A stretch of DNA of 44,467 nucleotides from an uncultured Alphaproteobacteria bacterium. GTDB taxonomy: Bacteria > Pseudomonadota > Alphaproteobacteria > Rhodobacterales > Rhodobacteraceae. Under the pieces are notes generated by a model. That model had not been told where the DNA came from. It saw nothing but the letters and a program-made list of their open reading frames with translations, and did not search any database. Below are positions 1 through 44,467 of the stretch, in pieces (the first letter of the stretch is position 1; each line of letters begins with the position of its first letter). The stretch is from contig CACHJY010000011.1 in assembly GCA_902580265.1 (NCBI GenBank), positions 1-44,467 of the forward strand, read 5' to 3'. The position numbers and the translations under genes were made by a program.

Positions 1-1
1 G

Positions 2-814
2 GAAGTTTTTCTTAAGAGAATAAAAAATGAATATGGAGATATGATAAAGTTTTATAATCAAAGCTTTGCAAATATGGAAAACAATAATGATATAGCCAGT
101 AGAGATGATATCTGTGGGATTGTTTTAGATCTTGGTGTTTCTTCAATGCATTTGGACAACCCTTTGAGAGGATTTTCATTTAGGGAAAGTGGCCCTCTTG
201 ATATGAGAATGGGCGATCAGCCTGGCCCAACTGCTTCAGAGATAATCAACCTCTGTTCGGAAACAACTTTAGCGGATTTGATTTTCTTTTACGGACAAGA
301 GAAAAAAGCACGAAAAATTGCAAATAGCATTGTTAATGAAAGAAAAAAAAGAAAAATAAATACAACTCTGGAATTAGCAGAGATTGTAAGAGCTATAGTT
401 CCAAAAAACTTTAATAAAGATCCTGCTACAAAAACTTTTCAAGCAATTAGAATTGCTGTTAACAATGAATTAAAGGATTTATCAAAAGCTTTAATATTCG
501 CTGAGAAAATAGTCAGAAAGGGAGGTATCATCGCAGTAGTGACCTTTCATAGCCTTGAGGATAAGATTGTTAAGGATTTTGGGAAAATAATGTCAGGCAA
601 GGCTTCTTCAACCAACAGGTATAGTCCACCAACTTCTAAAACTTATCCATCTCTTATACCTGTAAATAAAAAACCTGTAGTTGCTGCAATTGATGAGATT
701 GAGAGAAACAATAGAGCAAGATCTGCAAAATTGAGGGTTTATAAAAAAGTCTCAGATAGGCCGTCAAGAGTTTTTGAAAAAATTGAATTCCCGGAGGTTG
801 AGTTAGGCATATGA
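2..814 (+). CDS. rsmH: 16S rRNA m4C1402 methyltransferase RsmH (5' partial)
   Basis: RsmH (MraW) methylates N4 of C1402 in 16S rRNA using S-adenosylmethionine and is usually one of the first genes of the dcw cluster. The frame is open to the left edge of the window. An ATG at 41 exists, but in-frame codons upstream of it (EVFLKRIKNEYGD) align with the RsmH segment before the conserved 'NFSNL' region, so that ATG is internal and the true start lies outside. Visible family motifs include DLGVSSMHLD, RGFSFRESGPLDMRM, KTFQAIRIAVNNEL and FHSLEDKIVK. About 270 residues are visible against roughly 300-310 for the family, so the missing part is the N terminus with the SAM-binding glycine motif. Its stop is one base before ftsL, so the two are surely co-transcribed. 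Confidence 0.96.
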   Translation, partial: EVFLKRIKNEYGDMIKFYNQSFANMENNNDIASRDDICGIVLDLGVSSMHLDNPLRGFSFRESGPLDMRMGDQPGPTASEIINLCSETTLADLIFFYGQEKKARKIANSIVNERKKRKINTTLELAEIVRAIVPKNFNKDPATKTFQAIRIAVNNELKDLSKALIFAEKIVRKGGIIAVVTFHSLEDKIVKDFGKIMSGKASSTNRYSPPTSKTYPSLIPVNKKPVVAAIDEIERNNRARSAKLRVYKKVSDRPSRVFEKIEFPEVELGI

Positions 815-815
815 A

Positions 816-1169
816 ATGTTGAGATTTTTTTTATTTACAATTCTTATAGTAAGTACTTTTAGTTTAGGCTTGTGGGCTTATAAAATAAATTATGAGAGTC
901 GAGCTGCTAATCAAAGAGTAAAAGAGCTGGAGAAATCGATTGTCTCAGCGAATAAGGAAGTCAAAATCTTAAACGCTGAATGGGCGCATTTAAATAGTCC
1001 TGACCGTTTAAGAAAGTTGGTTGAGTATTATTTCTTTGAGCTAAGATTAAATCCAATTAGCCCTAACGATTTCATTTCGTTTTCCGAAATAGATTTGGAT
1101 CAATTCGGTCAAAAGGTACCAACTGCTTTAACAGGTAGAAAGCTGTCTAGAATTGATCATGATGAGTAA
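816..1169 (+). CDS. ftsL: Cell division protein FtsL
   Basis: FtsL is a small bitopic inner-membrane protein. It joins FtsB and FtsQ and activates the septal synthase FtsW-FtsI. The 117 residues show a single hydrophobic segment at about 3-21 and a heptad-like helical stretch at about 30-60 (RVKELEKSIVSANKEVKIL). After these comes the alphaproteobacterial signature LNAEWAHLNSPDRLRKLV. Identification rests on this motif, the size and the position between rsmH and ftsI; overall sequence conservation of FtsL is poor. It starts one base after the rsmH stop, and its 3' end overlaps the start of ftsI. Confidence 0.9.
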   Translation: MLRFFLFTILIVSTFSLGLWAYKINYESRAANQRVKELEKSIVSANKEVKILNAEWAHLNSPDRLRKLVEYYFFELRLNPISPNDFISFSEIDLDQFGQKVPTALTGRKLSRIDHDE

Positions 1170-2841
1170 TTATAAAAAAAAAAATTTTGCGGAGCTTTCT
1201 AGAACCAGAGCAAGACTGATATTATTCAGTCTATTTGTCATGATAGGATTTTCATTGATAAGCGCTAAGATAGCCTTTCTGGCATCAAAGGGTCATCAAA
1301 AAAATATACGTTATTCTGAGACAGAGAAAATACATTCCAGATTAAATATTTCAGATAGGAATGGATATATTTTAGCAACTAACCTTGAAGGAGTTTCAGT
1401 TTATATTCGGCCTGAAAAAATTCAGAAAAAGCCATTACTTGCTCAACAATTAAAAAATATATTCCCAGATTTGGATGAAGCAGTACTATTGAATAAATTA
1501 AATGATGGTCGAAAGTTTTTTTGGTTGAAAAGTCTTGTGTCGCCAAAGAAAGAAAAGGCACTTTTTGATTTGGGGCAACCGGGAATTTATTTTGGTGAGA
1601 GAGAGTACCGTTTTTATCCTTATGGAACCTTGGCATCGCATGTTATTGGCTATACCAAAGTAAATGAGTTCGATGTAAATTATGCAAAAATCTCAGGAAT
1701 TTCTGGAGTTGAGAAAGCTTTTGAAAATAAATTAGCATTAAAAAACTCAACTAAGGTAAAAAATAACGCCATTAATTTATCTTTAGACTTACCAGTTCAA
1801 GCAGAAGTAGAAAATGTTTTAAAAGAATGGCAAAAAAGAATGGGTGCTAAAGCTGGAGGTGTAATTATAATGGATATACATAATGGTGAAATAATGGCAC
1901 TTGCTTCGTCACCAAGCTTTGATGCCAACAAAGAAAGAATCGAACTAGGAAAAAATAAAGGTTCTAGTATTTATTTTAATCGAGTTGTTCAAGGCGTCTA
2001 TGAGATGGGATCAACTTTTAAAATATTTTCCGTCGCTCAGGGATTAGAGAAAAATCTGTTTACCCTAGACACCCTAATTGATACGAGGGCATTTAGAATA
2101 AACTCAAAAAAAATTCAGGATAAGTATAAATTTAACAGCAAGAGCTCTATCTACGATATAATTGTAAGGTCATCAAATGTAGGATCCGCAAGAATAGCTC
2201 TGATGGTTGGGGAGACAGGATTGAAAGAGATTTTTTCCACTCTTGGACTTTTTGAACCCGTACGCTTAGAATTGAGAGAGGCAAAGCTAACTCAGCCTAT
2301 TTTGCCAAAAAATTGGAGAGACTTAACTTTAGCTACCGTATCTTATGGCTATGGAATATCAGTTTCACTGTTACATTTAGCAAAAGCCTACGCAATATTA
2401 GGGAATGGAGGATTTGATGTGGAACCTACCATTTTGAAAAAAAACCAAGAGGGTCATTCTGGTTCTAGAGTTTTAAAGAAAACGACCTCTGATGAAATTC
2501 TTAAATTATTAGAAGCTGTTGTTACCGATCAAAGAGGAACAGCAAGAATTCTAGGAAGTAAATATTATCGTATTGGTGGGAAAACAGGTACTGCAGAGAA
2601 AATTTCTCTTGATAAAAGAGGATACCAAAAGGATAAGGTAATTGCAAATTTTGTGGGATTATTTCCACTCAAAGAACCAAGGTTTGTTATTGCGGCCTTC
2701 TTAGATGAACCAGAGAATGCTTTCTTGCAGAAGCCATGTCGCTACGCTAGCTGTACTGTAGTACCCATGGTTAAAAAATTAATAGAGAGAACTGGCCCCT
2801 TAATGAATGTGATCCCTGAACACCATCTATCGAAGTTTTAG
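1159..2841 (+). CDS. ftsI: Septal peptidoglycan transpeptidase FtsI (PBP3)
   Basis: This is a class B penicillin-binding protein that cross-links septal peptidoglycan together with FtsW. It has an N-terminal membrane anchor at about residues 20-40, then a PBP dimerisation domain and a transpeptidase domain. All three catalytic motifs are present: STFK with nucleophile Ser at about 285, SSN at about 338-340 and KTGT at about 475-478. The length of about 560 residues is normal. The start is ambiguous: TTG 1153, ATG 1159 and ATG 1162 are in frame and all overlap the ftsL 3' end. I chose the first ATG; no strong ribosome binding site separates them. It lies in the dcw operon between ftsL and murE. 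Confidence 0.96.
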   Translation: MMSNYKKKNFAELSRTRARLILFSLFVMIGFSLISAKIAFLASKGHQKNIRYSETEKIHSRLNISDRNGYILATNLEGVSVYIRPEKIQKKPLLAQQLKNIFPDLDEAVLLNKLNDGRKFFWLKSLVSPKKEKALFDLGQPGIYFGEREYRFYPYGTLASHVIGYTKVNEFDVNYAKISGISGVEKAFENKLALKNSTKVKNNAINLSLDLPVQAEVENVLKEWQKRMGAKAGGVIIMDIHNGEIMALASSPSFDANKERIELGKNKGSSIYFNRVVQGVYEMGSTFKIFSVAQGLEKNLFTLDTLIDTRAFRINSKKIQDKYKFNSKSSIYDIIVRSSNVGSARIALMVGETGLKEIFSTLGLFEPVRLELREAKLTQPILPKNWRDLTLATVSYGYGISVSLLHLAKAYAILGNGGFDVEPTILKKNQEGHSGSRVLKKTTSDEILKLLEAVVTDQRGTARILGSKYYRIGGKTGTAEKISLDKRGYQKDKVIANFVGLFPLKEPRFVIAAFLDEPENAFLQKPCRYASCTVVPMVKKLIERTGPLMNVIPEHHLSKF

Positions 2842-2871
2842 AGTGGTTTACGATGTTTAGAAAAATTAATT

Positions 2872-4353
2872 ATGACTAGACTCTCAGTTTTGAACATAAA
2901 AGAGATTGAACGGAAAGGGCAATGGAATTATGAAGATCCTGAAATTATGGGTGTTGAAACTAACTCTCTTAGGATTGAAAAAGGACATATTTTTCTTGCC
3001 AAGGCAGGTCTTACAACAAAAAGCCATGCTGTACTATTCAGTGATCAAGCTTTTAAAAAAGGTGCGAGCCTTGTTATCACTGACATAGAAGGGTACCAAA
3101 TTGCACGAGATCAAGACCTAGATCCAACCATACCTTTTCTATTAGTCGAAGATCTTGAGGGCACTCTGAATTATATCTGTGAAATATTTTACTCGAAGAG
3201 ACCAAATTTTGTTATGGGAATTACAGGGACAAATGGAAAAACATCAGTGGTGAATTTTTGCCAACAACTCATTGAAAAAAAAAATAAATCATGTGTAACT
3301 ATAGGGACTTTGGGAGTTGGGGGAGTTTTAAGTTTAAGAACAGAAAATACCACGCCCGACAAAGCTTTTATTTTAAGAGTTTTGCATATGGCCAGATCAA
3401 AGGGAGCTAATCATGCTCTTTTGGAAGTGTCATCGCATTCCATAGTGCAACACCGGGTAAACGGTGTGGCATTTAAGGTTTTCTGCTTCACAAATTTAAC
3501 CCAAGATCATTTAGATTACCATAAAGATATGGAAACATATTTTCAAGCTAAGCTAGGCATTCTTGATATTTTGAGTTTGGATACAAAAATAATTGTAAAC
3601 ATCGACGATAAATATGGAAAAATATTTTTTGCGAAAGCAAAAAACAAAGGTTTCAAAATAGAAACAATTGGCTTTAGCGATATAGCTAATGTCAAACTAA
3701 GGGTCACTCGAGGTATGCAGGAAATCCAATTTATCGAGATTATGAGAGGTGAGTTGGTTTATAGGTTTCAAACACATTTAATAGGAGTATTTCAGGCACT
3801 AAATTTAGGCATGGCACTGCTTACATGCGAGAAATTTGGCTTTAAATTTGAAGACCTGGTGACTTCTTGTAATTCTTTGAAACCGGTTCCTGGCAGATTG
3901 GAATTCGTTGGAAAAACAAACAAAGGAGCATTTGTGTATATAGATTTTGCACACACTCCTGATGCTTTAAAGCATTTGTTGGAAACACTTAGGGCATTAA
4001 CAAAGCGCCAGTTACTGTTGGTCTTTGGTGCAGGGGGAGAAAGAGATAAAGACAAAAGGAAACCTATGGGCGCTATAGCACACAAATATTGTGATTTTAT
4101 CTGTGTGACCGATGATAATCCTCGCCATGAAGATGCAAAATCTATTAGACAGCAAATTATTGAGAACTGTCCAAGTGCTATTGAGATCGAGGATAGAGCA
4201 GAGGCAATAACATTGGCAATTCAACGAGCCCGACCTGATGATATAGTTATAATAGCTGGGAAAGGACATGAGAAGGTACAAATAATAAGAGATAATTATT
4301 TTCCTTTTAGTGACTTTGAGCAAGCCAGCATAGCAATAGAATTAATGGAATAG
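2872..4353 (+). CDS. murE: UDP-MurNAc-tripeptide synthetase MurE (meso-DAP type)
   Basis: MurE is a cytoplasmic ATP-dependent ligase that adds the third stem amino acid to UDP-MurNAc-L-Ala-D-Glu. The ATP loop GTNGKT lies at residues 119-124, and the Mur ligase central and C-terminal domains follow. The DNPR motif at 415-418 is the known signature for meso-diaminopimelate selection, in contrast to lysine-adding enzymes. The stem peptide is therefore inferred to be of the usual Gram-negative DAP type. At 493 residues the length is normal. It starts at an ATG 30 bases after the ftsI stop and ends two bases before murF. Confidence 0.97.
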   Translation: MTRLSVLNIKEIERKGQWNYEDPEIMGVETNSLRIEKGHIFLAKAGLTTKSHAVLFSDQAFKKGASLVITDIEGYQIARDQDLDPTIPFLLVEDLEGTLNYICEIFYSKRPNFVMGITGTNGKTSVVNFCQQLIEKKNKSCVTIGTLGVGGVLSLRTENTTPDKAFILRVLHMARSKGANHALLEVSSHSIVQHRVNGVAFKVFCFTNLTQDHLDYHKDMETYFQAKLGILDILSLDTKIIVNIDDKYGKIFFAKAKNKGFKIETIGFSDIANVKLRVTRGMQEIQFIEIMRGELVYRFQTHLIGVFQALNLGMALLTCEKFGFKFEDLVTSCNSLKPVPGRLEFVGKTNKGAFVYIDFAHTPDALKHLLETLRALTKRQLLLVFGAGGERDKDKRKPMGAIAHKYCDFICVTDDNPRHEDAKSIRQQIIENCPSAIEIEDRAEAITLAIQRARPDDIVIIAGKGHEKVQIIRDNYFPFSDFEQASIAIELME

Positions 4354-4355
4354 AT

Positions 4356-5777
4356 TTGATAGTGACTGAAGTTTTATGGGATAACTTTACGGCAGAGGCT
4401 GCTACTTTAGGTCAATGCAAATCATTCTGGGAAGCCTCAGGTATCTCGTTTGATACCAGGAAAATTAATAAAGGAGACCTCTTCATAGCACTACCAGGGG
4501 AAAGAGACGGTCACGACTTTGTCCAAGAAGCCTTCAATAATGGCGCTGCAGCTGCCATGGTGAGCAAAACACCAGAAGGTTTAAATAAAAATGAAAAGTT
4601 ATTATTTGTCGATGACGTGATGAAGGCATTAGTTAGAATGGCAAAGATTGCTAGAAATGAATCTAAGGCCATTTTTATCGGAATTACTGGAACGTCCGGA
4701 AAAACTTCCACCAAGGACATGGGAGGATTGGTTTTTAAACGCTTCGGGAAGACACATTTTTCAGAGAAAAGTTATAACAATATTCTAGGTTGTTCATTAA
4801 CACTAGCCACTATACCAAAAGATACTGAATACGTCTTAATAGAAATTGGTACGAATAGCTTAGGAGAAATCGCGGAATTATCCCAGATAGTCAGGCCTGA
4901 TCATGTTATAATAACGGATGTATCAATTGGTCATATTGAAGGTCTAAAGTCTCTAGATAATGTTGTAGAAGAGAAAGCGTCCATTTGTTCAGGGCAGAAA
5001 AAAAACGGTATCGCTGTCATACCAGGCGATATTGAAAAATTTAGCCAACTTAAATCAAAAGTAGAGGGCTTTGGCCCTAATGTAATCTCAGTCGGGGAGG
5101 ATGGAAATAGTGATGTAAGAATCCACAAAACACGAATATTTAACAACGCTATTACCTCAACAATTTTAGATCAAGAACAAGATTTATGGAAAGTGAAGCT
5201 TAAAACTGCTGGAACGCATTACATGAAAAATGCAGCAGCGCTATTGACGCTTGTAGCATCATTAAAGTTAAGCTCAGCGAACGCTATTTTAGCCCTAGAG
5301 AATTGGGCCCCATTAGCTGGACGCGGCCAAGTTTTAGAAGTTAAATTAGCACTGCGTGATTGTCGTATAGCTATACACGTTATAGATGAAAGCTACAACG
5401 CAAATCCAGGTTCAGTAAAATCGTCTTTAGACACCCTTTCCTGTATTTTCAGGAAAAAAAATAGTAAATATCAGTATAATAGGAGGATAGCTGTATTAGG
5501 AGACATGCTAGAGCTAGGGTCATCTGAGGTAAAAGAACATGTAAATATAGCCAAATTTGCAAGATTGGATAAAATTGATAAAATTTATTGCGTGGGATCT
5601 CGAATGAGAAAGCTTTATGATGTGTTACCAAACTCTAAGCGAGGGTTTTGGACGGAAACCGCAGAAGAGATGCAAAATGTTTTAGTTAATAAACTTAAAA
5701 ACGGGGATATAGTAATGATTAAAGGCTCTTTCTCAATGGGAATGAACAAGATAGTCAACAAATTGAAAAATACTTAA
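4356..5777 (+). CDS. murF: UDP-MurNAc-tripeptide--D-Ala-D-Ala ligase MurF
   Basis: MurF adds D-Ala-D-Ala to the UDP-MurNAc-tripeptide and completes the cytoplasmic pentapeptide precursor. The nucleotide loop GTSGKT is at residues 112-117. The family motif ESYNANPGS is present in the C-terminal half, as is the N-terminal substrate segment ISFDTRKINKGDLFIALPGE. The 473 residues match the family. The start is a TTG only two bases after the murE stop; a GTG at 4362 two codons later is an alternative, and no clear Shine-Dalgarno decides between them. Translational coupling to murE is likely. Confidence 0.97.
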   Translation: MIVTEVLWDNFTAEAATLGQCKSFWEASGISFDTRKINKGDLFIALPGERDGHDFVQEAFNNGAAAAMVSKTPEGLNKNEKLLFVDDVMKALVRMAKIARNESKAIFIGITGTSGKTSTKDMGGLVFKRFGKTHFSEKSYNNILGCSLTLATIPKDTEYVLIEIGTNSLGEIAELSQIVRPDHVIITDVSIGHIEGLKSLDNVVEEKASICSGQKKNGIAVIPGDIEKFSQLKSKVEGFGPNVISVGEDGNSDVRIHKTRIFNNAITSTILDQEQDLWKVKLKTAGTHYMKNAAALLTLVASLKLSSANAILALENWAPLAGRGQVLEVKLALRDCRIAIHVIDESYNANPGSVKSSLDTLSCIFRKKNSKYQYNRRIAVLGDMLELGSSEVKEHVNIAKFARLDKIDKIYCVGSRMRKLYDVLPNSKRGFWTETAEEMQNVLVNKLKNGDIVMIKGSFSMGMNKIVNKLKNT

Positions 5778-5795
5778 CTATTTAGAGTTTCAGCA

Positions 5796-6881
5796 ATGTT
5801 ATATTTTTTGAGTTTTTTATCAGATGGTGGCGACGTGTTTAATCTTTTCCGCTATATAACTTTTCGTGCAGGGGGTGCTTTTTTTACAGCTCTTATAATA
5901 TTTTTTACATTTGGAAAATACAGTATTGGTTACTTAAAAAAATTGCAGAAAGAGGGTCAACCAATAAGAGAAGATGGCCCTAAGGAACATATTATTAAAA
6001 AAGCGGGCACTCCCACAATGGGAGGAGTCATTATATTATTAGCGGTTACAATTTCTACCATTTTGTGGGCACGCTTAGATAATCAGTATATTTGGATTAT
6101 TTTATTTGTGACTTTTTCTTTCGGCGTTATTGGATTAATTGATGATTACATCAAAGTTGTTAAAAGAAATTATGGGGGTCTTTCTGGTCGCCTACGATTG
6201 CTATTTGGGTTCTCAATAGCTTTTATCGCTGCCTACTTCATTCAGATTCAGCACCTTGATGATTTGAGTGGGTCTCTGGCTTTGCCAATTTTCAAAGATT
6301 ATTTGGTATTTTTGGGAGCCTTCTTTTTCCCTTTTGCTATGATTGTAATTGTCGGGTCTGCTAATGCCGTTAATTTAACAGATGGATTGGATGGGTTGGC
6401 CATTATGCCAGTTATAATTGCAGGAGCATCATTAGGTATTATTTCTTACATAGTTGGCAGAGCAGATTATTCATTATATTTAGATGTTCACTATATTAAA
6501 GGTAGTAGTGAAATACTTATATTTTCCGCAGCTTTGATAGGTAGTGGTTTAGGATTTTTGTGGTATAATGCTCCCCCTGCGGCAGTTTTTATGGGAGATA
6601 CCGGATCTTTATCCCTTGGTTCGGCTCTCGGTTGTATAGCAGTATCCATCAAACATGAGCTTGTCTTATTGATCGTTGGAGGCCTGTTTGTGATTGAGAC
6701 ACTTTCTGTGATAATACAAGTATTATTTTTTAAGATTACAGGAAAACGAGTTTTTCTGATGGCACCAATACACCATCACTTTGAAAAACTTGGTTGGTCG
6801 GAGTCGCAAATAGTAATAAGGTTCTGGATCATTGCTGTAATACTGGCGGCCCTTGGCATGGCAACCCTCAAACTTAGATAA
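5796..6881 (+). CDS. mraY: Phospho-MurNAc-pentapeptide transferase MraY
   Basis: MraY is a polytopic inner-membrane enzyme that transfers phospho-MurNAc-pentapeptide to undecaprenyl phosphate to make lipid I. About ten hydrophobic segments can be seen. Key cytoplasmic-loop motifs are the Asp pair in LIDDYIKV (D116, D117), NLTDGLDGL (D196, D199) and the HHH of APIHHHFEKLGW (326-328), all associated with Mg2+ and nucleotide binding. Its 361 residues are the usual size. It begins at an ATG after an 18-base gap from murF and stops one base before murD. Confidence 0.97.
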   Translation: MLYFLSFLSDGGDVFNLFRYITFRAGGAFFTALIIFFTFGKYSIGYLKKLQKEGQPIREDGPKEHIIKKAGTPTMGGVIILLAVTISTILWARLDNQYIWIILFVTFSFGVIGLIDDYIKVVKRNYGGLSGRLRLLFGFSIAFIAAYFIQIQHLDDLSGSLALPIFKDYLVFLGAFFFPFAMIVIVGSANAVNLTDGLDGLAIMPVIIAGASLGIISYIVGRADYSLYLDVHYIKGSSEILIFSAALIGSGLGFLWYNAPPAAVFMGDTGSLSLGSALGCIAVSIKHELVLLIVGGLFVIETLSVIIQVLFFKITGKRVFLMAPIHHHFEKLGWSESQIVIRFWIIAVILAALGMATLKLR

Positions 6882-6882
6882 A

Positions 6883-8283
6883 ATGATAAATTTAAAAAAC
6901 CTGAGAAACAAAAAAGTGGGGGTTCTCGGCCTTGAAAGGACAGGTTTGTCTGTTGTCAAGGCTGTGGAGCAAGCAGGTGGCTTATTGATCTGTTGGGATG
7001 ATGATAAAGAAAAGAGATATAATCTAGAAGCTAGTGGGATTACTGTAAGAGATCTCAATAACAAAAACTTAATTAGGGATCTAGATCTTCTAGTCGTAAG
7101 CCCAGGTGTTCCTCACTTGTACCCAAATCCACATCCAATAGTTACCTTAGCATATGAATTAAATATAAGAGTAGACAATGATATTGGACTTCTTTTTTCA
7201 AACCATATCCAAGAGGATTATGAAACTTTCAGTAATCCACCACAAATTATTGCAATAACAGGATCGAACGGTAAATCTACGGCAACAGCTTTGGTCACTC
7301 ATGTACTTTCTAAAGTTTTTAAAGATGTAGAAATGGGAGGCAATATAGGTAAACCTGCTTTAGAATTAAGTCCCCCAAAGGAAGGCTCTATAAGGATCCT
7401 CGAGCTATCTTCATATCAAATCGAATTGGCAAAATGTTTAGCTCCAAATTTTGCGGCTTTTATTAATTTTTCGTCAGACCATCTTCAAAGACATGGAGGG
7501 ATAGGGGGATATTTTTATGCCAAAGCAAGACTATTTTTGGAAAACTTAACAGATAAATCGGTCATTAATATTGATACTGCAGAGGGCCTATTTTTATATC
7601 ACAGACTTAACTCAGTTGAGAATAAAATCATCGCCATCAGCAGTAAAATAGATGTCAAAGATTACCTATGGGCTGTAGGTCTAAAAGGACATTTCATTAC
7701 TGAATGGCAAAAGGGTCGGCAGGTCTACTCCTTTGATTTGAGAAATCTAGATGATAGCCTCGTAATCTTGCGAGAAAGTCTTTTAACTGTATATGCATTG
7801 GCCAGATCATTTGGTATAGCCCCCAAAAGCATTCTAACCAATTGTGATGGATTTACGCCGCTCGAACACAGAAATCAGCATGTGGGTGTTATTAAAGGCG
7901 TAACTTTTATTAATGATAGTAAAGCTACAAATGTTGATGCAACTAGACACGCATTAAAAACTCATAAAAATGTTCATTTGATTTTAGGTGGCCAAGCAAA
8001 AGAGAATAATTTTTATCAGCTTCGAGATAGTATGGACAATGTATCTAGGATTTATCTTATGGGAGAGGCAGGTACTGTTATAGCAAAAAGCTTAGAAGGT
8101 CATAAAATTTGGCAATTTAGTACTTTAAATCAGGCTCTTGATAGCGCAATAAATGATGCCAAAGATGGGGACACTATTTTATTTTCACCAGCTTGTGCTA
8201 GTTTTGATCAATACTTGAATTTTGAAGAAAGAGGTAAGCACTTCGTTTCTCTAGTTGAAGAATATAGAAAAAATATAATTTAG
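6883..8283 (+). CDS. murD: UDP-MurNAc-L-Ala--D-Glu ligase MurD
   Basis: MurD is the cytoplasmic ligase that adds D-glutamate to UDP-MurNAc-L-Ala. The N-terminal Rossmann part starts with VGVLGLERTGLS, the ATP loop GSNGKST is at residues 127-133, and ELSSYQIE and EHRNQ motifs follow. The open frame extends upstream to a TTG at 6853 inside mraY, but that extension encodes no conserved sequence. The ATG at 6883, one base after the mraY stop, gives a 466-residue protein whose N terminus aligns with the family. It is followed by a 55-base gap, one of the larger ones in the first part of the cluster. Confidence 0.96.
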   Translation: MINLKNLRNKKVGVLGLERTGLSVVKAVEQAGGLLICWDDDKEKRYNLEASGITVRDLNNKNLIRDLDLLVVSPGVPHLYPNPHPIVTLAYELNIRVDNDIGLLFSNHIQEDYETFSNPPQIIAITGSNGKSTATALVTHVLSKVFKDVEMGGNIGKPALELSPPKEGSIRILELSSYQIELAKCLAPNFAAFINFSSDHLQRHGGIGGYFYAKARLFLENLTDKSVINIDTAEGLFLYHRLNSVENKIIAISSKIDVKDYLWAVGLKGHFITEWQKGRQVYSFDLRNLDDSLVILRESLLTVYALARSFGIAPKSILTNCDGFTPLEHRNQHVGVIKGVTFINDSKATNVDATRHALKTHKNVHLILGGQAKENNFYQLRDSMDNVSRIYLMGEAGTVIAKSLEGHKIWQFSTLNQALDSAINDAKDGDTILFSPACASFDQYLNFEERGKHFVSLVEEYRKNII

Positions 8284-8338
8284 TATGTCTTTTTAATTCA
8301 AGTAATGTTAGTGTCATAGCTAAAAACGAGCAGTAAAA

Positions 8339-9499
8339 ATGACAGATATAATTCACGGCAACCACCGTGCTGTGCCCGTAGAAAACCCGTTTCATCGTTG
8401 GTGGCAATCGGTTGATCAGTGGACCTTAATAGCGACTTTAGTCCTTATTGTAACTGGAGTCCTTCTATCAATGGCAGCTTCCGTGCCTCTAGCAGATTCC
8501 AATGATATAACTACTTTTTACTATGTTTACAGGCAAGCTATTTACGGGGTTATTTCGTTTTCTCTAATTGTATTTTTATCCACCACAAGTTTATCGGTTG
8601 TACGAAGACTTGGCATAATAGGTTTTTTTTTAGTTGTAATTGCACTTCTACTTCTTCCAATTTTTGGTACGGATTTTGGAAAGGGAGCAGTGCGATGGTT
8701 CTCTTTAAACTGGCTAACAATTCAACCATCTGAATATTTAAAACCATTTTTTGTGATTTTTATATCTTGGATTGTCGCTGGGAATATAAATAGCAACCCA
8801 AAAGTAGGACTATTTTTATCTTTCTTATCAATGTCCATTTGTGTATTTCTACTCACGTTGCAACCTGACTTAGGTCAGACTGTAGTTTTGATTGGTTCCT
8901 GGGTTTTGATCCATTTTATTGTTGGTGTTTCTTGGCTGTTCTCCGCAGTTTTTTTTACTTTTATTTTAACCGTTGCCTTTATATTTTATCAATTCTCTAA
9001 CCATGTAGCGACTAGATTAAAGACCTTTTTTTCAAATGTTGTCGAGCCGACATCTCAGATGGGTTTAGTTGAGCAATCAATTCACTCAGGTGGTTTTTTG
9101 GGTGTTGGTGCAGGAAATGGAAAGATTAAATGGAGCCTGCCTGACGCCCATACCGATTTTATCATTGCAGTTGCTATAGAGGAATTTGGTCTCATAGTGT
9201 TTATTTTGATAGTAGCGCTCTTTATGGTTATTTTTTTAAGATCATTATCAAGGTTAATCATCGAAAGAAACATGTTTTTATTATTGGTTGGCATAGGGTT
9301 GTTGACAATTATTCAGACGCAGGCGCTTATTAATTTAGGTGTAGCAGCTCGCTTACTTCCAACTAAAGGGATGACATTACCCTTCATAAGTTATGGGGGG
9401 TCCTCAATGGTCGCCATGGGGATATTAATGGGCCTATTGCTCAACGTAACCAGGCGTAGAACCAGCGAAAATATAGATAGCTTTATGGGTGGCACTTAA
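8339..9499 (+). CDS. ftsW: Septal peptidoglycan glycosyltransferase FtsW
   Basis: FtsW is a SEDS-family membrane protein that polymerises lipid II at the septum in complex with FtsI. The 386 residues hold about ten hydrophobic helices. Recognisable SEDS segments are KGAVRWFSLNWLTIQPSEYLKP, the essential-Asp region LTLQPDLGQTVVLIGSW and the C-terminal PFISYGGSSMVAMGI. A cytoplasmic N-terminal tail of about 30 residues precedes the first helix. Together with its position between murD and murG this excludes RodA. Its stop overlaps the murG start by one base. Confidence 0.96.
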   Translation: MTDIIHGNHRAVPVENPFHRWWQSVDQWTLIATLVLIVTGVLLSMAASVPLADSNDITTFYYVYRQAIYGVISFSLIVFLSTTSLSVVRRLGIIGFFLVVIALLLLPIFGTDFGKGAVRWFSLNWLTIQPSEYLKPFFVIFISWIVAGNINSNPKVGLFLSFLSMSICVFLLTLQPDLGQTVVLIGSWVLIHFIVGVSWLFSAVFFTFILTVAFIFYQFSNHVATRLKTFFSNVVEPTSQMGLVEQSIHSGGFLGVGAGNGKIKWSLPDAHTDFIIAVAIEEFGLIVFILIVALFMVIFLRSLSRLIIERNMFLLLVGIGLLTIIQTQALINLGVAARLLPTKGMTLPFISYGGSSMVAMGILMGLLLNVTRRRTSENIDSFMGGT

Positions 9500-10605
9500 T
9501 GAATAAAAGAGGTGTTTGCGTATTATCAACAGGAGGTACGGGAGGTCATGTGTTGCCTTGTATAGCTCTAGCAACGGAACTGAATAATATCGGATGGGAG
9601 GTTATTATTTTCACCGATGTAAGAGGTTTACAGTATCTGGATCAAAGTTCAAATGAGTACGCAATAGAGGTTATTAATATTTCTTCGGAGACAGCAGTGT
9701 TTCGCAAAAAACTCATAGAACTATCTTATCAATTACCTCTTGGAGCTATGCACGCAGGGAAAATTATGTTTAGGAAAAAGCCTAAGTTTGTCATAGGTTT
9801 TGGAGGAGTTTCAACCTTCCCAATTCTGTTGATGTCAGTTATACTCAGAACTCCCCTATTTATTCAGGAGCAGAACGCGGTGCTAGGAAGAGTAAATAGA
9901 TTTTTTCAAAGGTTCAGCGTAAAAGTTTTTTGCCATTTTTCAAATACCTTATTTTTGAACACAAAAAATAGCTTAAATACCGGCAACCCAATTCGAAATA
10001 AAGTGCTAAAAAAGTTTAACTCCCAATACCTAGAGCCGGGGCAGTGGCCTATTACGTTGCTTGTACTTGGAGGATCGCAAGGGGCAAGGTTACTTTCTGA
10101 CGTTATGCCAAAATGTATAGCAATGCTGTCAAAAAAAACTAAAGAACGGCTAACAGTATTTCATCAGGCAAGAAAGGATGATATAGACAGTGTCTTAACG
10201 GCCTACAGAAATATGGACTTAAGGGCATGTGTTCGACCATTCTTTGAAGATGCGGAAAGACTAATGTCGGAGTCTCAAATAATCATTTGTAGAGCTGGAT
10301 CTAATACACTCGCAGATATATCGATCGTTGGAAGACCAGCAATTCTTATACCGCTAAAGCATGCCAAAGATGATCATCAACTACGTAACGCCAGAATGTT
10401 TGCTGAGGAGGGCGGGGCAATGGTGATCGAAGAAAGCCCTAGTCTAGTGGAAGATTTATCCAAAAAGTTGCATCTCATTTTGAAATCCCCCTCAAAAACA
10501 AGAGCTATGGCTGATAAATCACTAAAAGCGGGCAAACCTGATGCTTCAAAAAATATAATTAAAACAATTGAAGCATTTTTAGGAGAAAAGAATGATTGCT
10601 ACTAG
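9499..10605 (+). CDS. murG: UDP-GlcNAc:lipid I GlcNAc transferase MurG
   Basis: MurG is a peripheral inner-membrane GT-B glycosyltransferase that converts lipid I to lipid II. The N-terminal glycine-rich loop STGGTGGHV is at about residues 10-18. GFGGVSTFP and QEQNAVLGRVNRF follow, and the C-terminal domain has the second glycine loop LGGSQGARLL and the DDHQLRNA UDP-GlcNAc motif. The segment CRAGSNTLADI replaces the more usual RSGA.T.AE form but keeps the register. The 368 residues are normal. The ATG overlaps the ftsW stop by one base, and the 3' end overlaps murC by 14 bases. Confidence 0.97.
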   Translation: MNKRGVCVLSTGGTGGHVLPCIALATELNNIGWEVIIFTDVRGLQYLDQSSNEYAIEVINISSETAVFRKKLIELSYQLPLGAMHAGKIMFRKKPKFVIGFGGVSTFPILLMSVILRTPLFIQEQNAVLGRVNRFFQRFSVKVFCHFSNTLFLNTKNSLNTGNPIRNKVLKKFNSQYLEPGQWPITLLVLGGSQGARLLSDVMPKCIAMLSKKTKERLTVFHQARKDDIDSVLTAYRNMDLRACVRPFFEDAERLMSESQIIICRAGSNTLADISIVGRPAILIPLKHAKDDHQLRNARMFAEEGGAMVIEESPSLVEDLSKKLHLILKSPSKTRAMADKSLKAGKPDASKNIIKTIEAFLGEKNDCY

Positions 10606-12007
10606 ATTGCCCCTGAATTTGGGGCCAATACATTTCATTGGGATTGGTGGGATAGGGATGTCTGGAATTGCTGAGGTTCTCGTAAATCTTGGATACTCTG
10701 TACAAGGTTCTGATATAAAGAAAACAAAAATAACTGATAGGCTCTCATCTTTAGGTGTAAAGATATTTTATGAGCATAATAGGGAGAATGTTAGCAGTTG
10801 TTCAGTAGTTGTTTTTTCTTCTGCAATAAGAAAGGACAACGTAGAGCTAGCTTTTGCAAAACAACTCGGGATCCCGAAAGTATCGAGAGCAGAAATGCTA
10901 GCAGAATTAATGAGAATGAAGTTAAATATCGTAGTTGCAGGCTCTCATGGAAAAACAACAACAACCTCTCTAGTCGCATCAATTGCAGAACTGGGTAATT
11001 TAGATCCAACTGTTATTAATGGCGGAGTCATAAAAGCATATGGTTCTAATGCTAGGTTAGGAGAGGGAGAATGGATGATAGTAGAAGCAGATGAAAGCGA
11101 TGGATCGTTCAACAAACTCCCTGTAACAGTTGCGATAGTAACAAACATCGATAAGGAACACTTAGATTATTATAGTAGTTTTCTGAACCTAAAAAGAGCT
11201 TTTGAAAGATTTATTTCTAGTGTCCCTTTCTATGGAGTAGCCATTTGTTGTATAGACGATAAAAACGTTGCAAATGTAATCTCACATGTCAAGGATCGAA
11301 AAATTATTACATATGGGTTTTCAGAAAAGGCAGATATTACAATAAGGAATTTGAGAGTTGATGAACAAGGTGCTAGATTTGACCTAGATGACAAGATTTC
11401 CAATATATATTTGAGAGATTTTTATTTGCCGATGATAGGCCAACACAACGCACTGAATGCTTGCGCAGCTATTTTGGCAGCTTCAAATTTGTCAATCCCA
11501 ATAAAGTTTATTAAAAGTGCACTGACCAAATTTGAAGGAGTGTCAAGGCGCTTTACGAGAATTGGCTTTTTTAATGGTGCTACGATAATAGATGACTATG
11601 CACATCATCCTGCAGAAATCGAAGCTGTTATTTCTGCTGCGAAAGAGATTGCAAAAAGAAGAATTATTGTAGTACATCAGCCTCACAGGTATTCAAGACT
11701 GAAGTCATTATTCACAGACTTTCAGAGATGTTTTAGAGATGCAGATATTCTTGGTATTGCACCCGTTTTTGCTGCTGGTGAGTCTAAAATTGATAGGTTT
11801 GATAGTAAAACTCTCATCAAATCTATTATGCAGACTGAGACGCAAAAGGTTGAGTATGTTAAGGACGAAGCTTCGTTTAGTGAATTTTTAAAGGATAATT
11901 GTAATAAAGGCGATATTTTCTTAGCTCTTGGGGCTGGCAGTATAACCAATTGGGTTAATAACCTATCCTTTCTAATGAATAAACCTGGACATGAATATAA
12001 TGAGTAA
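10592..12007 (+). CDS. murC: UDP-MurNAc--L-alanine ligase MurC
   Basis: MurC is the cytoplasmic ligase that adds the first stem residue, L-Ala, to UDP-MurNAc. The N-terminal motif HFIGIGGIGMSGIAE, the ATP loop GSHGKTTT at 117-124, EADESDGSF, DDYAHHPAEIEA and HQPHRYSR are all family signatures. Its 471 residues are typical. The ATG lies within the last 14 bases of murG, and the preceding GGAGAAAAGA offers a reasonable ribosome binding site. The last 17 bases overlap murB, so the murG-murC-murB string is translationally coupled. Confidence 0.97.
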   Translation: MIATRLPLNLGPIHFIGIGGIGMSGIAEVLVNLGYSVQGSDIKKTKITDRLSSLGVKIFYEHNRENVSSCSVVVFSSAIRKDNVELAFAKQLGIPKVSRAEMLAELMRMKLNIVVAGSHGKTTTTSLVASIAELGNLDPTVINGGVIKAYGSNARLGEGEWMIVEADESDGSFNKLPVTVAIVTNIDKEHLDYYSSFLNLKRAFERFISSVPFYGVAICCIDDKNVANVISHVKDRKIITYGFSEKADITIRNLRVDEQGARFDLDDKISNIYLRDFYLPMIGQHNALNACAAILAASNLSIPIKFIKSALTKFEGVSRRFTRIGFFNGATIIDDYAHHPAEIEAVISAAKEIAKRRIIVVHQPHRYSRLKSLFTDFQRCFRDADILGIAPVFAAGESKIDRFDSKTLIKSIMQTETQKVEYVKDEASFSEFLKDNCNKGDIFLALGAGSITNWVNNLSFLMNKPGHEYNE

Positions 12008-12929
12008 AATCACTTTTGTTGATGAAAATCAATTTTCAGGATCAATAAATTATTATTTTCCTTTATCAAAAATTAGTTGGTTAAAGGTTGGGGGACCAGT
12101 AGATATTCTATTTAGACCAAGAAATCTTGAGGATTTATCTAGGTTTCTTTCTATGGTACCTGTTGAAATCAATGTTATGCCGATAGGAGCTTGTTCAAAT
12201 CTTTTGATAAGAGATGGAGGTCTTCGTGGGGTGGCGGTAAAATTAGGCAGAAACTTTTCGGAAATAGAGGAAAAGAATGATGAAATAAAGCTTGGGGCTG
12301 GGAATTTTAGCTCTAAGGTTGCTATTAATTTATCTGAACTCGGGTATGATTTATCTTTTTTAAGAACAATTCCTGGAACCATAGGGGGAGCAATAGCTAT
12401 GAACGCTGGCTGCTATGGTAATTACATAGGCGACTATGTTCAAAGCATCGAGGGATTTGATAAATCAGGAAAATTTATTCGAGTGAGTAGGGAAAATCTT
12501 GAATTTAAATACCGGACTAGCGAGCTGCCAAAAAATTTTATTATCACATCTGCTGTTGTTAGGCCAATAAGAAGAAGGAAGAGCGCAATAGAAGAGAAAA
12601 TGACAACGATGTTAGCCAAAAGAGAAAAAACACAGCCCACAAAGAAAGCTACTTGTGGTTCAACTTTCAAAAACCCTGATGGAAAATCATCGCATTTATT
12701 TGAACAATCAATTGAATTAAAAGCTTGGAGTTTAATTGATAGAGCAGGATTAAGAGGCAAAAAATTAGGAAAAGCAATGGTATCAGATAAGCATCCAAAT
12801 TTTCTTATAAATCTAGGGGGTGCAACAGCTGAGGAAATAGAGTCTCTTGGAGAGTATGTTAGGAAATCAGTCTATCAGAAATATAAGATTTTGCTTGATT
12901 GGGAAGTAATAAGGGTTGGGAGAAAATAA
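11991..12929 (+). CDS. murB: UDP-N-acetylenolpyruvoylglucosamine reductase MurB
   Basis: MurB is an FAD- and NADPH-dependent reductase that makes UDP-MurNAc. FAD-binding motifs include GACSNLLIRDGG and GTIGGAIAMNAGCYG. YRTSELP and the proton-donor Ser in CGSTFKNP (Ser at about 224) follow, and the C-terminal HPNFLINLGGATAEEIESL carries the catalytic Glu region. The YRTS form and compact length of 312 residues fit the type II enzyme common in alphaproteobacteria. Two ATGs are possible (11991 and 12000), both overlapping murC; I chose the first. Confidence 0.96.
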   Translation: MNIMSKITFVDENQFSGSINYYFPLSKISWLKVGGPVDILFRPRNLEDLSRFLSMVPVEINVMPIGACSNLLIRDGGLRGVAVKLGRNFSEIEEKNDEIKLGAGNFSSKVAINLSELGYDLSFLRTIPGTIGGAIAMNAGCYGNYIGDYVQSIEGFDKSGKFIRVSRENLEFKYRTSELPKNFIITSAVVRPIRRRKSAIEEKMTTMLAKREKTQPTKKATCGSTFKNPDGKSSHLFEQSIELKAWSLIDRAGLRGKKLGKAMVSDKHPNFLINLGGATAEEIESLGEYVRKSVYQKYKILLDWEVIRVGRK

Positions 12930-12931
12930 GT

Positions 12932-13876
12932 TTGAATAAAACAGTTTATCCAAAAAATATTTCTAAAGTTTTAGTATTGCAGGGAGGAGTTTCGGCGGAG
13001 AAAGAGGTATCTGACTCAACTGCTGAAAGCTGTATAGAGGCTCTAAAAAGAACCAAATTTGATGTGGAGTCGTTAAATATCAATTCAGCCAATATGTATG
13101 GGCTGGCTGAGATCGTTAAAATTAAAAAGCCCGATGTTATATTTAACGCACTACACGGTGGTATGGGAGAGGATGGGACTATTCAGGGTCTGTTAGAGAT
13201 ACTTGGGATTCCATATACACACTCTGGAGTTTTATCTTCAGCCATGGCAATGGATAAATTTATCTCAAAAAAAATATTTCAGACATCAGGGTTACCAGTA
13301 ATTGAGGATCTACTATTAAGTGGCGAAGGACAATTAAAAGGGATACCTTTTGCCCCCCCATTTGTAATCAAGCCAAATAACGGAGGTTCTTCTGTTGGAA
13401 TTCATTTTATTAGATCCAAAGAGGAAATTGAGAAGTGTAGCGGGCTTGGTATAAAACTAGATAAGAGGTATCTTTTAGAAAAATATATTCCTGGTAGAGA
13501 GCTAACAGTTGCCGTACTTAATGGTAGACCTTTGACAGTTACAGACATAGTGACTGAAGATTGGTACAACTATGATGCAAAGTATAAAGCTGGTTGTTCC
13601 AAGCATATAGTTCCTGCAGACATACCTAAGGAGATATTCGATTTATGTATTAATTATGCAGTCAGAGCACATCACTCTTTGGGCTGCAGAGGTGTTACAA
13701 GGTCGGATTTTAGATGGGATGAAAAGAATGGTAAGGAAGGCCTATATATCTTGGAACTTAATACCCAACCCGGGATGACCAAAACTTCCCTTGTACCTGA
13801 ACAAGCAAAATACGTCGGCTTAGACTTACAATACCTTTGCTTGGAGTTAATTAAAGACGCATCGAGTAATAAATAG
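12932..13876 (+). CDS. ddl: D-alanine--D-alanine ligase Ddl
   Basis: This ATP-grasp enzyme makes the D-Ala-D-Ala dipeptide used by MurF. Motifs include VLQGGVSAEKEVS near the N terminus, the ATP-grasp loop KPNNGGSSVGI, the SRIP-like GRELTVAVL segment, GVTRSDFRW and the metal-binding ELNTQPGMTKTSLVPEQ. The open frame runs upstream to a TTG at 12899 inside murB. The TTG at 12932, just after the murB stop and 9 bases after GGGAG, gives 314 residues, closer to the usual 300-310. It is followed by a seven-base gap and ftsQ. Confidence 0.95.
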   Translation: MNKTVYPKNISKVLVLQGGVSAEKEVSDSTAESCIEALKRTKFDVESLNINSANMYGLAEIVKIKKPDVIFNALHGGMGEDGTIQGLLEILGIPYTHSGVLSSAMAMDKFISKKIFQTSGLPVIEDLLLSGEGQLKGIPFAPPFVIKPNNGGSSVGIHFIRSKEEIEKCSGLGIKLDKRYLLEKYIPGRELTVAVLNGRPLTVTDIVTEDWYNYDAKYKAGCSKHIVPADIPKEIFDLCINYAVRAHHSLGCRGVTRSDFRWDEKNGKEGLYILELNTQPGMTKTSLVPEQAKYVGLDLQYLCLELIKDASSNK

Positions 13877-13883
13877 GTAAACA

Positions 13884-14747
13884 ATGAACTTGTTAAAATC
13901 TGACGATCCAGCGCCATCAAAGTTATCTTATAAGATAAACAGATTATTTTATAGGCTTTGGTTCAAATTACTTTTAACGACAATTTTTTTGGTTTCAAGC
14001 ATATTAGTAGCAAAAAAGTTTATCTACAACAACATCGACTTAAATGCAGAAATCAGATTTTTGAGTAAGGAAAGTTCTGCTTTATATAAAGGGCTGACGG
14101 AATTATCTATAAGTAAAATTGTAGTGCAGGGTGCCAAAGAGTCATTGAAAAAAGAAATAATAATTCTAGTTGAGAATACTGCAACTGAAGGGTTTTCAGC
14201 ATTGAAAGCTCAGGCCTTAAGAGAAAAAATACAAAAATTAAGTAAAGTTGAAAAAGCTTTTGTTAAGTTTTCCACTGATGGATTAGTAATCGTAAATGTT
14301 GTTGAAAGAAAAGAAGCAGTCGTATTTTTTAATAAAGATTTATATGAAGTCTTAGATAGGAATGGTGTTATTTTATCAATAAATCGAGATTATGAAGGTT
14401 TATCAAGGTATCCTCTTTTAGTTGGGAAAGATGGATCAAAAAATATCAAAGCACTTTTATCTTTAGTTAATGAAATAGGATCATACAATTCAGAAATATT
14501 ATACTATGAATGGATTGGTGAAAGACGATGGGATATTCATATGAAAAACGATTTGGTTTTCAAGCTGCCGGAGAATAACCTTAGTAGAGGAGTAGAAGTG
14601 ATGCTTATGTTTCTAGACGAGGCAAACAAACTTTCTACACCCATAGTTTCTGTTGATTTAAGAAATCTAGATAAACCAATAATTAAGTTCAGGAAAGCCC
14701 CAACGGACGAATACATTAGTAAAGAAACAGTGAGGTTAGCAGGTTGA
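13884..14747 (+). CDS. ftsQ: Cell division protein FtsQ
   Basis: FtsQ is a bitopic divisome protein that bridges the cytoplasmic ring and the FtsL-FtsI-FtsW complex. The sequence has a cytoplasmic tail of about 25 residues, one membrane helix at about 30-48 and a periplasmic POTRA domain starting near LSISKIVVQGAKESLKKEI. A beta domain follows with VVERKEAVVFFNKDLYEVLDRNG. The 287 residues fit the family. Identification is by these motifs and by position between ddl and ftsA. The ATG follows AATAGGTAAACA, and the stop overlaps the ftsA start by four bases. Confidence 0.92.
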   Translation: MNLLKSDDPAPSKLSYKINRLFYRLWFKLLLTTIFLVSSILVAKKFIYNNIDLNAEIRFLSKESSALYKGLTELSISKIVVQGAKESLKKEIIILVENTATEGFSALKAQALREKIQKLSKVEKAFVKFSTDGLVIVNVVERKEAVVFFNKDLYEVLDRNGVILSINRDYEGLSRYPLLVGKDGSKNIKALLSLVNEIGSYNSEILYYEWIGERRWDIHMKNDLVFKLPENNLSRGVEVMLMFLDEANKLSTPIVSVDLRNLDKPIIKFRKAPTDEYISKETVRLAG

Positions 14748-16075
14748 GGAAACTATTACAGAGTCAAAGGCAATTAAGGCAAAAGAGGCTTGTTGCTATA
14801 AAAAAAGGAATTGTTGCCTTGATAGACCTTGGGAGTTCCAAGGTGATGTGTCTTGTTATTTCATTTGCAGACTTAAATCAAATGAATTCATTCTCAAAGG
14901 ATAAATTACGAAGAGAACTAACTTTCAGAGTTATTGGGGCTTCAACTACAAAATCTAGGGGGATTAGGAATGGAGAAATATATGAGATGAGGGAAGCAGA
15001 AAGTGCAATAAGGACTGTTATCCAAAGGGCCCAAAAAATGGCGGGGTGTCTAATTGAGAATGTCTTCCTAACTTTTTCCAGTGGCACTCAAAAATCTACC
15101 CTAATATCGTCTTCTATTGACTTTCTTCCGAGAGAAGTAGCTGAGGCAGATATCGGACATGCTTTATCAAAACTTAATTTAGTTTATGATGATTTAAAAG
15201 GAGAAATAATTCATGCTTTGCCAGTCAGTTTTAGCATTGATGATAAACACGGTTACATGGATCCAAGGGGAATAAGTGGATCTAAACTGTCAGTTGATGT
15301 GAATATTGTTTCTATTCATTCGGATATAATAGAAAATATGGTTAGTTGTTTGAATAAATGTGATCTATCGTTGGCGGGAATCGCACTTGCTCCCTACGCT
15401 TCTGGCCAATCAAGTCTTCTTGAAGATGAAATGGAATTAGGTGTTATTTGTATTGATTTAGGCGCTGCCAGTTCTAGTGTATCAATTTTCTACAGGAAGA
15501 ATTTAATCTTTTCTGAGTCTATAAGAATTGGAGGACATCATATAACTAGTGATATCATGCAGGCATTCCAAGTCTCTTTTTTAGCAGCCGAAAGGTTGAA
15601 AGTTTTACACGGAGGATTGATGCCTACCAACTCAGATGATAGAGAAACTTTAGAATTACCTGAGAGCAATGCAGATCTTTATGCTGACAGAAGAACTATA
15701 ACAAAGTCTGAACTGTTAGGCGTAATCAGGCCGAGAGTTGAAGAAATTTTTGACTCCCTCAGGACGATATTAGATCGCTCAAAATTCGAGTTTCTACCTG
15801 GACAAAAAATCGTTTTGACTGGCGGTGGAAGCAAGCTAGCAAACATATTAGATTTCACGTGCGTCTTCTTTGGAAAGCCAACGCGTGTTGCCGTACCAAT
15901 GAGAATTCAAGGTTTACCGGCCTCAGCTCATGGGCCCGAAGCAGCTGCTGTTATAGGGCTAGCTTTAAATTTGGCTCAACCGCAGGATGAGGTATGGGAT
16001 TTTAAAGCACCTTTCGAGCATGAAGGAGATGAGTTAATAAGGAGAACATGGCGTTGGGTAAAATCGAACTGGTAA
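14744..16075 (+). CDS. ftsA: Cell division actin homologue FtsA
   Basis: FtsA is an actin-fold ATPase that tethers FtsZ filaments to the membrane. The phosphate-1 motif IVALIDLGSSKVMCLV is at about residues 23-38, and GVICIDLGAASSSVSIF is the second phosphate motif. LTGGGSKLANI is the adenosine motif. An N-terminal extension of about 20 basic residues precedes the first motif, as in alphaproteobacteria. The C-terminal WRWVKSNW resembles the amphipathic membrane-targeting helix. The start is a TTG overlapping the ftsQ stop (TTGA). Length is 443 residues. Confidence 0.95.
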   Translation: MRKLLQSQRQLRQKRLVAIKKGIVALIDLGSSKVMCLVISFADLNQMNSFSKDKLRRELTFRVIGASTTKSRGIRNGEIYEMREAESAIRTVIQRAQKMAGCLIENVFLTFSSGTQKSTLISSSIDFLPREVAEADIGHALSKLNLVYDDLKGEIIHALPVSFSIDDKHGYMDPRGISGSKLSVDVNIVSIHSDIIENMVSCLNKCDLSLAGIALAPYASGQSSLLEDEMELGVICIDLGAASSSVSIFYRKNLIFSESIRIGGHHITSDIMQAFQVSFLAAERLKVLHGGLMPTNSDDRETLELPESNADLYADRRTITKSELLGVIRPRVEEIFDSLRTILDRSKFEFLPGQKIVLTGGGSKLANILDFTCVFFGKPTRVAVPMRIQGLPASAHGPEAAAVIGLALNLAQPQDEVWDFKAPFEHEGDELIRRTWRWVKSNW

Positions 16076-16128
16076 CCCTGTACTTAGAAAAATCCAACTA
16101 GAATATAAAAATAGTGACGGCACAGGGT
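16075..16128 (+). promoter_or_regulatory. Long-range inverted repeat in the ftsA-ftsZ gap
   Basis: ACCCTGT (16075-16081) and ACAGGGT (16122-16128) are perfect 7-base inverted arms separated by 40 bases, starting on the last base of the ftsA stop codon. In mRNA this could close a stem around the AT-rich core of the gap. Function is unknown and chance cannot be excluded. Confidence 0.35.
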
Positions 16129-16150
16129 GATTCGGTTATTATACGAATCA
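16128..16150 (+). promoter_or_regulatory. Inverted repeat with two GANTC sites in the ftsZ leader
   Basis: TGATTCG (16128-16134) and CGAATCA (16144-16150) are perfect 7-base arms around GTTATTATA. Each arm contains a GANTC (GATTC and GAATC), the target of the cell-cycle methylase CcrM. In Caulobacter, CcrM methylation is known to activate ftsZ transcription. The repeat ends 41 bases before the ftsZ ATG. It could be a methylation-sensitive control site, an operator or an RNA hairpin; the role is inferred. Confidence 0.4.
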
Positions 16151-16191
16151 GCAGTAAAAAAAAACATAATAAAATACAATGGCAGGCAACA

Positions 16192-17667
16192 ATGGTAATA
16201 AATATCAGGATTCCTGATCACCAGGAATTGAAGCCAAGAATACTAGTTTTTGGTATTGGAGGCGCCGGCGGAAACGCTGTAAATAATATGATGTTAAAGA
16301 ATCTGGAGGGAGCAGAATTTATAGCCGCAAACACGGACGCGCAGGCCCTTCAGCAGTCCAATGCTCAAACGAAGTTGCAATTGGGGTTAAAGAGGACTCA
16401 GGGACTTGGGGCTGGTGCAAAACCGGAAATCGGAAACGATGCTGCCGTTGAAAGCACTGAGCAGATCGCCGATATTCTAGATGGAGCAAATCTATGTTTT
16501 ATAACAGCTGGAATGGGAGGCGGAACGGGTACGGGCGCTGCTCCCATTGTTGCTGACCTGGCTAGGCAAAAGGGAATACTTACTGTCGGTGTCGTTACAA
16601 AACCTTTTCAATTTGAAGGTACCACCAGGATGAAGCAAGCTGATGAAGGAATATCAGCATTGCAAAAGGTGGTAGACACTCTGATAGTGATTCCCAATCA
16701 GAACTTGTTTAGACTGGCAACTGAAAAAACTTCATTTACAGAAGCTTTTTCTATGGCTGACGATGTTCTTTATCAGGGTGTCAAAGGGGTAACCGATCTT
16801 ATGGTTAAACCTGGACTTATCAATTTGGACTTTGCTGACGTTAGGTCTATTATGGACGAGATGGGAAAAGCTTTGATGGGTACAGGAGAAGCCAGTGGTG
16901 AGGATAGGGCTTTACAAGCTGCAGAAAAGGCAATTGCCAATCCTTTACTAGACGAGATTTCACTCAAGGGGGCTACTGGAGTACTTATAAACGTGACCGG
17001 TAGTAATGACATGACGCTCTTTGAGGTAGATGAAGCAGCAAATAGAATAAGAGACGAGGTAGACCCAGAGGCTAATATAATAGTTGGATCTACCTTTGAC
17101 TCCGATCTTACGGGCTCTATCAGAGTATCTGTTGTAGCTACTGGAATAGATGTCGCAGAATTTTCAAAATCAAAGTCTGAAGTGCTTAATGCGTTAGAGG
17201 GATCAGATAATATTGAAATGGATAAAACCAATGAGCAGGGTTATTTCTCACGAGATATTTCACAAGAAAGTCAAATAAAATATGAAGACCCTGTATTTGA
17301 TAGAGATTTGGATGAAGAAAACAAAGAGTTGAGAACATTATCAAATAATCTAACGTCAGCTAACTTATCTCCTGAAGAAAAATTTGAGGATACTGACAAA
17401 AACGAAAAACAAATAGAGGCACCTCTAAATCAATCTGCGTCAGAGATAAATCTACCTTCAAGGAAACAAAATAACGAAACTACTGTTTCAGGTGGAGGTT
17501 TGAACAATCTTATAAGACGCATGACAGGCTTCGCAGAAAAAAGAGAACAAGAAGATAATCTAGCTACTAAAAGTCGGAATGTTGAAGAAAAAGAAAAGTT
17601 AATTTCAGATAGAGAAGATGAAAGCAAATTAGAGATCCCAGCTTTTTTACGTCGGCAGGCTAACTAA
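16192..17667 (+). CDS. ftsZ: Cell division GTPase FtsZ
   Basis: FtsZ is the tubulin homologue that forms the division ring. The N terminus [20 protein letters not shown], the tubulin signature [10 protein letters not shown], the T7 region NLDFADVR and the extreme C-terminal peptide [12 protein letters not shown] are all seen. That last peptide is the alphaproteobacterial contact for FtsA and other partners. Between core (to about 320) and tail lies an acidic, low-complexity linker of about 150 residues. The frame opens at a GTG at 16114, but the ATG at 16192 gives a terminus that aligns with the family, so I place the start there (491 residues). A 116-base gap with inverted repeats separates it from ftsA, suggesting its own control. 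Confidence 0.97.
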
Positions 17668-17737
17668 TTAGAAATTGAATTATTTTGACATATAACTGTG
17701 TATTGAGGTTTTTGACCGATTAAGTAACTTTATTAAT

Positions 17738-17742
17738 GAAGG
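17738..17742 (+). promoter_or_regulatory. Ribosome binding site deciding the lpxC start
   Basis: GAAGG lies 5 bases before the ATG at 17748 and overlaps the alternative upstream ATG at 17736. This argues for 17748 as the lpxC start. Confidence 0.6.
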
Positions 17743-17747
17743 TTACT

Positions 17748-18674
17748 ATGTTTCAGAAATCAATAAAAAAACCATTTATGCTCAACGGTAAAGGTTTGCA
17801 TTTAGGCAAGGATGTCAAAATGACTGTGCATCCGGCGCCTGCAGATCATGGTATAGTTTTCAAAAGGTCCGACATAAAGGGAGATCATGCGTATATCAAG
17901 GCTAATTTTGAAAACGTATCAAAGACCTATCTTAGAACGCAACTTACAAATAGTGTCGGAGTTTCAATAATAACTGCTGAGCATATTTTGGCTGCTTTTG
18001 CAGGTTTGGGAATTCATAATGCATTAGTTGAGTTGAGTGAAGCAGAGGTTCCCATATTTGATGGGTCTTCAAGAATTTTTGTAAAAGCAATACTTCAATC
18101 AGGAGTGATTGAGCTTGAGAAGAAGACTAAATTATACAAGGTAGTAAACAGTATTCGGGTAGGCAGTTCAAATGCTTGGGCAGAATTAAGACCGGCAAAG
18201 AAGTTTTCAATAGATTTTAAGATGGACTGGCCTGGAACGGCACTCAGTAAACAAAGCCTTGACTTGTCTATTGTCAATGGAGCTTTTGTAAGAGAAATCT
18301 GTGACAGTAGAACTTTTTGTCGGAAAAGTGACGTTGTAAGACTTAAAGATGAGGGTTTTGCACTCGGTGGAGGGATAGAAAATGCGATCGTCGTTGGAGA
18401 GAATGAGATGATAGCTCAAGATGGACTAAGATATTCTGATGAGTGTATTAGACATAAGATACTTGATGCTCTTGGAGATTTGAGCCTTGTGGGAAGGCCG
18501 ATACTAGGTAAATTTATATCGTGTTCTGGTGGTCACGGACTGACAAACCTACTACTAAGAGAAAGTTTTAAAAGAGGTGATATTTTTGTCAGCAAGGATT
18601 TCTCAGACGGAGATAAGGATAAACTTCCAGGATTTGATATCTCAGAGGCTGATACAAAGAATATATTTCAGTGA
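17748..18674 (+). CDS. lpxC: UDP-3-O-acyl-GlcNAc deacetylase LpxC
   Basis: LpxC is the zinc deacetylase that commits precursors to lipid A, so the cell makes lipopolysaccharide. Zinc ligands are visible: His79 in TAEHILAAF, and His236 and Asp240 in CIRHKILDALGD. The spacing matches the well-studied enzyme. LSEAEVPIFDGSS, SRTF and the C-terminal catalytic-His segment SCSGGHGLTN are also present. The 308 residues are normal. An in-frame ATG at 17736 exists, but GAAGG is correctly placed for 17748. Placement after ftsZ is the usual dcw order. Confidence 0.97.
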   Translation: MFQKSIKKPFMLNGKGLHLGKDVKMTVHPAPADHGIVFKRSDIKGDHAYIKANFENVSKTYLRTQLTNSVGVSIITAEHILAAFAGLGIHNALVELSEAEVPIFDGSSRIFVKAILQSGVIELEKKTKLYKVVNSIRVGSSNAWAELRPAKKFSIDFKMDWPGTALSKQSLDLSIVNGAFVREICDSRTFCRKSDVVRLKDEGFALGGGIENAIVVGENEMIAQDGLRYSDECIRHKILDALGDLSLVGRPILGKFISCSGGHGLTNLLLRESFKRGDIFVSKDFSDGDKDKLPGFDISEADTKNIFQ

Positions 18675-18743
18675 ATAAATACTGTTTTTTCTTTTTTGTC
18701 CACTTATCTTGACTCTTGCATAATATAGAAGTTAGAAAGAGGT

Positions 18744-19514
18744 ATGCTCTTTTTATATAGTTTATTTAAAATCTTAACTACGTATGGGTTACTCTTACTA
18801 CTGGTAAGCTGTAGCAACAAACTACCGAGTGAGATTAATGAAAGTAATACACCTAAAGAGATAATTAACCTGGGAGACGAAGCTTATGCAGGAGGCTATT
18901 TTGAGCGAGCAGGTGATTACTATTCGGAGGTGAATAAATATTTTCCATATTCACTAGAAGACGAGCTTGGATTGAGCAAAGCTGTAGACGCCTATTACAG
19001 AGCAGGGAAATTTGAGGACGCTCGCTTAGTAGCAAGCAAGTTTTTAAGTTTCTATCCCGAGAGCAACAAAGCACAAAAAGTACTGTACTTTAGATCAAAG
19101 AGTTTTTGTGATGAGATAGATATCGTTGAGAGAGATCAGACTGCTGCACAAGATTGTATAGCGAGCTTTTCTGCCTTCAAAAGTTTATACCCCAAAAGCG
19201 GTTCAAAAAAGGAAGCAGAAAGAAATATTAACAGAGCAAGGGAATTTTTAGTAGGTCAACAACTAAATGTTGGTAAATACTATTTAAAAAGAAATAATCC
19301 AGCAGCTGCTATGAGGAGGTTTAAGAAAATTAAGAAATCTACCAAAGTTTCTAAATTCTTGCCTGAGGTTTCCTACAGATTAATTGAAAGCTTTTTAATG
19401 GTTGGACTGTTTAGTGAAGCACTTTCTGAAAGGGAGTATATGAGAAAAAAATTCTCAAAAAGTAGTTGGACCAGTGCAGCTACATCTTTAATGGACGATT
19501 CAGGACTTAATTAG
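18744..19514 (+). CDS. bamD: Outer membrane assembly lipoprotein BamD
   Basis: BamD is the essential lipoprotein of the BAM complex that inserts beta-barrel proteins in the outer membrane. A short hydrophobic signal ends in a lipobox LLVSC with the acylated Cys at about residue 23. TPR-like helices follow from about residue 36, such as LGDEAYAGGYFERAGDYYSEV and DAYYRAGKFEDARLVASKFL, the usual BamD/ComL fold. The 256 residues are in the family range. Position between lpxC and recN supports the call. A 69-base AT-rich gap precedes it, and recN starts two bases after its stop. Confidence 0.9.
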   Translation: MLFLYSLFKILTTYGLLLLLVSCSNKLPSEINESNTPKEIINLGDEAYAGGYFERAGDYYSEVNKYFPYSLEDELGLSKAVDAYYRAGKFEDARLVASKFLSFYPESNKAQKVLYFRSKSFCDEIDIVERDQTAAQDCIASFSAFKSLYPKSGSKKEAERNINRAREFLVGQQLNVGKYYLKRNNPAAAMRRFKKIKKSTKVSKFLPEVSYRLIESFLMVGLFSEALSEREYMRKKFSKSSWTSAATSLMDDSGLN

Positions 19515-19515
19515 C

Positions 19516-21177
19516 TTGATAAAAAAACTGTTTGTACAAAATATTTTTTTTCTCGAAAATCTGAAATTAGAATTTACGTCAGGTCTCAACGTTTTAACTG
19601 GTGAAACTGGAGCCGGTAAATCTATTCTTTTAGATTGTTTGGGTTATCTTCTTGGAAAAAAAAATACAAGGATCGAGCTTGGCAATAGAGGTGATACCGC
19701 TACTCTGATCGGAGAGTTCCAATTAGAGAATAATGGCATAATAAGTCAATTTCTGTCTGAAAGAGGTTTCTCAATAGATGAAATTCTAATATTGAGACAG
19801 AGTATAGGCACGAATAATAAACGCAGAGCTTTTATCAATGACCTTCCTTGTTCAATGGAAATGGTTCGAGAGCTGGGCAACCTAATACTAGACTTGAACG
19901 GTCAGTTTGAAGAGCAAGGCTTGTTGAATGTAAAGACTCATAGAGGCCTTCTGGACGCCTTTGGCAATCTACAGCAAAATGTCAAGAATGTTGACAAATA
20001 TTGGACTGAACTAAGTAAATTAAAAAAACGGCTTGATACGGAGTATGAAAGGAAAAACTTTGTAGAAAATACAGACTTCCTAGACAAATCGATACGGGAG
20101 ATTGCTGAGCTTGAACTTGAACCGGCTGAACTAGACAATATTGAAGCACGTAGAAGGGAACTTAAAAAAGCAAGTCGAAGTAGCACTGGTATAGTGGATA
20201 TCCTTCGGGGTCTAAATAGAGAGTTGGTAGAAGAGAGCATTTTGAATTCAATAAAATCTTTGGAAAGATTAGAATATAAAGTGGACACTGATAATCATCT
20301 ACCAATTGAAAATTTTTATGCTGCTTTGGAAAGGTTTTCTAAAGCTTGTGAGATCTTGGATCAACTGAGAGAAAAAAGTCTTAATAGTGAAAAGCAACTT
20401 AATGAAATAGAAGACCGGTACCATTCGATAAAGAGAATTTGTATGGCTCACAATGTTGAGTTGGATCAAATATTCAATTTACAAGTTTCATTGGAAGAAG
20501 AATTAAAAAGTATAAGGGGAGTTGATAAAAAAATAAACAAAATAAAGAGCGAAATATTAGCATTAGATGATCAGTTTAAGAAAGAAACGACTTACCTATC
20601 AAATGAAAGGCACAAATTTGCTTCTAAACTGGACAAAAGGATAGAAAAAGAATTAAAGCCATTAAAACTAGAGCTAGCTAAGTTCAAAACAGAAATAACA
20701 ATGATAAGCGAGACCAGATTTGGATGTGATAATGTTTGCTTTACTACTGAGATTAATCCAGGCTCCGGCTTTAAGCCCCTTAATAAAATTGCTTCCGGTG
20801 GTGAGTTATCAAGATTTCTCCTTGCCGTTAAACTATGCTTTTTAAGTGACAGCAATAACAAAACACAAATCTTTGATGAGATTGATAGAGGAGTTGGTGG
20901 AGCTACCGCGTCGGCAATTGGAAAAAGGTTGCTAGAGCTATCAAAACACGAGCAAGTATTAGTGGTTACTCATTCTCCTCAAGTTGCCGCTTATTCTGAT
21001 AATCATGTTAAGGTTGAAAAAATTAATTCTGATCAGTCAACAATTACAAAAATCGATACCCTTAATGAAGAAGAGACTGTTAGAGAAATAGCAAGGATGC
21101 TATCAGGAGAATTAATAACCTCTGAAGCTTTGGCAGCTGCAGCCACACTTAGAAATTCAAGTAAGGAGACTAGTTAA
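19516..21177 (+). CDS. recN: DNA repair SMC-like ATPase RecN
   Basis: RecN acts in double-strand break repair as an SMC-like ATPase. The Walker A loop GETGAGKS is at 29-36. A central coiled-coil region of about 300 residues is rich in Lys, Glu and Leu. The C-terminal half carries the ABC signature ASGGELSRFLLAVK, the Walker B IFDEIDRGVGG and VTHSPQVAAYSD. The 553 residues are normal. The start is TTG, two bases after the bamD stop. Its 3' end overlaps by eight bases the end of the oppositely oriented dehydrogenase gene. Confidence 0.96.
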   Translation: MIKKLFVQNIFFLENLKLEFTSGLNVLTGETGAGKSILLDCLGYLLGKKNTRIELGNRGDTATLIGEFQLENNGIISQFLSERGFSIDEILILRQSIGTNNKRRAFINDLPCSMEMVRELGNLILDLNGQFEEQGLLNVKTHRGLLDAFGNLQQNVKNVDKYWTELSKLKKRLDTEYERKNFVENTDFLDKSIREIAELELEPAELDNIEARRRELKKASRSSTGIVDILRGLNRELVEESILNSIKSLERLEYKVDTDNHLPIENFYAALERFSKACEILDQLREKSLNSEKQLNEIEDRYHSIKRICMAHNVELDQIFNLQVSLEEELKSIRGVDKKINKIKSEILALDDQFKKETTYLSNERHKFASKLDKRIEKELKPLKLELAKFKTEITMISETRFGCDNVCFTTEINPGSGFKPLNKIASGGELSRFLLAVKLCFLSDSNNKTQIFDEIDRGVGGATASAIGKRLLELSKHEQVLVVTHSPQVAAYSDNHVKVEKINSDQSTITKIDTLNEEETVREIARMLSGELITSEALAAAATLRNSSKETS

Positions 21178-22543
21178 CTTTTACTACCTTGCCCGGATTT
21201 AATATCCCATTTGGATCAAATGTTTTTTTTATTGATGACATGACTTGGTAGGCTTCACCATGTTCTTGTTCCATAAATTCAATTTTTCCTATTCCCACGC
21301 CATGCTCTCCGGTGCATGTACCCTCCAATTTTAATGCACGTTCTACTATTCGCCTGGTCAGATCTTTTGCTAAATTTATGTCCTTATCATTATTGGGTCT
21401 TACCATAATTCCAGAGTGAAAATTACCATCACCCACGTGCCCCATTATGCTGGGTGCCATTCCCTTTGATTTCATTTCTATAGCCGTTTGATCTATCATT
21501 TCTGCTAATTTTGATATTGGCACGCAAATATCGGTAACTAAAAATGTATGGTTTGGGTTTTTGGCTTTAATTGCATAATAATAGTTGTGCCTTGCCTTCC
21601 AAAGTTTGTTTCTATCTTCAGTTGCAGTGCTCCAGTGAAAGTCACTGCCACCATTTCCAGCTGCAATCTCCTGTACAGTTTCAGATTGTTCTTTGACAGA
21701 GGTTGCGCTTCCATGAAATTCAAAAAACAAGTGTTCTTTTACTGGTAAGTCGAGTTTGGAGTATTCGTTCACAGCCTCTATGGAGGTTGAGTCCATAAGT
21801 TCTGATCTTGCAATGGGTATCCCGAGTTGTATTGTTTCAATTATAGTCCTTACGGCGCTTGCTGTATCTGGAAATGAGCAAATTGCGGATGCTGTCTCCT
21901 CTGGTATACCCTGTAAGCGTAATGTTAATTCTGTTATTACGCCCAATGTTCCTTCTGAACCGACCATCAACTTCGTAAGATCATATCCGGCAGAAGACTT
22001 TCTAGCTCTTGAGCCTGTTTTTATTATTCGGCCATCCGACATTACTACCTTGAGACCAATCACGTTTTCTTTCATTGTCCCGTATCTCACTGCTGTTGTT
22101 CCTGAAGCACGTGTAGCTGCCATTCCACCTATAGAAGCATTTGCGCCCGGGTCTACAGGAAAAAATAAGCCGAATTCTTTTAAGCTGGTATTGAGTTCTT
22201 CTCTCGTTAAGCCTGGTTGTACAGTGACATCCATATCATCTGGATTAACGTTCAGGATACTCCTCATGTTTTCAAAGGATAAAGTTACTCCACCATTTAC
22301 AGGAATTGAATTTCCCTCGAGGCTAGTTCCTGTTCCCCAAGGTATTACTGGGCATTTATTTTCGTTACAAATCTGTAAGATTTCAGAAACTTCTTTCTCG
22401 TCTTTTGGATAGGCAACAGCATCAGGAAGCATTTCCTTGTAATAGGTTTCGTTTTGCCCATACTGCTTTCTTTCAGATGCTGAGCTAGATAAACGATCTC
22501 CCATCAAAGTTTTTAACTGATTTATAGCGTTTTCAATTGACAT
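21170..22543 (-). CDS. FAD-linked D-lactate/glycolate-type dehydrogenase
   Basis: This is a GlcD/LDHD family flavoprotein with an N-terminal FAD-binding domain of the VAO/PCMH type and a C-terminal FAD-oxidase domain. FAD-binding motifs are PWGTGTSLEGNSIP and DPGANASIGGMAATRASG, and GYDLTKLMVGSEGTLG follows. The C-terminal HVGDGNFHSGI and GEHGVGIGK carry metal and substrate ligands known in this family. The likely reaction is oxidation of a 2-hydroxy acid such as D-lactate or glycolate; the substrate cannot be fixed from sequence, and no GlcE or GlcF partner is adjacent. It is divergent from a thioesterase gene, with a palindrome between them. At 457 residues the length is full. Confidence 0.88.
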   Translation of the reverse strand: MSIENAINQLKTLMGDRLSSSASERKQYGQNETYYKEMLPDAVAYPKDEKEVSEILQICNENKCPVIPWGTGTSLEGNSIPVNGGVTLSFENMRSILNVNPDDMDVTVQPGLTREELNTSLKEFGLFFPVDPGANASIGGMAATRASGTTAVRYGTMKENVIGLKVVMSDGRIIKTGSRARKSSAGYDLTKLMVGSEGTLGVITELTLRLQGIPEETASAICSFPDTASAVRTIIETIQLGIPIARSELMDSTSIEAVNEYSKLDLPVKEHLFFEFHGSATSVKEQSETVQEIAAGNGGSDFHWSTATEDRNKLWKARHNYYYAIKAKNPNHTFLVTDICVPISKLAEMIDQTAIEMKSKGMAPSIMGHVGDGNFHSGIMVRPNNDKDINLAKDLTRRIVERALKLEGTCTGEHGVGIGKIEFMEQEHGEAYQVMSSIKKTFDPNGILNPGKVVKVN

Positions 22544-22565
22544 GTTTGGTCTCGCAAATACAAAC

Positions 22566-22580
22566 TAACTGTAACAGTTA
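22566..22580. promoter_or_regulatory. Palindrome between divergent dehydrogenase and thioesterase genes
   Basis: TAACTG-TAA-CAGTTA is a perfect inverted repeat with 6-base arms and a 3-base centre. It lies in the middle of the 58-base gap, about 20 bases from each start codon. The position and size suit a dimeric transcription factor controlling both genes. No regulator is encoded nearby, so its protein is unknown. Confidence 0.45.
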
Positions 22581-22601
22581 AAAAAATAAAATAAAATATA
22601 A

Positions 22602-23108
22602 ATGACACTTGAAGATCAAAAAGGAAAAACTTTAAGTTGTCCATTCAGGACAAGAAATCAAAAAGTGCTTCCTAAGTGGATAGACTATAACGGTCATATG
22701 AATGTGGCCTACTACACTTTAGCTTTCGATAAGGCATTAGATTTTTTCTTTGAAGATGTCCTTGATATTGGCCCTTCCTTTGTTGAAAAAAATAATGAAG
22801 GGCCTTTTGCCCTTAAAGCTAGCTACAATTATTTCAGCGAGCTATTAGAGGGAGAGCAATTTTTTGTAGATATTAGTATTCTAGACTTTGATTTCAAAAG
22901 AGTTCATGTATTTGGTGAAATGAGAAAGGATAAATCGTTAGAATTATCAGCTGTTTTTGAGACGGTATTGATGAATATGGACTTGAACGCACGTAAAGTT
23001 AAACAGTACCCGGACAGAGTGTTAGAACTATTCAATCTTTTCAAGTCATCATTGGTTGAGGATAACATTCCAATAGAGATCGGGAAGAAAATTACGTTAA
23101 AAAAATGA
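22602..23108 (+). CDS. Hotdog-fold thioesterase family protein
   Basis: This 168-residue protein has the 4HBT-type active-site segment WIDYNGHMNVAYYTLAFDKA near residue 27, where the Asp (WIDYNGHMN) is the usual catalytic position. The beta-sheet continues with FALKASYNYFSELLEGEQFFV. It probably hydrolyses an acyl-CoA in the cytoplasm. Members with the YNGHMN motif include betainyl-CoA thioesterases of carnitine breakdown. That is an attractive but unproven link, since sarcosine oxidase, also of the betaine route, lies 14 kb away. It starts at an ATG in an AT-rich leader and ends one base before the convergent pepP. Confidence 0.82.
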   Translation: MTLEDQKGKTLSCPFRTRNQKVLPKWIDYNGHMNVAYYTLAFDKALDFFFEDVLDIGPSFVEKNNEGPFALKASYNYFSELLEGEQFFVDISILDFDFKRVHVFGEMRKDKSLELSAVFETVLMNMDLNARKVKQYPDRVLELFNLFKSSLVEDNIPIEIGKKITLKK

Positions 23109-23109
23109 G

Positions 23110-24903
23110 TTATAAAGTCTTACAGGCACCTCTAAGCCATAATTTCTCCGAGCCACTTAAAAAAGGGCTTAGTTTTTTGTAGATATTGCAGTGGTATGAA
23201 TTTAGCCACCGTAACTCATTTGTACTTAGTAATTTTTTTTCAATAAGATTTTTTTCGAATGGAGCTAATGTTAATGTCTCAAATTCTAGAAATTCTCTCT
23301 TCTTCCCTGAGATTGCACTCTTTCTTCTAATATATACTAGGTTTTCAAGTCTTATTCCCAAATTACCCTCTATATATACTCCGGGTTCTATACTCAAAAT
23401 CATCCCTGGTTTTAATGGAACTGTATTAAGTCTTGTAATGCCTTGAGGTCCTTGATGTACATTTGAAAATACCCCCACCCCATGCCCGGTTCCATGGTCG
23501 TAATCTAAACTGTGCTCCCACAAAAAGTATCTAGCCAATGGATCTAATTCCTTGCCGGTCAATCCTGCAGGCCACCTGAGTTTACTTAAACATATGAGGC
23601 CTTGTAATACTTTTGTATAGAGAAACTTCTGTTCTGTTAAAGCTTGTCCTTTAATTAAAGTTCGAGTGACGTCTGTTGTACCTTCAAGATATTGACCACC
23701 ACTATCAACTAAAATTAGCTCCGAAGTTTTTATCTTTTTATTACTTTTAAGCGAAACTCTATAATGAGTAATAGCAGCATTAGACCCTGCTGCACTTATA
23801 GTATCAAAAGAGTTATAATAAAATGTGGGTTGAATTTTTCTAAGCTCTTCAAGTTTCTTTACAAGAGTAATTTCATCAAGGCCATTAATTTTCCTACTCT
23901 TAAACCATCTAAGAAATCTTAATAAGGCTACCCCATCTTTCTCATGACTTTTTATAGAACCTTTTAATTCAATTGGATTTTTTATAGCTTTCAACAATGA
24001 TATAGGGTTGCATACTTGTTCCGACTTAATACGCTTTTTCATGATTTTCTCTTTAAGAATAAAAGGCGTGCTAGCTGGCTCAAATAAAACTTTCTTTAAT
24101 TTTTTAATATCTTGAAAAAAAACATTAAAATGTTTTATCATCACATTTTTTCTCAGCTTGATTACACTATCTCTATAGTTTTCCTTCATGGAGTAGATAC
24201 ATACATGATCATAGTAGATTATGGCATAGCAGTTCATTAAGGGAGAGTTTGGAACATCTTGACCTCGTATATTTGCTAGCCAGCAAATTGATTCAGAACA
24301 TGTAATTATAAACCCCTGATCTTTATATAGGGAAAGGTTCTTCTGTATTTGCTTAATTTTCAGATTAGTATTTTCTCCCGAGAATTTGGATGGCCTTAAA
24401 AACGGTTCCGCTAAAGTTTCAAATGGCTTCCCCAGCCATACTTTATCTATCAAGTTGTTAACTGCTTTAAGTCTGATAAATTTTTGTAGAACGCCTTCTT
24501 GCATTTGCACCTCCTCTATGGAGTGCAACCAAGGGTCAAAGCCTACTACTATTTTCTTTTTTATATTTTTTTTTAGCCAAGTGAAAGGTGAATTCTTAAT
24601 AATGTCTTCAATTTTAAATAAAGATTGGTTAACTTCCTGTTTTATCTGGATGCTGTATCTTCCATCTGTAAATATGATAGCTGAGCTTCTGAATATTATT
24701 GCGAATCCTGCGGACCCAGTAAATCCCGTAACCCATTCCAAGCGACTGTGAAAGGGTGCTGTAATTTCATTGAAATACATATCATTGTGAGGAACTAAAA
24801 AAGCATCTAATTTATTCTCCTTTAGTTTTTTTCTTATTAGAGTGAGCTTGTCGCTTATAGACAATTCTCGTTGATTATCTTTATCCTTATTATTAGCTAA
24901 CAC
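23110..24903 (-). CDS. pepP: Xaa-Pro aminopeptidase (M24B family)
   Basis: This is a cytoplasmic metallopeptidase that removes the N-terminal residue before proline. The 597 residues contain two creatinase-like N-terminal domains and a C-terminal pita-bread catalytic domain, the long form of the family. Metal-ligand motifs are VDSGGQYLEGTTDVTRT (two Asp), YDHGTGHGVGVFSNVH (His), SIEPGVYIEG (Glu) and IRLENLVYI (Glu). The start is a GTG directly after the cobT stop with no intervening base, so translational coupling is likely. It is the last gene of the dnaJ-like/cobS/cobT string. Confidence 0.92.
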   Translation of the reverse strand: MLANNKDKDNQRELSISDKLTLIRKKLKENKLDAFLVPHNDMYFNEITAPFHSRLEWVTGFTGSAGFAIIFRSSAIIFTDGRYSIQIKQEVNQSLFKIEDIIKNSPFTWLKKNIKKKIVVGFDPWLHSIEEVQMQEGVLQKFIRLKAVNNLIDKVWLGKPFETLAEPFLRPSKFSGENTNLKIKQIQKNLSLYKDQGFIITCSESICWLANIRGQDVPNSPLMNCYAIIYYDHVCIYSMKENYRDSVIKLRKNVMIKHFNVFFQDIKKLKKVLFEPASTPFILKEKIMKKRIKSEQVCNPISLLKAIKNPIELKGSIKSHEKDGVALLRFLRWFKSRKINGLDEITLVKKLEELRKIQPTFYYNSFDTISAAGSNAAITHYRVSLKSNKKIKTSELILVDSGGQYLEGTTDVTRTLIKGQALTEQKFLYTKVLQGLICLSKLRWPAGLTGKELDPLARYFLWEHSLDYDHGTGHGVGVFSNVHQGPQGITRLNTVPLKPGMILSIEPGVYIEGNLGIRLENLVYIRRKSAISGKKREFLEFETLTLAPFEKNLIEKKLLSTNELRWLNSYHCNIYKKLSPFLSGSEKLWLRGACKTL

Positions 24904-26739
24904 TCAAGAAATTCCTAAGTTAAGTTTCTGTTCTTCAAATAGATCTGCTAATTGTTCTGTCATCGCACCAGCCAGTTGTTCAGCATCTGTAATTGTAACG
25001 GCTCTCTTATAGTACCTGGTTACATCATGTCCAATGCCAATAGCAAGAAGTTGGACTCTATTGGTTGTCTCTATTTTATTTATGACATGTCTAAGGTGTT
25101 TCTCTAAATAGTTGGCAGGATTAACAGACAATGTGGAGTCGTCGACTGGTGCTCCATCAGATATAACTAGCAAGATTTTCCGATTTTCTTCTCTCCTAAT
25201 AAGTCTTTTATGAGCCCATTCTAATGCTTCTCCATCAATGTTTTCTTTCAATAGCCCTTCTTTCATCATCAAACCGAGATTTAACTTTGCCCTTCTCCAG
25301 GGTTCATCAGCATTTTTATATATAATATGTCTAAGGTCATTAAGTCGACCAGGGTTCTTTGGTCGCCCTTGTGATAACCATTTTTCTCTTGATTGCCCTC
25401 CTTTCCATGCCTTAGTGGTAAATCCTAGTATTTCACATTTAACATTACATCTTTCTAGGGTTTTAGCTAATATTTCTGTAGATATTGCTGCTATAGATAT
25501 TGGTCTCCCTCGCATCGAACCTGAATTGTCAATCAATAAAGAAACTACAGTATCCTTGAAATTTGTACTACTCTCTTGTTTGAAACTCAAGGGAGTCGTC
25601 GGGTTTAGTACTACACGTGACAGTTTTGCAGCGTCCAGTAATCCTTCTTCCAGGTCAAATTTCCAAGTTCTGTTTTGTTTAGCCTGAAGTCTTCTCTGAA
25701 GCTTGTTTGCCAGACGAGATACAGCACCCTTTAGAATATCTAGCTGCTGGTCTAAGTACTCTCTTAATTTTTCTAATTCAGTTATATCTGCAAGTTTATT
25801 CGCATTAATTTCTTGATCGCTAGTCACATCAAATACTTGATAATGTACTTCTTTAGTATGGCTACCTTTAATATTTTGGATAATTTCGTTTTCACTTCGG
25901 TCTTCACCCTCAATAGATTCATCAATCTCACTATCCTCTATGTCAGCATCAGCACTGGAGCTTTGTTGAGGTTCGCCATCTTCCGCTTCACTGTTTTCTG
26001 TATCATCATTTTCCTCATTTTCTGATCCTTGTCCCGCCTCTTCTTGTTCCACTTCTTCTTGATTATTCTCGTCTATATCATTTTGTGAATCATCAAGTTC
26101 ACCGAGCTGTTCGCCATATCCAAGTCTTTCAATTAATTTTCTACTAAGAAGAGCAAATTTCTCTTGATCAAAAATATCATCAGTTTTATTAAATTCAGGG
26201 AGACTAGTTAAGTCTTCAAACACTTCCTTTGCATCCAAGAGCTCAGAAGCTTCAGAAGGTAAAGCCAATTCAGATAATTGACGTTTTATGAAATACCTAG
26301 CAAGTTGTGAAATATTTTCTTCTTCTCCTCCCACAGAGTTTTTGCCCATGTATTCTGATGCCTCTACTTTTGTTTTTTGCCAAATGTTTCTCTTTGAACC
26401 GGGATAATATTTTTCTCCAAGTAATTCACACCGTGCTATTTCGAGTTCTTGATATATTTCCTTTGCTTGTTCACCGAATGGATCATATTTTGAATATGTT
26501 TCTTCGTCTTTAAATCTTGATTGTAAAGCCAAAGAGTCTGCTGTTCCTCTGAGCCTTAATATCTCCAAATCGGTCGGTTCTTTACTTATCTGTGGAAGCT
26601 TAATAACTTCGCCATAATCACCACTTGGGTCTGCAGAAAATTTTATTTTAAGGCTTTCATTGCCAGAAATAGCCCTTGTTGTCTCCGATATCGATTTCTT
26701 GATACTGTCAGTTGCCTCAGATTTTTTTTTACTGCTCAT
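24904..26739 (-). CDS. cobT: Cobaltochelatase subunit CobT
   Basis: CobT is the VWA-containing partner of the AAA+ ATPase CobS. In aerobic cobalamin synthesis CobS-CobT drive insertion of Co2+ into hydrogenobyrinic acid diamide by CobN. The C-terminal VWA domain has the intact [18 protein letters not shown] (Asp at 404). A very acidic linker rich in Glu, Asp and Ser lies at about 220-290. The 611 residues fit CobT. It starts one base after the cobS stop. CobN is not in the window, so whether the cell makes B12 cannot be judged here. Confidence 0.93.
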
Positions 26740-26740
26740 C

Positions 26741-27715
26741 TTATTCTGAGGCAGCCTTCAACAATATGCTCTCTGGTAATTCGATATCGAAGCAACGTTG
26801 GAAGAACTCAGAAACGGTTGATCTTTCTAACTCGTCACACTTGTTTAAAAAACTCATTCTGAAGGCAAAACCTATATCATGGAAAATTAGAGTATTTTGA
26901 GCCCAAGCTATGACTGTTCTAGGAGACATTACCGTAGATATATCTCCGCCTATGAATGCTTTACGAGTCAACTCGGCAACTAAGACCATCTTTTTAATAT
27001 TTTTTCTCCCATCATCACTTTCATATTCTGGACAGTTAGCAATAATAATCTCTTCTTCTACCTCATTTTTAAGATAATTTAGGGTAACTACTAGGGACCA
27101 GCGATCCATTTGGCCTTGATTTATCTGCTGAGTCCCATGATAGAGCCCAGTTGTATCACCTAGGCCAACCGTGTTGGCAGTAGCAAATAGTCTAAAAAAA
27201 GGGTGTGGTTTTATCACTTCATTTTGATCTAGTAGGGTTAATTTACCTTCGGTTTCTAATACCCGCTGTATAACAAACATAACGTCTGGTCTACCAGCAT
27301 CATACTCATCAAACACTAAAGCAGAAGGATTTCTCAATGCCCACGGCAGGATGCCTTCTTGAAATTCAGTTATCTGCTTACCTTCTCTTAGTTTTATAGC
27401 ATCCTTCCCAATAAGGTCTATACGGCTGATATGGCTGTCGAGATTAACACGAACGCAAGGCCAGTTTAATCTAGCAGCAACCTGCTCAATGTGGGTAGAC
27501 TTTCCTGTACCATGATATCCCTGTACCATGACCCTTCTGTTTTTTGAAAACCCTGCTAATATTGACAAAGTAGTATCATTATCGAATACATAGGAGTCTT
27601 CCACTTGGGGTACTCTCTCCGTCGGCGATTCAAATGCAAAAACTTCCATTTTGGTGTCTATTCCAAATACTTCAGCTACATCAACTTTTTTCGTTGGAAT
27701 ATTTTCTTCTTTCAT
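26741..27715 (-). CDS. cobS: Cobaltochelatase AAA+ subunit CobS
   Basis: CobS is the AAA+ ATPase of the aerobic cobaltochelatase. Walker A is GYHGTGKST (66-74, Lys72), followed by [18 protein letters not shown], the Walker [15 protein letters not shown] and the sensor-1 region [14 protein letters not shown]. The 324 residues are typical. It is preceded by a J-domain gene 42 bases upstream and followed by cobT after one base. This dnaJ-like/cobS/cobT neighbourhood next to bolA is common in alphaproteobacteria. Confidence 0.95.
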
Positions 27716-27757
27716 TACGAATCCTTATTTCATATATGCTTTAGTTCAAATGATCGC

Positions 27758-28402
27758 TCAATCGTCAAATCGTTTACTACTTTTTATTTGATCCCATGCC
27801 CAAACCACCTCTGTCATTCTTTCTTCATCATCTCTTTTCCCATCATTTGTGTCAGGATGCAAATCTTTAATAAGAACTTTATACAGTTTTCTTATTTCGT
27901 CTTTGGTCATCATTTCTGTAGCACCCAGTATTGAAAGCGCTTTCTTTTCTGAATGATTAAGCCTTTTTTTTGTACCGGTAGCGCTATTCTCCTTGCTTGC
28001 AAAACCGTCTATAAAGCCATAAGGGTCTTCTATTCCGAACCTTAGTCTAGAGTTACCATCGGAGTGAGTTCTATGTACAGATGATTTGGATCCGAAGGGC
28101 TTTGTCTTTCTGCCCCAAGTCTTTGACAGATTGATCTCAGTTTCAAACTCTTCCTCTGAGTGATTTTTAAAGTAATTCCACCTAGTATTATATTCTTTAA
28201 CATGCTTGAGGCAAAACCAGTGAAAATTCTCTAAATCTTTCGGTGATTTAGGAGCTCTATACTTTGCTTCTTCAGAGCAACCATCTATCTCACACGTTCT
28301 TATAGATGATTCAAATCCTCCCAAGGCAGAACTTTTCTTAGACCGCCTTTTTTTGTCAGCAGATACGGATATGTCGAAATCGAGGAAAGATTTTTTTTGC
28401 AT
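27758..28402 (-). CDS. J-domain protein with N-terminal Cys/His motif
   Basis: This 214-residue protein has a C-terminal J domain (about 155-210) with the HPD motif at 182-184, which stimulates Hsp70 ATPases such as DnaK. The N-terminal part contains C37-x4-C42 and C64-x2-H67 around KYRAPKSPKDLENFHWFC, possibly a small metal site. It lacks the Gly/Phe and CxxCxGxG zinc regions of DnaJ, so it is a class C J protein, not DnaJ itself. It is the first gene of the operon with cobS, cobT and pepP and is divergent from bolA. A role in assembling metal-dependent proteins is possible but inferred. Confidence 0.85.
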   Translation of the reverse strand: MQKKSFLDFDISVSADKKRRSKKSSALGGFESSIRTCEIDGCSEEAKYRAPKSPKDLENFHWFCLKHVKEYNTRWNYFKNHSEEEFETEINLSKTWGRKTKPFGSKSSVHRTHSDGNSRLRFGIEDPYGFIDGFASKENSATGTKKRLNHSEKKALSILGATEMMTKDEIRKLYKVLIKDLHPDTNDGKRDDEERMTEVVWAWDQIKSSKRFDD

Positions 28403-28490
28403 CTCTATTTTCTGTTATAAATATGGAACTATATACAATAGTGTTATTATAAATATAACCAAGAAAAAACTTAACCTTTGGGTAAAATAT

Positions 28491-28757
28491 ATGAATTATC
28501 TGAACATGATAGAGAAAGCTTTGCGAGAATGTTTTGACCCTGTGTTTTTAGAGGTTATTGATGAAAGTGAGCTGCATCGTGGTCATGTTGGTTTTAAGGA
28601 AGGAACTCAAACTCACTTTAAAGTAGTAATTAGTGCAAAAATATTTGAAAAAATGTCTAGGGTATCCCGAGAGAGGGCTATTCATAAGGCTTTAGGATCT
28701 AATACAATGCAAAATATTCATGCGCTATCAATAAAATTCAATACCAAGAGAAGCTGA
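28491..28757 (+). CDS. bolA: BolA family protein
   Basis: BolA-like proteins pair with monothiol glutaredoxins in iron-sulfur trafficking. The 88 residues show the typical LRECFDPVFLEVIDESELHRGH, the conserved His in THFKVVISAKIFEKMSRVSRERA, and the C-terminal IHALSIKFNTK. The open frame starts at 28353 inside the divergent J-domain gene, but the ATG at 28491 gives the normal size and alignment. The 88-base gap to the divergent J-domain gene is very AT-rich and should hold both promoters; no boxes are clear enough to call. Confidence 0.92.
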   Translation: MNYLNMIEKALRECFDPVFLEVIDESELHRGHVGFKEGTQTHFKVVISAKIFEKMSRVSRERAIHKALGSNTMQNIHALSIKFNTKRS

Positions 28758-28888
28758 AATTGGCCAAAATTTATTACCCATTAGCGAGGCTATGATTTTT
28801 CCTATGATAGATATAACCTAAAATAACATCTAGAATGTAACCGTTGAGTTCGGAGCCGTTAGCTTTCCATTAAAGGAAGTCGTTATCA

Positions 28889-30379
28889 CTATAGTTTCTC
28901 AGCAATAATTCGATTTATTATTTTGGGGTCTGCTTTCCCTTGAGATTTTTTCATAACTTGACCAACAAACCAACCAATTAACTTGGGGTTGGTTTTGACT
29001 TTATCTACCTGCACTGGATTGTCTCTTATAACTTCATCAACTATTTTCTCGATAAAACTTATATCTTGCACTTGACGAAGCCCTAACTTATCCACCAGCT
29101 CAGTTGGATTGCCTCCAGATGTCCAAATATGATCAAAGATCTCTTTTGCTCCTTTACTAGAGATTTCATCTGACTTTATAAGATTTATTAATTCTCTCAT
29201 CTGTCCAACAGTAGTTGGATTTTCATTGAAAGATAAATTATCCTTATTTAATCGACCAAATAATTCATTAATAAGCAAGTTTGCTGCTATTTTCCCATCC
29301 GTATTAGTAGCTATAGCCTCAAAAAACTCTGCTGTTGCCTGCTCAGCAACTATTACTTCCGAGTCATAGGGTGTAATATTAAAGTCGTCTATAAATCGTA
29401 TTTGCTTCTGGTCAGGTAACTCTGGGAGATCATCTCGAATTTTATCAACCCACTCTTTTTCTAAAACGATTTTTAATAAATCGGGACATGGAAAATATCG
29501 GTAATCGTGCGCATCTTCTTTACTTCTTAAAGGACGAGTTTCATTCTTAGTTGGGTCATACAAGCGTGTTTCCTGGTCAACTTTTTTTCCAGACTCTATA
29601 AGTTTTATTTGTCTGCGAGCTTCAAAATTTATTGCTTGTTGTATAAATTTCAATGAGTTCATATTCTTTATCTCACACCTTGTCCCTAGTAAGTCATAGT
29701 CACCCGTTTTTATAAAACTTTGAAAAGTGTTGATTTCACAAACTGAAACATTTACGTCTGCTCTCAAAGAACCCTCTTGCATGTTGCCGTCACATGTTTC
29801 TAGATATCTCATTATCAATCTTAATTTTTTTATATACTCCACGGCTTCAAATGGGCTATTAATTTCTGGTTTAGAAACAATTTCCATTAGCGCTATACCT
29901 GTTCTATTTAAATCAACAAAGCTGGTGGTTGGATCCATATCATGTATAGACTTCCCTGCATCTTGCTCAAGATGAATGCGCTCTATCTCCACCTCCTTTG
30001 GCAATTTTTCTTCTGTTTGGATGGATATTCTACCTTTTCCAACAATTGGTTCATAAAGTTGGCTGATTTGGTATCCTTGTGGCAAATCAGGATAAAAGTA
30101 GTTTTTTCTATCAAATCTTGAAATGAGATTAATTTCTGCGTTTATTCCTAAGCCGGTTTTTACCGCCTGCTTGATGCAAAAAGAATTTACGACGGGTAGC
30201 ATACCAGGCATACCGGCATCGATAAAGCTTACATTAGAGTTTGGTTCAGCCCCAAATTCTGTTGAAGCGCTTGAAAAGAGTTTGGATTTTGATTTTACTT
30301 GGGCATGAACTTCTAACCCAATCACAAAGACAAAATCGCTATTTGCGCCTCTTACTACCTGTGATTTTTTTACGTCCAT
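28889..30379 (-). CDS. gatB: Asp/Glu-tRNA amidotransferase subunit B
   Basis: GatB is the kinase and tRNA-binding subunit of GatCAB, which converts Glu-tRNA(Gln) and often Asp-tRNA(Asn) to the amide forms. The 496 residues carry FVIGLEVHAQVKSKSKLFS, DAGMPGMLPVVN, RKNYFYPDLPQGYQISQ, IHLEQDAGKS and the helical C-terminal YqeY-like domain ending in KANPKIINRI-like sequence. gatC and gatA are not adjacent. It lies 63 bases downstream of pepN on the same strand. The 131 bases beyond its stop, up to bolA, hold no recognisable gene or RNA. Confidence 0.95.
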   Translation of the reverse strand: MDVKKSQVVRGANSDFVFVIGLEVHAQVKSKSKLFSSASTEFGAEPNSNVSFIDAGMPGMLPVVNSFCIKQAVKTGLGINAEINLISRFDRKNYFYPDLPQGYQISQLYEPIVGKGRISIQTEEKLPKEVEIERIHLEQDAGKSIHDMDPTTSFVDLNRTGIALMEIVSKPEINSPFEAVEYIKKLRLIMRYLETCDGNMQEGSLRADVNVSVCEINTFQSFIKTGDYDLLGTRCEIKNMNSLKFIQQAINFEARRQIKLIESGKKVDQETRLYDPTKNETRPLRSKEDAHDYRYFPCPDLLKIVLEKEWVDKIRDDLPELPDQKQIRFIDDFNITPYDSEVIVAEQATAEFFEAIATNTDGKIAANLLINELFGRLNKDNLSFNENPTTVGQMRELINLIKSDEISSKGAKEIFDHIWTSGGNPTELVDKLGLRQVQDISFIEKIVDEVIRDNPVQVDKVKTNPKLIGWFVGQVMKKSQGKADPKIINRIIAEKL

Positions 30380-30442
30380 TTCTTTTCTTCTGTTTTATAC
30401 GCAATCAGTAGCTAAACCCACCTTTATAATCAATAAAAATTA

Positions 30443-33001
30443 TTATAAAAATGCCTTAATCTTGTAAAGTATTTCAGAAGTAGCTCTTGAAAGGTTATCG
30501 CTATTGGTAAGAGTATTAAAAGCAACTTTGGCTTTTCCCCTATAAATTTGAGGTAGGAATCTGATTTGCTCAAAGGCCTTAGTGGTACTCGCAGCTATTT
30601 GGGGATTTTCCGCATCAATTTTTTTTATCCATTCTGCTATTACATTATATCCCTGGCCATTCCTTTGATGAAAAGCATGAAAATTTCTTTTTGCAAAAGT
30701 CCCAATGAGACTATTAAAATTATTTGGATTAAACATGTTAAAGTCTCTGTGATTTGTTAGTTCGTGAAGTCGATCTAAAGCCAATTTAGGAGTTGCATAT
30801 TGTATTTGCATAGCAAACCACTTATTTAATAAGGTCTTGTCCTTTCGATACTTTAGGTAGAATTTTTTGACATTTTCTTCTTCATCCTTTTTGACAATGT
30901 AGGCAATTAAGCACGATACCTTTAAGGTCATATTATTGGAATCATTAAATATGATATTAATAAAATCATTCAGGAAATCTGTATCTTTATTCAAAAATAT
31001 TAATGCACAGGCTAATATTCTTTTTTGGTAATCCGAATTTTTTCTCAGATATAGTTTTTGGTTTATAAAATTCTTAAAATAGGAAATAGAGAATTCTTTA
31101 AAGTACTTCTTATATAAAGTTTCGTATTTACGAAGGTCTAGCTGCATAGCCTTAGGATCTGGGATATTTGTTTCTAATAGCTTGGAAAAGTACTCATTGT
31201 CACTGGGTAGCTCCAGTAGTTTTGCAAGTAGTGAAGGGGTATCCAGTTTTTTTACGAGTATTTCATAAGTTCTTAAGATAAGATTTTCGACATCAGATTT
31301 TGAGGAAGCTATTTTTTCCAAAGCTATATAATCGAGTTTCTTTTTAGCCATCCATATACTAGTAAAGTCTGTCTCAAACTCCAAAATAGAAAATAGATCA
31401 TCAATTGGTTGTTTGAATTCAACTAAGACTGGAGCGGAAAAAGAATTCAATAAAGAAATAGCTGGTTTTTCATTTTGGTTCTTGAGCTCAATTGAGGAAG
31501 TTTTTCTATCAAGCACTAGCGTTTTCTTTGGCTGTAAAAAACGACCCTTATTATTTAAAATCTTATATGTAATGGGAATAACTTTATTAGAACCTTTTCC
31601 CAGTGGCATTGGCCTTTCTTGTCTAAATGTCACTTTGTAATTTTTTCCAACATATTTTTCGGAAACAACCAATTTTGGTGTTCCTGGCTCATGAAACCAT
31701 TTAAAAAATTTGTCTAAATTTTTGTTTAATACAAACTCAAAAGCTTCTTTAAAATCTTCTAGAGTACACGCGCATCCATCTTGATTTTTAAAAAACTGAT
31801 TCATCCCTTCTAAAAACTTTTCTCTTCCAATGATGGTCTTAAGCATTCTGATAATTTCTGCACTTTTTTCGTAAACTGTAGCAGTATAAAAATTATTTAT
31901 TTCAACGTACTTTTTTGGTCTGACAGAATGTGAAAGTGGTCCGGCATCCTCTTTAAATTGTTGTTTTATAAGAAAGTCTGTTTGATCTATTCGGGAAACT
32001 TCTTTCTCTAATTGGTCTTCAACATATTCCTGTTCTCTTAAAACCGTCAGTCCTTCTTTCAAACACAGTTGAAACCAGTCACGACACGTTACTCTATTTC
32101 CGGTCCAGTTATGAAAATATTCATGTGCTATAATTGCTTCTATTAGAGCATAGTCTGAGTCGGTTGATAAGTTTTCATCGTATAGAATATATTTAGAATT
32201 GAAAATATTAAGGCCTTTATTTTCCATAGCCCCTGCGTTGAAATCATCTACTGCCACTATATTGAAGACATCTAAATCATATTCACGACAATAATTAATT
32301 TCATCCCATAGCATGGCCTTTTTGATGCAATTAAGGGCATGCTTTGCTTTACCTACGTGATCTTTTTTATGAAAAATTTTTAACGTGACCTCTTTGCCCG
32401 ATGAAGTTGTAAAGGTCCCTTCCTTAAAGATTAGATCTCCTGCCACCAGGGCAAAAAGATAGCTCGGCTTTGGAAATGGATCATGCCATTCGGAGTAACT
32501 CTTAGAAACGGTTACTGGATTTCCATTAGATAGCAATTGAGCATATGATCCGTGTATTTTAACGCTGTAAGTAGAAAGTACATCTGGACGATCCAAAGAA
32601 TAGCAGATTTTTCTAAACCCTTCGGGCTCACACTGTGTTACAAAAATACCCTCAGACATATATAGACCTTCCAAGGATTTATTTGTTTTGGGACTAAGAA
32701 CATTTTCCATCTCTAGCTTAAACTCTCCCGAGCCAAGAAATTTTTTGGGAATAATTAGCTCGTTTATCCCAAAAGTAAGGCATTCTAATTCAATTTTTCT
32801 GTCACCTATTTTCATGTAGTTCAATTGGATATTCTCTCCTTGCAACACTAAATCTGTAGGTTTGTCACATGAAGATGCAAAAAAAATCGTCGATTTAAGG
32901 ATTGTTTTTGCTGGGTCTAAGAAAAACTCTAGTGAAACAGACTGCTGTCGATAATGGGGAGGAGTGTAATCTTTAAGCCATGTGTATTTAGGTTTGGCCA
33001 A
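30443..33001 (-). CDS. pepN: Aminopeptidase N (M1 family)
   Basis: PepN is a zinc aminopeptidase of broad specificity. The exopeptidase motif GAMENKGLNIFNSKY and the zinc site HEYFHNWTGNRVTCRDWFQL with the downstream Glu in CLKEGLTV are intact. The beta-propped N-terminal domain and the long helical C-terminal domain (from about residue 530) complete the E. coli-type architecture. Its 852 residues are close to the usual 870-880. The start is a TTG, supported by a perfect AAGGAGG four bases upstream. It is divergent from the puuD-like gene across a 119-base gap and probably co-transcribed with gatB. Confidence 0.95.
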   Translation of the reverse strand: MAKPKYTWLKDYTPPHYRQQSVSLEFFLDPAKTILKSTIFFASSCDKPTDLVLQGENIQLNYMKIGDRKIELECLTFGINELIIPKKFLGSGEFKLEMENVLSPKTNKSLEGLYMSEGIFVTQCEPEGFRKICYSLDRPDVLSTYSVKIHGSYAQLLSNGNPVTVSKSYSEWHDPFPKPSYLFALVAGDLIFKEGTFTTSSGKEVTLKIFHKKDHVGKAKHALNCIKKAMLWDEINYCREYDLDVFNIVAVDDFNAGAMENKGLNIFNSKYILYDENLSTDSDYALIEAIIAHEYFHNWTGNRVTCRDWFQLCLKEGLTVLREQEYVEDQLEKEVSRIDQTDFLIKQQFKEDAGPLSHSVRPKKYVEINNFYTATVYEKSAEIIRMLKTIIGREKFLEGMNQFFKNQDGCACTLEDFKEAFEFVLNKNLDKFFKWFHEPGTPKLVVSEKYVGKNYKVTFRQERPMPLGKGSNKVIPITYKILNNKGRFLQPKKTLVLDRKTSSIELKNQNEKPAISLLNSFSAPVLVEFKQPIDDLFSILEFETDFTSIWMAKKKLDYIALEKIASSKSDVENLILRTYEILVKKLDTPSLLAKLLELPSDNEYFSKLLETNIPDPKAMQLDLRKYETLYKKYFKEFSISYFKNFINQKLYLRKNSDYQKRILACALIFLNKDTDFLNDFINIIFNDSNNMTLKVSCLIAYIVKKDEEENVKKFYLKYRKDKTLLNKWFAMQIQYATPKLALDRLHELTNHRDFNMFNPNNFNSLIGTFAKRNFHAFHQRNGQGYNVIAEWIKKIDAENPQIAASTTKAFEQIRFLPQIYRGKAKVAFNTLTNSDNLSRATSEILYKIKAFL

Positions 33002-33005
33002 TATA

Positions 33006-33012
33006 CCTCCTT
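33006..33012 (-). promoter_or_regulatory. Perfect Shine-Dalgarno for the pepN TTG start
   Basis: AAGGAGG on the minus strand lies four bases before the TTG. It is the strongest ribosome binding site seen in the window and decides the non-ATG start. Confidence 0.7.
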
Positions 33013-33120
33013 AGTGTGGACTTTGACTTATCTAACTATATGTTTTAAAAATAACATGAATTATTAAAAAGAATAGCTATTTAGCCTATTTGCTATTGGC
33101 ACGATGTGTTGGAGAATTGA

Positions 33121-33891
33121 TTGAAACCAGTTGTAGGTATTATAGGGAACTCGCATTTGATAAATGACACCTATCCGGCTCAAACGACCGGTTTAATGAA
33201 TATTGAGCCAATTATGGAAATATGCAACGCAATTTCGCTAGTAGTGCCAGGGGTACCAAAAAACGCAACTACCGAAGAACTTATTAACATATGTGATGGA
33301 TTCATCTTTACCGGTGGCCGTCCAAATGTGCATCCCAAATTTTATGGACAAAAAGCAACAAAAGAGCATGGCGAATTTGATGTGGGAAGAGATCAGGTTG
33401 TCATTCCCTTAATTAAGGAATGCGAAAGGATTGGAAAACCTATTTTAGGTATCTGTAGAGGCTTTCAAGAGTTTAATGTCGCCTTTGGGGGCTCACTACA
33501 TCCTGAAATAAGAGACTTGCCTGGAAGGATGAACCACAGGATGCCACCTGACGGAACTTTGGAAGAAAAATTTGCTATTAGACATGAGGTAACTTTTTTG
33601 ACTGGTAGTATATTTGAGAAGATATTTTGTGAAACAAAGATTAATGTCAACTCATTACACGGACAGGGTATCGATCAACCCGGACAGAGAGTGTCAATAG
33701 ATGGCCACGCTCCTGATGGCACTCCAGAAGCCATTTCAATTATTGGATCTAAGGGCTTTTGCCTGGCTGTGCAATGGCATCCTGAATGGCAGGCGTCGAG
33801 AGATACAAATTCAGTGAAGTTGTTTTTAGCTTTTCGCGATGCATTAAACAACAAAACTTTTGCTAACAATAGAGAGAAGTTGGTTGGGTAG
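33121..33891 (+). CDS. PuuD-like class I glutamine amidotransferase (peptidase C26)
   Basis: This cytoplasmic hydrolase of 256 residues resembles gamma-glutamyl-GABA hydrolase. The nucleophile elbow GICRGFQEFN has Cys112, and the His-Glu pair in QWHPEWQ is His220 and Glu222. FIFTGGRPNVHPKFYG near residue 60 is the family's oxyanion region. The real substrate could be gamma-glutamyl-GABA from putrescine breakdown or another gamma-glutamyl compound; no other puu gene is nearby. The TTG start is six bases after GGAG. The end overlaps the dusA gene by eight bases. Confidence 0.88.
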   Translation: MKPVVGIIGNSHLINDTYPAQTTGLMNIEPIMEICNAISLVVPGVPKNATTEELINICDGFIFTGGRPNVHPKFYGQKATKEHGEFDVGRDQVVIPLIKECERIGKPILGICRGFQEFNVAFGGSLHPEIRDLPGRMNHRMPPDGTLEEKFAIRHEVTFLTGSIFEKIFCETKINVNSLHGQGIDQPGQRVSIDGHAPDGTPEAISIIGSKGFCLAVQWHPEWQASRDTNSVKLFLAFRDALNNKTFANNREKLVG

Positions 33892-34858
33892 TATAAATAG
33901 ACTGCTTAGTGTGGCCCCTATGATGGATTGCACTGATAGGCATTGCCGATATTTCCATAGACAACTTTCTAGGCGTGCTTTGTTATATAGTGAAATGATT
34001 GTCGACAGAGCTATTATTTTTGGTAAAAGAGAAAGGTTTTTAAGATTCAATCCTATTGAACATCCTGTCGCTTTACAATTGGGGGGAAATGATCCCAAGC
34101 TTTTAGCTGAAGCTACCAAGATAGCTGTAGATTTTGGATATGATGAGGTAAACTTAAATGTTGGTTGTCCGTCAACTAGGGTAAAATCTGGAAACTTCGG
34201 AGCAGCACTAATGAAAAAAATTGATTCAGTTAGATCTTGCGTGGAAGCCATGAAAGCTTCAGCAGGCAATATTCCCATAACAGTAAAGTCAAGAATTGGA
34301 GTTGATGATCAAAATCCCAATGAGGTCTTACCTGAATTTATAAAGAAAGTAGCAAGCTCTGGTTGTAGCGTGTTTATAATACATGCCAGGAAAGCTTTAC
34401 TTAGAGGCCTGTCCCCAAAAGACAATAGAACCGTTCCTCCACTCCAGTATCCGTTGGTTTTTGAAATGCAAAATAAATTTCCAGAACTTGATATCATATT
34501 GAATGGAGGCTTAACGGACTTAAAATACATTAATTCAGTTTTACGAAACCGAGTTGCTGGCGTGATGATTGGTAGGGAGGCGTACGAAAATCCATCAATA
34601 TTATTGAGGGTAGATAAAGACATTTTTGACGAAAAAGAAGACATTACAGATATGAAAGACGTGATTTGGAATATGATTGAGTATTGTAATCGAGAGCAAG
34701 CTGAGGGGATAGCAATTAAGGGAATTTTGAAACATTTGAAAGGTGCATTTAAGGGACAAGCGAATTCAAAGGATTTCAGGCGTCTCTTATTCTGTAATCA
34801 AACGACAGATTTAGAAAAATTAAAAAAGCTTTCTAACTTGGTTCCATTTTATTGCTAA
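33884..34858 (+). CDS. dusA: tRNA-dihydrouridine synthase DusA
   Basis: DusA is an FMN enzyme that reduces U20/U20a in the tRNA D-loop. The N-terminal SVAPMMDCTDRHCRYFHR, LQLGGNDPKLL, the catalytic Cys95 in NLNVGCPSTRVKSGNFG, FIIHARKALLRGLSPKDNR and VMIGREAYENP are DusA signatures, and the ARKA.L.GLSPK form separates DusA from DusB and DusC. The open frame reaches TTG 33860; I chose TTG 33884, which overlaps the previous stop by eight bases and gives 324 residues. A GTG at 33911 would cut into the conserved N terminus. Confidence 0.92.
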   Translation: MGSINRLLSVAPMMDCTDRHCRYFHRQLSRRALLYSEMIVDRAIIFGKRERFLRFNPIEHPVALQLGGNDPKLLAEATKIAVDFGYDEVNLNVGCPSTRVKSGNFGAALMKKIDSVRSCVEAMKASAGNIPITVKSRIGVDDQNPNEVLPEFIKKVASSGCSVFIIHARKALLRGLSPKDNRTVPPLQYPLVFEMQNKFPELDIILNGGLTDLKYINSVLRNRVAGVMIGREAYENPSILLRVDKDIFDEKEDITDMKDVIWNMIEYCNREQAEGIAIKGILKHLKGAFKGQANSKDFRRLLFCNQTTDLEKLKKLSNLVPFYC

Positions 34859-34904
34859 TTGATTAGGTGAATATTATTTCCAACTCAAGAAAGAAAAAAG
34901 ATTA

Positions 34905-35384
34905 TCAAGCATTTTTTTGCAACTCGTTCGAAAAGCGATCAAGCACATTTTGTAAAATCAAAACGGCAGCAACTGAGTCAATAACTTGGCGTCTTTTTTT
35001 TCGAGATAAATTGGCTGACAGAAGCGACCTTTCCGCAGCAACTGTTGTTAATCTTTCATCCCAAAATGTTATGGGAACGTTGACAATATTTGCGAAATTT
35101 TTTGCAAAATCGCGGGTAGACTGACATTTTGGTCCCTCTGAGCCATCCATGTTTAGAGGCAAGCCAATTACTATTCCACAAATAGCCTCTTTATATATGA
35201 TGGACTGAAGGTCCAAGGAAAAAAGAGAAAATTTTTTCTTTTCAAGAGTAGCATAGTTTGAAGCTATGCTTTGCGTTCTGTCTGAAATAGATAAACCGAC
35301 TCTTTTTTCACCCAAATCAATGCCTAACAAGGGGCCGAGCCTTTCTGTATCATTAAAAAAATCGTTTATATTTTCGCTAATCAT
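34905..35384 (-). CDS. ruvX: Pre-16S rRNA nuclease / Holliday-junction resolvase-like RuvX
   Basis: This YqgF family protein of 159 residues has an RNase H-like fold and acts in maturation of the 5' end of 16S rRNA. The first acidic motif LLGIDLGEKRVGLSISD carries Asp23. The others are GLPLNMDGSEGP and FWDERLTTVAAERSL, followed by a terminal DSVAAVLILQNVLD with the last conserved Asp. It starts 15 bases after the stop of the CcmI-like gene on the same strand and ends 46 bases from the convergent dusA. Confidence 0.93.
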   Translation of the reverse strand: MISENINDFFNDTERLGPLLGIDLGEKRVGLSISDRTQSIASNYATLEKKKFSLFSLDLQSIIYKEAICGIVIGLPLNMDGSEGPKCQSTRDFAKNFANIVNVPITFWDERLTTVAAERSLLSANLSRKKRRQVIDSVAAVLILQNVLDRFSNELQKNA

Positions 35385-35399
35385 TTATGATTGTAATGT

Positions 35400-36128
35400 T
35401 TAATTGGAGTAGCCAATTATCTTCAGTTTATTTTCCAACAAAATCAACTTTTCTGTTTCAAGGATGTTTTTAGTTTTTAATTTTTTATAGACTTTAATGG
35501 CAGGTTGATACTCTTTTCTCTCTAGGTGCTCCAGTGCTACAAAAAAATAGGTATTCTCATTTGAGGGATATTTATTCTTTATATTTTTTAATAATTTAGA
35601 TGCTTCGATTGAGAAACGGCCCCCAGCCGCAATAAGATATGTATCCATCAAAAGAGCATAATCATCTATATTTGAGGCCGACTTTTTTAAAGACAGAACT
35701 TTTTCTTGTGCTAAACGTGCTTCGGAATATTTATTTAAATTCAGACAAGTTCTCACCAGTAAACTGTACCCAATTATGTCACCCGGTCTTTTCAACAGGC
35801 TTTCTCTTAATTTCCTATACAATAAAAGGAGCTTCTCATTTTCATCAGCATTTTTTATAGTATTAAAAGCTTGAATATGGGATAGCTCTAATGTTTTCTG
35901 TGCCAATTGTGGTTGAAGTAGATCAGGTCTTCCTAGCCAAAAATATAGCGAGACAGTTAAAAAAATAAAGGTTGAGAGAGAGAGCAGGTATTTTTTATTC
36001 AGTAGCTGCTCTGTAGAGGATGAATTCTTTTCACTTTTGTCAGCTTTTTGTTTTTTTGAAAAAAAGTATCTATACGACAAAAACAAGCTTGTAAGGATTA
36101 TTACAAATAGTAGAATTAATAAATACAT
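35400..36128 (-). CDS. ccmI: CcmI-like cytochrome c maturation TPR protein
   Basis: This 242-residue protein has two predicted membrane helices (about 1-20 and 47-65) flanking a basic cytoplasmic loop, then a TPR-containing periplasmic part. The topology and the segments YWLGRPDLLQPQLA-like and DTYLIAAGGRFSIEASKLL match CcmI (CycH), which holds apocytochrome c for haem attachment. The family is poorly conserved, so the gene symbol is tentative. No other ccm gene is in the window. It shares a unit with ruvX and is divergent from soxB across 98 bases. Confidence 0.72.
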   Translation of the reverse strand: MYLLILLFVIILTSLFLSYRYFFSKKQKADKSEKNSSSTEQLLNKKYLLSLSTFIFLTVSLYFWLGRPDLLQPQLAQKTLELSHIQAFNTIKNADENEKLLLLYRKLRESLLKRPGDIIGYSLLVRTCLNLNKYSEARLAQEKVLSLKKSASNIDDYALLMDTYLIAAGGRFSIEASKLLKNIKNKYPSNENTYFFVALEHLERKEYQPAIKVYKKLKTKNILETEKLILLENKLKIIGYSN

Positions 36129-36212
36129 TTGCTATTTCTTGTTAAGGTTATCGCTCTGTGAAAAAGCATTCTCTGATATATATTTTTTGAGCTAATCAAA
36201 CAAGTGTTATTT

Positions 36213-36221
36213 AAGGGGGAG
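36213..36221 (+). promoter_or_regulatory. Strong ribosome binding site for the soxB TTG start
   Basis: AAGGGGGAG lies five bases before the TTG at 36227 and supports that non-ATG start. Confidence 0.6.
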
Positions 36222-36226
36222 AAAAA

Positions 36227-37474
36227 TTGAAAAGGTATTCTTTTTCGTCCATATTTACAGAAGCCTTTAGAGATAATCTTGGTTGGGAAAAAGCTTGGGC
36301 AAAGCGTCTACCCAGAAAGGAATACGATGTAATCATCGTCGGCGGTGGTGGTCACGGACTAGCCACTGCGTATTACCTCGCAAAAAATTTTAAAGTCATG
36401 GATATTGCTGTTATTGAAAAAGGTTGGATTGGTGGTGGCAACACGGGCAGGAACACCACCATAATTCGTTCCAACTATTTGCAAGAAAGCTCTATTGGTA
36501 TCTATGAAAAGTCGAGATTGCTTTATGAGACACTATCCCAAGATCTTAATTATAATATCATGTTCAGCCCAAGAGGTGTTCTAATGCTTTGCCAGACTGA
36601 GCATGAATTGAGAGCGATGCAGAGAACATCGCATGCAAATAGAATTAATGGCGTAGATACTAAAATGGTGAGCCCGGAGGAGGTAAAAGGAATAGTACCA
36701 ATAATAAATATTAGAGGGCCAAGATTCCCCGTATTAGGAGCACTCTGGCAGCCCAGAGGTGGAACAGCACGCCATGATGCCGTGGCTTGGGGATATGCAA
36801 GAAAATGTTCAGATTATGGCATTGATATATTAGAGCAGTGTGAGGTTATTGGAATAAAAAAGAAAAGAGAAAAAATAGTAGGAGTAGAGACTACCCAAGG
36901 AGAAATAAAAGCAAAAAAAGTTTGTTTTGTCGCCGCTGGCCATTCCAGTGTTCTTGCTGATTTAGCAGGCTTCAGATTGCCAATTGAGTCAGTGGCCCTC
37001 CAAGCGTTAGTGTCTGAACCAATAAAACCACTTATTGACTGCGTTGTTATGGCTAACACGGTTCATGGATATTTGAGTCAGTCTGATAAAGGAGAGCTCG
37101 TGATAGGTGGGGGAGCCGATGGTTACAATAACTACAGTCAACGAGGAAGCTTTCTCCACATCGAAGAGACAGTACGTGCTTTGGTCGAAACTTTTCCAGT
37201 AATAAGCCGCTTGCGACAATTGCGACAATGGGGTGGGATAGTAGATATGACTGGCGATAGATCTCCTATAATTTCCAAAACCCCCGTAGAGGGTTTGTAT
37301 ATAAATTGTGGATGGGGAACCGGAGGGTTTAAAGCTATTCCAGGTTCAGGTTGGGCGACTGCAGAAATGATTTATAATGACCAACCGGGGAAATTAGCAT
37401 CTCCATTTTCAATGGACAGATTTTCAGAGGGAAGACTAATCGATGAGAGCGCTGCGGCAGCTGTAGCCCATTAA
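36227..37474 (+). CDS. soxB: Sarcosine oxidase beta subunit SoxB
   Basis: SoxB is the flavin subunit of heterotetrameric sarcosine oxidase, which demethylates sarcosine to glycine, passing the one-carbon unit to tetrahydrofolate and producing H2O2. The FAD-binding Rossmann motif VIIVGGGGHGLATAYYLA is at about residues 35-52. The segment RGGTARHDAVAWGYAR contains His183, matching the histidine known to bind FMN covalently at the subunit interface. GWGTGGFKAIPGSGWATAEMI is the C-terminal FAD motif. It is the first gene of soxBDAG, and its 415 residues are full length. Confidence 0.96.
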   Translation: MKRYSFSSIFTEAFRDNLGWEKAWAKRLPRKEYDVIIVGGGGHGLATAYYLAKNFKVMDIAVIEKGWIGGGNTGRNTTIIRSNYLQESSIGIYEKSRLLYETLSQDLNYNIMFSPRGVLMLCQTEHELRAMQRTSHANRINGVDTKMVSPEEVKGIVPIINIRGPRFPVLGALWQPRGGTARHDAVAWGYARKCSDYGIDILEQCEVIGIKKKREKIVGVETTQGEIKAKKVCFVAAGHSSVLADLAGFRLPIESVALQALVSEPIKPLIDCVVMANTVHGYLSQSDKGELVIGGGADGYNNYSQRGSFLHIEETVRALVETFPVISRLRQLRQWGGIVDMTGDRSPIISKTPVEGLYINCGWGTGGFKAIPGSGWATAEMIYNDQPGKLASPFSMDRFSEGRLIDESAAAAVAH

Positions 37475-37482
37475 GGAGTATA

Positions 37483-37809
37483 ATGTTACATTTATTTTGC
37501 CCTATTTGCCAACGAGATTGTGATGAAACAGAATTGAGTTGTGGTGGTCAAGCCCATTTAGTAAGAAGAAACCACACTTCTAGCGATAAAGACTTTTATG
37601 AATATTTATATGAAAGAAAAAACGATAAAGGTATTATTTTCGAGAGGTGGAGGCATGTTTATGGTTGCGGAAAATGGTTCCATACAGCTCGATGTAGTAT
37701 TACTAACCAAGTATTTGGCTCATATTCTGCTGAAGAGACGGCACCCCCCAAATCATTGCTAGCAAAGATTCGGCGTTCGAGAGTTGATTTTAAGGGTTGG
37801 ATAAAATGA
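37483..37809 (+). CDS. soxD: Sarcosine oxidase delta subunit SoxD
   Basis: This is the small zinc-binding subunit of the tetrameric sarcosine oxidase. The N-terminal FCPICQRDCDETELSC supplies zinc-ligand cysteines, and the later YGCGKWFHTARC continues the metal site. The RRNHTSSDKDFYEYLYERKN and ERWRHVYGCGKWFH segments are typical of SoxD. The 108 residues are normal. It starts nine bases after soxB and its stop overlaps the soxA ATG (ATGA), so the three are translationally coupled. Confidence 0.95.
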   Translation: MLHLFCPICQRDCDETELSCGGQAHLVRRNHTSSDKDFYEYLYERKNDKGIIFERWRHVYGCGKWFHTARCSITNQVFGSYSAEETAPPKSLLAKIRRSRVDFKGWIK

Positions 37810-40793
37810 GTTCTAGACTGGCTAAAGAAGGTTCTCGGATAAACAGAGGAAAAATCGTTGAGTTTAGATTCAATGGAAAAAATCTTAAGGGTTTTGATGG
37901 CGATACTGTGGCATCTGCTCTGCTAGCGAATAATGAACTGTTAGTAGCAAGATCTTTTAAGTATCATCGGCCAAGAGGTATCTTCTCGGCTGGAGAAGAA
38001 GAACCAAATGCCCTTATGGGGATCGGAGTAGGATCTTTTTTCGAGCCGAATATCAGAGCCACTGAGGTTAAATTAACACAAAATATGTGTGTAAAGTCAC
38101 AAAATCACTGGCCGTCATTGAGATTTGATGTCCTTTCAATAAATAATATATTTTCAAGGTTTTTTGCTGCCGGGTTCTACTACAAAACTTTTATGTGGCC
38201 GAGAGCGGCGTGGAAATACTTCTTCGAGCCAATGATTAGAAGAGCATCCGGATTAGGAGATGCACCAAGAGAGAATGATAAAGAGTATTATGAACATATC
38301 CATCATCATACAGATGTACTTATAATTGGCGGTGGATTAGCGGGTATAACAGCTGCTAAGGCACTTAGGAATAGAGGTTTGTCAATAATGCTTTGCGAAA
38401 AGGATAATGTGATGGGTGGAAGGTACCTGCAGGATTGTAAAATCGAGGAGCAAAACCAGTATAAGAAGTTTCATAAAAGTAGTATAGAAATTTTAAAAAA
38501 ATCCAAGGATATTGCTGTTAAATTAAATACCTGTGTTACCGGTATTTTTGATCATGGTTTTATATTAGCTTACGAAGAAAATCAGCATCAACATTCAAAT
38601 ACTAAAAAGGTATTATGGAAAATACGAGCAAAAACAATTATTCTCTGTGCTGGAGCTATTGAAAGACCAATAGTATTTCCAGATAACGATTTGCCTGGAA
38701 TAATGTTAGCTGCTTCAGTTCGTGATTACTTGCAAAAGTATGGTGTTTTATTAGGTGATCGATTAGTACTAACAACCAATAATGACTATGCGTATAAGAC
38801 TGTGATCGAACTCAAACAAAGAGGTATTGATGTACCAGTGGTGCTAGATGCAAGAGCTTCATCCGATGATCCAATCATTGAAGAGGTCGAGAGTTTAGGC
38901 GTTAGAATACTTTTCGGAAAATGCATAGGTAAAGTCGAAGGTAGAAAAAAAGTAGACGCTGTGGGTATTTGTTCTGTAAACGGTGAAGGGTCAATTGAAG
39001 AATTGATCCCCTGTAATGCAATAGCGGTATCTGGCGGATGGACACCAAATGTTAATCTTTGGTCACATTGTGGTGGGAAACTCCTATGGGATGGTGAATT
39101 TGGGTTTTTTAAGCCTGATCCCGATAATACACCAATAGGTAAAGAAGGTGAAACCAATATGTTGGTCCTAGGTGCTGCCGCCGGCATCTTTGGTAACTAT
39201 GATATCCAGGATCAAATACCGCGTAAAATCAATCAGTTTGCGTTACGGCTAAAAATTAAATCAAAACGATACAATGAGCCAAACATATTCTTCAAGGAAC
39301 CAGAAAAAACAGGAACGCCAACCTTTGTACTTCCGCATGGAGCATCTAAAGAAAAACAAAAAAGAATGTATATTGATTTTCAAAATGATGTGAAAATTAG
39401 CGATTTACGACTTGCTACCCAAGAAGGGTTTGAAAATGTAGAACATGCAAAAAGATACACCACCCTAGGGATGGCAACTGATCAAGGTAAGACATCAAAC
39501 ATCAATGGTATACATGTATTATCACAAATCTTAGGAAAATCAGTTGATAGCATTGGGCACACAACTTTTAGACCTCCATATAAACCAATTCCGCTCGGCT
39601 TAATTGCTGGTCAGTATACAAAAGAACTTTTCAAGCCCATCAGAAAAACTCCAATTGATAAATGGAATTCAATAAACAATGCAGTGTGGGAGCCCGTAGC
39701 AGATTGGAGAAGAGCATACGCATATCCCAGAGGTAGCGAAAGTTTGGAAGAAACATTAGGTCGAGAGGTTTTAAGTGTGAGAAAAAATGTTGGTCTTCTC
39801 GACTCATCAACACTCGGTAAAATATTAGTCAAAGGTCCCGATGCAGGTAAATTTTTAGATTTAATTTACACCAATATGATATCGACCTTGATAGCTGGAA
39901 AATGCCGATATGGTCTAATGTGTAATGAGGCCGGTTTTGTTTTTGATGATGGTGTTGTCGCAAGGCTTAATGAACAATCGTTCTTGTGTCACACAACATC
40001 TGGAGGCGCCGATAGGGTTTTTGCCTGGTTAGAAGAATGGCTTCAGACAGAGTGGCATCACTTTAAGGTATTCATAGTTAACTTAACAGAACAGTATTCA
40101 CAAATAGCAGTTGCTGGACCTAAAGCTAGGGAGCTGTTACAAACCTTCAAGTCTGTTGACTTATCTTCTGATAAACTTCCTTTCATGCATTTCATAGAGA
40201 CTTATATCGATGATATTTGGGTTAGAATTTATAGAATATCGTTTTCAGGTGAGCTATCCTACGAGTTAGCGGTTAATTCCAATCAAGCTGAAGAGTTGTG
40301 GAATAAGCTTATCAAGGTAGGAAAGAAATACAAAGTACAACCATACGGAACTGAGGCACTTCATATTTTAAGGGCTGAGAAGGGATTCATAGTCGTGGGA
40401 GATGAAACAGATGGCACCGTTACTCCTCACGACTTAGGAATGGAGTGGATTGTTTCAAAAAAGAAAACAGATTTTATAGGAAAAAAGGCATTTAGTCTGC
40501 CACATTTAAATTCTAGCGCTAGAAAGCAGCTAGTGGGCATACTGACCCTTGATAAAAATAAAGTTCTTCCAGATGGATGTCATGCTGTTGAAGATGGTAA
40601 AGCTATTGGACACGTTACTTCCAGTTATTTCTCTCCTACCTTCAAAAGAGCAATAGCACTTGGATTAATAGAGAATGGTAGCTCTAGAAAAGGTTCAACC
40701 TTAGAGTTCGAGAGTTCAAAAAAAGAGTCTATCTTCGCAAAAATTGTAGATCCTAATTTATATGATCCAGGGGGTGCCAAACAAGATGTATAA
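37806..40793 (+). CDS. soxA: Sarcosine oxidase alpha subunit SoxA
   Basis: The large subunit holds NAD+ and the folate-binding half of the complex. From the N terminus there is a ferredoxin-like domain (about 1-100, YHRPRGIFSAGEEEPNALM) and a pyridine nucleotide-disulphide oxidoreductase domain beginning with DVLIIGGGLAGITAAKALR at about 170. After that come a GCV_T aminomethyltransferase-like domain from about 628 and the GCV_T C-terminal barrel. The protein is 995 residues from the ATG at 37806, overlapping the soxD stop; the TTG at 37797 upstream is less likely. All expected domains appear intact. Confidence 0.96.
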   Translation: MSSRLAKEGSRINRGKIVEFRFNGKNLKGFDGDTVASALLANNELLVARSFKYHRPRGIFSAGEEEPNALMGIGVGSFFEPNIRATEVKLTQNMCVKSQNHWPSLRFDVLSINNIFSRFFAAGFYYKTFMWPRAAWKYFFEPMIRRASGLGDAPRENDKEYYEHIHHHTDVLIIGGGLAGITAAKALRNRGLSIMLCEKDNVMGGRYLQDCKIEEQNQYKKFHKSSIEILKKSKDIAVKLNTCVTGIFDHGFILAYEENQHQHSNTKKVLWKIRAKTIILCAGAIERPIVFPDNDLPGIMLAASVRDYLQKYGVLLGDRLVLTTNNDYAYKTVIELKQRGIDVPVVLDARASSDDPIIEEVESLGVRILFGKCIGKVEGRKKVDAVGICSVNGEGSIEELIPCNAIAVSGGWTPNVNLWSHCGGKLLWDGEFGFFKPDPDNTPIGKEGETNMLVLGAAAGIFGNYDIQDQIPRKINQFALRLKIKSKRYNEPNIFFKEPEKTGTPTFVLPHGASKEKQKRMYIDFQNDVKISDLRLATQEGFENVEHAKRYTTLGMATDQGKTSNINGIHVLSQILGKSVDSIGHTTFRPPYKPIPLGLIAGQYTKELFKPIRKTPIDKWNSINNAVWEPVADWRRAYAYPRGSESLEETLGREVLSVRKNVGLLDSSTLGKILVKGPDAGKFLDLIYTNMISTLIAGKCRYGLMCNEAGFVFDDGVVARLNEQSFLCHTTSGGADRVFAWLEEWLQTEWHHFKVFIVNLTEQYSQIAVAGPKARELLQTFKSVDLSSDKLPFMHFIETYIDDIWVRIYRISFSGELSYELAVNSNQAEELWNKLIKVGKKYKVQPYGTEALHILRAEKGFIVVGDETDGTVTPHDLGMEWIVSKKKTDFIGKKAFSLPHLNSSARKQLVGILTLDKNKVLPDGCHAVEDGKAIGHVTSSYFSPTFKRAIALGLIENGSSRKGSTLEFESSKKESIFAKIVDPNLYDPGGAKQDV

Positions 40794-41334
40794 AATAAAG
40801 GGTGATACATTTGTAGACGTTTATTTAATTGGCTCAATAAAATCCTTAAATATACGAGTGGATCAGAGGGATAAAAAGAGCCTAAATATTATTCAAAAAA
40901 ATATTGGGATTAAGCTTCCATCAGTTCAAAAGGCATTAGAGAAGAATGGTTTAACGCTTTGCTGGATTTCAAATGATGAGTTTCTCTTATTAAATGAAAA
41001 AAGAGAAAAAGATGTGTTGCTTAATGAGTTGCAAAAGCAAATGAACTTAACGACTGGGGTTGCTGAAAACACATCCGATCTAAGAGTATGGTTTTTAATT
41101 AAAGGTGATCGAGCATTAGATATTTTACGGAAGGGTGTTCCAATAGACTTAAGTAATCTCGAAATAACGGAAAGTAATTTTTTCAGAACAAGATTGGGTG
41201 AAATACAAATCAATATTTTAATTAAATCTTCAAATGAAATACTTGTATCGGTTTTAAGGTCTCAAAGAGAATATATGGTTGATTGGTTCGAAGTTTGTAC
41301 AAAGCGCGGAACTGAAATTAATTTTGATCTTTAA
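40786..41334 (+). CDS. soxG: Sarcosine oxidase gamma subunit SoxG
   Basis: SoxG is the GCV_T-like scaffold subunit of the complex. The protein is poorly conserved. Identification rests on position after soxA, the size and segments such as CWISNDEFLLL, TSDLRVWFLIKGDRALDILRKG and NFFRTRLGEIQINILI that follow the SoxG pattern. Two ATGs are possible: 40762 (190 residues) and 40786 (182 residues). I prefer 40786, which overlaps the soxA stop by eight bases and has AGGGGG upstream. Its 3' end overlaps the convergent M48 gene by 17 bases. Confidence 0.9.
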   Translation: MYKIKGDTFVDVYLIGSIKSLNIRVDQRDKKSLNIIQKNIGIKLPSVQKALEKNGLTLCWISNDEFLLLNEKREKDVLLNELQKQMNLTTGVAENTSDLRVWFLIKGDRALDILRKGVPIDLSNLEITESNFFRTRLGEIQINILIKSSNEILVSVLRSQREYMVDWFEVCTKRGTEINFDL

Positions 41335-41671
41335 TTTTAGTCATCCAAGAGGCTTCTAAGTTTTGGATTGCTTTTATTCTTTGCTCAGGAGAAGGATGGC
41401 TAAGTGTCCAAGTAACATTAGATGAAACTATACCCGTTAATTGTTCTAATTTCTTTAGTAAGCTAATTTGTGGAGCGGTACCAATACCAGATTTAATTAG
41501 TAAAGCAGCGGCGTATGAGTCTGCTTCAAATTCATCTTTTCTTGAAAGTCCAGAAATGAGGACTTGAGATAGGTATCTCCCAATTATTGCTCCTATGTAT
41601 GGTAATAACCTACTGAGTATAGTGGAGATCAACATGGAGATTGCGCTTATTGCCGAAAAAGTGATCAGACG
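41318..41671 (-). CDS. M48 metalloprotease, C-terminal part in the -1 frame
   Basis: This is the second part of a split M48 peptidase. Read from the heptamer at 41671-41677 in the -1 frame, it continues the protein with RLITFSAISAISM. It includes the third zinc ligand Glu in RKDEFEADSYAAALL (about residue 163 of a joined product) and the SHPSPEQRI segment typical of the family C terminus. It has an internal ATG at 41635 with a 105-residue product, but that fragment lacks HExxH and could not be a protease alone. A joined protein would be about 233 residues, near the size of small M48 enzymes such as LoiP-type proteases. Confidence 0.75.
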   Translation of the reverse strand, partial: RLITFSAISAISMLISTILSRLLPYIGAIIGRYLSQVLISGLSRKDEFEADSYAAALLIKSGIGTAPQISLLKKLEQLTGIVSSNVTWTLSHPSPEQRIKAIQNLEASWMTKIKDQN

Positions 41672-42018
41672 TTTTTTGTATGTCCTAGGGCTAAGTGCCC
41701 TAGCTCGTGTGCGATAACGGAGGTGAGTTCAACGCCCGAAACCTTGCCTAACTTGTATTGATTGATAAAGCCCTGCGTTATATAGATATTCCCATTGGGC
41801 GTCACTAAACCATTAATTTGTTTATCATTCAGAACGAAAACCTGTAAATTGCGCAAATCAAGTATTGATTGAAATGCTTTTAAATAATTTTCAATCACAG
41901 GGTCATGGAAAATTCGAGATTTTTTCTCAAGCTTCTTGCTTAAATTTCTGGATGAATAAATAGACCCTATGTAAAAGAAGGATATTAACAGCGCTATGGG
42001 AAGAAACTTGGTAATCAT
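41665..42018 (-). CDS. M48 metalloprotease, N-terminal part (frame ends early)
   Basis: This is the first part of a membrane-anchored or exported zinc protease. Residues 3-22 form a hydrophobic signal or anchor, then LQVFVLNDKQINGLVTPNGN and YITQGFINQY follow, and the zinc site HELGH is at 104-108 in SVIAHELGHLALGH. The frame closes at TGA (41665-41667) right after the catalytic helix, before the third zinc ligand, so this product alone should be inactive. The break coincides with an A_AAA_AAC heptamer. It starts five bases after the VWA gene and is the fourth gene of the operon. Confidence 0.8.
   Translation of the reverse strand: MITKFLPIALLISFFYIGSIYSSRNLSKKLEKKSRIFHDPVIENYLKAFQSILDLRNLQVFVLNDKQINGLVTPNGNIYITQGFINQYKLGKVSGVELTSVIAHELGHLALGHTKNV
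41671..41677 (-). other. Slippery heptamer A_AAA_AAC at the M48 frame break
   Basis: In the zero frame of the N-terminal part the codons are ACA AAA AAC GTC TGA. The heptamer A-AAA-AAC has the X-XXY-YYZ form and the right phase. A -1 slip gives AAA AAA CGT CTG ATC and continues into the C-terminal part with family-like sequence. I see no convincing hairpin 5-9 bases downstream or internal Shine-Dalgarno. A one-base homopolymer deletion, biological or from assembly, explains the data equally well. Confidence 0.6.
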
Positions 42019-42023
42019 GTTGA

Positions 42024-43205
42024 TTATGAAAGATGTCTCATTCCCTGTTTTAATCCATTAAGAGTGAGAGGAACCATTTTATCTTCAAATATGTCTTTTA
42101 TAATATGGGTTGAGTGCGTATATTCCCAGTGTTCTTTACTTGTAGGGTTTATCCATAAATAGTTTGGCCATTTTGTAATAGCTCTCTCAAGCCATGTTCT
42201 TCCTGACTCAGCATTATAATGTTCATTGGCTCCTCCCGGATATTCTATTTCGTATGGGCTCATTGAGGCATCTCCCACGAAAATACATCGATAGTCCTTA
42301 CCATATGTATTCATTACTTCTGTTGTAGGTGTTTGTTCAGTCCACCTCCTATGGTTGTTTTTCCACACGCCCTCATAGAGACAATTATGAAAATAATAAT
42401 ACTCGAGATGCTTAAACGCTGTTCTGGCTGCTGAAAATAATTCTTCAACCTGTTTTATATATGCATCCATAGATCCACCAACATCAAAAAATATTATCAC
42501 TTTGATAGAATTTCTACGTTCAGGTCGAGTTCTTACGTCGATAAAACCACTTTTCGCTGATGAGCTAATAGTATTCTCGAGATCTAGTTCTTCATCTGCA
42601 CCATCTCTTGCCCATCGTCTTAGCCTTTTCAGAGCTATTTTCATCCCTCTAGTTCCGAGTTCTATATCACTATCAAAGTTTTTAAATTCTCTTTTGTCCC
42701 AGACCTTAACAGCACGCTTATGCCTGCTTTCTTGTTGCCCAATACGTATTCCCTCTGGATTATATCCGTAGGCTCCAAACGGTGATGTGCCTGCTGTACC
42801 TATCCATTTGTTTCCGCCCTGATGACGATCCTTTTGTTCCTCCAAGCGCTTTTTTAGTGTTTCCATTAGTTTTTCAAAGCTACCCAAGCTGTTTATTTTT
42901 TCCATTTCTTCTTTAGATAAAGTTTTTTCAGCCAGCTTTTTTATCCATTCATTGGGAATTTCAATTTTTTTGAATACTTCTTCTAATTCAATAGACTCGA
43001 GTCCTTTAAATACATGTGAAAAAACTTGATCAAATCTATCGATATGTCTCTCGTCCTTAACAAGTGAAGTGCGGGCTAAGTAGTAAAAGTCGTTTACATC
43101 AAAAATTGCTACACCCGCAGTTAACGCTTCCAAGAACGTCAAATATTCCCTGAGAGAAACAGGGATTTTGGCGTTTTTCATTTCGTCAAAAAGATTTAAA
43201 AACAT
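42024..43205 (-). CDS. CoxE-like VWA domain protein
   Basis: This protein of 393 residues has a helical N-terminal half with a short acidic run and a C-terminal VWA domain. The MIDAS is a variant, FFDVGGSMD, with Asp241 and Ser245 in DxGGS in place of DxSxS; this form is common in the CoxE-like family that works with MoxR ATPases. EHYNAESGRTWLERAITKWP and PYEIEYPGGANEHY also fit. Such pairs are thought to act as chaperone-like activators of metalloenzymes or membrane complexes; the target here is unknown. It lies 12 bases after the small membrane protein gene and 5 before the protease. Confidence 0.85.
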   Translation of the reverse strand: MFLNLFDEMKNAKIPVSLREYLTFLEALTAGVAIFDVNDFYYLARTSLVKDERHIDRFDQVFSHVFKGLESIELEEVFKKIEIPNEWIKKLAEKTLSKEEMEKINSLGSFEKLMETLKKRLEEQKDRHQGGNKWIGTAGTSPFGAYGYNPEGIRIGQQESRHKRAVKVWDKREFKNFDSDIELGTRGMKIALKRLRRWARDGADEELDLENTISSSAKSGFIDVRTRPERRNSIKVIIFFDVGGSMDAYIKQVEELFSAARTAFKHLEYYYFHNCLYEGVWKNNHRRWTEQTPTTEVMNTYGKDYRCIFVGDASMSPYEIEYPGGANEHYNAESGRTWLERAITKWPNYLWINPTSKEHWEYTHSTHIIKDIFEDKMVPLTLNGLKQGMRHLS

Positions 43206-43217
43206 GATGAACCTTTT

Positions 43218-43370
43218 CTACTTACCAAAAATAATTGCAATCACTATACCCAGTACAAAAAACATTATAGAAAGTACTGTAGATCTATGCAAGATATCCA
43301 ATAGTTTACGTTTACGGTTAAACATTATGCCCAAAATCAGGCCAACTATGGTCATTATAAATAAAAACAT
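43218..43370 (-). CDS. Small two-helix membrane protein (50 residues)
   Basis: This small gene was found by reading the 170-base gap between the ATPase and the VWA gene. The ATG at 43370 leads to 50 codons and a TAG. The sequence has a hydrophobic helix (about 2-16), a basic loop NRKRKLLDILHR (18-29) and a second helix (about 31-48) ending in GK, so both ends would lie on the same side of the membrane. It is five bases after the ATPase stop and 12 before the VWA start. It resembles loosely the twin-transmembrane-helix small proteins of alphaproteobacteria; the family is not certain. Confidence 0.6.
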   Translation of the reverse strand: MFLFIMTIVGLILGIMFNRKRKLLDILHRSTVLSIMFFVLGIVIAIIFGK

Positions 43371-43375
43371 TTTCT

Positions 43376-44224
43376 TTAATTACTCTCATTATTCCTTCTG
43401 GCCATAAAAGCAAGCCGTTCAAAAAGATGGACATCCTGTTCGTTTTTTAATAGCGCACCATGAAGCTTTGGTAAAATATTTTTTCCATCCATTTTGAGGT
43501 CATCAGCGTCAAGTTCTTCAACTAACAAGAGTTTAAGCCAGTCTAACATCTCTGAAGTGGATGGTTTTTTCTTTAAACCAGGAACTTCTCTGACTTCAAA
43601 AAACTGATTTAGTGCGGCATCTAATAGATTTTTCTTCACTTTTGGAAAATGAACATTAACTATCTTCTCAAGTACTTCCTTTTCAGGGAATTGAATAAAA
43701 TGAAAAAAACATCTCCTCAGAAAAGCATCCGGCAATTCTTTCTCATTATTTGAAGTAATTATAACAATAGGCCGATTTGATGCCCTTATTGTCTCCCCTG
43801 TTTCGTATACAAAGAACTCCATTTTGTCCAACTCTTGGAGAAGATCATTAGGAAACTCAATATCAGCCTTGTCTATTTCATCTATCAAAAGAACGGTTTT
43901 ACCATCAGTTTCAAAAGCTTCCCAAATCTTCCCTTTTTTGATGTAATTTTTTATGTTTTTAACTCTTTCATCACCAAGCTGACTATCCCGCAATCTGCTT
44001 ACTGCATCATACTCGTATAGTCCTTGCTGTGCTTTTGTTGTAGACTTGATATTCCATTCAATTATTGGAAGCGAAAGACTTTCAGCAATTTGTCTAGCAA
44101 GTTCTGTTTTTCCTGTGCCTGGTTCCCCCTTTACCAAAAGAGGTCGCTCTAGAGTTATCGATGCATTAACGGCCAGAGTTAAGTCATCTGTAGAGATGTA
44201 TTCTGAGGTGCCTTCAAACTTCAT
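43376..44224 (-). CDS. MoxR-family AAA+ ATPase
   Basis: This is a MoxR-type AAA+ ATPase of 282 residues. The Walker A GEPGTGKT is at 33-40, the Walker B is TVLLIDEIDKAD, sensor 1 is IVIITSNNEKELPDAFLRRC and the arginine-finger region follows. It probably forms hexamers that remodel a client together with the VWA protein encoded two genes downstream. The frame opens at a TTG (44245), but the ATG at 44224 is preceded by AAAGGA at good spacing. It is the first gene of the four-gene operon and is divergent from dksA. CoxD of the CO dehydrogenase cluster is a relative, but no cox genes are here. Confidence 0.9.
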   Translation of the reverse strand: MKFEGTSEYISTDDLTLAVNASITLERPLLVKGEPGTGKTELARQIAESLSLPIIEWNIKSTTKAQQGLYEYDAVSRLRDSQLGDERVKNIKNYIKKGKIWEAFETDGKTVLLIDEIDKADIEFPNDLLQELDKMEFFVYETGETIRASNRPIVIITSNNEKELPDAFLRRCFFHFIQFPEKEVLEKIVNVHFPKVKKNLLDAALNQFFEVREVPGLKKKPSTSEMLDWLKLLLVEELDADDLKMDGKNILPKLHGALLKNEQDVHLFERLAFMARRNNESN

Positions 44225-44270
44225 TAATTTTCCTTTCCAATCCAATAAAAATTTTTAAAATCTTATAGTG

Positions 44271-44288
44271 ACAAATGCCAAAATTTGT
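44271..44288. promoter_or_regulatory. Inverted repeat between the moxR-like gene and dksA
   Basis: ACAAAT-GCCAAA-ATTTGT has perfect 6-base arms with a 6-base centre and lies in the 113-base divergent gap. It could be an operator, though AT-rich arms of this length arise by chance. Confidence 0.3.
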
Positions 44289-44337
44289 ATTATCGATTAA
44301 TTACGTTAAATTTCTAATCTATCATGTTGGGGGAATT

Positions 44338-44467
44338 ATGGGTTTAGATTTTATAAAGTCAAAAGAATTTTTAAATGATAATTACGGGCCTTCTGAGGAT
44401 GAGACTTTCATGAATGAAGAGCAGGTTGATTATTTTAGAAACAAACTGATCGACTGGAAAAAGTCTA
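44338..44467 (+). CDS. dksA: RNA polymerase-binding factor DksA (3' partial)
   Basis: DksA binds in the RNA polymerase secondary channel and acts with ppGpp in the stringent response. Forty-three codons are visible before the window ends. The segments YGPSEDETFMNEEQVDYFR and KLIDWKKS match the alphaproteobacterial DksA N terminus (PSEDE.FMN...YFR.KL..WK). GGGGG four bases before the ATG is a good ribosome binding site. The coiled coil and zinc finger lie outside the window. Confidence 0.88.
   Translation, partial: MGLDFIKSKEFLNDNYGPSEDETFMNEEQVDYFRNKLIDWKKS

What the first reader, a model, noticed from the sequence alone, without database searches (positions are those of the whole stretch)
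41318..42018. M48 protease split at an in-phase A_AAA_AAC slippery heptamer
The HExxH-containing part and the part with the third zinc ligand are in different frames. The switch point is a heptamer with the exact X-XXY-YYZ phase for -1 frameshifting; slipping restores family-like sequence without loss. Neither piece could be an active protease alone. Either the protease level is set by programmed frameshifting, or one A of a homopolymer is missing (mutation or assembly error). The lack of an obvious downstream hairpin weakens the first reading.
Basis: partly seen in the sequence, partly recalled or inferred. Interest (0 to 1): 0.7.

Follow-up and report, generated by a model that had tools for sequence, protein, structure and literature searches.

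The report
One-base break in protease gene
A protease gene of a marine bacterium is cut in two because a run of A's, one base longer in its intact relatives, is one A short in this contig; this looks like an ordinary small mutation or assembly error, not a programmed frameshift.

Summary
In detail: on the minus strand an M48 peptidase reads as a 117-aa piece with HELGH (42018-41665) and a piece with DEFEAD in the other frame (41671-41318), meeting at an in-phase A_AAA_AAC (41677-41671). The programmed-frameshift reading is not supported. All 17 close relatives read at DNA level cross the site in one frame (13 ACA AAA AAA CG, 3 ACA AAA AAG CG, 1 ACA AGA AAA CG). The contig is one A short, and that loss automatically leaves an in-phase A_AAA_AAC. 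Such heptamers are common here: 179 X_XXY_YYZ, 11 of them A_AAA_AAC, in 42.4 kb of genes. Downstream RNA structure is at chance. The SD-like AGGA also stands in 11 of 16 intact relatives examined. Both pieces look constrained (dN/dS 0.05-0.18), and I found no other split gene in the window. Error or recent mutation cannot be separated without reads. A second public contig ends at the same residues (P0122) but is closer to 13 intact proteins than to the window, so the tract breaks repeatedly.

The parts
41665..42018 (-). N-terminal piece of the M48 peptidase gene (117 aa, HELGH), ends at TGA 41667-41665
   Evidence: Pfam PF01435 34.6 bits, profile 26-81 of 186; aligns with residues 1-115 of intact 233-aa relatives
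41671..41677 (-). A_AAA_AAC heptamer; six-A run at 41672-41677, where 13 of 17 close relatives have seven A
41318..41671 (-). C-terminal piece of the M48 peptidase in the other frame (open from 41671; first ATG at 41635), carries DEFEAD with the presumed third zinc ligand (role of the Glu recalled)
   Evidence: 35.5 bits, profile 119-185; aligns with residues 115-233 of relatives
41683..41686 (-). [quoted passage not shown] present in 11 of 16 intact relatives examined, across Leu-Gly codons
42024..43205 (-). upstream neighbour: vWA-domain (CoxE-like; name recalled) gene, one open frame
   Evidence: 97-98% identical full length in 5 of 5 genomes compared
43376..44245 (-). upstream neighbour: MoxR-type AAA+ ATPase gene (type recalled), one open frame

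Best explanation
This is an ordinary M48-family metallopeptidase gene of an uncultured marine alphaproteobacterium near Rhodobacteraceae, third in a conserved MoxR - vWA - M48 gene order. In this contig its A run (codons Thr-Lys-Lys-Arg just after the HExxH motif) is one A short, which breaks the frame. The shortening is either a sequencing/assembly error (about 0.55) or a recent genuine replication-slippage mutation (about 0.4). If genuine, the gene is a fresh null allele: the 117-aa product keeps HExxH but lacks the third ligand. A little full-length enzyme could leak through by spontaneous slippage on A_AAA_AAC. Shown: the broken frame, intact relatives, no second lesion in the gene, purifying selection on both pieces. 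Inferred: the cause of the lost A, the absence of regulation, the leak.
For: 17 of 17 close relatives (L001-L016, L029; 59-93% protein identity) cross the site in one frame: 13 AAA AAA, 3 AAA AAG, 1 AGA AAA. All 120 proteins listed (of 551 found) continue past HELGH as T-K/R-K-R-L/M. In the genus of G001, 17 of 22 genomes hold a full-length, stop-free copy; by contig coordinates these are the same 17 copies as the loci, so this adds a denominator, not new copies. The other 5 of 22 have no orthologue, nor a match to the neighbouring vWA gene, so they say nothing about loss of this gene alone. The window's pieces keep HELGH and DEFEAD and show dN/dS 0.07-0.18 (N part) and 0.05-0.16 (C part) against 13 relatives; six pairs of intact relatives gave 0.12-0.28 and 0-0.13. 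Window-unique codon changes are 5 synonymous and 2 non-synonymous. No other gene of the window was found split against five syntenic genomes. P0122, with the same truncated end, is closer to 13 intact proteins (best 111 of 114 residues) than to the window (102 of 114), so the loss arose separately. Breaks at other points of the same gene are seen in P0125 and P0164 (both from a contig of 209,712 bases, presumably the same one) and P0156 (54,396 bases), as expected of scattered indels.
Against: The same truncated end recurs in P0122, which a used site would also predict. An AGGA lies at the edge (6 nt) of the stimulatory SD spacing used in PMC4066793; 9 of 89 A_AAA_AAN sites of the window have such an element. 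An in-phase slippery heptamer of some kind stands at the spot in 16 of 17 relatives. No reads were available and no genome is held for the window.
Confidence: 0.95

Rival explanations
1. Genuine recent frameshift mutation (nascent pseudogene or low-frequency null allele) from replication slippage in the A run, rather than an artefact.
For: The contig looks otherwise clean: 63 homopolymer runs of 7 or more lie in its genes (runs in overlapping genes may count twice) and no other split gene was found. P0122 shows the same truncated end in another lineage.
Against: No decay beyond the one base and no relaxed dN/dS. None of the 17 full-length copies in the genus is broken. P0122 comes from a 794-base contig and may itself be an error; its DNA was not seen.
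Confidence: 0.4
2. Sequencing or assembly error in the homopolymer.
For: One missing A in a run with nothing else wrong with the gene. Breaks at unrelated points of the same gene occur in other public contigs (P0125/P0164, P0156). Homopolymer-length errors are called the commonest residual error of long-read-only bacterial assemblies (PMC8812927, start of abstract in the search listing).
Against: Only one such event among 42.4 kb of genes, and the sequencing platform of the window is unknown.
Confidence: 0.55
3. Programmed -1 ribosomal frameshifting, or transcriptional slippage, at A_AAA_AAC sets the amount of active protease.
For: In-phase heptamer; SD-like AGGA 6 nt upstream. A_AAA_AAC, though of low efficiency in E. 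coli, is very likely used by IS elements, and one proven IS case with A_AAA_AAC has no established stimulator (PMC4066793, passages), so a missing hairpin is not fatal. Same truncation in P0122. PMC1088944 notes that slippage may occur on shorter runs in some bacteria (passages).
Against: The heptamer follows automatically from the lost A. The two-frame layout is absent in 17 of 17 close relatives. The downstream fold is at chance (z -0.67), and 70 of 89 A_AAA_AAN sites of the window fold at least as strongly. [quoted passage not shown]
Confidence: 0.03

Closest known systems
Peptidase family M48 (Pfam PF01435), intact orthologues in uncultured marine alphaproteobacteria (L001-L015, L029)
   Same: 82-93% protein identity, same length, same HELGH and DEFEAD, same MoxR-vWA-M48 order
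   Different: one reading frame; the stretch at the site is one base longer
LoiP / BepA type M48 peptidases (NCBIfam NF052399, NF052400; PDB 3c37, 6ait, 6sar)
   Same: related by sequence, tested on the intact relative P0001: LoiP 62.4 bits and BepA 44.3 bits; 3c37 46.2 bits
   Different: far below the curated cut-offs (365 and 570 bits), so not one of these named proteins
A_AAA_AAC -1 frameshifting of bacterial IS elements such as the IS1 family (PMC4066793, passages read)
   Same: same heptamer and phase
   Different: in those IS elements two overlapping ORFs are the layout sought and found across the family; here relatives are in one frame
'Pseudo pseudogenes' kept alive by transcriptional slippage (PMC1088944, passages read)
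   Same: frame broken by one base within an A run
   Different: those cases lengthen an 8-A run to a slippery 9; here the run shrinks to six

Membership tests
Peptidase family M48 | Pfam PF01435 match above gathering score | tested here: met
   each piece passes on its own (34.6 and 35.5 against 20.3 bits)
Peptidase family M48 | HExxH and the downstream Glu ligand in one polypeptide (role of the Glu recalled, from no call) | tested here: not met
   HELGH in the 117-aa piece, DEFEAD in the other frame; both in one frame in 17 of 17 close relatives. As a gene it is an M48 homologue; as read, not expected to be an active peptidase
Programmed -1 frameshift gene | in-phase slippery heptamer | tested here: met
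   A_AAA_AAC, but one of 179 in-phase heptamers in the window's genes and an automatic result of the lost A
Programmed -1 frameshift gene | two-frame layout conserved among homologues | tested here: not met
   0 of 17 close relatives; one separate case, P0122, among 173 fetched proteins besides the window's own. 16 of 17 relatives carry another in-phase heptamer there, with the whole protein in the zero frame
Programmed -1 frameshift gene | downstream stimulatory RNA structure | tested here: not met
   z -0.67, 52 of 200 shuffles fold as well; -5.2 kcal/mol, 70 of 89 sites fold at least as strongly
Programmed -1 frameshift gene | upstream SD-like stimulator 6-17 nt before the motif | tested here: inconclusive
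   AGGA at 6 nt, present in 11 of 16 intact relatives examined; 9 of 89 A_AAA_AAN sites of the window have such an element
Programmed -1 frameshift gene | full-length product made in the cell | not testable with these tools
   needs proteomics or a reporter
Transcriptional-slippage gene | A or T run of about nine or more | tested here: not met
   run of six; length from PMC1088944 (passages), which allows that shorter runs slip in some bacteria

The most novel reading that the evidence does not exclude
In some strains of this marine clade the A run at the Thr-Lys-Lys-Arg of the M48 peptidase toggles between seven and six A's (seen separately in the window and, at protein level, in P0122), so the enzyme exists as on and near-off alleles in the population, with the six-A form giving a trickle of full-length protein by slippage on A_AAA_AAC.
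Probability: 0.04. Interest if true: 0.45.

Novelty: not a real feature. Interest (0 to 1): 0.1.

Why it matters
It shows why an in-phase slippery heptamer at a frame break is weak evidence of recoding. Losing one A from a run aligned as xxA AAA AAA C always leaves one, and an AT-rich genome holds many by chance. Comparing relatives at DNA level settles most of it. If the programmed reading were true, a cellular protease would need -1 frameshifting to be active, but nothing here supports that beyond the motif, one SD-like element and one recurrence.

Tried and rejected
Programmed frameshifting was tested by conservation, stimulators and motif frequency and rejected. An old pseudogene was rejected: no second lesion and no relaxed selection. 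Common descent of the break in the window and P0122 was tested and not supported: 13 intact proteins, of 130 comparable without gaps, are closer to P0122 than the window is. Loss of the gene in the genus was considered because 5 of 22 genomes have no orthologue (G014, G016, G019, G022 no match; G021 only a 31% match), but those five have no match to the vWA neighbour either, so missing assembly is as likely. A six-A pattern search over 394 family genomes found none, but only G001 and G007 of the 22 genus genomes were among those listed and the rest are too distant for the pattern, so it adds almost nothing. The plasmid search gave 10 records, 66-73% identity, each match inside the vWA neighbour and none in the M48 gene. 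The own-genome search was not possible.

Limits of the comparison with five syntenic genomes. In one search only ORFs of 80 aa or more were used, and ORFs whose best match was under 55% identity were dropped before the count; ORFs covered to 90% or more in one piece were 58 of 64, 54 of 59, 50 of 58, 51 of 61 and 54 of 61 with hits. The listed remainder I judged from coordinates to be the M48 gene, antisense or extended spurious ORFs, or genes cut by an end. In one search the gene 24904-26739 is compared only over residues 322-611, because the fetched stretches were cut inside it; its own frame is open over 611 codons. The gene 41-814 continues beyond the contig edge (relatives are 53-67 aa longer at the start). 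The 36 'genes' are my choice among the ORFs, not a gene caller's. The paper search (M48, metalloprotease, programmed frameshift, slippery; at least 3 of 4 terms) listed no paper.

Full report
Observation. The minus strand holds a 117-aa ORF (42018-41665) ending ...HELGHLALGHTKNV* and, in the other frame, a piece open from 41671 to 41318 with DEFEAD; its first ATG gives 105 aa. Each piece passes the Pfam M48 cut-off alone and they match consecutive parts of the profile. The junction is GGA CAT ACA AAA AAC GTC TGA, so A_AAA_AAC lies in the slip phase.

Relatives. A protein search found 551 relatives; all 120 listed carry T-K/R-K-R-L/M straight after the HELGH motif, 119 of them at 227 aa or longer. 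In genome contigs, 17 close loci (L001-L016, L029; 59-93% identity) were read at DNA level: 13 have ACA AAA AAA CG, 3 ACA AAA AAG CG, 1 ACA AGA AAA CG, each in one frame across the site. The records are labelled uncultured Alphaproteobacteria, two of them Rhodobacteraceae (L009, L011); the AG- isolate names I recall as single-cell genomes. In the genus of G001, 17 of 22 genomes have a full-length, stop-free copy (16 at 82-93%, one at 58%); by contig coordinates these are the same copies as the 17 loci. The other five have no orthologue and no match to the neighbouring vWA gene.

Why the heptamer is not evidence. Taking one A from ACA AAA AAA CGT leaves ACA AAA AAC GT, always an in-phase A_AAA_AAC with the old frame at -1. 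Apart from that, the 36 ORFs taken as genes (42,396 bases, overlaps counted twice; G+C of the window 36.6%) contain 179 in-phase X_XXY_YYZ heptamers: 33 A_AAA_AAA, 33 A_AAA_AAT, 12 A_AAA_AAG, 11 A_AAA_AAC and others. Of the 17 intact relatives, 16 also hold an in-phase heptamer at this spot (13 A_AAA_AAA, 3 A_AAA_AAG). There the zero frame gives the whole protein, and in the four checked a -1 slip would end it after 8-20 residues. More distant Rhodobacteraceae loci have Arg codons at these positions and mostly no A run, so the run follows the Lys-Lys codons.

Stimulators. The 82 nt after the heptamer fold at -13.1 kcal/mol, z -0.67, 52 of 200 shuffles as good. The 60 nt starting 4 nt downstream give -5.2 kcal/mol; 70 of 89 A_AAA_AAN sites of the window fold at least as strongly, mean -8.4. 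[quoted passage not shown] It speaks mildly for the rival, but it lies across Leu-Gly codons, is present in 11 of 16 intact relatives examined (L007 was not in that check), and 9 of 89 comparable sites of the window have such an element. PMC4066793 calls A_AAA_AAC a heptamer of low efficiency in E. coli that IS elements nevertheless very likely use, and names one proven IS case without an established stimulator (passages). In PMC1088944 selection against transcriptional slippage shows at nine A or T in a large share of genomes, though shorter runs may slip in some bacteria (passages).

State of the gene. Against 13 relatives dN/dS is 0.07-0.18 for the N part and 0.05-0.16 for the C part; six pairs of intact relatives give 0.12-0.28 and 0-0.13. 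Codons unique to the window against ten relatives are 5 synonymous and 2 non-synonymous. There is no second lesion. The loss is thus recent on this branch, or not real.

Rest of the window. Comparison of relatives' ORFs from five genomes with the window and the reverse shows the M48 gene as the only gene I judge to be split between frames; limits are in Tried and rejected. An ftsL-like frame at 816-1169 is open (name recalled from its place). The genes hold 63 homopolymer runs of 7 or more, so one event is compatible with a sporadic error or a mutation.

Recurrence. Searching with the 117-aa piece found one further protein ending in GHTKNV (P0122, 117 aa, 90% identical, 794-base contig). It and the window's own are the only two of 173 fetched proteins with that end. 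Over residues 1-114 P0122 shares 102 with the window but up to 111 with intact proteins; 13 intact proteins are closer to it than the window is. The same loss therefore seems to have arisen twice, as mutations or as errors; the DNA of P0122 was not seen. Breaks at other points of this gene are seen in P0125 and P0164 (contig length 209,712 for both, presumably one contig) and P0156 (54,396 bases).

Context. MoxR-type AAA+ - vWA - M48, convergent with a sarcosine-oxidase-gamma-like gene (names partly recalled), is the order in 17 of 17 close loci; a vWA relative lies in the 3 kb upstream of M48 in 39 of the 41 further loci L017-L058 (L029 excluded) and in 0 of 21 of L059-L079. An intact relative (P0001) scores far below the LoiP and BepA cut-offs, and its nearest solved relative by sequence is 3c37 (46.2 bits).

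Verdict. An ordinary one-base contraction of an A run, error (about 0.55) or recent mutation (about 0.4). Programmed recoding about 0.03. Only reads can separate the first two.

Noticed in passing
window 41318-44245 (-): MoxR-type AAA+ - vWA - M48 gene order, conserved in 17 of 17 close loci, with a vWA relative near M48 in 39 of 41 further loci; a possible functional trio.
   Followed up: partly
P0125 and P0164 (209,712-base contig), P0156 (54,396-base contig): The same M48 gene is frame-broken at other positions in other public contigs.
   Followed up: partly
window 35400-36128 (-): Similarity to relatives stops after residue 214-221 of 242 in five of five genomes compared, although the lengths are close; possibly just a diverged C terminus.
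   Followed up: no
G014, G016, G019, G021, G022: Five of 22 genomes of the genus have neither an M48 orthologue nor a vWA match: incomplete assemblies or loss of the cluster.
   Followed up: no
L050: A contig labelled Oceanobacillus sp. carries this alphaproteobacterial M48 and vWA pair; probably a wrong label or contamination.
   Followed up: no
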